Shown one piece after another: positions 1 through 42,988 of a stretch of 42,988 nucleotides of DNA (position 1 is the stretch's first letter; each line of letters opens with the position of its first letter). The notes below the pieces were generated by a model. That model had not been told where the DNA came from. It made no database searches and saw only the letters and a program-made list of their open reading frames with translations. Origin of the DNA: Magnetococcales bacterium HCHbin5 (GTDB lineage: Bacteria; Pseudomonadota; Magnetococcia; Magnetococcales; Magnetaquicoccaceae); assembly GCA_002753505.1 (NCBI GenBank), contig PEAG01000023.1:1-42988 (forward strand), in the 5' to 3' direction. A program made the position numbers and the translations under genes.

Positions 1-1
1 A

Positions 2-116
2 TGGTGACGTGGCAATCGGTAACTTGCCAAACCGAGCCTACTCTTTTTCTACCCTGACAGCACCCCTTTCTGGCGTGCGATAATCATGGTCGGTGGACGA
101 AACGATGATCAAGGCC
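2..116 (+). repeat. Left arm of a perfect 115-bp inverted repeat
   Basis: This 115-bp stretch is identical, base for base, to the reverse complement of 42868-42982 at the other end of the window. Identity stops abruptly at both borders: position 1 differs, and after the GGCC at 113-116 the two copies diverge. The last 26 bp (91-116) are also the first unit of the local repeat family at 91-424. I see no transposase beside it and no target-site duplication can be judged. The simplest reading is a multicopy element at which the assembly ended on both sides. A terminal inverted repeat of a mobile element is possible but less likely, given the housekeeping content between the arms. Confidence 0.9.
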
Positions 117-424
117 AAAGTGTGCGAATTTGGCCATGATCATCGCTTGGTCCACTCCGACCAAACCAGTCGGGAGGATCCGAAATTTCCTGAATCTTTC
201 CATGCCGATGTGTATTCAGATGACCGGGATCGTCTGCCCGGTGGACGAAACGGTGATCAAGGCCGCGAATTTGAACAATGATAATTTTGTTGGCCTTGAT
301 CATCGTTTGGTCCATTCCGGCCAGACCAGTCTGAAGGATCCGAAATTTCCTGAATCTTCCCAGACGGATGTGCATCCAGACGGCCGGGATCGTCTGTCCG
401 GTGGACGAAATGATGATCAAGGCC
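91..424 (+). repeat. Tandem ~150-bp units with internal palindromes
   Basis: A 26-bp element (R) starting CGGTGGACGAAACG and ending TGATCAAGGCC occurs at 91-116, 239-264 and 399-424, so the spacing is 148 and then 160 bp. In the first two units R is followed after 15 or 27 bp by an inverted, slightly diverged copy (132-155 and about 292-315), so each unit can form a long hairpin. An ~83-bp block of roughly 80 percent identity by eye completes each unit (156-238 and 316-398). The third unit breaks off directly in front of the acetyltransferase gene. The array is open in several frames on both strands, but the units are not multiples of three and no consistent protein results, so I treat it as non-coding. 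Confidence 0.8.
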
Positions 425-463
425 ATTTTGTTGATTTATACTGTGTGTGTTTTGGGTGCTGAA

Positions 464-1414
464 ATGTCTCGAGTTTCCGGATTAAGTTCTGCAAACATGG
501 ATAACTTTATCAATCAATGTTTGCGGCAGGGCATATCAACCCGGTTTGTTCTGGAATATTTGGCAAAGAGGGGTGTTGTTTATCCCGTTGCGGAAAAAAG
601 AATTTCAGATATTGCCGGTACCAGGGAGAACAGAGCTTCGCACACGAAAAGGTTTGAATATATCTTTAACACTATTGTCGACAGCATGTATTCTGGTGTC
701 TCAAACAGTGATACTATAATAAAAATTTCTGGACTCGGAGTTCAAGAGGGTTTTACCAGGTCTGTCATTTTTGGCATAGAGTTGATCCTTTCAATGGTTT
801 ACCAGGGAATGTCTGATGATGCGATTAAACTGGAATTTGCCAAACAGATCCCGAAGGAAAAGGAATATATCGAAATCATGATTGGCGGTATTCGCCACAG
901 AACAAGAAAAAATGATGGATTGGATTCCCTGGCACTTTTGTATAAGGGATCTGGTGTGTATTGCCTGATTGGTTCATTCTGTAGTATTGCACAACGGGTC
1001 AGGGTATTCATTCATGCGGACCAATACCACCGGGCCGATTGGGTAACGACAAGCGGTTATCTCTTGCGCAGTACTGGAAGGCTTGAGGCCAAGAGCAAGG
1101 GAAATACGATCATTGGTAACGATGTGTGGCTGGGCATGGGATGCACCATCATGTCCGGCGTTATGATCGGGGATGGTGCAATCATCGCCACCAATTCCCA
1201 TGTAGTGACCAATGTCGGTGCCTACGAGGTTTTTGGCGGCAACCCGGCCAGATTGATCAGGCGCAGATTTTCTGATAGCCAGATTGCGGCCTTGTTGAAA
1301 ACCAGATGGTGGGATCTGCCGGATGAATTGATTCATGACCTTTCTGTTTATCTGTGTTCGGATGACATTGACCTTGCCATCCATAAAACAGAGGAGATAC
1401 GGGCTCAATTTTAG
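464..1414 (+). CDS. CatB/Vat-type hexapeptide acetyltransferase with helical N-terminal repeats
   Basis: This 316-residue protein ends in a left-handed beta-helix acetyltransferase of the xenobiotic (CatB/VatD) type. Visible features are the loop with the catalytic histidine (H189 in DQYHRADW), hexapeptide turns such as IIGNDVWLGMG and VMIGDGAIIA, and the C-terminal GNPARLIRRRF followed by a WWDLP segment. In this family acetyl-CoA acetylates a sugar or drug hydroxyl. Residues 1-145 are not part of the usual enzyme. They are helical and contain three copies of a motif of about 20 residues with a central G-x-S (around G23, G78 and G115). The frame is open upstream to 368, but those codons lie inside the repeat array, so I start at ATG 464; the ribosome site is weak. 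The first half is AT-rich compared with neighbouring genes. A role in surface glycan modification is inferred. Confidence 0.8.
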   Translation: MSRVSGLSSANMDNFINQCLRQGISTRFVLEYLAKRGVVYPVAEKRISDIAGTRENRASHTKRFEYIFNTIVDSMYSGVSNSDTIIKISGLGVQEGFTRSVIFGIELILSMVYQGMSDDAIKLEFAKQIPKEKEYIEIMIGGIRHRTRKNDGLDSLALLYKGSGVYCLIGSFCSIAQRVRVFIHADQYHRADWVTTSGYLLRSTGRLEAKSKGNTIIGNDVWLGMGCTIMSGVMIGDGAIIATNSHVVTNVGAYEVFGGNPARLIRRRFSDSQIAALLKTRWWDLPDELIHDLSVYLCSDDIDLAIHKTEEIRAQF

Positions 1415-1484
1415 CGCGGAGCAATGGGGAGCGTAATGGTCTCCAACCCCGTGCTGCCATTAAAAAACAGGGAATTTTTCCGGC

Positions 1485-4208
1485 TTATCCAATCGGTTCG
1501 TCCGCCTGTAAGGCTTCCTGGTGCCGACAGAGGGGAGGTAAATCGCAATATTGACACCCCTGGGGCAGCGGATCTACCTGGGCGGCTCCCTGCAAAAAGC
1601 CCTCTCCCAATGCTGTCAACACCCCACGCCAATGGGTGATCAGAGCTGGCCAGTCGGCCAGATTCGGGGCATATTTTTGCAAGGAGTCTGGTTCCACGCT
1701 GGGCAGCACTCCTTCCCGTTTGGCCAAACCGCTGAATTGACACGTCCCGGCCCGCACCTGGCAAAAGGCGACTGCGGCTACCCGCGACGCAGCACCCTGT
1801 TCCTGGGCCAGCAAATAGAGGGGCAGCTGGGGATCTTTGGGCCGCTCTCCAAACCAATCGGTTACCCTGGCTGTGCCCGTTTTATAATCCAACACCACCT
1901 GGGAGCCATCGGCCAGTTGATCCACCCGATCCATGCGCACCCGCACGGTCAACTCCCCCAGGGTCAATTTTTTTTCCAACTCCTGATGCAGCACCCGAAA
2001 GGGGTGACGGCGTTCCCTTTCCAACGCCAGAAAGGTCTGCAGCAACCGGTTCAAGCGGGCATCCTCCAATTGGCGGAAAAAGGGATGCAAGGGGTCCGGC
2101 CATTGTTGGCTGGCCTTTTCCAGGGTCTTGCGAACAACCGTTTGCACCAGCGCGGTTTCCTGGCTGTCGAGGCTGTTGACGTCTGTTTGGCTGCTCTCCA
2201 GATCCTGCCACAACTGGGTCAAGGCACTGTGGACAATCTGGCCGCGTTGCGAAGGATCCAGGCCCATGGTTGGTTCCGGTTGAGAGCGGGCCCCCAGTCG
2301 AAAGCGGGCAAAGGCCTGGAAGGGACAGAGAGCCTGGGCCTGGATGGCCGCTGTGCTGACCGGGACCATCTGGGCCAGCGGGTAGGGGGGGCCACAGGCA
2401 TCCACCAGAGTGGTCAACCGGGCCGATTCAAACAACAGGCGGTTGTAGTCCGGGATCGGCTCCCCCTCTACATGACCCTCTGGCCAGGCCATGATCTGGG
2501 GGGTGGGGCGCACAGGTTGGTCTTCGTTCCAGTTGGGATGGCTGCAGACGACAGTATCGGCGGTTGCCAACAGAGTCTGCAACAGGGTGGCATGGTAGGC
2601 CGCCTCCTGCTCGAATGCCGCGTGGGGCATGCCGTGTGCCCGTTGCAAGGCGATGGGCAAAAAAGGGTTGGGTTGCAGCGGAGGCGGCCAGCTCTCTTCG
2701 GAGAGCCCCAAAATCCACAAGTGGCTGTGGCGGCTGCCAATTGCTTCCAGCATGCCCATGATCTGAATCGGCACCGCATCCGCTTCGGGCTGAAAGGGGA
2801 TCTCTGCCAACAATCGCTGCAACAGCTCCAGGGCATCTCCCAGGGCGAGGAGGCCTGTCACCTTGTCCAGGGTGGCAAAGAGGGTCAGGGACTCCTGCCA
2901 GGCGGTAATGGTCTGGAATTCGCCGCTGGTCAAACTGCGCTCTCCCGGCCAGCCCAGCAGGGTCAGCCAGCGGGAAAATCGTTCAATCCAGCGCGAGGGT
3001 TTGACCGGGGCGAGTTGGGGCGTGTTGCGCCCGGAGGGGGTGGGGTCCGCATCCTCCGAGCCACGGAACAGGGAGAGCAAAGCGGTCAAAGTGGCCGCCA
3101 GGAGAGGGCAGGGGGGGGCATCCCGGTCTCCCCTTGCCGCCTCCCGCCGCAGCTGGCTGAGGCTGATCTGCAGCAATCCCTGCTGGCGCAGCCGATTATC
3201 CAGCAGGCTGCGTTGGGACCATTCGCTCTGCCCCCCGTGCCAGAAGGGGGAGGAGAGGAGGGCGGTATACTGTTCCAGGGGGAGCATCTGCTTGCCCAGC
3301 CCCAGCAGCAGCAGGGCGTCCCGAACCAGGGGGATGGTGGTCAGACGGCTACCCAGGGAGAGGTTGAACAGTTTGCTGCGGGGGTCCAGGCTGGTGGGGT
3401 CATGGCCCGGATAGAGGGTGCGGCTGAAGCTTTCCACCACCTGGGGCAGCAGACTTTCCAGCTCGGGCAGCACAATCCCGATGCGGTGGTTCGGGTTTTG
3501 GGTCAACAGGGACCGGGACCATTGGGCGGCGGCCAGCAGTTCCGCAGCGGTGGAGGCAAAGCCGCAGCGCACCACCTGACCAGTCTGTTCGGGCAGGGTC
3601 AGGGGGGCAATTTTGACCCCTGCTGCCGCCAACGCGCCCATCAGGGCATCCATTTGGGGCGTCTGACGCTGGAATCCGGCCAGAAAAATTTGTTCCGGCA
3701 GGTGGAGTTGTTGCAAGTGGTGTTGCAGATGATCGCTCAGGCTGGCCTGATCCAGCCAACCCTGTTTGCGGCAATGGCGGCCAAACCGGTTGGACCAGTC
3801 CAGAAAGGCCTGGGCATCTTCATGGTCGTAGGTATCGGCTTCGGTCAGGGTGAGCTGCCACTCTTTCAGCAGGTTCCAGGCGGCTTGGGCATTTTTGGCC
3901 GCTTCCGGCAACCGCAACAGGGTTTCGCCTTCGGGGGAGGCGGCGATCATTTTTTCCCACAGCAACCGCTCCTGCCAGGGGGTGAGCAGGGCAGGGGGGG
4001 GGGCACTGCCCGACCCGGCCTGGTCCAGCAGGTCGGCCCAGCACTGCTCCAACCAGGCCGACAGCGGCAGTATGGCCGGGGTCGGCCAGACCGTGGCCCC
4101 AGACTCCAGCCGCAGTTGGTCCACCCACTGGGTCAGGGTGCGGGCCAGTCGACGGTTGGCCGTCAGAACCAAGCTTTTTTGATCCAGAGTGGCCAGGATG
4201 TCATGCAT
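1485..4208 (-). CDS. AddB-like PD-(D/E)XK Fe-S nuclease, probable DNA repair protein
   Basis: This 907-residue protein matches the family annotated as probable DNA repair protein (TIGR03623 type), a relative of AddB/RecB nucleases. The C-terminal nuclease core shows the metal-binding aspartate and lysine in VLDYKTG (D774, K776) preceded by RVRMDRVDQL. Four cysteines spaced as in AddB (C628, C885, C888 and C894) should hold a 4Fe-4S cluster that staples the nuclease domain. The N-terminal 600 residues look like an inactivated helicase-like scaffold, starting with SLVLTANRRLARTL. I see no Walker A motor motif. In many genomes a UvrD/RecB-type helicase partner lies next door, but none is present in this window, so the partner must be elsewhere or the protein acts alone. 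It is convergent with the acetyltransferase. Start is ATG at 4208. Confidence 0.85.
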   Translation of the reverse strand: MHDILATLDQKSLVLTANRRLARTLTQWVDQLRLESGATVWPTPAILPLSAWLEQCWADLLDQAGSGSAPPPALLTPWQERLLWEKMIAASPEGETLLRLPEAAKNAQAAWNLLKEWQLTLTEADTYDHEDAQAFLDWSNRFGRHCRKQGWLDQASLSDHLQHHLQQLHLPEQIFLAGFQRQTPQMDALMGALAAAGVKIAPLTLPEQTGQVVRCGFASTAAELLAAAQWSRSLLTQNPNHRIGIVLPELESLLPQVVESFSRTLYPGHDPTSLDPRSKLFNLSLGSRLTTIPLVRDALLLLGLGKQMLPLEQYTALLSSPFWHGGQSEWSQRSLLDNRLRQQGLLQISLSQLRREAARGDRDAPPCPLLAATLTALLSLFRGSEDADPTPSGRNTPQLAPVKPSRWIERFSRWLTLLGWPGERSLTSGEFQTITAWQESLTLFATLDKVTGLLALGDALELLQRLLAEIPFQPEADAVPIQIMGMLEAIGSRHSHLWILGLSEESWPPPLQPNPFLPIALQRAHGMPHAAFEQEAAYHATLLQTLLATADTVVCSHPNWNEDQPVRPTPQIMAWPEGHVEGEPIPDYNRLLFESARLTTLVDACGPPYPLAQMVPVSTAAIQAQALCPFQAFARFRLGARSQPEPTMGLDPSQRGQIVHSALTQLWQDLESSQTDVNSLDSQETALVQTVVRKTLEKASQQWPDPLHPFFRQLEDARLNRLLQTFLALERERRHPFRVLHQELEKKLTLGELTVRVRMDRVDQLADGSQVVLDYKTGTARVTDWFGERPKDPQLPLYLLAQEQGAASRVAAVAFCQVRAGTCQFSGLAKREGVLPSVEPDSLQKYAPNLADWPALITHWRGVLTALGEGFLQGAAQVDPLPQGCQYCDLPPLCRHQEALQADEPIG

Positions 4209-4676
4209 GGTACAAGCCTGTCAGCCAGGGATCGATGTGTTTGGTTCGTATGGGCGCACTGAAGCCGGTCAACAATCGAGCCTGCCAACTTCCAAGGCGC
4301 ATTGCCGAATCGAACCCGCCATCATAACAGGGTTGGAAAATCATTGGTGGTAGATGGAAGCCATCATGGTCAGCCATCGCTGAACGCTCTGACATTGGCA
4401 GACATATTATTCTTCCCGGATAAACAATGGTGATGCAAGGCAGCGTAACATAAAATTTGTGGTGGATGAGAGAAAATTTTTGACCTTGCATCCAGCACGA
4501 GGGGTCATCGCAATGCATACAGCGCATTTGCCAGGCCGGTCATTGGCAAAAGCTTGCAAATCGAATCAACTGGGGGTAAAAAGCAAGAGCCTCCCGATGG
4601 GTGTCAGGCAGGGCGTGGGCGTTTCCAGGTCGCGGAGGTCGGATGGGATCACTTCCAATAATGGGGAAACCGGGTT
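4209..4676. other. 468-bp divergent intergenic region, nothing recognised
   Basis: This region separates the nuclease (leftward) from fabG (rightward). It is more AT-rich than its surroundings and must hold the promoters of both transcripts. The open frames in it lack ribosome sites and overlap the nuclease start, and I do not believe them. I find no convincing -35/-10 pair, tRNA or terminator hairpin. In many proteobacteria fabD and fabH stand upstream of fabG; here they are absent from the window. Confidence 0.5.
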
Positions 4677-5417
4677 ATGTTGAAGGATCGTGTTGCCATT
4701 GTGACCGGTTCCAGCAGTGGTATCGGACGGGTGATTGCACGGGAGTTGGCGCGCCAGGGGGCGCGGATCATACTCGTCAGCAATGAATCCATCCGTATTT
4801 TGGAGGCGTTGGAGGAGATACGCCTGCTTTCGCCGGAATCCGAAGCCTACGAGGCCGACGTCTCTTCCTTGCCCTGCGTGACAGAGTCGGTCAATATGAC
4901 CATCGAACGCTTTGGCCGGGTGGACATTCTGGTCAACAACGCCGGTATTACCCGGGACGCGCTGGTCATGCGCATGAAAGAGGAGGAGTGGCATCGGGTG
5001 ATGGAGGTCAACCTCCACAGCGCCTTCCGCCTGACCCAACTGGTTTTGAAACCCATGATGAAGGCCAGATATGGCCGCATTATCCATATCTCCTCCGTCG
5101 TCGGCCACACCGGCAACGCCGGACAGGCCAACTATGTGGCCGCCAAAGCCGCTCTGGAGGGGTTTGCCAAGAGCCTGGCCCTGGAGGTGGCCTCCCGGAA
5201 TATCACGGTCAACTGCGTCGCTCCCGGATTTATTCGGACCGCCATGACCGAAAAGTTGAATTCCAAAGCAAGGGAGGCTATTCTAGCCCGCATTCCGTTG
5301 GGGGTGGCGGGGGAACCGGAAGATGTGGCACACGCCGTCGCCTTCCTGGCATCGGCGGAAGCCAAGTATATCACAGGAGAAACCATTCACGTCAACGGCG
5401 GAATGTATATGGGGTAA
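4677..5417 (+). CDS. fabG: 3-oxoacyl-[acyl-carrier-protein] reductase FabG
   Basis: FabG is a cytosolic short-chain dehydrogenase that reduces 3-oxoacyl-ACP with NADPH in each cycle of fatty acid elongation. At 246 residues it has normal length. The cofactor loop TGSSSGIG is at residues 10-17, NNAG at 87-90, and the catalytic N112, S140, Y153 and K157 (YVAAK) are all present. The C-terminus ends in the usual [12 protein letters not shown]. It heads the run fabG-acpP-fabF and is followed by acpP after 68 bp. Start is ATG 4677, behind a modest GGGGAAA purine stretch. Confidence 0.95.
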
Positions 5418-5422
5418 AACGG

Positions 5423-5470
5423 AAGAGTCCTCTCAAAAGGGGATTCTATTTCAATTGGCGCAGGACTCTT
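5423..5470 (+). promoter_or_regulatory. Stem-loop between fabG and acpP
   Basis: AAGAGTCCT at 5423-5431 and AGGACTCTT at 5462-5470 are perfect complements around a 30-base loop. The distal arm lies just before the acpP ribosome site (GAGGGA, 5471-5476). No U-tract follows, so it is not an ordinary terminator. It could be an mRNA processing or stabilising element that helps raise acpP expression above that of fabG, or it could limit ribosome access. This is inference from position only. Confidence 0.4.
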
Positions 5471-5485
5471 GAGGGAATTGAATCG

Positions 5486-5725
5486 ATGAGCGATATCGCA
5501 GCGCGGGTGAAAAAAATTGTGGTCGAGCAATTGGGTGTGGATGCCGGTCAGGTCACGGAAGATGCCAACTTTGTCGATGACCTGGGCGCAGACTCCCTGG
5601 ATACGGTTGAACTGGTCATGGCACTGGAAGAGGAGTTCGGGTGCGAAATTCCCGATGAAGCGGCGGAAAAAATTGTTACGGTCAAGCAGGCCATCCTCTA
5701 CATCGAGGAGCATATGCCCTCCTGA
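5486..5725 (+). CDS. acpP: Acyl carrier protein
   Basis: This 79-residue acidic protein carries growing acyl chains on a 4'-phosphopantetheine arm. The attachment serine is S37 in the classic GADSLD motif, followed by the acidic recognition helix ([13 protein letters not shown]). The length is typical. The start at ATG 5486 is supported by GAGGGA ten bases upstream and by the standard beginning [12 protein letters not shown]. The frame is open further upstream, but that part is antisense-like sequence inside fabG. It sits between fabG and fabF, as in most proteobacteria. Confidence 0.96.
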
Positions 5726-5759
5726 CCTTCTGGTCCTACTGCTATTGAGAGGAAATATT

Positions 5760-7001
5760 GTGGATCGTCGAGTGGTGATTACCGGTTTGGGCCTTGTGAC
5801 CCCGTTGGGTTTGGGGACGGAGGCCACTTGGTCCGGGTTGGTGGCCGGACGGTCGGGTATCGGGCCTATCTCCCGGTTTGATGCAACCGACTATGACTCC
5901 CGAATCGCCGGTGAGTGCCTGGACTTTCAGGCAGAAAACTGGATTCCCAAAAAAGAGATCAAAAAAATGGATCTCTTCATGCAGTTCGGCATCGCTGCGG
6001 CCCAAATGGCCTGGGATGATGCGGGATTTGAACGGACGGAGGAAAACGCCCACCGGTTGGGGGTGATGATCGGTTCGGGTATCGGCGGCCTGTCCGCCAT
6101 CCAGAACCAGGCCATGGTGTTGCAATCCCGCGGTCCCGGTCGGATCTCGCCGTTTTTTATCCCCATGTCCCTGATCAACCTGATCTCCGGCCATGTCGCC
6201 ATCCGCTTTGGGCTGCAAGGGCCCAACCACGCGGTGGTGACCGCCTGTGCCACCGGTACCCATGCCATCGGCGACGCAGCCCGCATCATTCGACGGGGCG
6301 AGGCGGACGGCATGCTGGCCGGGGGCGCAGAGGCGGCCAACTGTGAACTGGCCGTCGGCGGTTTTGCCGCCGCCAAGGCCCTCTCCCTCCGCAACGATGC
6401 CCCGCAACAGGCCTCCAGACCCTGGGACCGGGACCGGGATGGCTTTGTCATCGCCGAAGGGGCCGGGGTGGTCTTTCTGGAAGAGATGGAGTCAGCCAAA
6501 CGGCGGGGTGCCACCCTCTACGCGGAGGTGGTCGGCTATGGCATGTCGGGAGACGCCTACCATATCACCGCCCCGGAACCCCATGGCGATGGTGCCGTGC
6601 GCTGCATGCAGGCCGCGCTGCAAGATGCCGGAGTCCCTGCCGATGTCGTCGACTATATCAACGCCCATGGCACCTCCACCCCCCAGGGGGATGCCGTGGA
6701 GACCGAAGCCATCAAAAAGGTGCTGGGGGCGGAGCAGGCCAAAAAGGTGATGGTCTCCTCGACAAAATCCATGACCGGCCATCTGTTGGGCGCAGCAGGC
6801 GGGGTGGAGGCCATCTTTACCGCACTGGCCCTGCATCATCAGATTATTCCTCCCACCATCAACCTGGACAACCCGGATCCCCTGTGTGATCTGGACTATG
6901 TGCCCCACACGGCCCGTGCCGCTGCCATGACCTATGCCCTCTCCAACTCCTTTGGATTTGGCGGGACCAACGCTTCACTGCTGCTTAAGCGTTCCCCTTG
7001 A
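5760..7001 (+). CDS. fabF: 3-oxoacyl-[acyl-carrier-protein] synthase II FabF
   Basis: FabF condenses malonyl-ACP with acyl-ACP in chain elongation. At 413 residues it matches the family length. The catalytic triad is complete: nucleophile C163 (TACATGT), H303 (NAHGTSTP) and H341 in the GH after SSTKSM, with K336. I start at GTG 5760 because AGAGGA lies six bases upstream (5748-5753) and the protein then begins DRRVVITGLG, as in homologues. The last codons overlap the TTG start of mltG by four bases, so the two are probably translationally coupled. Confidence 0.95.
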   Translation: MDRRVVITGLGLVTPLGLGTEATWSGLVAGRSGIGPISRFDATDYDSRIAGECLDFQAENWIPKKEIKKMDLFMQFGIAAAQMAWDDAGFERTEENAHRLGVMIGSGIGGLSAIQNQAMVLQSRGPGRISPFFIPMSLINLISGHVAIRFGLQGPNHAVVTACATGTHAIGDAARIIRRGEADGMLAGGAEAANCELAVGGFAAAKALSLRNDAPQQASRPWDRDRDGFVIAEGAGVVFLEEMESAKRRGATLYAEVVGYGMSGDAYHITAPEPHGDGAVRCMQAALQDAGVPADVVDYINAHGTSTPQGDAVETEAIKKVLGAEQAKKVMVSSTKSMTGHLLGAAGGVEAIFTALALHHQIIPPTINLDNPDPLCDLDYVPHTARAAAMTYALSNSFGFGGTNASLLLKRSP

Positions 7002-8218
7002 GCCCTTCCTCTTCTCCCCCCAACGCCGGTCCTGGCGCAGAGGCGTCGGCTGCCGAACAGGAGTCCGTATCTGTACCGGAGACCCCGCCGGAGTTGGTCC
7101 CGGAGGAGGGTCAGCCGGCACCGCCGCCCCCGCCCCCTGCCAGGAGGCGGGGGCGGCCGCTGCTCTGGGTGATTTTGTTGGCCATGCTGGCTGTGGCTGG
7201 CTGGGGAGCCCTGGATTTTGACCGTTTTTTGCATCAACCCTTGTCCCAGGCTGTTGTGTTGGAGATTGAGCGGGGCTGGCCATTGGCCCGCATTGCCGAT
7301 ACCCTGGAGCAACAGGGGGTGGTGCGTTCAGCCTACTGGTTTATGCTCCTGGCACGGGTCAGTCGCCTGCGCATCTCCGCAGAGGGGATTAAACAGGGCC
7401 CCGGTATTCAGGCCGGGGAGTATGCCTTCCCGGTGGGGGAGACCCCCGATCTGGTCTTGAACCGTCTGATAACGGGCAATCAATTGATCCATCGGTTGGT
7501 GATCCCGGAGGGGATGACGATGGCGGAGATCGGGGCCAAGATGCAATCCCTGGGCTGGGAAGATGCCGGGGCGTTGCTGTCGGAGCCGGCGACCGGCAAA
7601 AAGCTGGGGTTGGAGGGGGTGGAGGGCCAGACGCTGGAAGGGTGGCTTTTTCCCAGTACCTACCACTATCTGCGTCGGGACTCGGCGACAGAGCTGTTGG
7701 CCCGGATGGTCAAACAGAGCCGTCAGGTGTTGAACGAACAGTGGAAAAAGGCCAACCAGGCGGAGGGGGCACCTCCGTCGCGTGCGGTTCCGCTTTCGCC
7801 CTTTGAGGCGTTGATTCTGGCATCCATCATCGAAAAAGAGACCGGGCAGGCGGAGGAGCGGCCCCGGATTTCGGCGGTTTTTCACAACCGTCTGCGGTTG
7901 AAAATGCGTTTGCAAAGTGATCCGACGGTAATTTATGGCTTGCAACGTTCAGTGGGTGGGCCGGGGTTTGACGGCAACTTGACCCGGCAGCATTTAAAGA
8001 CCCCTACCCCCTACAATACCTATACCCAGTTGGGCCTGCCCCCCACCCCTATCTGCAACCCGGGCACAGCCTCCATCCAGGCGGCGTTGCACCCGGCGGA
8101 TGTGGAGGATCTCTTCTTTGTTGCCCGGGGTGAAGGGTTTCATGTCTTTTCCAAGACCCTGAAAGAGCACGAGGCCAATGTGGACCGTTATCAGCGGCAT
8201 CCTGCCAAAAAACAGTAG
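6998..8218 (+). CDS. mltG: Endolytic murein transglycosylase MltG
   Basis: MltG cleaves nascent peptidoglycan at the inner membrane and ends glycan strands. The protein has 406 residues. A Pro/Ala/Glu-rich cytoplasmic N-terminus (1-50) is followed by RRRGR and one membrane helix (about 54-71). A LysM-like region comes next, then the YceG catalytic domain with E279 in ASIIEKET and the conserved SDPTVIYG and NTYTQLGLPPTPICNPG segments. The N-terminal tail is longer than in E. coli. The likely start is TTG 6998, which overlaps the fabF stop as TTGA; no other start upstream of the membrane helix looks better. MltG before tmk and holB is the common proteobacterial order. Confidence 0.93.
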   Translation: MSPSSSPPNAGPGAEASAAEQESVSVPETPPELVPEEGQPAPPPPPPARRRGRPLLWVILLAMLAVAGWGALDFDRFLHQPLSQAVVLEIERGWPLARIADTLEQQGVVRSAYWFMLLARVSRLRISAEGIKQGPGIQAGEYAFPVGETPDLVLNRLITGNQLIHRLVIPEGMTMAEIGAKMQSLGWEDAGALLSEPATGKKLGLEGVEGQTLEGWLFPSTYHYLRRDSATELLARMVKQSRQVLNEQWKKANQAEGAPPSRAVPLSPFEALILASIIEKETGQAEERPRISAVFHNRLRLKMRLQSDPTVIYGLQRSVGGPGFDGNLTRQHLKTPTPYNTYTQLGLPPTPICNPGTASIQAALHPADVEDLFFVARGEGFHVFSKTLKEHEANVDRYQRHPAKKQ

Positions 8219-8232
8219 AGTGGAGTCCATCC

Positions 8233-8868
8233 ATGTCTTTTCCCGGTCGCTTTATCACCTTTGAGGGCGGAGAAGGGGCGGGAAAGAGTACCCAGATCGA
8301 GCGGTTGGCCCGTCGATTGCGCGACCGTGGCCTGGAGGTGGTGAGCAGTCGGGAACCGGGTGGATCTCCCCTGGCAGAAGAGATACGCCACTGGGTGGTG
8401 CGGGGTGAGCCGGGGGCGATTGCGGCCAAAACAGAGCTGTTGCTCATGCTGGCTGCCCGGGTTGAACATGTGCAGCAACGTATTTTGCCCGCCTTGCAAC
8501 GGGGTGCATGGGTGTTGTGTGACCGCTTCGTGGACAGTACGTGGGCCTATCAGGGCTATGGGCGGGGCATGGATCTGACCATGCTGCACCAATGGCACCA
8601 CTGGACGGTGGATGGGTTGTTGCCGGATCGGACCCTGCTGCTGGATCTGGATCCCGTGATCGGGTTGCAGCGGGCGGGGAGGGATAACCATCCTGAAAGC
8701 CGCTTTGAACAGGAGGCGTTGGCCTTCCATCAACGGGTCCGGCAGGGGTTTCTCTGTTTGGCCCAGGCCGCACCCGATCGATACCGGGTGCTGGTGGCGG
8801 CTCAGGCGATAACCCAACTGGAAGAGCAGATTTGGATGGCTGTCCATGACCTATTTCCCGACCCTTGA
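8233..8868 (+). CDS. tmk: Thymidylate kinase
   Basis: Tmk phosphorylates dTMP to dTDP in the cytosol. The protein has 211 residues. The P-loop GGEGAGKST is at residues 12-20, the DR motif at D97-R98 (CDRFVDSTWAYQG), and the start MSFPGRFITFEG is typical. Its last 23 bases overlap the start of holB, a normal coupling for this pair. Confidence 0.95.
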   Translation: MSFPGRFITFEGGEGAGKSTQIERLARRLRDRGLEVVSSREPGGSPLAEEIRHWVVRGEPGAIAAKTELLLMLAARVEHVQQRILPALQRGAWVLCDRFVDSTWAYQGYGRGMDLTMLHQWHHWTVDGLLPDRTLLLDLDPVIGLQRAGRDNHPESRFEQEALAFHQRVRQGFLCLAQAAPDRYRVLVAAQAITQLEEQIWMAVHDLFPDP

Positions 8869-9832
8869 CCAGATTGTTGGCCACGATGCCGTGGTGGCCG
8901 ACCTGAAGCAGGCCATGGCCAATGACCATCCGGGCCATGCCCATCTTTTTTTTGGTCCCCCGGGTGTGGGAAAGTGGACGGTAGCCGCCGCCTTTGCCCA
9001 GGCCCTGTTTTGTCGTCACAAGCCAACTCCGGGAGCCTCTGGCTGTGGTGGCTGTCCGGCCTGTCTGAAGGTGGCGGCGGACAACCATGGGGATCTGGTC
9101 CGGGTGGTGATGGGGGAGGGAAAAACCCGCATCGGGGTGGATCAGGTACGTCAATTGACCGCTTTTTTTGCCCTGACACCCATGGAGGCCCCCTGGAAGG
9201 TGGCCATCATGGATGATGCGGCCTCGATGAATGAAGCGGCCGCCAACGCACTGCTGAAAACTTTGGAGGAACCACCCTCCCGCTCTCTGCTGATTCTGGT
9301 CACGCGACAACCGGGAAAATTGTTGCCCACCATCCGTTCCCGCTGTCTGAAAACCCGTTTTTCTCCGTTGGCATCGGCGGCATTGCAGCGTATCCTGGCC
9401 ACGCTGACGACGTTGGATGCGGCCACTTTGCAAGAGGTCATGGCCGCTGGTCGGGGCAATGTGGGTCGCATTTTGGCGTTCAGCCAGGGAGAGTTGTTGG
9501 AGCTGCGCCGAAAATTTTATCAGGAGATGGCCGGACTGCCGACGGCAACCCTGGCGCAGCTTTTTACCCTGGCTGAGCAGTGGGGCACACCAGAAAAATT
9601 TGCGCACATTGTTCCCCTGTTGAAAATATGGTTGCAGGAGCGTCTGCATGGAGTGGTCTTGCAGACGGATCGGGGGACAATGGCAACAAGAGATTCCCAA
9701 GAGGCCTGGCTGAAGGCCATTTTCTGGATCGAGCAGCTGTTGCGTCAAGCAGCTGAGGTCAATTTGAACCGTCGGTTGGTGTTGGAGGCGGTTTTGATTC
9801 GTCTGGCGCGTCTTCAGGGTGCCGGCTATTGA
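8846..9832 (+). CDS. holB: DNA polymerase III subunit delta'
   Basis: Delta' is the stator of the clamp loader. The protein has 328 residues. The AAA+ core shows GPPGVGKWT (37-45), a four-cysteine zinc module (C56, C67, C70, C73), IMDDAASMNEAAANALLKTLEEP in the Walker B and sensor region, and the SRC arginine motif (IRSRCLKTRF). The usual P-loop Ser/Thr is preceded by Trp here, and delta' need not hydrolyse ATP. The ATG at 8846 lies inside the end of tmk. Confidence 0.93.
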   Translation: MTYFPTLDQIVGHDAVVADLKQAMANDHPGHAHLFFGPPGVGKWTVAAAFAQALFCRHKPTPGASGCGGCPACLKVAADNHGDLVRVVMGEGKTRIGVDQVRQLTAFFALTPMEAPWKVAIMDDAASMNEAAANALLKTLEEPPSRSLLILVTRQPGKLLPTIRSRCLKTRFSPLASAALQRILATLTTLDAATLQEVMAAGRGNVGRILAFSQGELLELRRKFYQEMAGLPTATLAQLFTLAEQWGTPEKFAHIVPLLKIWLQERLHGVVLQTDRGTMATRDSQEAWLKAIFWIEQLLRQAAEVNLNRRLVLEAVLIRLARLQGAGY

Positions 9833-9847
9833 TATCGGGTTGTACAC

Positions 9848-11212
9848 ATGGGAAAAATCATGAGTGATGCCGTTGTTGCGGAATCGGAGCCGTTGCCGCC
9901 CAAGCTTGAGGAGGGGTCGGGTCCTGTCCATCGCCGTGACCACTCCCATTCACCCCGCCGCTCGGCGGCCACGGTGAAGAGTCATGCGGCAAAAGAGGGC
10001 GGACCCCCCAGAGAGGGTGGCAGTGACAAACACGGGGTGCGGTTGATCGGTGTCAGAATCGCTGCGACCGGTATGGTTTACCGATTCGAGTCCAGTTTGA
10101 AAGAGATCAAAACAGGAGATGCCGTTCTGTTGCACGGCAAGGAGGAAGAGGCGGTCGGTTGGGTGGTTTTTATGGTGGAGGGGAAGAGCGGTGAGAGCTT
10201 CAAAGAGCGTGTTTTTGTTGGCGGATTTGATAAAATTATCCGTGCGCTTTCCGAGAGTGAACTCAAGTTTCTGAATGCCCGCGAGGGATTGGAGCGCAAG
10301 GCCACAATCATTTGCCGGGAACAAATACGCGAACTGGAGCTGCCGATGCGACTCTCCAGGGTCCATTATCTGCCCGGCGGTGGCAAGGTGGTGGTCTATT
10401 TCACGGCCGAAAATCGGGTGGATTTCCGGGAGTTGGTGCGGCTTTTGGGCAGCCAACTGAAGGTGCGGGTGGAAATGCGCCATATCGGGGTGCGAGATGA
10501 GACCAAACTGTTGGGCGGCATGGGACTGTGTGGGAATGAGTTTTGCTGCTCCTCCTACCTGACCCGGTTTCATCCGGTTTCGGTGCGTATGGCAAAAAAC
10601 CAGGAGCTGTCTCTCAACCCGGAGGGTATCTCTGGCACCTGTGGTCGGTTGTTGTGCTGTCTGGATTATGAAAACGCCACCTACCATGCTCTGCGGGAGG
10701 CGTTGCCAAAGATCAAGCATACGGTCAAGACGCTGGATGGGCGGGAGGGGGTGGTGCAAGCGGTACACCCGTTGATGGGCCGGTTGGATGTGCAGTTGAC
10801 CGACGGCAGCCGGGCCTGTATTGCCCAGTGCGACCTCTGTGAGTGTGGGGGAGGGCGGGGGGAGGACAGGGCTGATGAGGTTTTGGATGCAGCGGATGAG
10901 ATCCTGCGGGAGGCTGAGGAGGCCGTGAGTGGGTCGCCTCCGCAGGCACGGACAGCCAAATCGACGCCGGTGCCTAAACCCCATCCCGTCACCAACAGCG
11001 GTCGGCGACCTGAAAAGAGAAGAGAGAACGCCAGGGAGCCCGCGTATGCGGACGGGGCGATGCTCCCTGCGGTGGCGGCTGCGGGCAGGGATTCTGTGCG
11101 ACCGGAGGAGGGGAGTCAGCCCCCGGCAGACGGTTCGACCCCGGCTCCAGCCAGAAAAAGACGTCGCCGCCGTCGTTCTTCCTCGACCACTGAAAAAAAG
11201 AGTACCCCATGA
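9848..11212 (+). CDS. ricT: PSP1/RicT-family protein (YaaT homologue)
   Basis: This 454-residue protein carries the PSP1 domain of RicT/YaaT, which in Bacillus binds Fe-S clusters with RicA and RicF and assists RNA maturation; in proteobacteria the role is unknown. The core (about 58-285) includes VHYLPGGGKVVVYFTAE and a cysteine set C228, C233, C234, C265, C270 and C271 matching the family's cluster ligands. Residues 1-55 and everything after about 330 are low-complexity, charged and probably disordered, ending in a run of arginines (RKRRRRRR), which suggests nucleic acid contact. Two ATG codons compete: 9848 and 9860, the latter behind GGGAAAAA. The stop overlaps the next start as ATGA. PSP1 next to holB is widely conserved. 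Confidence 0.88.
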   Translation: MGKIMSDAVVAESEPLPPKLEEGSGPVHRRDHSHSPRRSAATVKSHAAKEGGPPREGGSDKHGVRLIGVRIAATGMVYRFESSLKEIKTGDAVLLHGKEEEAVGWVVFMVEGKSGESFKERVFVGGFDKIIRALSESELKFLNAREGLERKATIICREQIRELELPMRLSRVHYLPGGGKVVVYFTAENRVDFRELVRLLGSQLKVRVEMRHIGVRDETKLLGGMGLCGNEFCCSSYLTRFHPVSVRMAKNQELSLNPEGISGTCGRLLCCLDYENATYHALREALPKIKHTVKTLDGREGVVQAVHPLMGRLDVQLTDGSRACIAQCDLCECGGGRGEDRADEVLDAADEILREAEEAVSGSPPQARTAKSTPVPKPHPVTNSGRRPEKRRENAREPAYADGAMLPAVAAAGRDSVRPEEGSQPPADGSTPAPARKRRRRRRSSSTTEKKSTP

Positions 11213-12675
11213 CCGCTCTTTCTCCCTCTTCCACCTCCATGGAGCAGCGGACGGATGCTGCTGCCGTTCCCTGTTTTGCGGACAGCCATACCCATCTGGA
11301 TTATCCCGACTTTATCAAGGATTTGGATGGGGTCATGGGCCGTGCGGCCCAGGCGGGGGTGGTTCATATCAACACGATTGCAACCCGATTGACAGGCGTT
11401 TTTTCCCAATTAAAAATAGCGGAGCGGTTTCCGGGCGTTGCCGTCAGCGTGGGCATTCATCCCCATTATGCCGGAGAGGAGGGAGATTGTTCCGTTGCGG
11501 CCATTGTTGCGGCAGCCAGTCACGCCAAGGTTGTGGCCGTAGGGGAGACAGGTCTCGATTTTCACTATCAATTCAGCGGGGCCAGTCAGCAGGAGCTGGC
11601 TTTCCGCAATCATATTCAGGCAGCCAAAGTGCTGGACCTGCCGTTGATTATTCACACACGGGAGGCAGAATCGGATACCCGGCGCATTGTCGATGCGGAG
11701 GGGGTTCCCGAACGGGGCGGGGTGTTGCACTGTTTCACCGGTTCGCGGGAGATGGCCGAGTGGGGGGTTGCGGCCGGGTTGTATCTCTCTTTTTCCGGGG
11801 TGATCACCTTTAAAAACGGGGATAACCTGCGCGATATTGCCCGCCATGTTCCCCTGGATCGACTGTTGATAGAGACCGATGCGCCCTATTTGGCTCCGGT
11901 ACCCCATCGGGGCAAACGCAACGAACCGGCTTGGGTGGTGCGGACGGCGGAGAGTTTGGCAGCGGTTCACGGCATGTCGATTGAACAGATGGCGGCGATC
12001 ACCACGGAGAACTATTTGCGGCTGTTCCGCCCGACCGAGCGGGGGGTGGGAGGGGTGACCACCGGAGCGGAGCCGTTCAAACCCCAGTTGGCCTATGCCA
12101 TTGGCAAGGGGCTGTATCTGAACATCAGTCGAGGCTGCACCCTCCGCTGCCACTTTTGTCCCAAGTGGGTGGCTCCCGTGGTACATGACTACGATCTCAC
12201 CCTGATCCGCAACCCCTCGGCGACGGAGGTGCTGGAGGCGATGGGGGATTTTTCCGGCTACCAGGAGATTGTTTTTTGCGGGTATGGTGAGCCCACACTG
12301 CGGTTGCAGACTTTGTTGGCAGTGGCCAGGGAGATCAAGAGCCGGAGTACCATTCCCATTCGGATCAATACCGATGGACTGGCCAACCGTGTCTATCGTA
12401 CGGACGTGACCCCCCAGTTCCGGGGGTTGATTGATGTGGTTTCGGTCTCGTTGAATGCCCAGAATGAGGAGGTTTATAACCGCCACAACCGGCCAACGAT
12501 GCCGGGGGCCTATGAGGGCATGTTGGATTTTTTGCGCGCTGTTCAACAGCATGTGCCTTCCGTCACCGCGACCGCGATTGACGGGCTGGAAGGGGTGGAC
12601 ATGGCCGCTTGTCAGCAGATTGCGGCGGCATTGGGGGTACAGTTTCGGCAGCGGATATTGAATCGGGTCGGGTAG
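11209..12675 (+). CDS. TatD-type metal-dependent hydrolase fused to a TatD-associated radical SAM domain
   Basis: This 488-residue protein has two enzyme domains. Residues 20-270 are TatD: metal ligands in DSHTHLDYP (H27, H29), VGETGLDFHYQF, IIHTRE, LHCFTGS and ETDAPYLAPVPHRGKRNEP. TatD proteins are 3'-exonucleases or deoxyribonucleases. Residues 285-488 are a short radical SAM domain with the cluster motif C310-x3-C314-x2-C317 (RGCTLRCHFC) and the GYGEPTLR segment. A TatD-linked radical SAM family is known as a separate neighbour or a fusion; its substrate is unknown. The gene overlaps ricT by four bases and is the last member of the fab-tmk-holB run. There is no internal stop or alternative start that would split it. 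Confidence 0.9.
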   Translation: MTALSPSSTSMEQRTDAAAVPCFADSHTHLDYPDFIKDLDGVMGRAAQAGVVHINTIATRLTGVFSQLKIAERFPGVAVSVGIHPHYAGEEGDCSVAAIVAAASHAKVVAVGETGLDFHYQFSGASQQELAFRNHIQAAKVLDLPLIIHTREAESDTRRIVDAEGVPERGGVLHCFTGSREMAEWGVAAGLYLSFSGVITFKNGDNLRDIARHVPLDRLLIETDAPYLAPVPHRGKRNEPAWVVRTAESLAAVHGMSIEQMAAITTENYLRLFRPTERGVGGVTTGAEPFKPQLAYAIGKGLYLNISRGCTLRCHFCPKWVAPVVHDYDLTLIRNPSATEVLEAMGDFSGYQEIVFCGYGEPTLRLQTLLAVAREIKSRSTIPIRINTDGLANRVYRTDVTPQFRGLIDVVSVSLNAQNEEVYNRHNRPTMPGAYEGMLDFLRAVQQHVPSVTATAIDGLEGVDMAACQQIAAALGVQFRQRILNRVG

Positions 12676-12773
12676 ATTTTTTGCCACATGACCTCTTGCT
12701 GAGGCATTGAAATATGCTTTACAACGTAAATACGTGGGCGTATGTGGACGTAAGCGTACAGTGGAGGCGTAGA

Positions 12774-13103
12774 GTGAAAAGATTACCTTTGTGGGCTTTC
12801 TTTTTTTTGCTACCTGTCTTTTCTGGAATCGGAATGGCTCAGGACGATGACGTGGCTGCCATTCGCCGCTCTGCAGAGCGGGGGGACACGGTTGCGCAGC
12901 AAAAGTTGGCGGAACTTTATCAGCTGGGGCGGTCGGTTCCCAAGGACCTTGCAGCCGCCTACATGTGGCTGAGCCTTGCGGCCTCAGAATCGGATGATTT
13001 TTCCATCCTGGAAAAGCGCGAGGCACTCTCCAACCACATGACGCAGGCCCAGATTGTTCAGGCCAGAGAGAGGGTGGCAAAGTGGAAACCAGCAAAGCCG
13101 TAA
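12774..13103 (+). CDS. Small secreted Sel1-repeat protein
   Basis: The 109-residue product begins with a clear signal peptide (KRLPLWAFFFLLPVFSGIGMAQ) and so is probably periplasmic. One to two Sel1-like helical repeats follow (DTVAQQKLAELYQLGRSV, then KDLAAAYMWLSLAA). The C-terminal motif MTQAQIVQARERVAKW also closes the larger Sel1 protein at 15442-16248, so the two are paralogues. I start at GTG 12774 because GGAGG lies six bases upstream (12763-12767) and this places the signal peptide at the very N-terminus; the ATG at 12714 would put 20 polar residues in front of it. Sel1 proteins scaffold protein-protein contacts. The partner is unknown. Confidence 0.7.
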   Translation: MKRLPLWAFFFLLPVFSGIGMAQDDDVAAIRRSAERGDTVAQQKLAELYQLGRSVPKDLAAAYMWLSLAASESDDFSILEKREALSNHMTQAQIVQARERVAKWKPAKP

Positions 13104-13166
13104 CCGGACACGCTGTGGCATTGTCGGCCGCCGCTTTTCGGGTGGACAGGGCGGCTGGCCCATCGT

Positions 13167-13718
13167 TTATTGAGAGAGCAACTGCCGTGCGGCGGCCAGT
13201 TGCGTACTGCTCATCTCCTCTTCAGCCATGGCCCGGTTTTCCAGGGCGTCCAGCATGCCCTGTTCGGCGGCCAGGGTGAACCACTTGTAGGCTTGTACCA
13301 GATCCAGCGGCACGCCGTGACCGGTGGCATATAGGATGCCCAGGTTGTTTTGTGCCTTGCTGTCCCCCTGTCGGGCTGCCTCTGCAAACCAGTAGGCGGC
13401 CTTTTCGGGGTTTTCATCGACTCCCAGTCCGTCCAGGTAGAGGGTGGCCAAGTCATGTTGGGCCATTGCCATGCCCTGTTCGGCGGCCAGGGAGTGCCAT
13501 TTGAATGCTTCCGTATAATCCTGCTCTATCTCGATACCTTCCAGGAACAGTGCCCCCAGGTTGTGCTGGGCCTTGGCGTCACCCCACTCTGCCAACGTCA
13601 ACAGGGTGTTAAAATAATCATCCTCGGTAAAGGTGTGCATGCTCTCCTGGGAGCTTTGTTGCAGGAGAGTCGATGACACAAGAGCATCCGGGGTGGGGGG
13701 GGTGGCATTCACATTCAT
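13167..13718 (-). CDS. Sel1-repeat protein
   Basis: The 183-residue protein has at least three complete 36-residue Sel1 repeats (about 48-83, 84-119 and 120-155), recognised by AQHNLGALFLEG, AQHDLATLYLDG and AQNNLGILYATG with AFKWHSLAAEQG-type second helices. There is no signal peptide, so it is probably cytoplasmic, unlike its two neighbours. It is transcribed towards the small secreted Sel1 protein. The start is uncertain: ATG 13718 has a weak GGG site, while ATG 13640 has AGGAG only three bases away. Function unknown; a scaffold role is inferred from the fold. Confidence 0.75.
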   Translation of the reverse strand: MNVNATPPTPDALVSSTLLQQSSQESMHTFTEDDYFNTLLTLAEWGDAKAQHNLGALFLEGIEIEQDYTEAFKWHSLAAEQGMAMAQHDLATLYLDGLGVDENPEKAAYWFAEAARQGDSKAQNNLGILYATGHGVPLDLVQAYKWFTLAAEQGMLDALENRAMAEEEMSSTQLAAARQLLSQ

Positions 13719-14112
13719 TAAACCCTGCTCGATGGATCAATTGGCCAAGTCGGTGGTTTCACCCAATCCGCTGGTCAACACAAGAGCGGACCATTAAAAC
13801 GCAAAAACAGTCGAATTGCAACAGCGTCCAGGGAGAGGGTTCGGGTAAATCTGTCTGCCTGGGCTGTTGTCCCATCTCCGGTTTCCGATAGCCGTTTCAG
13901 TTCTGAGACTCCCTTCGACAGCCTCGCCTGATGGATTGACGGTGGGTGTTGTCAATATCCGGCACGTTTAATGCATAAAACCTCCCGATGACACCTGGAG
14001 CCACCCAAGGGGTGCCGTACTGTTTCCGCGACGGTCAGCCGTTGACGGGATGGTGTTTTTTCGATGTTTCACAGCTGTTTATACCCTCTTATTCTGAAAG
14101 GAGCCTTTTCAC
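13719..14112. other. 394-bp divergent intergenic region
   Basis: It separates the leftward Sel1 gene from the rightward gapR gene and must contain both promoters. Two TTGACG hexamers (13936-13941 and 14042-14047) could be -35 elements, but neither has a good -10 at the right distance. AAAGGAG (14097-14103) just before gapR is a strong ribosome site. I see no RNA gene or terminator. Confidence 0.4.
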
Positions 14113-14409
14113 ATGGCAAACCTGGCCACCCACACGCAAACGCATGAACCGACCGAAATCGCCGGCATCGCCGGGGATGTATTGAGTCAACTTGTTGACC
14201 GTATCGAACGGCTTGAAGAGGAAAAATCAGAGCTCAGCCAGGACATACGGGATATCTATCTGGAGGCGAAGGGCAACGGTTTCGATCCAAAGATCATGCG
14301 TCAAATAGTGGTGTTGCGCAAGAAGGATCGTCACGAGGTGGATGAGGAGGAGACCCTGCTCCAGCTTTACAAACAGGCCCTGGGAATGGCACCAGCCACC
14401 ATACAGTAG
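14113..14409 (+). CDS. gapR: GapR-family nucleoid-associated protein (UPF0335/DUF2312)
   Basis: The 98-residue product matches GapR of Caulobacter, which binds overtwisted AT-rich DNA ahead of replication forks and assists topoisomerases. Visible hallmarks are the N-terminal coiled coil LVDRIERLEEEKSELSQDI, the invariant EAKGNGFDPKIMRQIVVLRKKDR and the C-terminal DEEETLLQLYKQALGM. The family is concentrated in Alphaproteobacteria, which is useful evidence on the host. Start ATG 14113 has AAAGGAG about ten bases upstream. It is followed after 14 bp by the uracil-DNA glycosylase gene, probably in the same transcript. Confidence 0.88.
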   Translation: MANLATHTQTHEPTEIAGIAGDVLSQLVDRIERLEEEKSELSQDIRDIYLEAKGNGFDPKIMRQIVVLRKKDRHEVDEEETLLQLYKQALGMAPATIQ

Positions 14410-14423
14410 CAGGCCGATCTCCC

Positions 14424-15362
14424 ATGGAGCAGAGCCGGTTGCAGAGCGGACCCTATCCAGCAGATCACCGGCAGTCGAGCCGATCGGTTGCTGGCGGGGA
14501 GTTGGCGGCCTTGCAGACGGCTTGGCGGGGGGTGTTGGAGTATTGGTTGGAGTGCGGTATTGAGTTTCGCTCAGGCGACCGGTTGGAGTTTGTCACCCCG
14601 CCATCTCGTGGGCGGGGTAACCAATCTGCTGTGGTCGAAGTGGTGGCACAGCCGGCCGCGCCATCACCCTTGCCGACGCGGCCACCATTTTTCCGACCGG
14701 TGGAGCGGGAGCCGGTGGTGGCTGCGCCGGTGGTGACAGCGGCTCCTTTGTTGGATGCCGGGTTGCGGGATGCCTCCTTTCCTGCGCCGTTGCCGGTTGC
14801 GGAGAGGCCGGCGCGGTTGGCCTCGCTGGCGGCAGAGGTGGCGGGCTGCACGCAATGCGGTTTGGCCAAAACCCGTACCCATACCGTTTTTGGGGTGGGC
14901 AGCCCGGAGTCGTCGGTTGTCTTTGTCGGGGAGGGCCCCGGCGCGGAGGAGGATCTGCGAGGGGAACCGTTTGTGGGTGCGGCGGGTAAACTGCTGGATC
15001 ACATGCTGCGAGCCATCGCTCTGGACCGATCACAGGTATTCATTGCCAATGTGGTCAAGTGTCGCCCCCCTGGCAACCGCAACCCCCAACTGCCGGAGGT
15101 TGCGGCCTGTCAAGGCTATCTGTTTCAGCAACTGGAGATCATTCGCCCCAGGACTATTTTTTGTTTGGGAAAATTTGCCCTTCTCTGTTTGACCGGCCAT
15201 GACGATACCGTTGGGCGCGCACGGGGCAAGCCATTTTTTTGGCGCGGCATTCCTGTTATTGCCAGTTATCATCCCGCCTACTATCTGCGTACTCCTGGGC
15301 GCAAACGGGCGGCCTGGGAGGATTTGCTTCGCTTGAGTCAACAACTCGAACAGATGCAGTAA
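14424..15362 (+). CDS. Family 4 uracil-DNA glycosylase
   Basis: The enzyme removes uracil from DNA. The catalytic domain fills residues 130-312 and shows motif GEGPGAEED (169-177) continuing into GEPFVGAAG, the second motif HPAYYLR (H283), and four cluster cysteines C142, C145, C213 and C229 spaced as in the thermostable Fe-S family 4 enzymes. The first 130 residues are a low-complexity Ala/Pro/Arg-rich extension, also common in alphaproteobacterial members. The start is ATG 14424, 14 bp after gapR. Only the catalytic part can be assigned with certainty. Confidence 0.92.
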
Positions 15363-15441
15363 CGGACCATAACAGAGGACCAAACGCTTCCGTCGGCACG
15401 GCTTTTTCGGTAGCGTATCGGGCAGTCCTTGGGATCATAGA

Positions 15442-16248
15442 ATGAAAATCAAGCTGATTATACTACTGCTCCTGGTGGGCGTTTCCATCCCGCTCTTTTC
15501 ATCGGCTGGCCATCGCCTGCTCTCTCTGTTTGAGGAGAGAGGGGGAGGGGGCGTGCCGGAGGATTGGGAGGGGATTCGCCGGGTTGCCCAGGCGGGGAGT
15601 GGAGAGGCTCAGTTTCAATTGGGGGCCATGTACCATCAAGGGGACGGTGTCCCCCAGAATTACGAAGAGGCCTTGAAATGGTATCGTCTGGCGGCGGAGC
15701 AGGGCAATGCGAATGCCCAAACCAATCTGGGCTGGATGTATGACAAGGGGGAGGGCATTGCAAAAGATTATGGTATGGCGGCCGCCTGGTTTCGCAAGGC
15801 GGCCGAACAGGGGGATGCGCAGGCCCAGTTCAATCTGGGTTTGATGTATGACAAAGGCGAGGGCATTCCCAAAGATTACCAACAGGCGGTGTTCTGGTAT
15901 CGTCAGGCGGCGGAACAGGGGATGGCCGGGGCACAAAACATACTCGGCCTGATGTATGACAAGGGCGATGGTGTGGAACAGAATTATGTGGAAGCGGTCA
16001 AATGGTACCGCAAGGCGGCGGAACAGGGGGATATCAATGCGCAAATATTTTTGGGCCTGATGTATGAAAATGGCGATGGGGTCTCCCCGGACCTGGTCAA
16101 GGCCCATATGTGGCTGGATCTTGCCGCTGCAAAGGGCAATATTAATGCGGTCATCGGTCGGGACAATATTGCCACCCAGATGACGGCTACCCAGATTGCC
16201 GAGGCAAAATCACTGGCGGCCCGCTGGCAGCCGACCCGCCAACCCTGA
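15442..16248 (+). CDS. Exported Sel1-repeat protein with five tandem repeats
   Basis: The 268-residue protein starts with a signal peptide or membrane anchor (KLIILLLLVGVSIPLFSSAG). Residues 53-232 are five nearly identical 36-residue Sel1 repeats with the pattern AQxxLGxMYDKGxGx, xxDYxxAxxWYRxAAEQG. The C-terminal MTATQIAEAKSLAARW matches the end of the small Sel1 protein at 12774-13103. The repeats probably form a curved superhelix that holds a partner in the periplasm; the partner is unknown. The high similarity between repeats points to recent internal duplication. A 184-bp gap then leads to leuC. Confidence 0.85.
   Translation: MKIKLIILLLLVGVSIPLFSSAGHRLLSLFEERGGGGVPEDWEGIRRVAQAGSGEAQFQLGAMYHQGDGVPQNYEEALKWYRLAAEQGNANAQTNLGWMYDKGEGIAKDYGMAAAWFRKAAEQGDAQAQFNLGLMYDKGEGIPKDYQQAVFWYRQAAEQGMAGAQNILGLMYDKGDGVEQNYVEAVKWYRKAAEQGDINAQIFLGLMYENGDGVSPDLVKAHMWLDLAAAKGNINAVIGRDNIATQMTATQIAEAKSLAARWQPTRQP
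15598..16137 (+). repeat. Five 108-bp tandem units inside the Sel1 gene
   Basis: The Sel1 protein repeats are also visible in the DNA as units of 108 bp, most clearly at 15706-16029, where phrases such as tgtatgacaa and gcggcggaac recur in step. Such an array can gain or lose units by slippage or recombination without shifting frame. Confidence 0.7.
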
Positions 16249-16335
16249 GCAGAGAAGGGTGTCGTTTGTTGGATTTGCTTGCTTCCAACCGCAGGCCGAA
16301 GCATATACCGTGTTCGGGCAACTGCGTGTAAAGGC

Positions 16336-16365
16336 TTGTCTTCACCAACCTTGTGGGGTTATAGT
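16336..16365 (+). promoter_or_regulatory. Candidate sigma-70 promoter of the leu operon
   Basis: TTGTCT (16336-16341) and TATAGT (16360-16365) are separated by 18 bp. The -10 matches consensus at five of six positions and the -35 at four of six. Transcription would start near 16372, directly at the hairpin in front of leuC. Confidence 0.4.
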
Positions 16366-16372
16366 GCTGCCT

Positions 16373-16393
16373 GGGTGCCGAGGCGCGGCACCC
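16373..16393 (+). promoter_or_regulatory. Perfect 8-bp hairpin in the leuC leader
   Basis: GGGTGCCG (16373-16380) and CGGCACCC (16386-16393) pair perfectly around the loop AGGCG. No U-tract follows and there is no leucine-rich leader peptide, so it is not a classical attenuator. If the promoter call just upstream is right, this hairpin forms the very 5' end of the mRNA and could protect it from decay. Confidence 0.5.
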
Positions 16394-16432
16394 GATCGGT
16401 AAAATATCCCGGCATGCTACAAGGAAGGGTCG

Positions 16433-17836
16433 ATGAAGCCTCGCAATTTGTTTGACAAAATATGGGATTCCCATGTTATCCGCACCGACAAGGATGGTAC
16501 CAGCCTGCTCTACATTGATCGACACCTGGTCCATGAGGTGACCAGTCCCCAGGCGTTTGAGGGGTTGCGTCTGGCGGGTCGGACCGTGCGCCGCCCGGAG
16601 GCGACCTTTGCGGTGCCGGATCATAATGTGCCCACCAAGATGTTGGCGCAGGGTATTACCGATCCCATCGCCCGCCTGCAAGTGGAGACGTTGGACCAGA
16701 ATTGCCAGACCTTTGGCGTACTTCAGTTTGGCATGGGGGATATTCGTCAGGGGGTGGTGCATGTCATGGCCCCCGAACAAGGCATCATCCTGCCCGGGTT
16801 GACCGTGGTTTGTGGGGACTCCCACACCGCCACCCATGGGGCGTTTGCCGCGTTTGCCTTCGGCATTGGCACCTCCGAGGTGGAGCATGTGCTGGCTACG
16901 CAGACCCTCTCCCAGAAAAAGCCAAAATCGATGCGGATTCATGTCGAGGGCAGGTTGGCCCAAGGGGTTTCCGCCAAGGATTTGGTTCTCTATATCATCA
17001 GCCAGATTGGTACCGCCGGGGGGACCGGCCATGTGATCGAGTTTACCGGCACTGTTCTGAGCGACCTCTCCATGGAGGGGCGTATGACCCTTTGCAACAT
17101 GGCGATCGAGGCAGGGGCCCGAGCCGGATTGGTGGCCGTTGATGAAAAAACCATCGACTATGTGCGCGGTCGGCCCATGGCACCCAAGGGGGCGGATTGG
17201 GACAGGGCGGTCGCGGCCTGGCGGCAGCTTCAGGCGGATCCTGGAGCCTCCTACGATGCCAGCCGCTCCTTTGATGCCAGCCAGATTGCACCCCAGGTTT
17301 CATGGGGCACCTCGCCCGAGATGACCTTGCCGGTGGATGGGCATGTGCCGGATCCGGCGGCGGAGCCGGATCCCGTCCGCCGTGGTTCCATAGAGAAGGC
17401 GTTGTCTTACATGGGGTTGCAACCAGGTGTGGCGGTACAGGAGATCACCCTGGACACCATTTTTATCGGCTCCTGTACCAATGGCCGGATCGAGGATTTG
17501 CGGTCGGCAGCCGGTTATCTGGAGGGCAAGAAGGTGGCCCCTACCATCAAGCAGGCGTTGGTGGTGCCGGGCACCGGCCTGGTCAAGCAGCAGGCGGAGG
17601 CGGAGGGGTTGGATCGCATTTTTACGGCAGCCGGTTTTGAGTGGCGCGCGCCGGGCTGTTCCATGTGTCTGGCCATGAATGCCGACATTCTGGGGCCGGG
17701 GGATCGCTGTGCCTCGACCTCCAACCGCAATTTTGAAGGGCGACAGGGACCGGGTGGTCGCACCCATCTGGTCAGCCCGGCCATGGCGGCGGCGGCGGCG
17801 GTCGCCGGGCGATTTGTCGATATTCGCCGGCTTTGA
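16433..17836 (+). CDS. leuC: 3-isopropylmalate dehydratase large subunit
   Basis: With LeuD, LeuC isomerises 2-isopropylmalate to 3-isopropylmalate in leucine synthesis. The protein has 467 residues, the normal bacterial length. The three 4Fe-4S ligands are C348 (GSCTNGR), C409 and C412 (PGCSMC), and the C-terminus has the substrate segment [12 protein letters not shown]. Start ATG 16433 follows AAGGAAGG. A promoter and hairpin candidate lie in the 184-bp gap upstream, so leuC probably begins the leuCDB-asd transcript. Confidence 0.96.
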
Positions 17837-17896
17837 TACCCGATAGCTGTGCCGACCACGAGACGCTGTAGCATTTTTTCAGGAGTTTAGATCGTT

Positions 17897-18547
17897 ATGG
17901 AACCTTTCAAGACGGCTACCCATCTGGTTGTCCCCATCGATCGGGCCAACGTGGATACGGATGCCATCATTCCGAAGCAATTTTTAAAGTCGATCCATCG
18001 CACCGGCTTTGGCCCCAATCTGTTTGACGAGTGGCGTTACCTGGACCGGGGCGAGCCGGGGCAATCCTGTGCAGATCGCCCCCGGAATAGGGAGTTTGTC
18101 CTCAATCAATCCCGTTATCAGGGGGCGGCTGTCCTGTTGGCACGGGACAATTTTGGCTGCGGTTCCAGCCGGGAGCATGCGCCCTGGGCTCTGCTGGATT
18201 ATGGCATTCGGGTGATCATTGCCCCCAGCTTTGCCGATATTTTCTTCAATAACTGTTTTAAAAACGGCATCCTGCCTATTGTATTGCCGGGGGCGGTTGT
18301 GGAGCGGTTGTTTCAGGAGACCTTGGCAAGCGAGGGGTATCGCTTGACTGTGGATCTGGAACGGCAAGCCGTAACGACCCCCGGCGGCGAGGTGCTGCCT
18401 TTTGAGGTGGATCCTTTTCGCCGCCATTGCTTGTTGAACGGGTTGGATGATATTGGTTTGACTTTGCAACATCTCACCGAAATTGAACACTATGAACGGC
18501 AACAACGCCAGGAAAACCCCTGGGCCTTTTTGCCACAGGGAGCTTGA
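17897..18547 (+). CDS. leuD: 3-isopropylmalate dehydratase small subunit
   Basis: The 216-residue LeuD carries the swivelling domain that completes the active site with LeuC. Typical segments are [26 protein letters not shown] and the FKNGILPI stretch. The start at ATG 17897 has AGGAG at 17880-17884. The stop overlaps the region just before leuB, and the genes are surely cotranscribed. Confidence 0.96.
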
Positions 18548-18549
18548 TC

Positions 18550-19638
18550 ATGACCAGAAAGACCATTTTGTTATTGCCGGGTGATGGTATTGGACCGGAA
18601 ATTGTTGCAGAGGCCCGCAAGCTGTTGGATTGGCTGACCGCCCAGGGTCACGCCTCCTTCTACATGGAGGAGGGGTTGATTGGTGGGGCGGCTTATGATC
18701 AAACCGGTAATCCGTTGCCGGAGGAGACGGTTATCCGAGCCAGACAGGCAGATGCCGTGCTGTTGGGTGCGGTGGGTGGACCCAAATGGGAGCCGCTCCC
18801 CTATGAGGTGAGACCGGAGAGGGGGCTGTTGGGCATTCGCAAAGTGCTGGATCTTTATTGCAATTTAAGGCCGGCGAAGGTGTTCCCCCAGTTGGTGGAT
18901 GCCTCTACCTTGAAACGGGAAGTGGTGGATGGTACCGACATCATGGTGGTGCGGGAGCTCTCTTCCGGCATCTATTTTGGTAACCCCAGGGGGGTTGAGA
19001 CCATGGACAACGGCGAGAAGCGGGGGTTCAATACGTTGGTCTATACCACCTCCGAGATTGAACGGATTGCGAAGTCCGCTTTTCAGTTGGCCATGCTCCG
19101 GCAGAAAAAGCTCTGTTCGGTGGACAAGGCCAATGTGCTGGAGTCCACGGAGCTGTGGCGCGAGGTGGTGATTGAGGTGGGCAAGTCGTTTCCAGAGGTG
19201 GCTTTGTCTCACATGTATGTGGACAATGCGGCCATGCAACTCATTCGCAACCCACGCCAGTTTGACGTCATTGTAACCACCAACATGTTTGGCGATATTT
19301 TATCGGATGAGGCCAGCATGTTGACGGGCTCTATTGGCATGTTGCCTTCGGCTTCGCTGGGGGAGCCTTTTGCCCTTTATGAGCCCATCCATGGTTCGGC
19401 ACCGGATATTGCGGGTCGGGGTGTTGCCAATCCGTTGGCCACCATTCTTTCGGTGGCGATGATGTGTCGCCACTCCCTCCGTCTGCCTGATCTGGCAGAC
19501 AGGATTGAGGGGGCGGTCAATCGGGTATTGGATCAGGGATTGCGGACGCCGGACATTTTACAGCCGGGTACCCAACAGGTCGGAACGGTCGCCATGGGTG
19601 ATGCCGTGTTGGCCGCTTTGTCAGAGTCTTTTTCATAA
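18550..19638 (+). CDS. leuB: 3-isopropylmalate dehydrogenase
   Basis: LeuB oxidises and decarboxylates 3-isopropylmalate using NAD+. The protein has 362 residues. It shows [12 protein letters not shown] near the start, the arginines of ERGLLGIRK and LYCNLRPAK, the metal-site aspartates in YVDNAAMQL and GDILSDEAS, and the NAD-binding [13 protein letters not shown] prefer ATG 18550, with GGGAG eight bases upstream, over the in-frame TTG at 18544. Confidence 0.96.
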
Positions 19639-19647
19639 GGAAAATCG

Positions 19648-20679
19648 ATGAGTCTCCAGGAAGGCAAGTTGTTTAATGTTGCTGTTGTAGGTGCCACGGG
19701 TAATGTGGGGCGGGAAATACTGAACATATTGGAATCCCGCAATTTTCCCATCAAGGAGCTTTTTTTGCTGGCCTCCAGTCGATCGGCTGGCACGACCCAG
19801 TCGTTCCGGGGGCGGGATCTGGTGGTGCGGGATCTGGCAGAGTTTGATTTTGCCAACGTGCAGATTGGGCTTTTTTCTCCCGGAGCCAAGGTCTCCAGTG
19901 TTTATGCACCCAAGGCGGCGGCAGCGGGTTGTGTGGTGGTTGACAACACCTCTTTTTTCCGTATGGACCCCGAGGTGCCATTGGTGGTGCCAGAGGTGAA
20001 CCCGGCGGCCATCGCCCAGTATGTCAACAGGGGTATTATTGCCAATCCCAACTGTTCCACCATTCAGATGGTGGTGGCCTTGAAACCTCTGCATGATGCG
20101 GCCACCATCAAGCGGGTGGTGGTCTCTACCTATCAGGCAGTTTCCGGGGCGGGCAAGGAGGCGATGGATGAGCTGTTTGAGCAGACCCGTGCCATTTATG
20201 CCACCACCTTGCGGGTACCTCCGAAAAAATTTACCAGGGAGATTGCCTTCAATCTGATCCCGCAGATTGATGTTTTTCTCGACAATGGTTACACCAAAGA
20301 AGAGATGAAGATGGTCAATGAGACCAAAAAAATTCTCGATCCATCCATCCGCTTGACGGCGACCACGGTACGTGTACCGGTTTTCAACTGCCATTCAGAG
20401 GCGGTGACCGTCGAGACGGAGCGTCCATTGAGTCCGGCCCAGGCGAGGGAGATTCTTTCCCGCGCCCCTGGTATTGAGGTGGTGGATGATCCCTCCCAAT
20501 TGCTCTACATGACGCCCCGGGAAGCGACCGGCAAGGATGCCACCTTTGTTTCCCGCATCCGTGCCGATGAAAGTGTGGAAAATGGTTTGCAGTTGTGGGT
20601 GGTTTCAGACAATTTGCGCAAGGGTGCCGCCTTGAATGCGGTACAGATTGCGGAGTTGTTGGTGCGCGACCATTTGTGA
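19648..20679 (+). CDS. asd: Aspartate-semialdehyde dehydrogenase
   Basis: Asd reduces aspartyl phosphate to the semialdehyde, the branch point to lysine, diaminopimelate, threonine and methionine. The protein has 343 residues. It shows the nucleotide loop VGATGNVGRE, the catalytic C136 in NPNCSTIQM, and the TTVRVPVFNCHSEAV segment that contains the catalytic-region histidine. Start ATG 19648 follows the leuB stop by nine bases and AAGGAAA. leuB-asd adjacency is common in proteobacteria. Confidence 0.96.
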   Translation: MSLQEGKLFNVAVVGATGNVGREILNILESRNFPIKELFLLASSRSAGTTQSFRGRDLVVRDLAEFDFANVQIGLFSPGAKVSSVYAPKAAAAGCVVVDNTSFFRMDPEVPLVVPEVNPAAIAQYVNRGIIANPNCSTIQMVVALKPLHDAATIKRVVVSTYQAVSGAGKEAMDELFEQTRAIYATTLRVPPKKFTREIAFNLIPQIDVFLDNGYTKEEMKMVNETKKILDPSIRLTATTVRVPVFNCHSEAVTVETERPLSPAQAREILSRAPGIEVVDDPSQLLYMTPREATGKDATFVSRIRADESVENGLQLWVVSDNLRKGAALNAVQIAELLVRDHL

Positions 20680-20723
20680 TGTGTTGGCTCAGGTATACCA
20701 ATTGACACCATTGAGGAGAGATC

Positions 20724-21065
20724 ATGCCTAAAGTTGAAGTGGTAAAAATGTTGATGGCGGGTGAGAAGGCTACCATTGCGGGGCCCGGTTTGGTCAAGTT
20801 TGAGGCCATGGCGGGCGGGTTGGCTGCGCCGCATGCGGTTGGAACGGCTGCCATGGCTGGCAAGGCTGCGGGTGCGGGCCAGATGGCTGCCAATGGGTTT
20901 GTGGTGACTTCGGCCACCACGGCCAACAGTGTGCCTGCCAGTATTCTCTCCGGAAAGGTGTTGGGGTTCAGTTTGGGCAGTTTGAATCCATGGGTGCTGT
21001 TGGCGATGGGAGTGGTGGGTGGTTACATGATCGCCAAGAAAAAATATCCCAAGCTGGTTTGGTGA
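20724..21065 (+). CDS. Small Gly/Ala-rich membrane protein with Mms6/MamD-like C-terminus
   Basis: This 113-residue protein has a polar, Ala/Gly-rich N-terminal half and one hydrophobic segment at about 81-101, followed by a basic tail (AKKKYPK). The segment SGKVLGFSLGSLNPWVLLAMGVV resembles the C-terminal signature of the magnetosome proteins Mms6, MamD and MamG, where a GK precedes Leu-Gly repeats, a Trp/Pro turn and a membrane helix. The acidic iron-binding tail of Mms6 is missing. Those proteins sit in the magnetosome membrane and influence magnetite crystals. Here the gene follows asd by 44 bp with a good ribosome site (GAGGAG) and ends at a strong terminator, outside any magnetosome gene cluster. 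The resemblance is from memory of the motif. It could instead be an unrelated Gly-rich membrane protein. Confidence 0.6.
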   Translation: MPKVEVVKMLMAGEKATIAGPGLVKFEAMAGGLAAPHAVGTAAMAGKAAGAGQMAANGFVVTSATTANSVPASILSGKVLGFSLGSLNPWVLLAMGVVGGYMIAKKKYPKLVW

Positions 21066-21074
21066 TTTAAACAG

Positions 21075-21120
21075 TTGCAGGGGTCTGGGAACCGTCACGG
21101 TCCCCAGACCCTGCAATTGT
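21075..21120 (+). terminator. Strong hairpin terminator after the leu-asd transcript
   Basis: TTGCAGGG-GTCTGGG (from 21075) pairs with CCCAGACCCTGCAA (to 21116), forming a stem of about 20 bp with one bulge and a small loop near CGTCACG. A short T-rich stretch (TTGTCTT) follows. It lies between the Mms6-like gene and the leftward aldo/keto reductase gene and may work in both directions, although the left flank is less T-rich. Confidence 0.75.
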
Positions 21121-21164
21121 CTTGACAGCACGGCAAACAAACCATTCTTTGTCGATCAGGCCGG

Positions 21165-22013
21165 TTATACCAGCAGGCGGTTTATGGCTTCGCACTCCTC
21201 TGGATGCAGTTCAAATTCAAAAATGGCCAGATCTTCCGCCATATGGGTTGCCGATGTGGTGCCCGTCAAAGGAACAATCTCCATCTGACTCAAACAGCGA
21301 AAAAATATCTGGGCAGCGGTGCGCTGGTATTTTTTTGCCAGGGCCAGCAACACCGGATGCGCCAAAATGCGCGGGTTGGCGGTCAAGGTCCAGAAACTCT
21401 GGTAGACAATTCGGTTTTGACAGCAAAAAGCCCGCAGCCCATGGTCATACTGGGTGTCTGCATAAAAGCGGTTTTGCAGCACGGCAGGCTTTATTCTGGA
21501 AGATTGATACAGCATCTCCAGGAGGCGCGGGTGATAACAGTTGCTGATTCCCAACTGTTTGACGCCTCCCTGGTCAAAGAGTCGTTCCATGGCCTGCCAT
21601 ACCTCCTGCGTCAAGGCAGGGTTGGCCATGGGGGAGTGCAACACAAGGCAGTCCAGATAGTCGGTTTGTAAATTGGCGAGCGAACTTTGAAACGATTGGG
21701 CAACCTGTTCCCTGAGTGGGGCCGCCGGGTCGTAGGGTATCCGCGTGGGATCCTGACCGTTCAGGGAGGTAAACTTGCTTTGCAGATAAAGCTCTTCCCG
21801 CTTTAAACCCCGTTGCAAACAGGCCGCCACGGCTGCCCCTGCCCCCGGCTCATGATAGTGTTTGGGCTGACCGGCGGTATCAATGCCGCGAAAACCCAAT
21901 TCGATGGCCTGGGCGACCAATTCGGCCGTGCGCTCTTTTTTCCAGGCTGTCCCGTAGAGAATGCGGGGCATCCGCACCCCGTGGGAAGAGGTCAAAAATG
22001 CGGGATTGTGCAT
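21165..22013 (-). CDS. Aldo/keto reductase
   Basis: This 282-residue NADPH-dependent oxidoreductase has the family's tetrad D45 (GIDTA), Y53 (in KHYHEPG), K80 (LQSK) and H126 (VLHSP), and the later GISNCYHP segment. The C-terminal cofactor region is shorter and less typical (VPLTGTTSATHMAEDL). Substrate cannot be told from sequence. I start at ATG 22013 because GGAGAG lies upstream at a normal distance; an in-frame codon at 22049 has no such site and lies near the chemoreceptor terminator. The gene ends close to the bidirectional hairpin at 21075-21116. Confidence 0.88.
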   Translation of the reverse strand: MHNPAFLTSSHGVRMPRILYGTAWKKERTAELVAQAIELGFRGIDTAGQPKHYHEPGAGAAVAACLQRGLKREELYLQSKFTSLNGQDPTRIPYDPAAPLREQVAQSFQSSLANLQTDYLDCLVLHSPMANPALTQEVWQAMERLFDQGGVKQLGISNCYHPRLLEMLYQSSRIKPAVLQNRFYADTQYDHGLRAFCCQNRIVYQSFWTLTANPRILAHPVLLALAKKYQRTAAQIFFRCLSQMEIVPLTGTTSATHMAEDLAIFEFELHPEECEAINRLLV

Positions 22014-22043
22014 GAGATACTCTCCGTAACAGTTTTTTTCCTG

Positions 22044-22077
22044 CAACAAAAGGCAAAGGCCGCCTGGATGGGCGGCC
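22044..22077 (-). terminator. Rho-independent terminator of the chemoreceptor gene
   Basis: Read leftward, GGCCGCC (22077-22071), a six-base loop and GGCGGCC (22064-22058) form a perfect GC stem followed by TTTGCCTTTTG. It lies 30 bp past the chemoreceptor stop, between that gene and the aldo/keto reductase start. Confidence 0.8.
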
Positions 22078-22107
22078 CTTGCTTGTCAGATCAATCCTGT
22101 CATCCGA

Positions 22108-24162
22108 TCAGAAACTTTCGAATTCGTCATCCGAATGGCTCATTTTTAAATCAACCCCACCACCCTTCTTCGCAGGCGCAGGCAACGCCTTGGCGGGGGT
22201 GGCGGCCCGTTTCGGGGCATGATGCGCGAGCTGCTGCGGTTTGGGTTTGGGCTTGGAGATCTGCTGCGGCTTGTGCGCCGGCTTGCGCTTGACCGCGTTG
22301 CCATGCTGCCCCAGGTTGAAAAAGGAGATCGACTGGGCCATTGTCTCCGCTTGCGCACTCAACTCCTCGGCCGTCGCAGCCATCTCCTCGGAGGAGCCGG
22401 CATTTTGCTGAATCACCTGATCCAGTTGCTGGATAGCCTGGTTGATCTGGGTTGCCCCCTGGTTCTGCTCCTGACTGGAGGCGTTGATCTCCTGGACAAG
22501 CTCTGCAGTCTTCTTGATGTCAGGCACCAGCCGGTTGATAATGCCACCCGCCTTTTCTGCCACATCAACACTGGATGCGGAGAGATGGCTGATCTCCCCG
22601 GCGGCTGTCTGGCTGCGCTCCGCCAGCTTCCTGACCTCAGCAGCCACCACGGCAAACCCCTTCCCATGTTCACCCGCCCGCGCTGCCTCAATAGCCGCAT
22701 TCAGGGCCAGCAAGTTGGTCTGCCGGGCAATCTCTTCGATGATGCCAATCTTGGAGGCAATCTCCTTCATGGCCTGCACCGCCTCGCCGACTGCCGTTCC
22801 CCCTTCCTCTGCATCCTTGGCCGCTTTCTGGGCAATATTCTGAGTCGTCCCGGCGTTGTCGGTATTCTGGGCAATGTTGGAGGACATCTCTTCCATGGCC
22901 GATGAGGTCTCCTCAATGGAAGCCGCCTGCTCCGTTGCCCCCTGGGAAAGGTTTTGAGCCGCATCCGAAATCTCATTGCTGCCAATGGAAACCTGCTCGG
23001 CCGCGATCGATACCTCGCCAATCACCTCCCGCAGCTTTTCTGCCATTCCCTTCAGTGCAGAGGCCAACTGCCCAACCTCATCCTTTTGATCCACATCGAT
23101 GGTGGCCGTCAGATCACCTTCCGCAATGAGTCTGGCAAAATCGACCCCCTTGGCCAGGGAAGTGACAATCATGCGCGTCAACAACAGGGCGATGCCCAGG
23201 CCAAGAACAATGGCGATCATGCTTCCGCTTAAAATCATGGTCGTGGCCGATTTGACTTCCGCATCCATCTTGGCCTTCTGATCATCGACGACACCCTTGA
23301 TCAACGCATCGGCTTTCTTTCTGCCTTCGATCATTTCATGTTCCAAGGCACTCTGGTCCTGAAAAACCTTGATCACCCCGTCCAGGGCTTTGGAATAGCT
23401 GTCCAGCGCGGCCAGGATTCGTTTGACCTGATCAATGTTGTTCTGTGCGGTAAACTTTGGCAGTACAGCCTCGGCCAGTTTCTTGGCTTCGCTGAGACCA
23501 TCACGGGCCCGTTTGATCTGTTGGTCATCTCTGGCACGGGTAATGATAATCTGCTTCTCGCCGATGCGGGCATCCCGAAAGGCGATCATGATATCCATCG
23601 CCCCGTTAATCTTGTTATAACGGTCAAGGATCTTACCTCGAATCTTCTCAGCTTCGGCTGCTGATATGCCCTCAACCACAGAGGCCAGGTCCTTGTCAAA
23701 CTTGCTGTCTTGATCCTCCTCCAGAGCCCCGGACTCCTTTAACACCTGGGCGGAGGCCTCTCGAATAACAACGAGTGCTTCGGCAACCCGTTTGTCTGCA
23801 CCGATAAAATCGGTCAGCTGCTTGCCATAGCTATTGGCACCCGCAATCACTTCGTCCATCTGCCGCTTGTTGGTGGGATCCTTGAACTTGTTGTCACGAC
23901 TGTCGGCAGCCTGACGCACAAGCTCCTCGACGGCTTTCATCCCTTCGCCCTGTCTGGCGGGGTTTTTGTCGCCAAGAAAGTTTCTTTCCGCACGCAACCC
24001 TTCGGCAATCTGATCCCGCAGGAAACGCATGTCCTGGCTGTTGCTGACCCGGGTCTCGATGCCACCCATGCTGTCCCAACCGATGACAGCGACCAATGCG
24101 GTCAACAACAAAACCAAACCGAAGCCTATGCCCAGTTTGATGCCGAGCTTTAAATCTTTCAT
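22108..24162 (-). CDS. Methyl-accepting chemotaxis protein with long helical sensor domain
   Basis: The 684-residue chemoreceptor has a membrane helix at about 7-29, a periplasmic helical region of about 275 residues whose size suits an HBM-type (helical bimodular) sensor, and a second membrane helix near 305-330. A HAMP region and the signalling hairpin follow; its tip ([23 protein letters not shown]..., about 480-525) is the site for CheA and CheW. A Lys/Pro/Ala-rich linker of about 60 residues then leads to the end DDEFESF. The last five residues fit the x-aromatic-x-x-aromatic tether by which some receptors dock CheR or CheB. The ligand is not predictable; HBM receptors often sense organic acids. 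It is monocistronic, with its own terminator. Confidence 0.93.
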
Positions 24163-24531
24163 TTCCCAGCCTCCAAAGAAAAGTCGGGAGCTGCGGACAC
24201 AGCCCCCCCCCAGATAACGGTCTCCGACAGGTCATTTTGCAACGGCAAAGGAGCCAGCTCCGCTTTTTGTCGCACGAAGAAAACGCGGCACCGCAGACAA
24301 GCGACACGGCAACCACACGCAAAGCCAGCATAACCGGTGGGCATCCTACCAGAGATAACCCTGCTTTGTAAAACTGAAAAAATCGATCACCATAAAGTAT
24401 CAATTTGTAACAAGTCGATCTTGCATGCCAAAAACACCGGTTAATGCCCATTAAAACACTTTCAACTCAAACACATAAGACAGACATGGGCATGCAACAA
24501 ACGGTTTCATTCGCATATTTCATTTTCAAAG
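24163..24531. other. 369-bp intergenic region upstream of the chemoreceptor
   Basis: This AT-rich stretch lies between the end of cusA and the start of the chemoreceptor gene, both leftward. It must hold the chemoreceptor promoter and the end of the cus transcript. I see no convincing promoter hexamers, no sigma-28 type site, no good terminator and no credible small gene. Confidence 0.4.
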
Positions 24532-27500
24532 TCACGAGGTTGCTTTGATCGGCAGTGTGCTTTTTTTCCAGAGCAAAAAGGCAGCGGGTACCACCACCAG
24601 GGTCAGCAGGGTGGCACTGACCATGCCACCCACCATGGGGGCGGCTATACGCCGCATGACCTCCGAACCGGTACCCTGATCAAACATGATCGGCAATAGA
24701 CCGGCAATGATGGCCGCTACCGTCATCATGATGGGGCGAACCCGCAACAGTGCCCCCTCCATGACCGCCGTCCGCAACTCGGCCAGGGTAATGTCCCGCT
24801 CTTCAGCCGCAGCCCGTTTGTGGGCCTGCGCCAGGGATTGCTGCAGATAAATCAACATGACGACCCCGATCTCCACCGATACCCCCGCCAGGGCGATAAA
24901 TCCCACCCCTACCGCCACCGACATGTTAAAGTCCAGCAGATAGAGCAGCCAAATGCCGCCAACCAGGGCCATGGGCAGGGTGGCCATCAGGATAAAGACC
25001 TCCACCATGTTGCGAAAATGGAGAAACAGCAACAGGACAATAATGGCCAGCGTGACCGGTCCCACCAGGGCAAGCCGTTGCTGGGACCGCTGCATGTATT
25101 CATACTGTCCCGACCAGGCCAGGGAGTATCCCGCCGGCAGCTTGACCTCCCGATCCACCGCAGCCCGGGCCTCCGCCACATAGGAACCCAAATCCCGGCC
25201 AATAATGTCGACAAAAATCCAACCGTTCAGGCGGGCGTTTTCGCTTTTGATGGCCGGTGGGCCATCCGTTACGGCAACGGTGGCCACATCCTGCAAGGTG
25301 ATCTGTGCCCCGCCGGGGGCCAGGATGCTTAAATTTTTCAGTTGTTCCACCGAATCCCGCTCATCGCGTGGATAACGCAGGTTGATGGGATAACGCTCCA
25401 ACCCTTCAATGGTTTGGGAAATGTTCATTCCTCCGATGGCGATACGTACCACCTCCTGCACATCGGCAATGTTTAACCCAAAACGGGCCGCTGCCAGGCG
25501 GTTGATGTCGACGGTGACATAGCGACCCCCGGCGACCCGCTCCGCAAAGGCGGAGGCCGTGCCGGTTATTTTTTGGATGACCTGTTCAATCTGCTGGCCG
25601 AGGCGTTCAATCTCTTTCAGATCCGGCCCGGCGATCTTGATGCCAACCGGGGTCTTGATCCCTGTCGCCAGCATGTCAATCCGGGTTTTGATCGGCATCA
25701 CCCAGGCATTGGTGATGCCTGCCAACTGGACTGTCTGGTTCAACTCCGCTTTCAACCGGGCGAGGGTCAAACCCGGACGCCACTCTGTTTTGGGCTTGAA
25801 TTGAATGATGGTCTCAATCATGGTCAGTGGTGCCGGATCGGTGGCGGTCTCGGCCCGCCCGATCTTGCCAAAGACCCGACTGACCTCTGGAATGGTGCGA
25901 ATCAACTTGTCGGTCTGTTGCAGCAGCTCCTGGGCCTTGCCGATGGAGAGGCCGGGAAAGGTGGTGGGCATATACATCAAATCTCCCTCATCCATATCGG
26001 GCAAAAATTCGGAGCCGATCCGGTTGATGGGGGCAAAGCCGACCACCACCACAATGGTGGCAAGGGTCAATATCCACAGGGGCCGTTTCACCACCCAGTG
26101 GATGAAAGGACGGTAGAGCCAGATCAGGAGACGATTGGCTGGATTGCGTGCTTCCGGCAGGATGGTTCCCTTGATAAAATATCCCATCAATACCGGCACC
26201 AGCGTGATGGAGAGAAAGGCCGCGCCCGCCATGGAATAGGTTTTGGTGAAGGCCAGCGGCGCAAACAGACGCCCCTCCTGTGCCTCCAGGGTAAAGACCG
26301 GGATAAAACTGAAGGTGATGATCAGCAGGGAAAAAAAGAGGGCGGGGCCCACCTCGGTCGCCGCTTCGGTCAGCAGTTGCCACCGAATGGTTTCGGTCAT
26401 CTCCCCCTGGTAGTGTTCCAGATGTTTGTGGGCATTTTCGATCATGACAATGGCGGCATCCACCATGGCCCCGATGGCAATGGCAATGCCCCCCAGAGAC
26501 ATGATGTTGGCATTGATACCCTGCAAACGCATGACGATAAAGGCGATCAGAATGCCGATGGGCAGGCTGATGATCACCACCATGGAGGAGCGCAAATGGA
26601 ACAGAAAGATGACACAAACCAGGGTGACAACCAAAAATTCCTCCCCCAGCTTGTGGACCAGGGTATTGATCGCCCGTTTGATCAGGTTGGAACGGTCATA
26701 GGTGGTGACTACCTCCACCCCCGGAGGGAGCCCTTTTTGCAGTTTTTCCAGCTTGGCCTTGACCCCTTCAATGGTGGTCAGGGCATTTTCCCCGAAGCGC
26801 ATCACAATGATGCCTCCCACCACCTCCCCTTCACCATCCAGCTCGGCGATGCCACGACGCATCTGCGGACCTATATAAATCTCTGCCACATCGTTCAGCA
26901 GAATGGGAGTGCCCTGTTCATTCAGTCCCAGAGGTATCTGCCGCAAATTTTCGGCTGATTTTATGTATCCGGTGGCACGCACCATATATTCCGCCTCGGC
27001 CATCTCGATCACCGAACCACCCACCTCCTGGTTGCCCATCTTGATGGCCATCTTGATTTTGCTTAATGGCAGGTTGTAGGCACGCATTTTGTCGGGATCC
27101 AGCACCACCTGATACTGGCGCACCATGCCGCCAATGGTGGCCACCTCGGAGACGCCGGGGACCGTCTGCAGTTCAAACTTTAAAAACCAATCCTGCAAAG
27201 AGCGCAATTGGGAGAGATCCAGCTTGCCGCTCCGATCCACCAGCGCATATTCAAACACCCACCCCACCCCGGTGGCATCCGGTCCCAATTCGGGAGTGAC
27301 GCCTGTCGGCAGACGCCCTGTCGCCTGACTCAAATATTCCAGCACCCTGGAACGGGCCCAGTAGGGGTTGGTGCCATCGGCAAAGATGACATAGACGTAG
27401 GAGTCGCCAAAAAAGGAGTAGCCCCGTACCGTCATGGCACCGGGCACCGACAGCATGGCGGTGGTCAAGGGGTAGGTGACCTGATCTTCCACCACCTGGG

Positions 27501-27672
27501 GAGCCTGACCCGGATAGCTGGTTTTGATGATCACCTGCACGTCGGACAGATCAGGAATGGCATCCACCGGGGTGGTTTTGATGGCATACAGCCCGCCGGC
27601 AATCAACAGCGCGGTCAACAGCAAGACCAGAAAACGGTTTTGCATGGACCAGACAACGGTTTTGATGATCAT
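24532..27672 (-). CDS. cusA: Copper/silver RND efflux pump CusA
   Basis: CusA is the inner-membrane proton-driven pump of the tripartite Cu(I)/Ag(I) exporter. It has 1046 residues, against 1047 in E. coli. The three methionines that bind Cu(I)/Ag(I) in E. coli (M573, M623, M672) are all conserved at M568, M618 and M667, in the contexts YMPTT, PLTMIET and RIDMLATG, with a constant offset of five. This argues for monovalent copper or silver rather than the divalent metals of CzcA. The start shows the usual first membrane helix ([19 protein letters not shown]). Its start overlaps the end of cusB by four bases (ATGA). Confidence 0.95.
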   Translation of the reverse strand: MIIKTVVWSMQNRFLVLLLTALLIAGGLYAIKTTPVDAIPDLSDVQVIIKTSYPGQAPQVVEDQVTYPLTTAMLSVPGAMTVRGYSFFGDSYVYVIFADGTNPYWARSRVLEYLSQATGRLPTGVTPELGPDATGVGWVFEYALVDRSGKLDLSQLRSLQDWFLKFELQTVPGVSEVATIGGMVRQYQVVLDPDKMRAYNLPLSKIKMAIKMGNQEVGGSVIEMAEAEYMVRATGYIKSAENLRQIPLGLNEQGTPILLNDVAEIYIGPQMRRGIAELDGEGEVVGGIIVMRFGENALTTIEGVKAKLEKLQKGLPPGVEVVTTYDRSNLIKRAINTLVHKLGEEFLVVTLVCVIFLFHLRSSMVVIISLPIGILIAFIVMRLQGINANIMSLGGIAIAIGAMVDAAIVMIENAHKHLEHYQGEMTETIRWQLLTEAATEVGPALFFSLLIITFSFIPVFTLEAQEGRLFAPLAFTKTYSMAGAAFLSITLVPVLMGYFIKGTILPEARNPANRLLIWLYRPFIHWVVKRPLWILTLATIVVVVGFAPINRIGSEFLPDMDEGDLMYMPTTFPGLSIGKAQELLQQTDKLIRTIPEVSRVFGKIGRAETATDPAPLTMIETIIQFKPKTEWRPGLTLARLKAELNQTVQLAGITNAWVMPIKTRIDMLATGIKTPVGIKIAGPDLKEIERLGQQIEQVIQKITGTASAFAERVAGGRYVTVDINRLAAARFGLNIADVQEVVRIAIGGMNISQTIEGLERYPINLRYPRDERDSVEQLKNLSILAPGGAQITLQDVATVAVTDGPPAIKSENARLNGWIFVDIIGRDLGSYVAEARAAVDREVKLPAGYSLAWSGQYEYMQRSQQRLALVGPVTLAIIVLLLFLHFRNMVEVFILMATLPMALVGGIWLLYLLDFNMSVAVGVGFIALAGVSVEIGVVMLIYLQQSLAQAHKRAAAEERDITLAELRTAVMEGALLRVRPIMMTVAAIIAGLLPIMFDQGTGSEVMRRIAAPMVGGMVSATLLTLVVVPAAFLLWKKSTLPIKATS

Positions 27673-28979
27673 GGCACACCTGCCCCGGAGGCCGCCGGTG
27701 TTTGACCGGAGGCGGTTCCACTGTCGGACTCTGCCCCCTCCATCCGGTCCAGGCTCCCTTTCAGACTGGCCTGGGAATCGATCAGGAATTGGGCGGAGGT
27801 GACCACCTTCTCCCCTTCATCCAGCCCCCCCAACACCTCCAGCAGGCCGCCGCTCTCCAAACCGATTCGAACGGCGCGGGATTTGAAGCGACCCTCACCC
27901 AGTGCCAATACCACCCGCTCGCCGCGGCCACTCCGAATCACCGCCTCGCGGGGAAGCGTTAAAATGTTGTTCCTGGGTGGGGCATAAATGACAACCTTGG
28001 CATACATGTTGGGCTTGATCCGTTTGTCCGGGGTGTCAAACTGCAACCTGACCTGCAGGGTGCGGGTTTTGGGGTCCAGGGTGGGATAGATAAAATCCAC
28101 CTTGCCTTTCCATACCTCGCCAGGCAGCGAGGGAATGCGGGCCTCGGCCCGACTGCCCAACACGACCCAATCCGCCTGCCGCTCGGAGACAGCTGTCTGC
28201 AACCAGACACTCTGCAGGTTGGCCAGCGTCATGATGTCCATCTCCGGTTTTACCCGCATCCCCTCCCGAATGGAGAGACGAGAGACGATGCCCTGTTGAG
28301 GAGCATAGATGGAGACCAATGGCTGTACCTCTTTGGTTTTCATCAGCTGCCTGACCTGTTGTTCGCTGACACCCAGCGCAGTCAACCGCTGCTCGGACGC
28401 GCTGACAATCCGTCTGTTGCCGGACTCGGCAGCCTGCAGCAACTCCTCCTGGGCATTGACCAGGGCGGGGGAATAGTATTGAAACAGCAACTGACCCTTT
28501 TCCACCGGCTCCCCTTCCGACTTCACCAGCAACCGATCCACCCAACCGTCGGTGCGCAGATGGATATGGCTGATTTTGGTTTCGTCAAAAGAGACATAGC
28601 CCACCGTGTCCAGCCGGCGTTCCAGATTTTGCCGCTGTACCAGGGCGGTGCGCACCCCCAGGTTATTGACGACGGCGGCGGAAATTTGGATCGATCTATC
28701 ATCCGTATGGGCACCCTCTTCGGCATAAACAGGAATCAGATCCATCCCCATGGGGGATTTGCCGGGCTTGTCCCGCTTGTATTTGGGATCCATGGGGGCC
28801 ACCCAATAGAGAATTTTTTTCTCTGCCGGTTTGGTCGCCGCCTGGGTTGTTTCCGGGCCGTTGTCGTCCGTTGTGCCCACGGCAAATTTTGCAGGCAAGC
28901 CATAGCGTTGCAGATCCAGCATGCTGCCCAACAGGATGCCGATTGCCAGCATCAACAGACCACTCAGCACCTTTTTCAT
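27669..28979 (-). CDS. cusB: Periplasmic adaptor CusB of the copper/silver exporter
   Basis: The 436-residue membrane-fusion protein links CusA to the outer-membrane channel. An N-terminal anchor (about 4-22) is followed by a heavy-metal-binding domain at about 58-85 with the signature YWVAPMDP...KSPMGMDLIPVY, which is typical of CusB and may hand over the metal. The barrel-sandwich and alpha-hairpin regions follow (GWVDRLLVKSEGEPVEKGQLLFQYYSPAL). No separate CusF chaperone gene lies in the window. Four-base overlaps on both sides show tight translational coupling. Confidence 0.93.
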   Translation of the reverse strand: MKKVLSGLLMLAIGILLGSMLDLQRYGLPAKFAVGTTDDNGPETTQAATKPAEKKILYWVAPMDPKYKRDKPGKSPMGMDLIPVYAEEGAHTDDRSIQISAAVVNNLGVRTALVQRQNLERRLDTVGYVSFDETKISHIHLRTDGWVDRLLVKSEGEPVEKGQLLFQYYSPALVNAQEELLQAAESGNRRIVSASEQRLTALGVSEQQVRQLMKTKEVQPLVSIYAPQQGIVSRLSIREGMRVKPEMDIMTLANLQSVWLQTAVSERQADWVVLGSRAEARIPSLPGEVWKGKVDFIYPTLDPKTRTLQVRLQFDTPDKRIKPNMYAKVVIYAPPRNNILTLPREAVIRSGRGERVVLALGEGRFKSRAVRIGLESGGLLEVLGGLDEGEKVVTSAQFLIDSQASLKGSLDRMEGAESDSGTASGQTPAASGAGVP

Positions 28980-30235
28980 CCCTGTTCTCCCACAATAAAC
29001 AGCAGCCTGGCCTGGGTGACCAGACGTTTATAGCGTATCTCCAATTGGTCCAGGCGGATGGCAAGCTCTGCCAAGTGGGCCCGCATCACGCTGGTCAAGT
29101 CGGCTACGCCACTCTGGTAGCTGACCATGGCCGTCTCCGTATACTGCTTGGCCTCGGGCAGCAGTTGTTTTGCAAAAACCTGCAGCCGTTCCTCCAAACG
29201 GAGATACTCGGCGTGGTGCAGTTCCAGATCGCTGGCCAGGGTGCGCAAGCGATCATCCCGCCCCCATTCAGCCGCCTGCACCTGAATACGGCGGGCATCA
29301 TGGAGGCGATCCTGCCGATTTTCGGTGAACAGGGGCATATCCATGGAGACCATCAGCGAAACAAAATCGCTCCTGGGGGTTTTGTTGGGATTATCCCCTT
29401 GCCGGTATCCATAACTGGCATCGATCATCCAGCCCGGCTTGTATTGCTCTTTGGCCTTCAGCAAATCCAGTCCCTGGGTCTGAATCTGCTGATCGGCCAT
29501 TTGCATGACGGGATGTTTGGCCAGGCGACTGTCCATCTCCGCACGTGGCGGCAAAACTGGCAAATCCACAAAGCTGCTGGCGAGCTTCCCGAAGGCCGCC
29601 TCCCTGGGAATCCACTTGGAGAGGCGGGCACGGGCGGCATCTTCCTGGTTCTTGACTTTCAGCAATCGATCCGCCGTTCGGGAGTGGGCCAGGGATGCCT
29701 CCATGAAATCCTGTCGGCTGGCCTTGCCGGAGGAGTAACGAAACTCCACAATTTCCATCAACTGTTTGAGAAATTTTTGGCTTGCCTGGATGCTTTGGTA
29801 GGCCAGCTGCTGGTAGACGACATCCTGGTAGGCGATGCGGACCTCCTGGACAATTTTCCGGTTTTCCAACTCGGCAGCCAGCCGTTTTTGCTGTGCCATG
29901 GAATCGGTCTGTTGCCGCTCCAGCTTCAAGGTGTCGCCACGGGGAAATCCCTGCTGGATACCGATTTTTTCCTGGGTCATCGCCTCCTGTTCCATGTCGA
30001 AGGTATCCAGTGGCACCGAGACGACCCCCAGGGTCAACTTGGGATCTTTCAGGGAGCCATCGGCAATGGCCTTTTGGGAGAGGGCACTGGATTCTGCCAG
30101 CAGTTGCGCCACGGCGGGATCTTTTTCCAGGGCAAGCCGTTCCGCCTCTTTCAGGGTCAGGGCGGCAAAGGCGGAGTGCTCCCCGCCCACGAGGGCCAGA
30201 ACCAGCAGGGTGATGGTCAGTGTGATCTGTCGCAT
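28976..30235 (-). CDS. TolC/CusC-type outer-membrane efflux channel
   Basis: This 419-residue protein is the outer-membrane factor of the exporter. It begins with a signal peptide (RQITLTITLLVLALVGGEHSAFA), and two outer-membrane efflux repeats follow, starting LTLKEAERLALEKDPAV and DSRLAKHPVMQMADQQI. No lipobox cysteine follows the signal peptide, unlike E. coli CusC, so it resembles the TolC-like partners in other cus and czc operons. The start at ATG 30235 is chosen because AGGGAG lies just upstream; the long upstream extension of the frame runs through the divergent promoter region and is not real. It is the first gene of the leftward operon. Confidence 0.9.
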   Translation of the reverse strand: MRQITLTITLLVLALVGGEHSAFAALTLKEAERLALEKDPAVAQLLAESSALSQKAIADGSLKDPKLTLGVVSVPLDTFDMEQEAMTQEKIGIQQGFPRGDTLKLERQQTDSMAQQKRLAAELENRKIVQEVRIAYQDVVYQQLAYQSIQASQKFLKQLMEIVEFRYSSGKASRQDFMEASLAHSRTADRLLKVKNQEDAARARLSKWIPREAAFGKLASSFVDLPVLPPRAEMDSRLAKHPVMQMADQQIQTQGLDLLKAKEQYKPGWMIDASYGYRQGDNPNKTPRSDFVSLMVSMDMPLFTENRQDRLHDARRIQVQAAEWGRDDRLRTLASDLELHHAEYLRLEERLQVFAKQLLPEAKQYTETAMVSYQSGVADLTSVMRAHLAELAIRLDQLEIRYKRLVTQARLLFIVGEQG

Positions 30236-30353
30236 GAAGGGCTCCCTCTGTGTGGATTTAAAACGACCGTTCCCCTTGACCGCTATACGACACAAGGGGT
30301 TCCGGTGTACCAGCTCATGCCTCCATTCTGACCATCGCCGATGGCAAATGAAT

Positions 30354-30403
30354 GTCAAAAATGTCACGAAAGTGTGACACCGCTTGCCCGATCCCATTAT
30401 GCT
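30354..30403 (+). promoter_or_regulatory. Palindromic operator and promoter candidate between the cus operon and its regulator
   Basis: TGTCAC (30362-30367) and GTGACA (30374-30379) form a perfect inverted repeat with a six-base spacer. A further TGTCA at 30354-30358 makes a direct repeat with an eight-base step, an arrangement often bound by OmpR/PhoB-type dimers. The right half-site GTGACA can act as a -35 (five of six), with TATGCT (30398-30403) as a -10 after 18 bp for the regulator gene. The left TTGACA on the other strand could serve the cus operon, but I find no matching -10. Autoregulation is inferred. Confidence 0.5.
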
Positions 30404-30420
30404 GTGGGATGATTTGCCGC

Positions 30421-31146
30421 ATGACAAACGAACCCCATATTCTGGTAGTGGAGGACAACCGCAACATTCGCGAGTTGGTGATTCGCTATTTGCAGGAACA
30501 TGGCCTGATGGCCACCCCCGCCATGAACGGACGCGAGATGCGGGCGGCACTGGAGCAGTTTGCCATCGATCTGATTGTGCTGGACCGCATGTTGCCGGGG
30601 GTGGATGGATTGACCCTCTGCAAGGAGATTCGCAGCCGTTCGACCATTCCCATCATCATGCTTACCGCCATGGCGGCCCATACCGACCGGGTGGTGGGGC
30701 TGGAGATGGGGGCGGACGACTATCTGACCAAACCGTTTGATCCGGGAGAGTTGCTGGCCCGTATTCGCGCCGTGTTGCGCCGCTCCCAGGGGGGCGCACA
30801 GAGCCCGCCTGAACGATTTGGCCATGAGGCTGTCATCCGTTTCGGCGATTGGGCTCTGCACATGGCCCGGCGTGCCCTGGTGGACCGCCAGGGCCTGATC
30901 GAACCCTTGAGCAACGGCGAATTTGATCTGTTGCTGGCCTTTCTTTACCACCCCCAGAAGGTACTCAGCCGGGACCAGTTGCTGGACCTGGCCCGTGGAC
31001 GCACAGCAGACAATTTTGACCGCAGTATGGATACCCAGGTGATGCGGTTGCGGCGTAAAATTGAGGCGGATCCCAAAGATCCCCAGATCATTAAAACGGT
31101 CTGGGGCGGCGGCTACATGTTTACCCCGGAGGTTCACCTGCAATGA
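30421..31146 (+). CDS. OmpR-family response regulator of the cus locus
   Basis: The 241-residue regulator has a receiver domain (HILVVEDN acid pocket, phosphoacceptor D55 in VLDRMLPG, the T of MLTAMA and K of YLTKPFDPGEL) and a C-terminal winged helix with DRSMDTQVMRLRRKIE and the IIKTVWGGGYMF end. The DNA-binding part is closer in appearance to OmpR and RstA than to E. coli CusR. The true start is ATG 30421; the frame is open to 30352, but that part covers the operator. The stop overlaps the sensor kinase start. Divergent placement from the efflux operon suggests that it controls it in response to copper or silver. Confidence 0.88.
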   Translation: MTNEPHILVVEDNRNIRELVIRYLQEHGLMATPAMNGREMRAALEQFAIDLIVLDRMLPGVDGLTLCKEIRSRSTIPIIMLTAMAAHTDRVVGLEMGADDYLTKPFDPGELLARIRAVLRRSQGGAQSPPERFGHEAVIRFGDWALHMARRALVDRQGLIEPLSNGEFDLLLAFLYHPQKVLSRDQLLDLARGRTADNFDRSMDTQVMRLRRKIEADPKDPQIIKTVWGGGYMFTPEVHLQ

Positions 31147-32558
31147 TCCCCTCTGCGTTCAACAGCCTGGCAGGTCGAACCCTGCTGATCCTGTTTTTTG
31201 GGCTCACCTTTTCCCATATTGTCAGCATTCTGGTGTTTACCAGTGAAAAGATGGAAATTTCGGTCCTGAGCAGCGAACAACAACTGTTGGAACGGATGGC
31301 GATTCTGACCCATGTACTGTGCGACACCCCCGAGTCGCTGCATGGACGCATCGTCACCGCGATCGGTCGCAACGGGGTACCCATCGATCTGCTGTTGCAT
31401 GCTGATACCCGCAATCCATCACCCGGCGACAACAATGACGCCCTGCGCAGTCGGTTGGAACAGGCCATTGGCCGCTCCGATGTGCGCGTAATCAGCCTGC
31501 AGATCCAGGCACCCGATTGGAACCATTCCTATGGGCAATGGCATCGTCTGTTGTTCGAGATCGAGACCGCCATCATCCGCCTGATGCACACCGAGGTACT
31601 CGATCAGGAGTGGCATGCACTGATACAACTGCCCAACCAGCAGACTGTCCTGTTGGTCAGCCGACCGGCGGGCCAACATGTTCCCCTGTTTCGCCACGCC
31701 ACCCTCTCCGTGCTGATCATGTCGGGGGCTATTTTGCTGTTTGTTGTGCTGATGGTGCGGCAGATGACCCGTGCCTGGCAGAGCATTGTGCAGGCTGCGG
31801 AGCTGTTCGGGCAGGATCTCTATGCCGCCCCGCTGCCGGAAGCGGGAGCCACGGAGATTCGCCATGCTGCCCAGATTTTTAATCGGATGAATCGGCAGAT
31901 CAGGGGCTTTGTGGAAAATCAGCTACAGGTGATTGCAGCCATCTCCCACGATCTCCGTACCCCGATCACCCAACTGCGTCTGCTGGCCGAGTTTACGAAG
32001 ACCCCGGAGGATCGTGGGCGCATGCTCTCCGTTCTGGATGAGATGGAAAAAATGTTTGTCGCCACCCTCTCTTTTACGCGGGACGCGCTCGCCAACGAAC
32101 CGAAGGAGCGGTTAAATTTGAGCAGCCTGCTGGCCGCCATCTGCAATGATCTGGCAGAGACCGGCGCGATGGTTCAGTGCGATGAGATGGAAAAACAGCC
32201 CTATTTTTGTCGGCCGGTGGCGATCAAGCGGGCTCTGATCAACCTGATTGAAAATGCTGTCCAGTATGGGGGGCGCGCCGAGGTGCGTCTGACAAGCCAC
32301 CCCGATCGGTTACAGGTAGAGATTTTTGATCCGGGGGCGGGCATTCCGGTTACGGAATGGGAAAATGTGATGCGGCCTTTTCATCGCCTGGACGCCTCCC
32401 GCAACCGTCATACGGGGGGGGTCGGCATGGGCCTGGCCATCGCCAGTACGGTGATCCATGACCACGGCGGCACCCTGCAATTTGCCCACCAGCCCACAGG
32501 GGGCTTTGTCGTGCGGGTGATACTGCCACGTCAGGGTGATAAAGCGGTGACGGTTTGA
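31143..32558 (+). CDS. EnvZ-like sensor histidine kinase of the cus locus
   Basis: The 471-residue membrane kinase has helices at about 10-33 and 183-205 enclosing a periplasmic sensor of about 150 residues, then HAMP, the phosphorylated H269 (AAISHDLRTPITQL), the N box (LINLIENAVQYGG), DPGAGIP and the glycine lid HTGGVGMGLAIA. It overlaps the response regulator by four bases. The sensor part has no obvious His/Met metal cluster, so copper or silver sensing is inferred from context; an envelope signal is also possible. Confidence 0.88.
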   Translation: MIPSAFNSLAGRTLLILFFGLTFSHIVSILVFTSEKMEISVLSSEQQLLERMAILTHVLCDTPESLHGRIVTAIGRNGVPIDLLLHADTRNPSPGDNNDALRSRLEQAIGRSDVRVISLQIQAPDWNHSYGQWHRLLFEIETAIIRLMHTEVLDQEWHALIQLPNQQTVLLVSRPAGQHVPLFRHATLSVLIMSGAILLFVVLMVRQMTRAWQSIVQAAELFGQDLYAAPLPEAGATEIRHAAQIFNRMNRQIRGFVENQLQVIAAISHDLRTPITQLRLLAEFTKTPEDRGRMLSVLDEMEKMFVATLSFTRDALANEPKERLNLSSLLAAICNDLAETGAMVQCDEMEKQPYFCRPVAIKRALINLIENAVQYGGRAEVRLTSHPDRLQVEIFDPGAGIPVTEWENVMRPFHRLDASRNRHTGGVGMGLAIASTVIHDHGGTLQFAHQPTGGFVVRVILPRQGDKAVTV

Positions 32559-32574
32559 CGGCAGTTTTGCCAGC

Positions 32575-33246
32575 TCAGGCCCATTTTTTTTCTCTTTTCA
32601 ACAGCTGCCTGGCCAGCAGGGGCAGCAGTGCAAGCGCGATCAGGAGTGAAAACAGTTCGACGGAAAGCACATCCGAGGGTTGCCGGATCTGGGCGAGTTG
32701 CGTCCCTGCCCGCACATAGATCAGGGTGGCGGCCAGGGTACCGAGCTGGGTGACCCAATAGAAGGTGGCGGCCGGAATGGTGGTCAGTCCCATCAACAGG
32801 TTGACCAGGGAGGAGGGGATGATCGGCAGCAGCCGCAGGGTCAGCAGGTAGGAGACCCCTTCGCTGGCCAGTCCCTGGTTGACCAGGGCCAGACGCTGGG
32901 AAAAACGGTTCTGGATGGGCTCTCGCAGCAGATGACGCGCCAATAAAAAGGCCAGGGTGGCCCCCATGCTGAAGGCAAAGGAGATCAACAGTGTGCCCAG
33001 GCCCAGCCCGAACAGGGCACCTGCCGCCAACATCAACAGGGTGTTGCCGGGCAGCGACAGGGCGGTGATGGCGACGCAGAGGCAAAAAAAGAGCGTTCCC
33101 ACCTGCCAGGGAGAGTCCAGCTGGAGGTCAAGCAGCTGCAGATGGGTGGCCTTCAGGCTGTTCAAGGTCAAAAAACGGCCCAGATCCCAGTAAAAAAAAA
33201 GCCCAATGGCCACCGCCAGCCCCAGGATAAGCAGTCGTTTGGTCAT
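32575..33246 (-). CDS. TVP38/TMEM64 (DedA-like, SNARE-associated) membrane protein
   Basis: The 223-residue polytopic membrane protein has the family core: LSLPGNTLLMLAAGALFG, then GATLAFLLARHLLR and the LRLLPIIPSSLVNLLMGLT loop. The fold is shared with DedA-type lipid scramblases and transporters. I start at ATG 33246, four bases after the arsS stop; the longer frame runs back through arsS. It is the last gene of the leftward eight-gene run. TVP38 proteins frequently follow ArsS genes, so a role in moving an arsenic or lipid product is possible but unproven. Confidence 0.85.
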   Translation of the reverse strand: MTKRLLILGLAVAIGLFFYWDLGRFLTLNSLKATHLQLLDLQLDSPWQVGTLFFCLCVAITALSLPGNTLLMLAAGALFGLGLGTLLISFAFSMGATLAFLLARHLLREPIQNRFSQRLALVNQGLASEGVSYLLTLRLLPIIPSSLVNLLMGLTTIPAATFYWVTQLGTLAATLIYVRAGTQLAQIRQPSDVLSVELFSLLIALALLPLLARQLLKREKKWA

Positions 33247-33250
33247 CGCT

Positions 33251-34225
33251 TCAGGCAGCCAGTGCCCCGCCGCAGGAGGAGCCACAGCCTGCCGTGCAGA
33301 CCAGGCAGTGGTTGCCGGTGACGATCGGCCGTTCTGCCAGCCGTGCCGGATCGGCCTGGCTGACCGTTTCGGTCTGTTCCACGGCGATGGGCATCGCCAG
33401 TGCCAGGTTAAAGTCGCAATCGTAGAGTCTGCCATCCCAATCTACGCTGATCTGGCTGCGACACATCAGGTGGTCCAGGGTGGCCGGATTGAAGGCCTGC
33501 TGCAAGCGGGTTAAATAGTCAGCCTCCTGCCGGGTCCGCCGCAGTTCCGCCCGAAAACGGCCGATGGGCATGTTGGCAATGGTCAACAGGCGGCTGAACA
33601 CGATACCGAACGACTCCTGCAAGGCCCGCCGGTAGGCAGCCTCCAATGCCAGCTGTTGCGGTGGCAGTTGCGCCGTGCTGGGATTGTAAACCAGATTGAG
33701 GGGCAGCTCCGGCTCCACCCCATATCCCAAACGGTTCAGTTGTTGCAGAACGGTGATGGCCTGCTGGTAGACACCGGCCCCCCGTTGAGCCGTTACCGTT
33801 GGCTCCAGATAACAGGGCATGGAGGCTACCAACGCCACCTGATGATCCCGTAAAAATTCGGCCAGACCTGCCAGTCCCGGTTCCAGCAACACAACCAGGT
33901 TGGTGCGCAGTTGAACGCGGACCGCGCTCTGTCGCAAGGCGATGATCAACCGGCGCAAAGCGGGATTCAGTTCTGGGGCCCCGCCGGTCAAATCCACCAT
34001 GCGGCAACCCGAGCGATGGACCAACGCCATCACCTGTTCCATCGTTGACCAGGACATCATCTCCTGGCGACGCGGCGAAGCCCCCAGGTGGCAATGGCGG
34101 CACTCCAGATTGCAATACAGGCCCAAATTCAGTTGAATCACCTCCAGGGTATGGCTGCGCAATCCGGCCGGACCCAGATAGGGTTGGATGGCCTGTTGAA
34201 AGAGGGGTTGTTCCATGGGATTCAT
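33251..34225 (-). CDS. arsS: Arsenosugar biosynthesis radical SAM protein ArsS
   Basis: ArsS joins dimethylarsenite to a 5'-deoxyadenosyl group on the way to arsenosugars. The 324-residue protein shows the cluster motif C38-x3-C42-x2-C45 (YCNLECRHCHLGASP) and the C-terminal DUF3641 part with LVYNPS, LLTIANMPIGRF, the MCR...WDGRLYDCDFN segment and the end CTAGCGSSCGG. The arsenite methyltransferase ArsM that supplies its substrate is not in the window. I use ATG 34225, which has GGAG upstream at a somewhat long distance; TTG 34261, overlapping the maf stop, is an alternative. Confidence 0.87.
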   Translation of the reverse strand: MNPMEQPLFQQAIQPYLGPAGLRSHTLEVIQLNLGLYCNLECRHCHLGASPRRQEMMSWSTMEQVMALVHRSGCRMVDLTGGAPELNPALRRLIIALRQSAVRVQLRTNLVVLLEPGLAGLAEFLRDHQVALVASMPCYLEPTVTAQRGAGVYQQAITVLQQLNRLGYGVEPELPLNLVYNPSTAQLPPQQLALEAAYRRALQESFGIVFSRLLTIANMPIGRFRAELRRTRQEADYLTRLQQAFNPATLDHLMCRSQISVDWDGRLYDCDFNLALAMPIAVEQTETVSQADPARLAERPIVTGNHCLVCTAGCGSSCGGALAA

Positions 34226-34257
34226 GCGGCTGAATAGCTCCTGCGACGGGAGTCGGT

Positions 34258-34857
34258 TCAAAGGATTGCAAAATTTTCTTGTTGCAACAATCGCCGCAAG
34301 GCGATCAAGGGCAGGCCGATCAGGGCGGTGGGGTCTTCTCCGGTGATCTGTTCAAACAGGATGATGCCCAGCCCTTCCGACTTGAAACAGCCGACACAAT
34401 CATAGGGTTGCTCCCGCCGCAGATAGGAGTCGATCAGGTCAGTATCCAGGGTGCGGAACAGAACCTGCGACGGGACAACCAGGGTACGGGCGCGTTCCTC
34501 TCCGCTGTGGTAGAGGCAAATACCGGCGTAAAAATGAAGGGTTCGACCAGAAAAGCGTTGCAACTGCGCCACGGCCACCGTATGGGTACCGGGTTTGTGT
34601 ATGATCTCCTCCTGGCCGTTTGTCTCATCCCGCAGTACCGCCACCTGATCGGCACCGATGATCAAAGCCTGAGGGTGGGAGACGGCCACCGCCCGGGCCT
34701 TGGCCTCTGCCAGCCGACCGGCCATCTGCTGCGCTGTTTCGCCTGCCTGTTGGGTCTCCTCCACCTGGGGAGAGGCTGTCTGATAGGCGAGCCCCAACCG
34801 GTCCAGCAACTGGCGGCGGTAGGGGGAGGTGGAGGCCAGTACGATGGGCGGTCTCAT
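34258..34857 (-). CDS. Maf-family nucleoside triphosphate pyrophosphatase (YceF type)
   Basis: The 199-residue Maf protein hydrolyses non-canonical or modified nucleotides to monophosphates. Hallmarks are LASTSPYRRQLLDRLG, IIGADQVAV, the KPGT region and the C-terminal EGLGIILFEQITGEDPTALIGLPLIALRRLL, which is the YceF (m7GTP-cleaving) pattern rather than that of the dTTP/UTP-cleaving subgroup. It overlaps the gene upstream by four bases. Confidence 0.9.
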   Translation of the reverse strand: MRPPIVLASTSPYRRQLLDRLGLAYQTASPQVEETQQAGETAQQMAGRLAEAKARAVAVSHPQALIIGADQVAVLRDETNGQEEIIHKPGTHTVAVAQLQRFSGRTLHFYAGICLYHSGEERARTLVVPSQVLFRTLDTDLIDSYLRREQPYDCVGCFKSEGLGIILFEQITGEDPTALIGLPLIALRRLLQQENFAIL

Positions 34858-35489
34858 GGTGCAAACTGGTAGTGGACAATCTCAGCCGCCACATTGTTCA
34901 GCCAACCGGCGGGTGGTTGAGAGGCATCGATAAAAAATTCCCGTATCTCCCCAGGACCCAGCGGTTTGACCTTATCGCCGTACAGGCTCCCCGCCACCAC
35001 CAACGGATTGACAGCCCGGCGTCCCAACACCTGGTTTTTGCTGTCCAGGAACAGCAGATCCAGGCGGGCATCGTCCACAGCCCGGCTACCGAAATGGTGG
35101 ATCTCCACCCGGATGCGGGGCATGTCGACCACGCTCTTGTCCAACTCCACGTGACTGACGGTGATGAGCCGATCATCAAACAATTTTTTGTTGCTGCGTT
35201 CAATTCGGGTTCCTGCCCGGATTTTTGCCTGGGCAGCGGCTGAGGTTTCGGTCAACTGAATCTCCGCGTCGCCCCAGTCCTTGTGGGGGTTGAACGAAAT
35301 CGGGGGCAGATCGGGAATCTTGCTGGAGAGCCAGACCCCCTTGACGACAACCCCTCCCGGATTTTGCGTTTCACCGTTGGACGAACCAAAAAACAGCAGA
35401 TAGATCAGCAACAGGAGCAGAACCGCCACCAGGGCGGCTGCTCCAATCATGACCTTGCGGTTGCTTTTCAGGGCAGCTATATCAATCAT
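34854..35489 (-). CDS. Membrane-anchored protein of unknown function
   Basis: The 211-residue product has one N-terminal membrane helix (about 14-35) after a short basic cytoplasmic tail, and the rest should be periplasmic. The body is rich in beta-strand patterns (VVKGVWLSSKIPDLPPISF, RIRVEIHHFGSRAVDDARLDLLFLDSKNQVLGRRAVNPLV, LGPGEIREFFID), which resembles an Ig-like or LEA-type adhesive fold. I cannot name a family. The start at ATG 35489 lies inside the end of dcd (eight-base overlap), and it overlaps maf by four bases, so it is firmly part of the operon. Confidence 0.75.
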   Translation of the reverse strand: MIDIAALKSNRKVMIGAAALVAVLLLLLIYLLFFGSSNGETQNPGGVVVKGVWLSSKIPDLPPISFNPHKDWGDAEIQLTETSAAAQAKIRAGTRIERSNKKLFDDRLITVSHVELDKSVVDMPRIRVEIHHFGSRAVDDARLDLLFLDSKNQVLGRRAVNPLVVAGSLYGDKVKPLGPGEIREFFIDASQPPAGWLNNVAAEIVHYQFAP

Positions 35490-36081
35490 CCGCTCTCTCC
35501 GAATGGGCATCTCGCACAATGCGACTGGCCAGGGGTCCGCTTTGGCCGTGATATTTGGCACCGCGTTTCTCTCCGTAGGGCTTGCTGGTGGGGCTGGAAA
35601 GCAGCTCGAAAGAGATGGCCCCGATGCGCATACCGGGTTTGAGAGCCAGCGGCAGACGTCCCGCATTAAAAAATTCAAACGTGATATTGCCGTTCCAACC
35701 CGGATCGACCGAGTGGGCGGTAATGTGAACCATCAGGCCGACTCTGGCCAGACTGCTCCGACCATCCAGCCAACCCACGATATGGTTGGCCAGTTTGATC
35801 CGTTCCATGGTCATCCCCAGGGCAAACTCACCCGGATGGAGAAAAAAATGGTCATCCGGGTCAATGGTCACGGTTTTCATCAAATTTTCGGAGACGGAGT
35901 AGCTGCCTGTACTGGCGGCAAGATCCAAAAACGGGGTTTGGCACGGTTGGAATGTCTGAAAAACATGGCCCAACCGCACATCGACGGAAAAGGAGCCAAA
36001 GGCCTCCTCAGCCGGTGCCGGTTCAATTTCAATCTCTCCGTTGGCAATTTTTTTCAGTACGTCCTGATCCGATAACCTCAT
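35482..36081 (-). CDS. dcd: dCTP deaminase
   Basis: Dcd converts dCTP to dUTP, the first step toward dUMP for thymidylate synthesis. The 199-residue protein shows GRSSLARVGL, HITAHSVDPGWNG and NITFEFFN, which hold the catalytic glutamate and nucleotide contacts, and a C-terminal GAKYHGQ. Whether it also has dUTPase activity, as in the bifunctional archaeal forms, cannot be judged by eye. The start at ATG 36081 follows a purine-rich GGGGGGTGAG. It sits in the same operon as a thymidylate-synthase-like protein. Confidence 0.92.
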   Translation of the reverse strand: MRLSDQDVLKKIANGEIEIEPAPAEEAFGSFSVDVRLGHVFQTFQPCQTPFLDLAASTGSYSVSENLMKTVTIDPDDHFFLHPGEFALGMTMERIKLANHIVGWLDGRSSLARVGLMVHITAHSVDPGWNGNITFEFFNAGRLPLALKPGMRIGAISFELLSSPTSKPYGEKRGAKYHGQSGPLASRIVRDAHSERADD

Positions 36082-36082
36082 C

Positions 36083-36721
36083 TCACCCCCCGCGTTTGCG
36101 CTGTTTCTGGATGCCTGGAAATATACCATTAAAGTCCCGAAAGAGATCCTTATAATTTTCGGGATCTCGATAGGCTTTCTTGACATAATTTTCGGGAAGT
36201 TGCTGCAACTCTTCCACGTCCGCCCACCCGTTGGGCAGCGGAAAGGCGTAATAGGGCCACTGGGGCGGAACATGGCGCGCCAGAATGATATGGATGGGTT
36301 GTTGCATGCGCATGGCGGTATAGACGCGGTGCATGCCGTCATTGATCAGCGGCAGGGTGCGCCCATCGGCCTCCCGGGAGATTTCCACCACCGGGGGGGT
36401 GAGGGGAATCGGGCCCTCTTCGTCGCCATCCTGCTGCTGGACCCAAAAAAAGAGCCCACCCTCCAGGGCAAAAATATTATGACCCCGTTGCAGAAAGGCT
36501 TCATACAGCCCGTGCAGCCGTTCATAATCGGCCTGCAACACATAATTTTGCGCCGGATAGAGGGTACGGGGCTCCACCTGACGCACCAGGGTCAATTCAG
36601 CCTGTTGATAGACCAACGGTTGACCAAACCCCCGCAGGCGGGTCTGCCGGAATCGATCCAGCAGTTCCGCTTCGGAGATGGGTTCAATCCGGGTGATATG
36701 GGGCGCGTGTGGGTCGGGCAT
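36083..36721 (-). CDS. Uncharacterised protein with a ParB/sulfiredoxin-like motif
   Basis: The 212-residue soluble protein has no membrane segment. The stretch LPLINDGMHRVYTAMRMQQPIHIILAR resembles the DG-x-HR box of ParB/sulfiredoxin-fold proteins, which can bind nucleotides or act as nucleases and ATPases. The rest (ENYVKKAYRDPENYKDLFRDFNGIFPG at the C-terminus, YVLQADYERLHGLYEAFLQRGHNIFALEGGLFFWV in the middle) looks well conserved, but I recognise no family. The start overlaps the HAD gene by 38 bases, and dcd begins one base after its stop. Its place among nucleotide enzymes suggests a nucleotide or DNA substrate. This is inference. Confidence 0.75.
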   Translation of the reverse strand: MPDPHAPHITRIEPISEAELLDRFRQTRLRGFGQPLVYQQAELTLVRQVEPRTLYPAQNYVLQADYERLHGLYEAFLQRGHNIFALEGGLFFWVQQQDGDEEGPIPLTPPVVEISREADGRTLPLINDGMHRVYTAMRMQQPIHIILARHVPPQWPYYAFPLPNGWADVEELQQLPENYVKKAYRDPENYKDLFRDFNGIFPGIQKQRKRGG

Positions 36722-37409
36722 GATCCACCTTCTCCTTCAGCAGGCTGTAGAGATGTTCCACCTCCAATTGGCCGAGATGGGCCACCGTCCTGTCTGGAGG
36801 AGGGGAGAGGCCATTCAGGGTCTGAATGGTATCAGCGAGTTCCTGTTGGGGACGATGTAAAACCCATACCGTTTTTATCCCCAATTGTCGAGGGGGCGCA
36901 ATATCCATCTGATAGGTATCGCCGATCATGATGGTTTGACTGGCCGGAGTTCCCACCTGGGCCAGGGCGGTTTGATAAATGTTCAGGTCGGGTTTGGCAC
37001 ACTGTTGTTGAAAAGACAAAAAACTGGGCCGACTCCGGCTCTCCTGGGGAAAAAGCCGGCAGAAGCCCGCATGAAAGGGGGCCCAGATATTGGAGATAAA
37101 GCCGTAGGGTATCCGGGCCTGCCTTAATTTTTCCAGCCACTCCTCTGCACCGGGTAAAACATAGGCCTCCTCGATCTGCGCCTGCCAGAGTTGTTGGACC
37201 GTGGCAAAGGTTTTGATCGGGTCGGTGTGCCATTGCTGCACCATGGCCGCCGCCAACAGCTCCGGCTGGGTGGTGGGGGTGCAAAACAGCAGCCGGGTCA
37301 GCGGGGCCTTGGCGGCAGGGGGCAACTGCAAAGCCTCCAGCAGTCGCCGGGCCGGTCCGACCGAGGGGCCGCCAATCAGGGTAAAACCGATATCCAAAAA
37401 TACAAACAT
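36684..37409 (-). CDS. HAD-superfamily hydrolase
   Basis: The 241-residue protein shows motif I DIGFTLIG at the N-terminus, a motif II serine in GFISNIW, motif III lysine in CAKPDLNIYQ and motif IV GDTYQMDIAPPRQLGIKTVWV, with a helical cap between motifs I and II. The second aspartate of DxD, the general acid in phosphatases, is replaced by glycine (D-I-G), as in some REG-2-like members, so catalytic competence is uncertain. A nucleotide monophosphatase role would fit the operon but is not shown by the sequence. Confidence 0.85.
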   Translation of the reverse strand: MFVFLDIGFTLIGGPSVGPARRLLEALQLPPAAKAPLTRLLFCTPTTQPELLAAAMVQQWHTDPIKTFATVQQLWQAQIEEAYVLPGAEEWLEKLRQARIPYGFISNIWAPFHAGFCRLFPQESRSRPSFLSFQQQCAKPDLNIYQTALAQVGTPASQTIMIGDTYQMDIAPPRQLGIKTVWVLHRPQQELADTIQTLNGLSPPPDRTVAHLGQLEVEHLYSLLKEKVDHARPTRAPYHPD

Positions 37410-37425
37410 TGCTACCTGGACTCCT

Positions 37426-38910
37426 TCACTTTAACCCCATGGCACAGCGGGCCATCTCACGGCCCAGATAGAGGGCGTGGGCAATATCCGACAGGGCATT
37501 GTCCCTGGCCAGCATTTTTTCCAGGCTCTCCACCTCTTTGGCCCGATACTCGTGCAGCAGTTGCCCCTGGTACAGATGCTGGACCACAATTTCCTGACTG
37601 TCATGGTCCAGGGTGACCACAAATTCGCCGCAAGGATCCTGGCGCAAAGATCGCCGTCCGGTGGTCGGGTCAAGCCGATCTGCCGTTTTCTTGGCCTCCG
37701 CAATGGCCTGGGCACGGTGCAGGCCGCTGCCTTGGGGATCAATGCTGATGGAGTGGCTGATCAGGGTGAGGGGACCGACCGGCATCGATACCTGCTCGGC
37801 CACATGGCGTTGAATGGCCATCAGGCCGTAACAATTTTTTAACCAGCCATCGAGGGCATTGTGGGTGCGAAAGCTGGCAGTCAGGGTGAGGCGGTCGGCA
37901 AATTTGCGAAAAAAGAGGGCCACCAGACAGGGATGGCCGGAGGTGGCGGGCAGGCTGTCCCGGTTGCCATCCCAGAGGGTGACATAGGCGCGGCGGGACT
38001 CGGCATCCTCCTGCAGGTGCTGGATGCTGTTGGCCAGCCCGTCGATGGGTGTGGAGCCATCGCGGAAATAGCCCCGCAAACGGTGCCCGTAGGTGTAGGA
38101 TTGCTCCGAGGCCGGGCTGGGGTCCAGGATGGTCGCCTGATAGGCCTGCAACTCGGCCAGGGAAAAGCCAAAGCGGGCCAAGGTGGCGGCCTCTTCAACC
38201 GCCGGTTCTTCAACGATCACCTTCATGTTTTGCAGCTCAATCCGCTCCCCCTTGCGCAGCTGCTGCCGGTGGCCGAAGCGCATCAGGCAAAAGATCAACT
38301 CCTGCCACGCCTCCAGCGGGGTATGGCGGAGGATGGTATGGCCACCCGGATGGGAAGGATACCATTGGACGCCGGGTTGGCTGATGGGGCGTTGGATGCG
38401 GGGGGCGGTACAGGGCTGTTGGGGCGGAAGCTGGGCAAAATAGTGCTGGATCGCTGCCCCGGCCTCTGCCTCCCGACAGGAGCTCAGATCGGTGACAGTG
38501 AGGGCTGTTCCCCCCGGCCGGTGGCTGAAATCCTGCGGCAGGACAGCACCATCCATCCTTTTGTTGGTGCCGATAATACGGTACATGGGGCTGCCCAGGT
38601 AGTCACTCTCCTCCAGACCCTGGGCAAAAAAGGCCGTCAATTCCAGCCGGGAGCCGGAGAGATCCTTGCCCAGTATCAGGAGATGGGCAATCTGGGGGTT
38701 GTAGAGCAGATTGCGCAACAATTCAGCCAGGCCGTTGCCATAGAGAGTGCCCAGAACGGCGACGCGGGCACGCTGCGGCTCCAGATCGATACCCAGCGCG
38801 GCCAATTTTTTGTGGATGGTTTTCACGGGAGACCAGAGGGTTACCACGCCCACATCCCCTAAAGGATTGACGATCAGCAGTTTGTCTGCATAGTATAAGG
38901 GTTCAAACAT
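37426..38910 (-). CDS. Thymidylate-synthase-like protein with MtrA-like N-terminus and DUF4346-like C-terminus
   Basis: This 494-residue protein has three parts. Residues 1-130 resemble the corrinoid-binding MtrA subunit family (NPLGDVGVVTLWSP, VAVLGTLYGNGLAELLRNLL, HLLILGKDLSGSR). Residues about 260-415 look like thymidylate synthase: YGHRLRGYF, SRRAYVTLWDGNRD, a cysteine in the position of the catalytic one (C328, GHPCLVALFF), FRTHNALDGWLKNCYGL with the phosphate-binding arginine, and ISHSISIDP. The usual RSCD is RTHN, and the strict HxY is altered, so the reaction may differ from dUMP methylation. The C-terminus (HALYLGREMARCAM) matches DUF4346. Such fusions are mainly known to me from archaea. 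It is first in the operon with dcd. Start is ATG 38910; the ribosome site is weak. Confidence 0.75.
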   Translation of the reverse strand: MFEPLYYADKLLIVNPLGDVGVVTLWSPVKTIHKKLAALGIDLEPQRARVAVLGTLYGNGLAELLRNLLYNPQIAHLLILGKDLSGSRLELTAFFAQGLEESDYLGSPMYRIIGTNKRMDGAVLPQDFSHRPGGTALTVTDLSSCREAEAGAAIQHYFAQLPPQQPCTAPRIQRPISQPGVQWYPSHPGGHTILRHTPLEAWQELIFCLMRFGHRQQLRKGERIELQNMKVIVEEPAVEEAATLARFGFSLAELQAYQATILDPSPASEQSYTYGHRLRGYFRDGSTPIDGLANSIQHLQEDAESRRAYVTLWDGNRDSLPATSGHPCLVALFFRKFADRLTLTASFRTHNALDGWLKNCYGLMAIQRHVAEQVSMPVGPLTLISHSISIDPQGSGLHRAQAIAEAKKTADRLDPTTGRRSLRQDPCGEFVVTLDHDSQEIVVQHLYQGQLLHEYRAKEVESLEKMLARDNALSDIAHALYLGREMARCAMGLK

Positions 38911-39021
38911 GGGAGCCCTGTGGGCAAAGGGTGGCAAGTCAATGGACTCAGGCAACCAGCAAAGCGAGCAACGCCCCATTCTGCCCCCATTTTGGCTGGA
39001 TTAAAAGGGCTGTGCTTGAAT

Positions 39022-39049
39022 TTTGCATTCCCTCTCTTGCGGGTAAAAT
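39022..39049 (+). promoter_or_regulatory. Candidate promoter of the qmcA-nfeD pair
   Basis: TTTGCA (39022-39027) and TAAAAT (39044-39049) are 16 bp apart; the -10 matches consensus at five of six positions. They lie 67 bp before the GTG start of qmcA in the 205-bp region divergent from the thymidylate-synthase-like gene. Confidence 0.35.
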
Positions 39050-39115
39050 TACAAGCGTTTTTTGGCCGATTTTCAATGCGAACTGCAGCAGCCTGGAACA
39101 GAGGAGATAACGACC

Positions 39116-40045
39116 GTGACAGCAGCATCCGACCTGGTTGGGTTGATTGTGATTTTGGCTCTTGTGTTGGTGCCTTTGAGCGTCCGGGTGGTACCGCAGG
39201 GGATGGAGTACACTTTGGAGCGGTGGGGGCGTTACATTCGGACCCTGGCCCCTGGTTTCAATGTGATCATCCCCATATTTGACCGGGTCGGCAGCAAGAT
39301 GAACATGATGGAGCAGGTGTTGGATGTGCCTTCCCAAGAGATCATCACCAAGGACAATGCCATGCTGCGGGTGGATGGTGTGGTCTTTTTCCAGGTCCAG
39401 GATGCCGCCAAGGCGGCCTATGAGGTCAGCCGGTTGCAACACGCCATCATGAACCTGACCACCACCAATATCCGTACCGTGATGGGTTCCATGGATATGG
39501 ACGAGCTGCTCTCCAAACGTGACGAGATCAATGCCCGTCTGCTGGTTGTCGTCGATGAGGCCACCAATCCCTGGGGGGTCAAGGTGACCCGGATCGAGAT
39601 CAAGGATATTACCCCACCCCAGGATCTGGTAGAGTCCATGGGTCGCCAGATGAAGGCCGAACGGAACAAACGGGCCTCCATCCTGGAGGCTGAAGGGTTT
39701 CGACAGGCGGAAATTTTACGGGCAGAGGGGGAAAAGCAGGCGGCCATTTTGGCGGCTGAGGGCAAACGGGAGGCGGCCTTCCGGGAGGCGGAGGGTCGGG
39801 AGCGGCAGGCTGAGGCTGAGGCGCGTGCCACCCAGGTGGTTTCCAAGGCCATTGCCGAGGGTAACACGCAGGCCATCAACTATTTTATCGCCCAAAAATA
39901 TGTAGATGCTTTGGGCAAAATCGCAGCAGCCAACAATCAAAAGGTGATCTTTTTGCCATTGGATGCGGCCGGGATACTGGGGGCCCTGGGCGGGGTGGCG
40001 GAGCTTACCCGCAGCGCGTTTGCCAAACAGGATAAAGAGGCATGA
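39116..40045 (+). CDS. qmcA: SPFH/band 7 membrane protein, QmcA/stomatin type
   Basis: The 309-residue protein has an N-terminal membrane segment (about 6-24), an SPFH domain ([62 protein letters not shown]) and a long Ala/Glu-rich coiled coil (about 190-250), which drives oligomerisation into microdomains. I choose GTG 39116 because GAGGAG lies nine bases upstream and the protein then starts right before the membrane segment. It overlaps the nfeD-type gene by four bases; QmcA and NfeD proteins act as a pair. Confidence 0.88.
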
Positions 40046-40542
40046 GCAACCTGTCGTTGGAGTTGTTGCAGATACCGTGGGACCACATGAACCACAACCA
40101 CTGGTGGATTGTGGCGGTGGTCATGGTCATTCTGGAGGTGATCTCTCCCGCTTTTTTTTTCCTGTGGCTGGGGATTGCGGCCGGGGTGGTTGGCGGTTTG
40201 CTTTTTTTCTGGCCGGAACTGGGTTGGAAGGCGCAATGGCTCTGTTTTTCCGCCCTCTCCGTGCTGACGCTGGGGGTGTGGCACCTGATGCTGAAAAAGC
40301 GGCCGACCGCCACGGATCGCCCCACCCTGAATCGTCGCAGCAGCCAATACATTGGCCGCACCTTTGCCCTTTCGGAGCCCATCACTAACGGCACGGGCCG
40401 GATTCGGGTCGACGACTCGAGCTGGAAGGTGGCAGGGGCAGACGCGCCCCTGGGGAGCAGGGTACGGGTGGTGAGCGTGGATGGAACCCTGTTGCATGTG
40501 GAACAGGTAAGCGACTCCCCGATCGGAACAGACCGTTCCTAA
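40042..40542 (+). CDS. NfeD-family membrane protein (YbbJ-like)
   Basis: The 166-residue partner of the SPFH protein has membrane segments at about 20-60 and 68-83 ([36 protein letters not shown]) and a C-terminal OB-fold beginning at [17 protein letters not shown] and ending [17 protein letters not shown]. The last codons of this gene and of the opposite-strand CheW gene overlap by four bases, so the two transcripts converge without a spacer. Confidence 0.88.
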
Positions 40543-41360
40543 ACCGCCTGCAAGGAGATCATGCTCATATCCAGCAGCAATACATCTTTTTCTACTGCGC
40601 TACTCTCTGTGTCCTCCCGATAGCGGCCCAGGGCCTGAACAAAACCGGAGTCGTGTGTTGCCGATCCGGCGGGGAGGGGATGCTCAATATGCGTCAAACG
40701 GCTGAAAAAATTGATGTCGTCTACCGCCACCGCAAACAGTTCGCCCTCCACCTGCAGGATAATGGCATACTCCAGCAGATATTTGCGCACCTGCTCGGCG
40801 ACACCATCAAACAGTTCGATCAGGCGCAGCAGAACCCCTGTTTCAGTGCGCTGTATCAGTTCCCGTGCCTGCTTGGATTGATCGTTGCGGATCAGTTCAT
40901 TCGCTTCGATCGCCACCCGGTGGATCTCCTGGTGCGGTTTGTCAAAGCGATGCACGTAGGCGGCCAAGTTGATATTATCACTTTGAAACTGATCGAACCA
41001 CTTGCCGAAGGCGCATTTGTGATGATCGGTCTGCACGGTGATGGGCTTGTCGTTATAGACCTCATCCTTCAGCTTGTTTAACCAGTTGACATGGTCCTGC
41101 TTGCGCAGGCCCATGGTGGTGACCAACGCTTCGGTCTCTTCCGAACGGGCCTGCGCGCCAAAACAGACACGCAGGTCAACCAGGGGAATATTACCCTCCC
41201 GAAAGGCGATAACGCCTCGTGTGTCAGCAGGCATGTGCGGAACCGTGGTACAGGCTGGCATATCCATGACCGAGACCACGTCGGAACAGGGAATGCCGTA
41301 GCGGCCCTGGTTGACGGTAAAGACAAGATACTCAATATCTATTGGAAAACGAGCAGCCAT
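40539..41360 (-). CDS. CheW adaptor split by an inserted CZB zinc-binding domain
   Basis: The 273-residue protein starts as a CheW domain (EYLVFTVNQGRYGIPCSDVVSVMDMP, GVIAFREGNIPLVDLRVCFG, 1-72). It is interrupted by a chemoreceptor zinc-binding (CZB) domain at about 88-160 with candidate ligands H90 (DHVNW), C116 (HHKCAFGKW), H143 and H147 (KPHQEIH). After a further helix it returns to CheW strands at 196-273 (YAIILQVEGELFAVAVDDIN). CheW couples receptors to CheA, and CZB domains sense zinc or oxidants in receptors and cyclases. Here the sensor sits in the adaptor itself. The start at ATG 41360 follows GGGGGGATGAAGA. No CheA or receptor gene is adjacent. Confidence 0.85.
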   Translation of the reverse strand: MAARFPIDIEYLVFTVNQGRYGIPCSDVVSVMDMPACTTVPHMPADTRGVIAFREGNIPLVDLRVCFGAQARSEETEALVTTMGLRKQDHVNWLNKLKDEVYNDKPITVQTDHHKCAFGKWFDQFQSDNINLAAYVHRFDKPHQEIHRVAIEANELIRNDQSKQARELIQRTETGVLLRLIELFDGVAEQVRKYLLEYAIILQVEGELFAVAVDDINFFSRLTHIEHPLPAGSATHDSGFVQALGRYREDTESSAVEKDVLLLDMSMISLQAV

Positions 41361-41457
41361 TTCTTCATCCCCCCAAATAAAGTAACCCCTATTTCCCACC
41401 GACCGGTGGCACAACACACTCCCGCCCACGCGCTGACATGGTACAGCATGGCGCAGC

Positions 41458-41598
41458 ATGGGTGCAACCAAACAATGTTCACGTCAGGTCAAAGCCGATC
41501 TGAAAACCCAGGAGGAGTTTAAAAAAAAACTGCCCGGAATCATCCAGAACGCTGTACAGGATCTGCCTTTTGGACAACGGGCGAGGCTTCCGTTCTGA
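41458..41598 (+). pseudogene. Likely IS630-type transposase remnant
   Basis: A 46-codon frame from ATG 41458 ends in FKKKLPGIIQNAVQDLPFGQRARL followed by a premature stop. This resembles the segment just before the FQDEARFG catalytic part of IS630-family transposases. The expected continuation is not in frame; a degenerate stretch to about 41700 in another frame (RASLVSAGLRPAMTTDGY) could be its remains. There is no ribosome site. The match is from memory of the family, so the call is tentative. Confidence 0.4.
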
Positions 41599-41789
41599 TG
41601 CTGTTGGACCCGACAGAGCATCTTTAGTGAGTGCTGGCCTGCGGCCTGCCATGACCACGGATGGGTATGTTCTTTTGCGCTCTTCTGCCGATAAGGTGGA
41701 AGCGGTTATGGGTATATGAGTACTATGGTTTTTACATCAGATCTATCGGGTGACAAGAAGAGTTTGGAGTCGGCTTTGCTGATACGGGA
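41599..41789. other. Degenerate tail after the transposase remnant
   Basis: This stretch contains no usable open frame. Weak similarity to the rest of a transposase in a shifted frame fits a decayed insertion. Composition becomes AT-rich from about 41690 towards the methyltransferase gene, marking the border of the accessory segment at this end. Confidence 0.35.
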
Positions 41790-42677
41790 TTAATGGCCAA
41801 TTTTCTGCCAGAATACAGCACAATCATTCCGGTCCAATTCTATTAAATAAATTTCATCATTAATATTTCGGCTGCTTCTAAAGTCCAGGATTGCTTTGTT
41901 ACACTCTTTCAAGCCATAATCATCAACAATCACAAACCCGCCATATGATAACTTATCATACAAGCTTGTTAGAGCAACCATTGTCGATTCATACATATCG
42001 CCATCCAATCGAAGTATTGATAATTTTTCAATGGGAGCTGATGGTAATGTATCACTAAACCATCCCTTTATAAATCTTACCTGATCATCTAACAAATCAT
42101 ATTTTTCAAAATTTGACCGTACCTCTTCCAACGATACTGCAAGCAATGGATGTCTGTACAAGTGTTCTCTTCCAACATCTTGAGGATATAGATCTGCATT
42201 TGGCAAAGGCAATCCTTGAAATGAGTCAGCAACCCACACAACACGGTCTGTGATACCGAAAGATTTAAGTATTGCCCGCATTAAGATACATGATCCACCA
42301 CGCCACACACCGGTCTCAATCCAATCACCTTGGACACCTAATGATAAAACAGACTCTGCAATTCTATGAATATTATCAAGTCTCTTTTTTCCAACCATAG
42401 AATGGGCAAATAGCGGGTATCCACGAGAATCTCTATTCTCGGGACGGTCATAAATCTCATCCAAAATACATTTTTTTATCAGCTCCAGATACAGCGAGTT
42501 GGATCCGGTTGAAAAATTTGTTGACACAATGCCAATGATCTTATTGAAAAGTGCATCATTTATTCCACTACTTTCGACCAATTTTCTGGTCACTTCAATA
42601 CTATCCCCACGCCAAACGCAAGCCCTAATATAATCATAAATGCGCCTTAAATTTTTGTCGGTTATAATTCCTCTCAT
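41790..42677 (-). CDS. TylF/MycF-type macrocin O-methyltransferase-like protein
   Basis: The 295-residue protein has the TylF fold in residues 95-295: SAM-binding WIETGVWRGGSCILMRAIL, VWVADSFQGLPLP, and the metal-binding RLDGDMYESTMVALTSLYDKL...VIVDDYG. These Mg-dependent enzymes methylate sugar hydroxyls. The first 90 residues are helical and not part of the fold; they contain one copy of the motif C-V-x-x-G-x-S (residues 20-39) also seen three times in the acetyltransferase at 464-1414. I start at ATG 42677, just behind GGGGGGAG; a TTG at 42689 is possible. The start overlaps the stop of a small upstream ORF as ATGA. The gene is AT-rich compared with the window. Confidence 0.85.
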   Translation of the reverse strand: MRGIITDKNLRRIYDYIRACVWRGDSIEVTRKLVESSGINDALFNKIIGIVSTNFSTGSNSLYLELIKKCILDEIYDRPENRDSRGYPLFAHSMVGKKRLDNIHRIAESVLSLGVQGDWIETGVWRGGSCILMRAILKSFGITDRVVWVADSFQGLPLPNADLYPQDVGREHLYRHPLLAVSLEEVRSNFEKYDLLDDQVRFIKGWFSDTLPSAPIEKLSILRLDGDMYESTMVALTSLYDKLSYGGFVIVDDYGLKECNKAILDFRSSRNINDEIYLIELDRNDCAVFWQKIGH

Positions 42678-42856
42678 TTCTCCCCCCAAATGATTTCTCG
42701 TAACACATAAAACGGCCTTCCACTCTGCGACAACGGTTGACCAGAAAGGATTCGCTGGATGTCTCTCCCGTGGTGGCGGCCTTTTTTGAACAGGTCACGG
42801 TCTCGAATGTCAGGCATACGCAAATTGGACACCATTGAATACTGACAAACTTTCAT
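42674..42856 (-). CDS. Small hypothetical ORF coupled to the methyltransferase
   Basis: This 60-residue basic product (starting KVCQYSMVSNLRMPDI, ending YVLREIIWGEK) ends in an ATGA overlap with the methyltransferase start, which suggests that it is translated. I recognise no domain. It could be the 3' stub of a longer gene cut by the repeat, since its frame remains open to 42898 inside the repeat. Start ATG 42856 is a guess. Confidence 0.35.
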   Translation of the reverse strand: MKVCQYSMVSNLRMPDIRDRDLFKKGRHHGRDIQRILSGQPLSQSGRPFYVLREIIWGEK

Positions 42857-42867
42857 AAATGTGTCTC

Positions 42868-42982
42868 GGCCTTGATCATCGTTTCGTCCACCGACCATGA
42901 TTATCGCACGCCAGAAAGGGGTGCTGTCAGGGTAGAAAAAGAGTAGGCTCGGTTTGGCAAGTTACCGATTGCCACGTCACCA
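42868..42982 (-). repeat. Right arm of the perfect 115-bp inverted repeat
   Basis: This is the exact reverse complement of 2-116. Read leftward it ends with one copy of the 26-bp R element (42893-42868), after which the sequence differs from the left end: here it leads into the small ORF before the methyltransferase instead of into further R units. The last six bases of the window are outside the match. Confidence 0.9.
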
Positions 42983-42988
42983 ATCACC

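Follow-up and report, generated by a model that had tools for sequence, protein, structure and literature searches.

We conclude that a 494-aa protein of Magnetococcales bacterium HCHbin5, in which a thymidylate synthase-like domain lies between two further domains, is very probably a thymidylate synthase. The activity is read from sequence, through the protein's exclusion with ThyX, the missing salvage route, and the kept catalytic residues. From that exclusion and the general absence of thymidine kinase (Tdk), dihydrofolate reductase (DHFR), and Mch it follows that the protein is almost certainly the sole thymidylate synthase of its carriers. The fuller statement, that this sole synthase stands in the place of ThyX, uses a folate one-carbon unit, and takes its hydride from a non-classical source, has in our estimate about an even chance of holding as a whole. 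It is odd that a ThyA-fold enzyme takes over from ThyX and DHFR does not come with it, because ThyA oxidizes tetrahydrofolate and thus needs DHFR, and bacteria without DHFR mostly use ThyX, not ThyA (PMC1971073).

Domain make-up and predicted structure

The window (the whole stretch of DNA that was analyzed, 42,988 nucleotides) encodes the protein on the minus strand at 38910-37426, the interval given in the original prediction, which named no strand. An in-frame ATG at 38979 would allow a product of 517 aa; the alignments of relatives begin at the Met of 38910. From the N terminus, the protein consists of an MtrA-like Rossmann domain (residues 1-170; 38401..38910), a ThyA-fold catalytic domain (residues 196-410; 37681..38325), and a DUF4346 domain, "PterinBD" in Pfam (residues 424-493; 37432..37641), all on the minus strand. 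Pfam and NCBIfam matches and, for the front and the center, the predicted folds agree on this order, which had been proposed beforehand.

DUF4346 (PF14251, E 2.2e-13) scores 51.2 bits against a cut-off of 29.6 and is present in 38 of 38 family members. The ThyA family model PF00303 matches residues 226-384 (E 1.5e-6, 28.0 bits; cut-off 24.3) and is matched by 37 of the 38 members at E 0.01. Among NCBIfam models, TIGR03283 for the thymidylate synthase of methanogens matches best (residues 200-389, E 1e-29), at 103.5 bits, below its equivalog cut-off of 174.55. At the front, the MtrA subunit-A model gives a weak match (residues 14-86, E 0.018) and the threshold of PF04208 (MtrA) is not reached; the Pfam scan returned no match to PF02511 (ThyX) in this protein. 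NF002128, a 390-position model named MtrA, matches in two stretches, of which the C-terminal one is better, and another genome of the phylum (G088) encodes a stand-alone protein, L028, in which MtrA is followed directly by DUF4346. The 494-aa protein therefore looks like an MtrA-DUF4346 protein that has ThyA at its center. Such stand-alone proteins have both outer domains in the same order; unlike the synthase, they have no ThyA domain in between and have kept the cobalamin motif, which in L028 is intact beside a Cys-rich front. In one copy from Thiomargarita (L085:5995-7653), repeated 'LTPLLTKEGLGVVELTVRKV' units separate the MtrA-like domain from the ThyA domain, perhaps through the in-frame insertion of a DNA repeat. 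Our search of the open-access literature found no paper on DUF4346 or on the three-domain protein.

AlphaFold2 models of the protein reached a mean pLDDT of 77 and then 85, with a pTM of about 0.5, so that the packing of the domains in them is unreliable. In the predicted model, the central domain folds like ThyA, in line with the resemblance first noted from the sequence, and superposes on ThyA-fold enzymes with VIA-align Z scores of 20-24. Its closest structures are 9iqu and 9iqc, both of the phage FAD-dependent dCMP hydroxylase AfhB (Z 23.5-23.9, 16% identity), then the CMP hydroxymethylase MilA, and then thymidylate synthases (Z 20-21, rmsd 2.2-2.8, about 205 residues). Although AfhB is the best structural match, it acts on dCMP and its solved chain has only 217-234 residues. 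The title of 9iqc describes a riboflavin-dependent monooxygenase with dCMP and FAD, and this structure shows that the ThyA fold is able to host FAD; a flavin motif was not identified in the 494-aa protein.

The front domain of the predicted model superposes on MtrA 5l8x (Z 15.5, rmsd 2.6, 151 residues). MtrA, the corrinoid subunit of methyl-H4MPT:CoM methyltransferase, holds cobalamin through Glu54 and the ligand His84 (PMC4915002). In the synthase family, an hhalign comparison with the stand-alone protein L028, which keeps both elements, places a deletion at the GHxxGQ lower-axial-ligand loop and finds YGN, YGE, or YGD in place of TEN, so that the counterparts of the His84 loop and the Glu54 motif are missing. 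Corrinoid binding by the front, at first described as corrinoid-protein-like, is thus not supported, the ligand loop being lost; the domain no longer has a cobalamin site and probably serves, as a guess, a structural role or holds a different ligand.

The same evidence bears on the idea that dUMP is methylated with carbon already at the methyl level, from 5-methyl-tetrahydrofolate or from a methyl-corrinoid by way of the MtrA-like domain, in which case no hydride would be needed. An MtrA fold in front and the pterin-binding name of DUF4346 speak for such a donor, against which stand the altered ligand loop and TEN motif and the chemistry of the ThyA catalytic Cys, which suits methylene transfer. 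We regard a methyl-level donor as very improbable. The Pfam name, the one hint to the role of DUF4346, suggests that this domain may bind pterin.

Exchange with ThyX and the gene neighborhood

The HCHbin5 genome (4.19 Mb, 99.45% complete) carries the three-domain protein, and a Pfam search of it found no ThyX (PF02511) and no second ThyA. Among 48 Magnetococcales genomes, 25 have the three-domain protein, 19 have ThyX, none has both, and 4 have neither, the last being only 65-76% complete; in all 30 genomes that are at least 90% complete, exactly one of the two is present (Fisher p 8e-10 for exclusion across the order, a statistic that ignores kinship). Both kinds of synthase occur within one genus (g2, with 8 carriers and 3 ThyX genomes) and within one family (f2), and the pattern is therefore not that of a single deep split. 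ThyX is likewise missing from all 14 carriers outside the order, where the three-domain protein is the ThyA-like match in every genome; these belong to Desulfobacterota, Armatimonadota, Eremiobacterota, and Thiotrichaceae and include one Rhodospirillaceae bin. Two of the records (G290 and G307) are equal in size and agree in match length and place within three bases, appear to be one genome, and were counted once. Absences throughout refer to Pfam models at E 0.001, and most carriers are draft bins.

The fusion had been expected mainly from archaea, with an archaeal origin in mind. A scan with two peptide patterns, which reach fairly close relatives only, covered 84,980 species of bacteria and archaea and found bacterial carriers alone, and so lends this expectation no support. 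In the tree, a single branch sets each larger group apart from the rest, and relatives that have names put the HCHbin5 genome within Magnetococcales, close to Candidatus Magnetaquicoccus. One Magnetococcales genome (G057) has two fusion copies (L009 and L031) on different branches, 56 and 49% identical to the 494-aa protein. A Desulfosoma bin (G309) with both the fusion and DHFR also has a weak, divergent ThyA-like frame of 259 aa (L110:2387-3163), in which the Asp169 region reads RSWN and a TQC motif is present.

Thymidine salvage was considered as the source of dTMP and rejected, as a convincing Tdk match was found in one carrier only, an Eremiobacterota genome (G305). The other matches reach 20-25 bits within frames of about 345-450 aa and, we infer, look like P-loop ATPases. 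Salvage is therefore no general answer as far as Tdk is concerned.

The synthase is the first gene of a run on the minus strand. It is followed after 16 bases by a HAD phosphatase (36684..37409, PF13419), then by a ParB-CE domain protein (36083..36721, PF24392) whose gene overlaps that of the phosphatase, and, in fourth place, by dCTP deaminase (35482..36081; TIGR02274, E 3.8e-60, above cut-off), the start of which was inferred from the TIGR02274 match inside a longer frame. The original prediction had the synthase leading an operon with dCTP deaminase; as a run of genes, this arrangement is confirmed. dCTP deaminase yields dUTP, a source of dUMP, and its presence in the run fits a thymidylate role. 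Homologues of the neighbors adjoin the synthase elsewhere as well: ParB-CE in Desulfobacca, HAD and ParB-CE in Armatimonadota, and HAD in a Syntrophobacteraceae bin. Since these associations span phyla, they are either old or co-travelling.

In-place replacement of ThyX was rejected as an account of the exchange; in none of six ThyX regions compared does a homologue of HAD, ParB-CE, or dCTP deaminase adjoin ThyX. A viral or plasmid gene was rejected too, no match having been found among phage or plasmid records; a relative lies on one 81-kb contig of a viral collection, without the HAD, ParB-CE, and dCTP deaminase neighbors. A defense system was likewise set aside, there being no PADLOC match. 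Elsewhere in the window, the portions examined resemble ordinary chromosome. An ArsS-type radical SAM protein (TIGR04167, well above cut-off) is encoded at 33251-34261, downstream of a Maf gene.

Active site, folate, and the source of the hydride

Active-site positions were mapped through alignments and by scoring single-residue variants against curated models, with residue roles as known for the E. coli enzyme. C328 (codon at 37927..37929, minus strand), R348, R306, and N359, the equivalents of ThyA Cys146, Arg166, Arg126/127, and Asn177, are kept in 41 of 41 aligned sequences (about 42-74% identity), and H350 and N351 never vary either. The position of Asp169 is thus occupied by Asn in every member, within the stretch R348-T-H-N351 (37858..37869, minus strand), where Ser167 is mostly replaced by Thr (T349). 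At the positions of His207 and Tyr209, nearly all of the 41 have Ser or Thr (389) and Asp (391), here S389-I390-D391 (37738..37746, minus strand). The kept Cys, the RTHN stretch, and the altered HxY, all pointed out in the original prediction, are therefore invariant or nearly so across the family.

Restoring the classical residues raises the TIGR03283 score (N351D by 3.3 bits, T349S by 2.9, S389H by 4.3, and S389H with D391Y by 9.0), and C328A, R348A, R306A, and N359D lower it. It follows from these gains that the methanogen and canonical models favor Asp169, Ser167, His207, and Tyr209. As the residues listed above are invariant over so wide a range of identity, the enzyme is not decaying; judged by these alignments, its active site is rebuilt and under constraint.

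The kept residues also bear on whether the enzyme might act on another nucleotide, as a dCMP or dUMP hydroxymethylase or the like, with thymidylate coming from elsewhere. It was with hydroxymethylation, or methylation of a different deoxynucleotide, that the altered residues had first been associated, and the sugar-contacting HxY is indeed changed; moreover, the best structural matches are dCMP- or CMP-modifying enzymes of the ThyA fold. Such an activity would leave most carriers without a known source of thymidylate, since they lack ThyX and any other ThyA and for the most part Tdk as well, and it sits poorly with the one-for-one exclusion with ThyX. dCMP hydroxymethylase has Asp at the Asn177 position; this Asp is absent from the family, in which the uracil-type N359 is invariant. 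We consider this possibility slight.

A thymidylate synthase in the place of ThyX would work as follows, to judge from the conserved residues and the fold. Cys328 would attack C6 of dUMP, which R348, R306, and N359 would hold, and a folate one-carbon unit would be added at C5. The original prediction had allowed for another one-carbon carrier; H4MPT is unlikely, since its marker Mch is absent from all genomes checked, and FolP is present in 8 of 8 genomes checked, which therefore make folate. At the step from methylene to methyl, tetrahydrofolate is probably not the classical hydride source, because Asn stands in for Asp169 and DHFR is missing from most carriers. Asp169 in ThyA touches the pterin and aids the opening of the cofactor ring, and the D169N mutant of E. 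coli ThyA reportedly does not promote that opening. The hydride would more likely come from flavin or nicotinamide, and tetrahydrofolate rather than dihydrofolate would be released, as with ThyX; for a hydride from elsewhere with no release of dihydrofolate, we see the chances as evenly balanced. The DUF4346 domain would, as a guess, bind or hand over the pterin.

Against this, the chemistry may be that of ordinary ThyA, with methylene-tetrahydrofolate giving both carbon and hydride, the residue changes compensated, and dihydrofolate recycled by a reductase that escapes the DHFR_1 model, for instance FolM or a flavin reductase fused to FolP. DHFR (PF00186, DHFR_1) is missing from 37 of the 39 carriers, HCHbin5 included, and present in Desulfacinum and Desulfosoma. 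The ThyX-bearing sister genomes are likewise without DHFR, so that folate synthesis must depend on some unrecognized dihydrofolate reductase, which could also serve the three-domain enzyme. Alternative dihydrofolate reductases do exist (PMC1971073), a point in favor of ordinary chemistry. Two methanogen controls have a ThyA match and no DHFR_1 match, and Asp is the residue that the methanogen model favors at position 169; a missing DHFR alone is therefore no proof of new chemistry.

The FolP proteins of several DHFR-less genomes (L092, L093, L095, L096, and L097) have N-terminal extensions of roughly 110-150 aa, with no Pfam match in the three scanned. Compared as candidates for a hidden reductase, the extensions are very different from one another; they are possibly parts of a dihydropteroate reductase. 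Their occurrence in several carriers, like the two genomes with DHFR, favors ordinary chemistry, but the extension is also found in ThyX genomes and is missing from the FolP of Thiomargarita and Desulfobacca. Ordinary chemistry must further account for an invariant Asn where canonical and methanogen models favor Asp, for the reported behavior of D169N, and for a one-for-one swap with ThyX in which 37 of 39 genomes gained no DHFR. We treat it as the main rival, with somewhat less than an even chance.

Place among thymidylate synthases

By its fold and its PF00303 score, the three-domain protein belongs to the ThyA superfamily, and it is neither a ThyX nor a working MtrA. With ThyA (EC 2.1.1.45) it shares the fold, the catalytic Cys, the phosphate Arg residues, and the pyrimidine Asn; the classical features that fail are Asp169, His207/Tyr209, and, in 37 of 39 genomes, the DHFR partner, and the front and back domains are additional. 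The methanogen enzyme, itself poorly studied (PMC9012536), has the nearest curated model and a similarly compact ThyA core, whereas that model spans about 200 positions with no extra domains and favors the classical residues. With ThyX the protein has only the genomic niche in common, that of sole synthase without DHFR, as the folds are unrelated.

An enzyme that holds the place of ThyX in genomes mostly without DHFR probably differs in chemistry from ordinary ThyA. We tentatively propose, at somewhat less than even confidence, a thymidylate synthase of a third mechanistic type, in which the ThyA fold and Cys chemistry would be combined with an external hydride donor, tetrahydrofolate would be released, and DHFR would not be needed, by way of the invariant Asp169-to-Asn change and a built-in pterin-binding DUF4346. 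Two thymidylate synthases, ThyA and ThyX, are considered to serve almost every organism, under the rule that ThyA goes with DHFR and ThyX can go without. Here, a ThyA-fold enzyme occupies the ThyX niche, mostly without DHFR and with a natural, invariant Asn at Asp169. If the chemistry is as proposed, it would break the ThyA-DHFR rule and offer a testable natural experiment on folate activation by ThyA. The protein would also explain the supply of thymidylate in several bacterial lineages that have neither ThyX nor an ordinary ThyA.
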